Positions 1 to 8,541 of a DNA stretch of 8,541 bases are shown here, piece after piece; position 1 is the first letter of the stretch, and the number at the start of each line of letters is the position of its first letter. A program made the translations under genes and the position numbers. This stretch comes from Deltaproteobacteria bacterium RIFOXYA12_FULL_61_11. GTDB lineage: Bacteria > Bdellovibrionota_F > JAHFAK01 > YA12-FULL-61-11. Where the stretch lies: positions 272-8,812 of the forward strand of contig MGSU01000171.1 in NCBI GenBank assembly GCA_001799195.1, read 5' to 3'. The notes beneath the pieces are model-generated. The model searched no databases, was not told the origin of the DNA, and saw only the letters and a program-made list of their open reading frames with translations.

Positions 1-1008
1 GGGCGGGTCATGGAGATCCTATCCGAACACACCTGCCAGGGTTGGCTTGAAGGCTACCTGCTGACCGGCCGGCACGGCCTCTTCTCCTGCTACGAGGCTT
101 TCATCCATATCATCGATTCCATGTTCAACCAGCACGCGAAATGGTTGAAAGTGACGAGGTCGGAGATCCCCTGGCGTCGTTCCATCGCTTCACTCAATTA
201 TCTGCTCACGTCCCATGTGTGGCGACAGGACCACAACGGCTTCAGCCATCAGGACCCTGGCTTCATCGACCACGTGGTCAACAAGAAAGCCGAGATCGTT
301 CGGGTCTACCTACCTCCGGACGCCAACACGCTGCTCTCGGTGACCGACCACTGTTTGCGGAGTCGCAACTACGTCAACGTCATCGTCGCCGGCAAACAAC
401 CCGCCCTGCAGTACCTGACTATGGACCAGGCCATCGCTCACTGCAGTGCAGGGGTCGGCATATGGCCCTGGGCAGGCAGCGACCAATGTGGCGAACCAGA
501 CGTCGTCCTCGGCTGCTGTGGGGACGTTCCCACCCTCGAAGTCCTGGCCGCGACCGCAATCCTGCGCGAACGCTTCCATGACTTGAAGGTCCGCGTGGTC
601 AACGTGGTCAACTTGATGACCCTCCAACACCCCGGCGAGCATCCGCACGGCCTCCCGGATCGCGACTTCGACCAGCTCTTCACCAGGGACAAACCAATCA
701 TCTTCGCCTTCCACGGTTACCCCTGGCTGATCCACCGACTGACCTACCGCCGGCACAATCATGCTAACCTGCACGTCCGCGGTTACAAAGAAGAAGGCAC
801 CACCACCACCCCCTTCGACATGGTCGTGCTCAACCAGCTCGATCGCTTTAACTTGGTCATGGACGTGATCGACCGCGTCCCCTCGCTCCAGGCTCGGGCA
901 GCCTACGAGAAACAATACCTGAGGGAACGACTGGTCGAACACCGTCACTACATCCATCGATACGGCCAAGATCTGCCAGAGATCCGCGACTGGCACTGGC
1001 CCTACTGA
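1..1008 (+). CDS. xfp: Phosphoketolase, C-terminal part (5' end outside window)
   Basis: This is a thiamine-diphosphate enzyme that cleaves xylulose 5-phosphate and/or fructose 6-phosphate with phosphate, giving acetyl phosphate plus glyceraldehyde 3-phosphate or erythrose 4-phosphate in the cytoplasm. About 335 residues are visible. The frame is open through base 1 (Gly-Arg-Val precedes the Met at 10), so that Met is internal; family members are about 800 residues and roughly the last 40% is present. Family-typical stretches are seen near the start ([29 protein letters not shown]), then [17 protein letters not shown] and [11 protein letters not shown]. The C-terminal domain follows, with [11 protein letters not shown] and IFAFHGYPW, ending in DWHWPY. 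The substrate-binding and cofactor residues of the N-terminal domain lie outside the window, so substrate preference cannot be judged. No clear terminator follows the stop; GC-rich sequence runs about 70 bp into an AT-rich island. The assignment is firm from family resemblance. Confidence 0.96.
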
Positions 1009-1080
1009 AGCAACGCGACGTACGAGATGACGCGACCACTCGGTCCCAATGCGACCTCGAGGCAGGGGCACAATAGTCCC

Positions 1081-1165
1081 TGATTTTCGATATTTTCTAT
1101 GTTTCTTGTTTACATTTTTTCATTTATTATTTTGTTATTCTTTAAATTATTTTTTTTATAATATT
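1081..1165. other. AT-rich island upstream of structured element copy 1
   Basis: These 85 bases hold only 11 G or C (about 13% GC) in otherwise GC-rich surroundings, and the plus strand is strongly T-rich. The island ends exactly where similarity between the two 119-bp elements begins. An island of the same size and composition, but not the same sequence, precedes copy 2. The position suggests a promoter-upstream region (UP element, bent DNA, or a site for an AT-binding nucleoid protein). That role is inferred. Open frames crossing it look spurious. Confidence 0.7.
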
Positions 1166-1182
1166 TTGGCACGTATAATGAA
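1166..1182 (+). promoter_or_regulatory. Putative sigma-54-like (-24/-12) promoter of small RNA copy 1
   Basis: TTGGCACG followed by TATAATGAA gives a GG and a GA doublet separated by ten bases. The sigma-54 consensus is TGGCAC-N5-TTGCA with GG and GC ten bases apart. The -24 half is perfect; the -12 half is imperfect (ATGAA for TTGCA). A start about 12 bases downstream would fall near 1192-1194, just before the first hairpin. TATAAT at 1174-1179 could instead be a sigma-70 -10 box, but the -35 position is only a T run and TATAAT is not kept in copy 2 (CATATT). Confidence 0.45.
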
Positions 1183-1191
1183 GTTATCGTT

Positions 1192-1278
1192 GTCGGCGTG
1201 GCTGTCACGGCGTGACAGTCTACTCCATGAGTTGTTTCCACTGGCCTGAAAGGAGAAGGTGCAAACCTTCTCCTTTTT
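1192..1278 (+). ncRNA. Candidate stand-alone small RNA, copy 1
   Basis: The predicted transcript of about 85-90 nt has three parts. Hairpin 1 has arms 1200-1208 and 1212-1220 with loop GGC: nine pairs including one G-U. The linker 1221-1248 can form a small ACTC/GAGT stem (1222-1232) and then TTGTTTCC. The terminator hairpin 1249-1276 is capped by GCAA, a GNRA tetraloop only when read on this strand. Compared with copy 2, four of nine pairs in hairpin 1 differ and every one still pairs (G-C to C-G, G-U to G-C, C-G to U-A, U-A to C-G); the terminator shows a further A-U to G-C change. This pattern implies selection on structure. The nearest plus-strand gene downstream is over 4 kb away, so a cis riboswitch or attenuator is unlikely. 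The start is inferred from the promoter motif. I do not recognise it as a named RNA family. Confidence 0.72.
1249..1278 (+). terminator. Intrinsic terminator of small RNA copy 1
   Basis: AAAGGAGAAGGT and ACCTTCTCCTTT form a perfect 12-bp stem around a GCAA tetraloop, with five T residues at 1274-1278 on the plus strand. In the opposite direction the T run is only three bases, so it should work best for plus-strand transcripts. It may also partly stop transcripts from the convergent lipoprotein gene ending at 1330. Confidence 0.88.
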
Positions 1279-1329
1279 GATTCGCGGCGATAGCAGCATA
1301 GGACATGGACCACCCACGAACGCGGAGGG

Positions 1330-2322
1330 TTATTCACAGGACACGGTAATGAGGTCACACTGTTGTACGCACAAACCGGTTGCGCTGCACGCCCACGTCG
1401 GGCAGTCGGTATCGAACCGGACCTTGTTGACGCACGTACCTTTGTAATAATGCCCCTCACGGCTGGCGCACTCGGCTTCGTTGCAGATGGGCACGCTATC
1501 TCCGTCCCCCGGTTCGCAAACCGCTTCACAACCTGCCAAGGTTGTAAAAACTCCGCCGATCTGCTGGACGCACGTCCCGGAGAGACAGCTCCAGCCGGGC
1601 TGAGGATCGATCACATCCTCAGTGGGATCACCCGGCGGATCCTCTCCACCCACAGGTTGATCCTCGGTCTCATCAACCTCGCCATCGACCACGAGATCAT
1701 CCGCTCCAACCGGACCGGGCAACACCGGGGTCAACCCCTCTCCTTCGAGGAGACTATTCACCACGATCACGGTGACCGTATCCTGCGTAATCCCGGGGGG
1801 GTAACCCGTGTCCCTCGCTACAATCTCCACGGTGTAAGCTATCGCGTCAGCATCGGCCAGGGTTTCGAGAACCAGCATCCCCTGCGCGAGGTCCGCGGTC
1901 AAACCCTCCGGCGGATCGATGGCATGCACCTCGGCAAAGACCACGTCGCCTTCGGGATCATCGGCACTGACCTCCAACTCGACCCGTTGAGCCCTCCCGA
2001 GGGTCAGTTCGCGCACCTGCACGAAGATATCCGGCACATGATTCTCGGCCTTGCCGTCAAGACCATCACGCAACAAGAAGAAGGGGATATCGTCCAACTG
2101 GGCTTCCAGGAGATAAGCCTCGGCTGTGGCGACGAATACCAGGAAGGTCACCACCGGATTGACGAAAACTCCACGTAACGCACAGTGGATGGGCATCCCT
2201 CCTGTTGCAGCTCCTGCCACGTTGTTCTCGAGACGGCAACGCAGACCGCCACGCTCGACTCCTTCCTCGAGAACTGCAAGAGCCGCCACCACCGGGGTAG
2301 CAATCGAAAAGGTAGTGTCCAC
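1330..2322 (-). CDS. C-terminal part of a frameshifted surface lipoprotein (cadherin-like and Cys-rich)
   Basis: The first usable start in this frame is a GTG at 2322 with no convincing ribosome site, but the frame is open further upstream through the G7 tract at 2384-2390. Reading on from the lipoprotein with one G fewer gives EEGGAGYFLRQSETISNDPS and then this sequence without a stop. I therefore infer that this is the second half of one roughly 550-residue exported protein, not a separate gene. The middle (VELEVSADDPEGDVVF through YTVEIVARDTGYPP) looks like a cadherin-type or Ig-like beta-sandwich repeat. An acidic Pro/Gly linker follows, then about 88 residues with 12 cysteines. These include a C-x4-C ... 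GGVFTTLAGC-x3-C module of a type seen in secreted bacterial proteins. The disulfides and domains imply an extracytoplasmic surface role. The stop is 46 bp beyond the terminator of small RNA copy 1, which is transcribed convergently. Specific function is unknown. Confidence 0.7.
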   Translation of the reverse strand: MDTTFSIATPVVAALAVLEEGVERGGLRCRLENNVAGAATGGMPIHCALRGVFVNPVVTFLVFVATAEAYLLEAQLDDIPFFLLRDGLDGKAENHVPDIFVQVRELTLGRAQRVELEVSADDPEGDVVFAEVHAIDPPEGLTADLAQGMLVLETLADADAIAYTVEIVARDTGYPPGITQDTVTVIVVNSLLEGEGLTPVLPGPVGADDLVVDGEVDETEDQPVGGEDPPGDPTEDVIDPQPGWSCLSGTCVQQIGGVFTTLAGCEAVCEPGDGDSVPICNEAECASREGHYYKGTCVNKVRFDTDCPTWACSATGLCVQQCDLITVSCE

Positions 2323-2326
2323 CGCC

Positions 2327-2977
2327 TCAACTACCGAGGGATCGTTGCTGATCGTCTCGCTCTGACGGAGGAAGTACCCTGCACCCCCCCTCCTCTGCAG
2401 GAACCTGGGAAGACGGCAGCGCCTTGGTTAAGGCCGAAGAGGGCAAAGCCGAAGAGGGCAAGGCGTTCGAGGGAATCGCATTGGAGGGAATTCCATTCGC
2501 GGGAATGGCGTTGGCGGGAATCGCATTGGCCGGAATGGCTTCGGCGTCAAGGGAGAGTTTCAATCCCTCTTCACCAAAATCGACCTCCTGACCGGTGGCA
2601 CCGAGGCGTACCCGCAAGGCAACGAGCAAGGTAAGGTTCGACGGCAGCGCCAGATCGACACCCCGCTCGTCTAGCCTCTTGGACGCTTCGGTCTCATCCA
2701 TGCGCCAAGCTTGCAAGGCATCGGCGGACAATGCGCTGGAAGGCAGCGCCATGGTCAATCCCTCTTCGAGCCGATACCCACCACCCTCCTCTTCGCTCAA
2801 GAGCTCCACCCTTAGCGGAGTCGCAGCCTCTGAAACCGCGAGGACAGGCACCGCGGCCATATCCGCAGGGTCTTCCGGTCGGGAGCCAGTATCTCTCTCA
2901 TCCTCGTTAAAAATGCAGGACAACCCTGCGAGCAGCAGGGACCCACAAGCATAGAGACAGAGACGCGATCTCTTCAT
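2327..2977 (-). CDS. N-terminal part of a repeat-bearing lipoprotein, ended early by a frameshift
   Basis: The ATG at 2975-2977 is preceded by the G-rich site AAGGGGGGG. Residues 1-21 form a lipoprotein signal: basic start (MKRSR), hydrophobic core (SLLLAGLSC), with Cys21 as the probable lipidated residue. The -3 to -1 residues GLS are a loose lipobox. An acidic tether follows (EDERDTGSRPED). Residues about 45-145 are a soluble region of alternating hydrophobic and acidic stretches in which ALPSS-like words recur. Residues 147-190 are tandem five-residue units of the type A-I/L-P-A/S-N/S. After the G7 tract (residues near 196-198) the predicted tail turns into CRVLPPSERDDQQRSLGS and stops; this looks unlike the rest, whereas the alternative frame continues a plausible protein. 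Likely causes are a genuine frameshift, a slippery tract, or an assembly error. The gene lies 53 bp downstream of the small membrane protein gene, probably in one operon. Molecular function is not recognised. Confidence 0.72.
   Translation of the reverse strand: MKRSRLCLYACGSLLLAGLSCIFNEDERDTGSRPEDPADMAAVPVLAVSEAATPLRVELLSEEEGGGYRLEEGLTMALPSSALSADALQAWRMDETEASKRLDERGVDLALPSNLTLLVALRVRLGATGQEVDFGEEGLKLSLDAEAIPANAIPANAIPANGIPSNAIPSNALPSSALPSSALTKALPSSQVPAEEGGCRVLPPSERDDQQRSLGS
2384..2390 (-). other. G7 homopolymer at the reading-frame break
   Basis: Seven G residues on the coding (minus) strand follow codons for Pro-Ala-Glu. With seven, translation reaches a stop at 2327. With six (or nine) it continues in the frame of the 1330-2322 region, open to its stop at 1330. 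The tract is the only obvious slippage-prone site in the overlap. Confidence 0.7.
2408..2539 (-). repeat. Tandem 15-bp coding repeats (AIPAN / ALPSS pentapeptides)
   Basis: The minus strand encodes AIPAN three times, then GIPSN, AIPSN, ALPSS, ALPSS, a four-residue ALTK and a final ALPSS. The 15-bp units drift in third positions and grade from one end (AIPAN) to the other (ALPSS), as expected for stepwise duplication and divergence. The five-residue period with a hydrophobic residue per unit recalls pentapeptide-type beta-solenoids, though the consensus is not the classical A-(D/N)-L-x-x, and the Pro-rich units could also be an extended stalk. Confidence 0.88.
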
Positions 2978-2987
2978 ACCCCCCCTT
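2978..2987 (-). promoter_or_regulatory. G7-containing ribosome binding site of the lipoprotein gene
   Basis: The minus strand reads GAAGGGGGGGT immediately before the ATG at 2977. It is the only Shine-Dalgarno-like sequence there and supports this start. It consists of a G7 tract, so length variation could change spacing or strength. Confidence 0.6.
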
Positions 2988-3030
2988 CAGTACTCAGAAA
3001 GAATAACCGAGAACAACGGCGGATACCACT

Positions 3031-3237
3031 TCACTCCCACCCCTCCTCGGGACCATTCGATCCATCATCGGGATCCTCATCGTCGAGGTCGCCGGTTCCG
3101 ATCCCCAGACCGTTCTCCGCTTCCTCGTCTCGCTTCAAGCGGCGAAACAAATACCAAGCTCCGGTCCCCAGTACGACCAGCAGCAAGAGCTCACCCAGGT
3201 ATCTTTCCAAGACCCACCAGCCTCTCTTTCGATGCAT
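3031..3237 (-). CDS. Small single-pass membrane protein with acidic tail
   Basis: This 68-residue protein has a basic, aromatic N terminus (MHRKRGWWVLERY), one hydrophobic segment at about residues 15-31, a basic stop-transfer patch (FRRLKR, 31-36), and a tail of about 32 residues with 14 Asp/Glu and several Gly. The membrane segment plus charge pattern argue for a real product despite the short length. The ATG at 3235-3237 has only a weak ribosome site (TTAGG three bases upstream). The lipoprotein gene starts 53 bp after its stop on the same strand with no terminator between, so the two are probably co-transcribed. It could be a membrane anchor or accessory for the lipoprotein. I do not recognise a family. 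Confidence 0.6.
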   Translation of the reverse strand: MHRKRGWWVLERYLGELLLLVVLGTGAWYLFRRLKRDEEAENGLGIGTGDLDDEDPDDGSNGPEEGWE

Positions 3238-3336
3238 TTTCCTAACACGAAAGCTCGGAGAGGGCCAAACCCGTGCGCAGATCTGACCCGGGACAGCGAG
3301 GCCACAGTGCGCCCGGGAAACGGGACGTCTCGACCC

Positions 3337-3421
3337 AAAATATAATATTGACGTATGTTTTCAGTTTGCATATTTTATATTAACATTTTGTATTTTATTT
3401 TAATTATTATTATCATACATA
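3337..3421. other. AT-rich island upstream of structured element copy 2
   Basis: These 85 bases hold 12 G or C (about 14% GC) and directly abut the start of element copy 2, exactly as the first island abuts copy 1, yet the two islands are not alignable beyond composition. This one also lies upstream of the divergent gene starting at 3237, so it could serve promoters in both directions. I found no convincing -35/-10 pair for the minus strand. A TTGACG at 3348-3353 with TATTTT 17 bp downstream is a weak plus-strand match. Confidence 0.7.
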
Positions 3422-3438
3422 TTGGCATGCATATTGAA
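3422..3438 (+). promoter_or_regulatory. Putative sigma-54-like (-24/-12) promoter of small RNA copy 2
   Basis: TTGGCATG-CATA-TTGAA has GG and GA ten bases apart and differs from the sigma-54 consensus mainly at the -12 C (TTGAA for TTGCA). It fits better than copy 1 in the -12 half. The conserved GG-N10-GA pattern in both copies, while the intervening bases vary, supports recognition of this pattern. The corresponding sigma-70 -10 would be CATATT with no proper -35. Confidence 0.48.
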
Positions 3439-3447
3439 GTTTTCGAT

Positions 3448-3534
3448 ATCGGCGTCGTTGCCACGCTGTGGCAACGTACTCTATGAGTTGTTTCCAATGG
3501 CCTGAAGGGAGAAGGTGCAAACCTTCTCCCTTTT
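3448..3534 (+). ncRNA. Candidate stand-alone small RNA, copy 2
   Basis: The architecture is the same as copy 1. Hairpin 1 is a perfect 9-bp stem (3456-3464 with 3468-3476) around loop GCT. The linker 3477-3504 contains ACTC-TAT-GAGT, where only the loop base changes from copy 1, followed by TTGTTTCC. The terminator hairpin has a GCAA loop. Hairpin 1 here has no G-U pair, and the changes from copy 1 are compensatory. The next plus-strand gene begins at 5421, with two minus-strand genes and that gene's own promoter between, so a cis leader is unlikely. The start is inferred from the -24/-12 motif. Family and targets are unknown. Confidence 0.72.
3505..3534 (+). terminator. Intrinsic terminator of small RNA copy 2
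   Basis: AAGGGAGAAGGT and ACCTTCTCCCTT form a 12-bp stem with a GCAA tetraloop, followed by four T residues (3531-3534). The reverse direction offers only two T residues. It sits between the small RNA and the convergent hydrolase stop and may shield both. Confidence 0.86.
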
Positions 3535-3551
3535 GATTCGTGCTTTCCACG

Positions 3552-4589
3552 TCAATGATCACGCCGGCGAGTCTCCAAGAATTCGCTCACAGCCCCGGAA
3601 AAAGCATCCGGTTCTTCCAGGGGTGCACCGTGAGCGGACTGTTCGAACACGACCATGGACTTATCCTCCGAGCCGAGGAGGCCATAGGCCTTCTCCCCCT
3701 GTTCCAAAGGGATGACGCCGTCGTGCCTCCCCCACAGCACCAACGTCGGCAGGGTGATCTCCTCTACTTCGGACCAGAGGTCGAGCTCGTCGAGGTCTAA
3801 TTTCTCGTAAACATCGACTTGGTGGAGGCTCTCAGCGAAGAAGGAATACTGTCCCAACCCATAGAACGAGAAGATCTTCCAGGACCAGGGAGAAGGCTTG
3901 ACAGTTTCGTCGTAGAGATAAGCCCCGGCCTCATCGAGATGGATATAGTGCGTGGTTTCCTCGGCATCGTCAATCGCGCCGCTCTCGGGATCAATCACGG
4001 GATGTCGGTCGTACCAGGACAGAACTTCGCGCCAGCGTCCTGGCCGCTTCCCACGAGTGATGTTGTCTTCAGCTCGGAGCTTGACCCAGGCGATGGAAGC
4101 GGCGAGGTCCTCGCGTTCGTGATGGGTGCCATCCAGGTCGATCCACCCGTCGAGCATGGCTGCGCGTTCAGAATCGGCGCAAAAGGCAGTCCCAACCGCT
4201 CCTCCCCAACTCATCCCGAGCAGGAAGACGCTCCGAACATCGTACCGTTGCCGCAACAGACCGATGACCAAGGCGGTGTCCTCCACGAATTGCCCAAGGG
4301 TGACCGAGGAGGCAGGCGCATTCCCCTGTGAAAGGCCCGAGGCACGCTGGTCCCAGTACACCAGCCGGTAGCGCCGCTCCAAGCGTTCGAAGCCCCCGAG
4401 AATTTGTAGATGCTGCCCGGTTAATCCGGGCCCGCCATGGAGCAGCAAGAGGAAGAGTTTGGAGGAAGGCTCACCGCGCACCCAAATGGGCATATCCGCC
4501 CCCTTGTGACGCAGGAAGAAATAGTCGTCTCCGGCACAGCCGAGGATACCCGACACGAGCAAGAGGAGCACCGATCGGCAAAACGTCAT
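3552..4589 (-). CDS. Lipoprotein alpha/beta hydrolase (prolyl iminopeptidase-like, S33 type)
   Basis: This is a 345-residue serine hydrolase. Residues 1-18 are a lipoprotein signal ending ILGC, so Cys18 is probably lipidated and the enzyme acts outside the cytoplasm. The fold motifs appear in order: oxyanion-type HGGPG at 51-55, DQRASGLS at 80-87 (the family's DQRG-x-G-x-S), nucleophile elbow GMSWGG at 125-130 with Ser127, acid Asp290 in LWGRHDGVIP, and His320 in QSAHGAP. All three catalytic residues are present. The HGGPG/DQR combination is typical of S33 peptidases and related hydrolases; the substrate cannot be read from sequence. The ATG at 4587-4589 is chosen over an upstream in-frame start because it begins the signal peptide, has GGAGG four bases upstream, and overlaps the stop of the preceding gene as ATGA. 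That overlap suggests translational coupling to the barrel-like protein gene. Confidence 0.88.
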   Translation of the reverse strand: MTFCRSVLLLLVSGILGCAGDDYFFLRHKGADMPIWVRGEPSSKLFLLLLHGGPGLTGQHLQILGGFERLERRYRLVYWDQRASGLSQGNAPASSVTLGQFVEDTALVIGLLRQRYDVRSVFLLGMSWGGAVGTAFCADSERAAMLDGWIDLDGTHHEREDLAASIAWVKLRAEDNITRGKRPGRWREVLSWYDRHPVIDPESGAIDDAEETTHYIHLDEAGAYLYDETVKPSPWSWKIFSFYGLGQYSFFAESLHQVDVYEKLDLDELDLWSEVEEITLPTLVLWGRHDGVIPLEQGEKAYGLLGSEDKSMVVFEQSAHGAPLEEPDAFSGAVSEFLETRRRDH

Positions 4590-5149
4590 ACCGCCTCCGG
4601 TGCAAAGCCGATTTCCACGGCCAGATGGGGCAACAGGAAACCATCGAACGGGTACTGCCCGAAGAACTGCAACCGCACGAAACGGCGGCCAGCAGGCAAC
4701 AACCACCCCGCGCCATGCCACCCACCGCCCAAAGCCAGGACCGGCATCACGTGGGGTCGACCGAGATCAATGACCTTCTCGAACCGCTCCCCCTGCGGGG
4801 TATAGACCGCACCGTGGACAAAGGTATGGAGGTAACCGAGGCCGCCAAGCAACTCCAGGTGAAAGGTCGAGCTCGTGGTGAAACGGTACCCACCTTCGAG
4901 ACTCACTGCCAGGGCAAGATGGTTGCGGAAGTGGAAGTAGCCGCCAAGCACAGCTCCACCAACCAGAGCGTGGCGTTCTGTTCCGAGGAACCGTCGTTCC
5001 CACCCAAACCGCAAGCCGGGATGGAGGATCATCTCTCCCCAGTAGGCCGCACTGAAAGAGGATGCGGCAACAGATGGCTCGGCCGTAGCCGTTATCGGTG
5101 CCGCGGCCGCCAGCACAAAGAGAAGGACGACGCAAAGACCGCTGTGCAC
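4586..5149 (-). CDS. Exported beta-barrel-like (outer membrane) protein
   Basis: This is a 187-residue protein. A GTG start at 5147-5149 has GGAG seven bases upstream. Residues 1-23 form a signal peptide with an A-x-A type end (ITATA before EPS). The mature part is rich in Gly and aromatics in alternating patterns, for example HPGLRFGWERRF, LGGYFHFRNHLALAVSLEGG, LGGLGYLHTF, and a C-terminal strand LPHLAVEIGF. This suits a small 6-8 strand outer-membrane barrel. I recall similar uncharacterised proteins with GGYxHxRNH-like words, but give no family name. Its stop overlaps the hydrolase lipoprotein start by four bases, so the two are probably made together and may act at the same envelope site. 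The gene is divergent from the membrane protein at 5421. Confidence 0.78.
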   Translation of the reverse strand: MHSGLCVVLLFVLAAAAPITATAEPSVAASSFSAAYWGEMILHPGLRFGWERRFLGTERHALVGGAVLGGYFHFRNHLALAVSLEGGYRFTTSSTFHLELLGGLGYLHTFVHGAVYTPQGERFEKVIDLGRPHVMPVLALGGGWHGAGWLLPAGRRFVRLQFFGQYPFDGFLLPHLAVEIGFAPEAV

Positions 5150-5264
5150 GGCCCTACTCCGAGCTCTGAATACCTCGCGATCATGCCCCGACCGACCCGA
5201 ACTGGCAAGCGAACCTCACCCCGCCTCACCCCGTCGACCGAAACTCCCGTGCTAAGACCCGCCC

Positions 5265-5281
5265 CTCTCTCAACGAGAGAG
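5265..5281. promoter_or_regulatory. Perfect palindrome in the divergent intergenic region
   Basis: CTCTCTC-AAC-GAGAGAG is a 7-bp perfect inverted repeat with a 3-base spacer, between the divergent genes starting at 5149 and 5421. It lies 43 bp upstream of the -35 box of the plus-strand promoter. No T run follows, so an operator for a dimeric regulator is likelier than a terminator. The rest of 5150-5420 shows only this site and the promoter below; no convincing minus-strand promoter was found. Confidence 0.4.
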
Positions 5282-5324
5282 TTGTAATGATTTCAAACTA
5301 CTGCAATCGCTGGGTGAGGTCTCT

Positions 5325-5353
5325 TTGACAAGCGGCGGAACCCTCGCTAGCAT
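5325..5353 (+). promoter_or_regulatory. Sigma-70-type promoter for the 5421 membrane protein gene
   Basis: A perfect -35 box TTGACA (5325-5330) is followed after 17 bp by TAGCAT (5348-5353), four of six matches to TATAAT including the first TA and final T. The predicted start near 5360 gives a 5' leader of about 60 bases before the ATG at 5421. Confidence 0.7.
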
Positions 5354-5420
5354 GTCGAACTCGGAACGTCGCCGCGCCCGTGGCGCGGGGTTCCTCGATC
5401 GGTCCGAACCCGGAGGTTGC

Positions 5421-6107
5421 ATGATCACGTCCCATCCCGAGAGCATATCGCTGCATCGCGCCCTGGTCCTGGTCCTGGCGGCTGGTTCGTACTGGGGGTT
5501 CTCCGAGGTGGTCCTTGCTGACCTGGCCCGCTCGAGCGGGCTACCTTACGCCGTCGACCTCGTACGCGGCTTGACCTATCTCTTGCTCGGACTGGTGGCG
5601 GCCCAACGACTCCGCCCCTGGTTCTTCCTCATCATGGCTGTCCTGGCCATCGGCACAAAATTACTCGTCGTCCCCATCCTCGGCCTCACCTTGGCCTGCA
5701 AGCTGAATGCGCAGGCTGCCTTGCTGCTCAGCGGGTTGGCCGTAACAGGTCTCGCCGCCTTTTCCGGTGGCAAGAGTCCGCGCACCGGATTTTCGCTTGT
5801 CGCCGCCTCGATCGTCGCCGGCGTCCTGGCGTCAGTTGCCTTCTATGCCGTGGGACTCAAACTCGTCCCTTGCGCTTATCTCTCTTCGTATGCCGGCGCT
5901 GCGGGTTTCCTGCGCTACCTGAGCACCGAGACAGTACCGGTGGCACTGAGCCTGGGATGCGGATTCCCGATCGGTCACCTGTTCGGCCGCTCGTACCGAC
6001 CGACCGTGACACTCCGACCGGCTCTGGCCGAGGGCTTCGCTCTCATCCTGTCCGCCGCCTGCTGGCTGGCCTGCGGCTATCACTTCTCCCTCGATCTCGT
6101 TCGCTGA
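5421..6107 (+). CDS. Polytopic inner-membrane protein, function unknown
   Basis: This 228-residue protein has about six or seven hydrophobic segments, near residues 13-33, 46-63, 66-90, 98-114, 124-145, 170-188 and 203-220. The first segment holds GSYWGFSE, a W-G-x-x-E word in the membrane that I associate loosely with small uncharacterised membrane proteins resembling transporter substrate-binding components. That link is from memory and weak. No ATPase, signature loop or catalytic motif is visible. The ATG at 5421 is preferred: GGAGG lies four bases upstream, and the promoter at 5325-5353 places the transcript start after any earlier in-frame start. The gene stands alone, divergent from the barrel-like gene and convergent with the OsmC gene, whose stop is only 14 bp away with no terminator visible. 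Confidence 0.8.
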   Translation: MITSHPESISLHRALVLVLAAGSYWGFSEVVLADLARSSGLPYAVDLVRGLTYLLLGLVAAQRLRPWFFLIMAVLAIGTKLLVVPILGLTLACKLNAQAALLLSGLAVTGLAAFSGGKSPRTGFSLVAASIVAGVLASVAFYAVGLKLVPCAYLSSYAGAAGFLRYLSTETVPVALSLGCGFPIGHLFGRSYRPTVTLRPALAEGFALILSAACWLACGYHFSLDLVR

Positions 6108-6121
6108 ACTTCCGACCGTTT

Positions 6122-6520
6122 TCAGACCTGCACCACGGCCTCGACATGGAACCTCGGGGGGGTCTCGAGATGCCTCTTGACCGTGCACAACGAGGCAGCT
6201 CTCACTACGGCGTCCTTGTAACGTTCGGGGAACCCTGCCGGTAGCAGGACGCGCAGGGTGAGGTCGCTGACCAGCTTGCGTTGTTCGTCCCAGACCGTCG
6301 AGAGTTGGAGCGACAAGCCCTCGGTGGGAATATTCCGACCGTTCAAGAAGCCCAGTACATACAATCCTGCGCACGTGCCGAGCGAGGCCAAGAAGAGGGA
6401 AAAGGGTTCCGGCGCACTACCCTCGCCGCCGGCTTCGATCGCTTGATCCGTAGGCACGACGAAGCCCTCGAACGCCGCGTCGACCTTCTTGCCACCGGGA
6501 AAAGAAATGGTCATTTCCAT
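6122..6520 (-). CDS. OsmC-family protein
   Basis: This is a 132-residue OsmC/Ohr-type protein. The family's characterised members reduce organic hydroperoxides in the cytoplasm with two cysteines. Both expected cysteines are present: Cys50 in FSLFLASLGTCAG, at the start of the long helix, and Cys112 in AASLCTVKRHLETPP. The length and the PEPFSLFL-then-cysteine arrangement fit the OsmC branch of generic members better than classical Ohr, but substrate is not decided. The ATG at 6518-6520 has GGAGG six bases upstream. The start is only 15 bp after the stop of the MalG-type permease, so it should be the last gene of the sugar transporter operon. This is an unusual partner, possibly only convenience. 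Confidence 0.88.
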   Translation of the reverse strand: MEMTISFPGGKKVDAAFEGFVVPTDQAIEAGGEGSAPEPFSLFLASLGTCAGLYVLGFLNGRNIPTEGLSLQLSTVWDEQRKLVSDLTLRVLLPAGFPERYKDAVVRAASLCTVKRHLETPPRFHVEAVVQV

Positions 6521-6535
6521 GGTTCGCCTCCAGCT

Positions 6536-7669
6536 TCAGCCCTTCATGCCGGTCATGGTGATGCCGCGGATGAAGAAGCGTTGACAGGTGAAGAAGAGCA
6601 CGATCACCGGGACCACCATGACGGCCGAGGAGGCCATGAGCAGGTGCCACTTGGTGCTGTACTCGCCTTTAAAGGTAGAGAGGCCCAGGGCCAAGGTGAA
6701 CTTCTCCATATCGAAGAGATAGATAAGCGGGCCCATCAGATCATTCCAGACTCCCATGAAGGTGAAAATGGCGATGGTAGCCAGGGCCGGTTTCGAGAGC
6801 GGCAGCACGACCCGCCAGAAAATGCCGAACTCGGAGCAGCCGTCGATACGCGCCGCATCGGAGAGGTCGTTCGGAATGGTGCGGAAGAACTGGCGGAGGA
6901 GGAAGATGTAGAAGGGAACCCCGAAAAAGGCCGGCAGGGTCAAGGGCCAATAGGTATCGAGGAGGTCGAGCCACTTGAACATCTGGAAGTGAGGTATAAG
7001 CAGGACGATCCCCGGCAGCATCATGGTCGACAGGAGCACCAGAAAGAGAACCTCCCGCCCCGGGAACCGCAACTTAGCGAAACCATACGCGGCTAGGGCA
7101 GAACTAAGGAGCACGCCGAGGACGTTGAGTAACACCAGGAGCAAGGTGTTGAGCGTATAGCGGAGGAATTGGAACGATCCCAGGGCAGTAGCATAATTGC
7201 GCCATTGGAGGCCGACCCGCCGGCGCAGGTCTGTGGCGGCAACGACCATGCGGTTGCCATGACGCGGATTCTCTTCGTCCAGGATCTCGACCTCGATGCG
7301 CTCGGGTTGGACCTCGCGAAGCAGGGTTGCTGCGGTCGCGGTGACGAGACCTCGTTCCGGGGCCGTAACCCTGCCCCCTTGGAATTGACCGCTGTGGACC
7401 TTCAACAACTCGCCGTGCCGTTCTCCCTCGTCGAGCCTGACCTCGAGTTCCGCATCGAACCCGGCCTTGCGCTCACACTCCACAAAGGTACCCTCGAGGA
7501 GCACCTCGTCTAACCAGGGCACGAGGTCGGGCGGTTGACGAAAGATCTCGGATGGTTTTTTCAGCGAACTGCTCACCAACCAGAGGAACGGCACGATCAT
7601 CACCGTGGCGCCGAGGAGCAGCAGTGCGTGGAGACCAGCCCTAGCGACCGGTGTCTTCGTAGTAGACAC
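6536..7669 (-). CDS. Carbohydrate ABC transporter permease, MalG type, with large periplasmic insert
   Basis: This 377-residue inner-membrane subunit would form the sugar channel with the MalF-type partner, driven by an ATPase not in this window. Membrane segments lie near residues 12-33, 171-195, 205-226, 245-262, 294-318 and 345-363. The EAA loop that contacts the ATPase is DAARIDGCSEFGIFWRVVLP (271-290), with Gly277. The C terminus ends TMTGMKG, like many family members. MalG-type permeases are usually about 270-300 residues; here about 100 extra residues (48-156) follow TM1, rich in Glu, Val and Arg with short beta-like stretches, before the usual W-x-NY region at 156-159. The GTG start at 7669 lies inside the end of the MalF-type gene (29-bp overlap) with GGAG seven bases upstream; the next Met is inside TM1. 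This implies translational coupling. The specific sugar is unknown. Confidence 0.93.
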   Translation of the reverse strand: MSTTKTPVARAGLHALLLLGATVMIVPFLWLVSSSLKKPSEIFRQPPDLVPWLDEVLLEGTFVECERKAGFDAELEVRLDEGERHGELLKVHSGQFQGGRVTAPERGLVTATAATLLREVQPERIEVEILDEENPRHGNRMVVAATDLRRRVGLQWRNYATALGSFQFLRYTLNTLLLVLLNVLGVLLSSALAAYGFAKLRFPGREVLFLVLLSTMMLPGIVLLIPHFQMFKWLDLLDTYWPLTLPAFFGVPFYIFLLRQFFRTIPNDLSDAARIDGCSEFGIFWRVVLPLSKPALATIAIFTFMGVWNDLMGPLIYLFDMEKFTLALGLSTFKGEYSTKWHLLMASSAVMVVPVIVLFFTCQRFFIRGITMTGMKG

Positions 7670-8541
7670 GTTTGCTCCCCAGTTTGAAGGTTAGGAGGGT
7701 CAGGGCAAGAATGATGACGAAGAGCACCCAGGCCATGGCCGAAGCGTAACCCATACGCAAGTATTTGAAAGCGTTTCTGTAGAGTGCCAGGACGTAGAAC
7801 AAGGTGGCGTTGTCCGGACCGCCGTCGGTCATGAGGAAACCCGCGACGAAGACTTGCAACGAACCGATCATCCCCATGACTAGGTTGAAGAAAATGATCG
7901 GGGACATCATGGGCAAGGTGATGTGCCGGAAACGGTGCCGCCAATTGGCCCCGTCCAGCTCGGCACTCTCGTAGAGATGCGCCGGGATGGACTGCAACCC
8001 GGCCAGGAAGATGACCATGCTGCCCCCGATCCCCCACAGACTCATCAACCACAGGGCCGGCATGACCAACAGGGGATCATCGAGCCAGACCAGCTCGCCG
8101 ACGAGCTTGTCGGGCAACCCGACGCCCCGCAACATCGCGTTGAGCAAGCCGTATTCCGGGTTGAAGATCCACAACCAGAGGACTGCGGAAGCCACGGCCG
8201 GGACTATCGAGGGGAGGAAAAAGATGGTCCGATAGAGGCTGATGCCCCTCACTCCGTTGTTCAACATCACGGCGACCATCAGCGCGGCGCTCAGTCCGAG
8301 TGGCACTGCTACAACGGCATAGAGAGCGGTGGCTTTCAGCGCCGGCAGGAACAGGGGATCTTCGAAGAACAACTCGCGAAAGTTTGCCAACCCGAGGAAA
8401 CGAGGAGGCGAGAGCAGATCCCAGGACGTGAAGCTGATGAACAGGGAGTAGAGGACCGGGCCGAGGTGCCAGAAAAGTAGGCCGAGAATGGCTGGGGATA
8501 CGAAGAGCAATCCGGTGATCGTCGCCCTGGAACGGCGGGAG
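7641..8541 (-). CDS. Carbohydrate ABC transporter permease, MalF type (5' end outside window)
   Basis: This is the partner permease. 299 residues are visible and the frame is open to the window edge; the residues before the TTG at 8510 (SRRSRATITG) suit the basic cytoplasmic start of the family, so the real start is probably just beyond the window. Typical features are the first segment LLFVSPAILGLLFW, the phrases FLGLANF and YRTIFFLPSIVPAV, and the EAA loop YESAELDGANWRHRFRHITL followed by P, near visible residues 190-210. FMTDGGP-like LMTDGGPDNAT and a C-terminal membrane segment follow. Length matches simple sugar permeases (about 290-300), without the large periplasmic loop known from enteric MalF. 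The stop overlaps the start of the MalG-type gene by 29 bp. The solute-binding protein and ATPase genes presumably lie upstream or elsewhere. Confidence 0.93.
   Translation of the reverse strand, partial: SRRSRATITGLLFVSPAILGLLFWHLGPVLYSLFISFTSWDLLSPPRFLGLANFRELFFEDPLFLPALKATALYAVVAVPLGLSAALMVAVMLNNGVRGISLYRTIFFLPSIVPAVASAVLWLWIFNPEYGLLNAMLRGVGLPDKLVGELVWLDDPLLVMPALWLMSLWGIGGSMVIFLAGLQSIPAHLYESAELDGANWRHRFRHITLPMMSPIIFFNLVMGMIGSLQVFVAGFLMTDGGPDNATLFYVLALYRNAFKYLRMGYASAMAWVLFVIILALTLLTFKLGSKRVYYEDTGR

Follow-up and report, generated by a model that had tools for sequence, protein, structure and literature searches.

Six related loci predicted to encode sibling small RNAs with sigma-54-type promoter-like sites in one deltaproteobacterial metagenome-assembled genome

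The window, the whole stretch of 8,541 nucleotides analysed here, contains two copies of a structured element at positions 1166-1284 and 3422-3540. The gapless alignment of the two copies proposed earlier is reproduced, with 100 of 119 positions identical, and the similarity reaches 187 nt at 76% once the upstream DNA is included. Copy 1 is flanked by a phosphoketolase gene and a convergent ORF for a secreted protein, and a terminator-like stem-loop located 3' of the phosphoketolase gene (1063-1082, plus strand) separates that gene from the copy. An alpha/beta hydrolase gene is convergent with copy 2. Both copies are preceded by A+T-rich blocks (1081-1165 and 3341-3421): the 110 nt before position 1166 have an A+T content of 75%, against 43% in the neighbourhood, and the corresponding 110 nt of copy 2 have 73%. 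Elsewhere in the window, an ORF at 2327-2977 (minus strand) contains a run of 15-bp repeats at 2441-2545, encoding the repeated peptide NAIPA/NAIPS, SALPS.

The predicted small RNAs (sRNAs) of the window are about 92 nt long each and occupy positions 1192-1283 and 3448-3539 of the plus strand, with the start placed according to the position of the promoter-like site. Each contains a hairpin (hairpin 1; nine pairs at 1200-1220 in copy 1, and 3456-3476 in copy 2). It is followed by a conserved core and putative antisense seed (UACUCCAUGAGUUGUUUCC at 1221-1239 and UACUCUAUGAGUUGUUUCC at 3477-3495), and by the stem-loop of an intrinsic terminator (1249-1276 and 3505-3532), all on the plus strand; the terminator of copy 1 continues into a T-run and a conserved GATTC. 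Predicted folds of both copies are more stable than those of shuffled sequences (z of -4.1 and -5.6, with 0 of 200 shuffles as good). The earlier note counted four differing pairs in hairpin 1, all still paired, and two strand swaps among them; the count of differing pairs and the retention of all nine pairs are borne out, but only one change, G-C to C-G, swaps the strands. Of the remaining three, C-G to U-A and U-A to C-G are compensatory but involve no swap, and G-U to G-C alters one side only. When seven random substitutions, the number observed among the 18 stem bases, were simulated, all nine pairs survived in 0.07-0.09% of trials (P about 0.001).

The element is not confined to the window. 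A search at the DNA level through all 4.64 Mb of the genome, which is 87% complete, found four copies, and a covariance model of the core and terminator found six, with E-values from 1e-19 to 3e-6, so that the window pair gains four homologues, all being paralogues within one metagenome-assembled genome. The model recovers the core and terminator at 1221-1283 and 3477-3539 of the window (contig C171), and at C184:893-955, C113:7544-7604, C95:13604-13665 and C111:9381-9440 (minus strand). The C95 and C111 copies were left out of the model and still scored E-values of 7e-9 and 3e-6; the minus-strand matches in the lists of the model represent palindromic terminator stems only. All six copies are intergenic or located at gene ends, outside coding sequence, and each has its own promoter-like site and intrinsic terminator. 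The C113 copy has a LipA-like radical-SAM gene on one side and a convergent typA on the other, the C95 copy adjoins a peptidase M3 gene, and the C111 copy is convergent with a glycosyltransferase gene, the 3' end of which is overlapped by the terminator. Because no neighbour recurs and no downstream gene is consistent across the copies, the element is unlikely to act as a riboswitch or leader. The C95 copy has a gene with a sigma-54 activator domain about 5 kb away, at C95:18475-18975.

All six copies share a short core, AACUCCAU-N2/3-GUUGUU-(U)CC, which comes in two types. The A-type core, AACUCCAUGA-GUUGUUUCC, is carried by both window copies, where it starts with UACUC, and by the C184 and C113 copies; the B-type core, AACUCCAUAAC/AC-GUUGUUCC, is carried by the C95 and C111 copies. 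The terminator stem retains 12 pairs in every copy (72 of 72 cells paired), and five of the 12 pairs display changes on both sides, while slid controls are at most 74% paired. The matched A-U to G-C change noticed earlier between the window copies is real, and the stem changes in the added copies are likewise compensatory in the terminator and keep the pairing. The GCAA loop, previously singled out as a GNRA tetraloop, is indeed present in both window copies, but the other four copies carry loops of the GCUUC, ACCC, UGUUCG and UUCG types; since the loops vary in this way, we rejected a functional GNRA motif and regard GCAA as an ordinary terminator loop. Immediately behind the T-run of the terminator, all six copies carry an unchanged GATTC (1279-1283 and 3535-3539 in the window). 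The alignment also bears on the reading of the element as a short coding gene, with a 17-codon ATG frame (MSCF...) ending in a conserved TGA after the terminator. The frame is open in both window copies and in C184, but its middle part in C184 is shifted relative to the window copies, single-base deletions put C113 out of frame, and C95 and C111 have no ATG. The small ORF was rejected on frame and start codon as contradicted by the alignment, and a coding function is extremely improbable.

Only the two window copies carry hairpin 1, which extends them by 25 nt at the 5' end. The proposal of a stand-alone, multi-copy sRNA is thus supported by the homologues, the compensated terminator and the lack of an Rfam match, but the conserved part is the short core with the terminator, hairpin 1 being an addition in two copies. 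Consistent with the earlier impression of an unrecognised family, Rfam produced no relevant match at E-values up to 1 for the window and the four other loci. A DNA search of 59 other genomes (58 more distant ones and a sister genome) found no copies, and neither did the covariance model in the sister genome, the one further genome examined from this phylum. A pattern scan of 84,980 species, which required the exact core and promoter and which diverged relatives would escape, returned 29 matches, all attributable to chance; none had a terminator, none scored with the model, and none were Myxococcus records. Six scattered copies in a single genome and no homologues elsewhere are also what a non-coding dispersed repeat or the remnant of a mobile element might leave, with structural hairpins and no expressed gene. 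Such an origin is very unlikely, in our judgement: the copies are highly diverged yet keep the promoter-like site, the core and the paired terminator, they have neither shared flanks nor terminal inverted repeats, and the T-run is specific to one strand.

The promoter-like sites provide the second feature common to the family. A -24/-12-like site, YTGGCAY-N6-TG, with the layout of a sigma-54 promoter is present in all six copies (TTGGCACGTATAATGAA, TTGGCATGCATATTGAA, TTGGCATGACTAATGCT, TTGGCATAAACTGTGCT, CTGGCACGAGGGTTGAA and TTGGCACGAACCTTGGA), and the spacing between its two elements is identical in all of them. The window sites at 1166-1182 and 3422-3438 (plus strand) agree with the consensus at 11 of 13 positions each, the C at -12 being replaced by A in copy 1. 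The promoter-like site precedes the ACTC of the core by 30-32 nt in four copies and by 56 nt in the window pair, hairpin 1 accounting for the difference; with the start placed 24 nt past the GG doublet, the predicted RNAs are 64-67 nt long, and 92 nt in the window pair. The 110 nt upstream contain 60-75% A+T in five of the six copies, against 40-44% in their neighbourhoods, and 54% in C95. The density of the signature is 2.5-fold higher in noncoding than in coding DNA (26 sites across 179 kb and 97 across 1,683 kb, respectively), with six of the 26 noncoding sites being the sRNA copies themselves; among the other 20, C is the most frequent nucleotide at -12 (10 of 20). The C at -12 is normally near-invariant in sigma-54 promoters. 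Four of the six copies lack it (A in three, G in one), and for this reason a strong dependence on sigma-54 is not certain. In this genome RpoN is complete, possessing the activator, core-binding and DNA-binding domains of Pfam, and the sigma-54 activator domain has 32 matches, amounting to about 30 activators. The sequence TTGTTTACA at 1106-1114 (plus strand) is a candidate activator site of copy 1; TTGTNNACA occurs in three of the six copies, 58-60 nt ahead of the -24 element and at 58 nt in the two besides copy 1, and its recurrence in these three is no more than suggestive of a shared activator site.

As the earlier note proposed, the element has a promoter-like motif of its own, but the motif is of the sigma-54 type and not sigma-70-like. 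The same sRNA genes could in principle be transcribed by the housekeeping sigma factor, with the TGGCA motif serving another role. Copy 1 has the sequence TATAAT (1174-1179), and sigma-70 sites could be present in the A+T-rich DNA upstream. The TATAAT is missing from the other copies, however, nothing at copy 1 corresponds to the sigma-70-like matches close to copy 2, and the two window copies share no sigma-70 site; a sigma-70 promoter was rejected as not conserved. Together with the exact -24/-12 spacing in all six copies, this makes transcription by the housekeeping factor unlikely, and we continue with the sigma-54-type reading.

Read as its reverse complement, the A-type core resembles a ribosome-binding region (GGAAACAACTCATGGAGT). 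Across the 4.6 Mb of the genome, C176:2164-2181 is the sole non-self site with no more than one mismatch to the 18-nt complement, against a chance expectation of about 0.007. The next-best match has two mismatches, and the rest have three and occur near the control count. A looser pattern with two mismatches matched no more often than the control, and for this reason we rely on the one-mismatch site alone. The site precedes a small ORF with a signal-peptide-like start and no Pfam match (ATG at 2198, Shine-Dalgarno GGAGGA at 2185-2190), and the predicted pairing stops 2 nt before the Shine-Dalgarno sequence. The four A-type cores pair with this leader over 18-19 bp with one G.U, copy 1 forming 19 continuous pairs including the G.U and window copy 2 having an extra mismatch. 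When 1,423 gene leaders, covering about 40% of the genome, were ranked, all four A-type RNAs placed the C176 leader first; the pattern search covered the entire genome. None of 60 shuffled seeds did as well as the real seed. The predicted net energy of the complex is -17 to -25 kcal/mol for the A-type RNAs and -10 to -11 kcal/mol for the B-type RNAs and a reversed-leader control, and no near-perfect targets were found in the genome for the B-type cores. In the predicted folds the seed and the target adopt small hairpins that mirror each other, with loops of CAU and AUG, and contact between these loops could initiate the pairing. The predicted target gene has a sigma-54-like site of its own (GCGGCATACTTCCTGCT, C176:2097-2113), one letter off the signature and about 100 nt before the start codon, and the sRNAs and their target might share a regulator. 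By prediction, the A-type RNAs have a single target, at its ribosome-binding region. Alternatively, the repeated core might bind a protein instead of an mRNA, with multiplicity raising the dose of a titrating RNA similar to CsrB or 6S. Short, multi-copy genes and a core kept across both types, as if for a common ligand, would fit this idea, but the repeated GGA motifs of CsrB are missing, Rfam gives no match, and the core has its unique near-perfect complement at a ribosome-binding region, all of which render titration rather improbable.

Antisense pairing is accordingly the reading we favour: the six loci probably form a lineage-specific family of sigma-54-type sibling sRNAs, the A-type members of which repress the C176 mRNA. 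Transcription, sigma-54 dependence, repression and the role of hairpin 1 are here predictions drawn from sequence. The six genes (about 64-92 nt) would be stand-alone units that start from sigma-54-type promoters and end at intrinsic terminators of their own, and switching on an enhancer-binding activator of RpoN would lead to the six RNAs being made together. The A-type core (ACUCCAUGAGUUGUUUCC) would then pair with the leader of the C176 exported-protein mRNA just upstream of the Shine-Dalgarno sequence, blocking the binding of the 30S ribosome subunit and repressing the target. The B-type core may have drifted toward other targets, and hairpin 1 was probably added 5' in the window copies for stability or to keep the seed open. 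No stand-alone Hfq was found in the genome. Its sole Hfq-like match is a protein of 233 aa (C76:9174-9872) with a cold-shock domain and two weak Hfq-like domains (Hfq_1 at 84-117 and Hfq at 179-229, both under the Pfam cut-off); the protein has a full-length relative in the sister genome with 28% identity and possibly acts as an RNA chaperone in place of Hfq. More tentatively, and with some doubt, all these elements might constitute a lineage-restricted dosage circuit driven by sigma-54, in which six siblings with two seed types include A-type RNAs directed at one exported-protein mRNA with its own sigma-54-like site, the cold-shock-domain protein possibly assisting.

Sigma-54-dependent multi-copy sRNAs have been described mostly from a few proteobacterial genera. 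If the favoured reading is true, a Qrr-like design of redundant sRNAs under RpoN arose independently in a barely sampled phylum, and the family offers a target that is both specific and testable; in the two kinds of seed present in one genome, sRNA siblings would be seen diverging in their choice of targets. Vibrio Qrr1-5 are likewise several sibling sRNAs per genome, sigma-54-dependent, ending in intrinsic terminators and repressing mRNAs by antisense pairing (PMC8043402, PMC2680268, PMC5568312). The family described here resembles them in its six sibling copies, sigma-54-type promoters, terminators and predicted antisense action, but differs in its core, in lacking an Rfam match in sequence or structure, in a host genome in which no canonical Hfq was found, and in being unlinked to quorum-sensing genes. 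Pxr of myxobacteria, about 108 nt long, has a predicted sigma-54 promoter, paralogues within a Cystobacter genome and a host without known hfq (PMC5568312, PMC5684412). The predicted sigma-54-type promoter, the within-genome paralogues and a host in which no stand-alone Hfq was found are common to both. The pxr homologues, however, form three stem-loops and are flanked by the response regulator nla19 and an NADH dehydrogenase gene (PMC5568312), whereas the copies described here have one or two short hairpins and a terminator, and other neighbours, no copy having an NtrC-type regulator on one side and an NADH dehydrogenase gene on the other; by these descriptions they are set apart from Pxr. 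Neisseria NmsR and NgncR_162-163, the CsrB copies and Listeria LhrC are also duplicated sRNAs with a shared seed, although their seeds, hosts and promoters are others and the likeness is one of design only. With no Rfam match, and with a neighbourhood and fold that differ from those of Pxr, the family is filed neither as Qrr nor as Pxr, and we regard it as a new sRNA family that belongs to a known kind.
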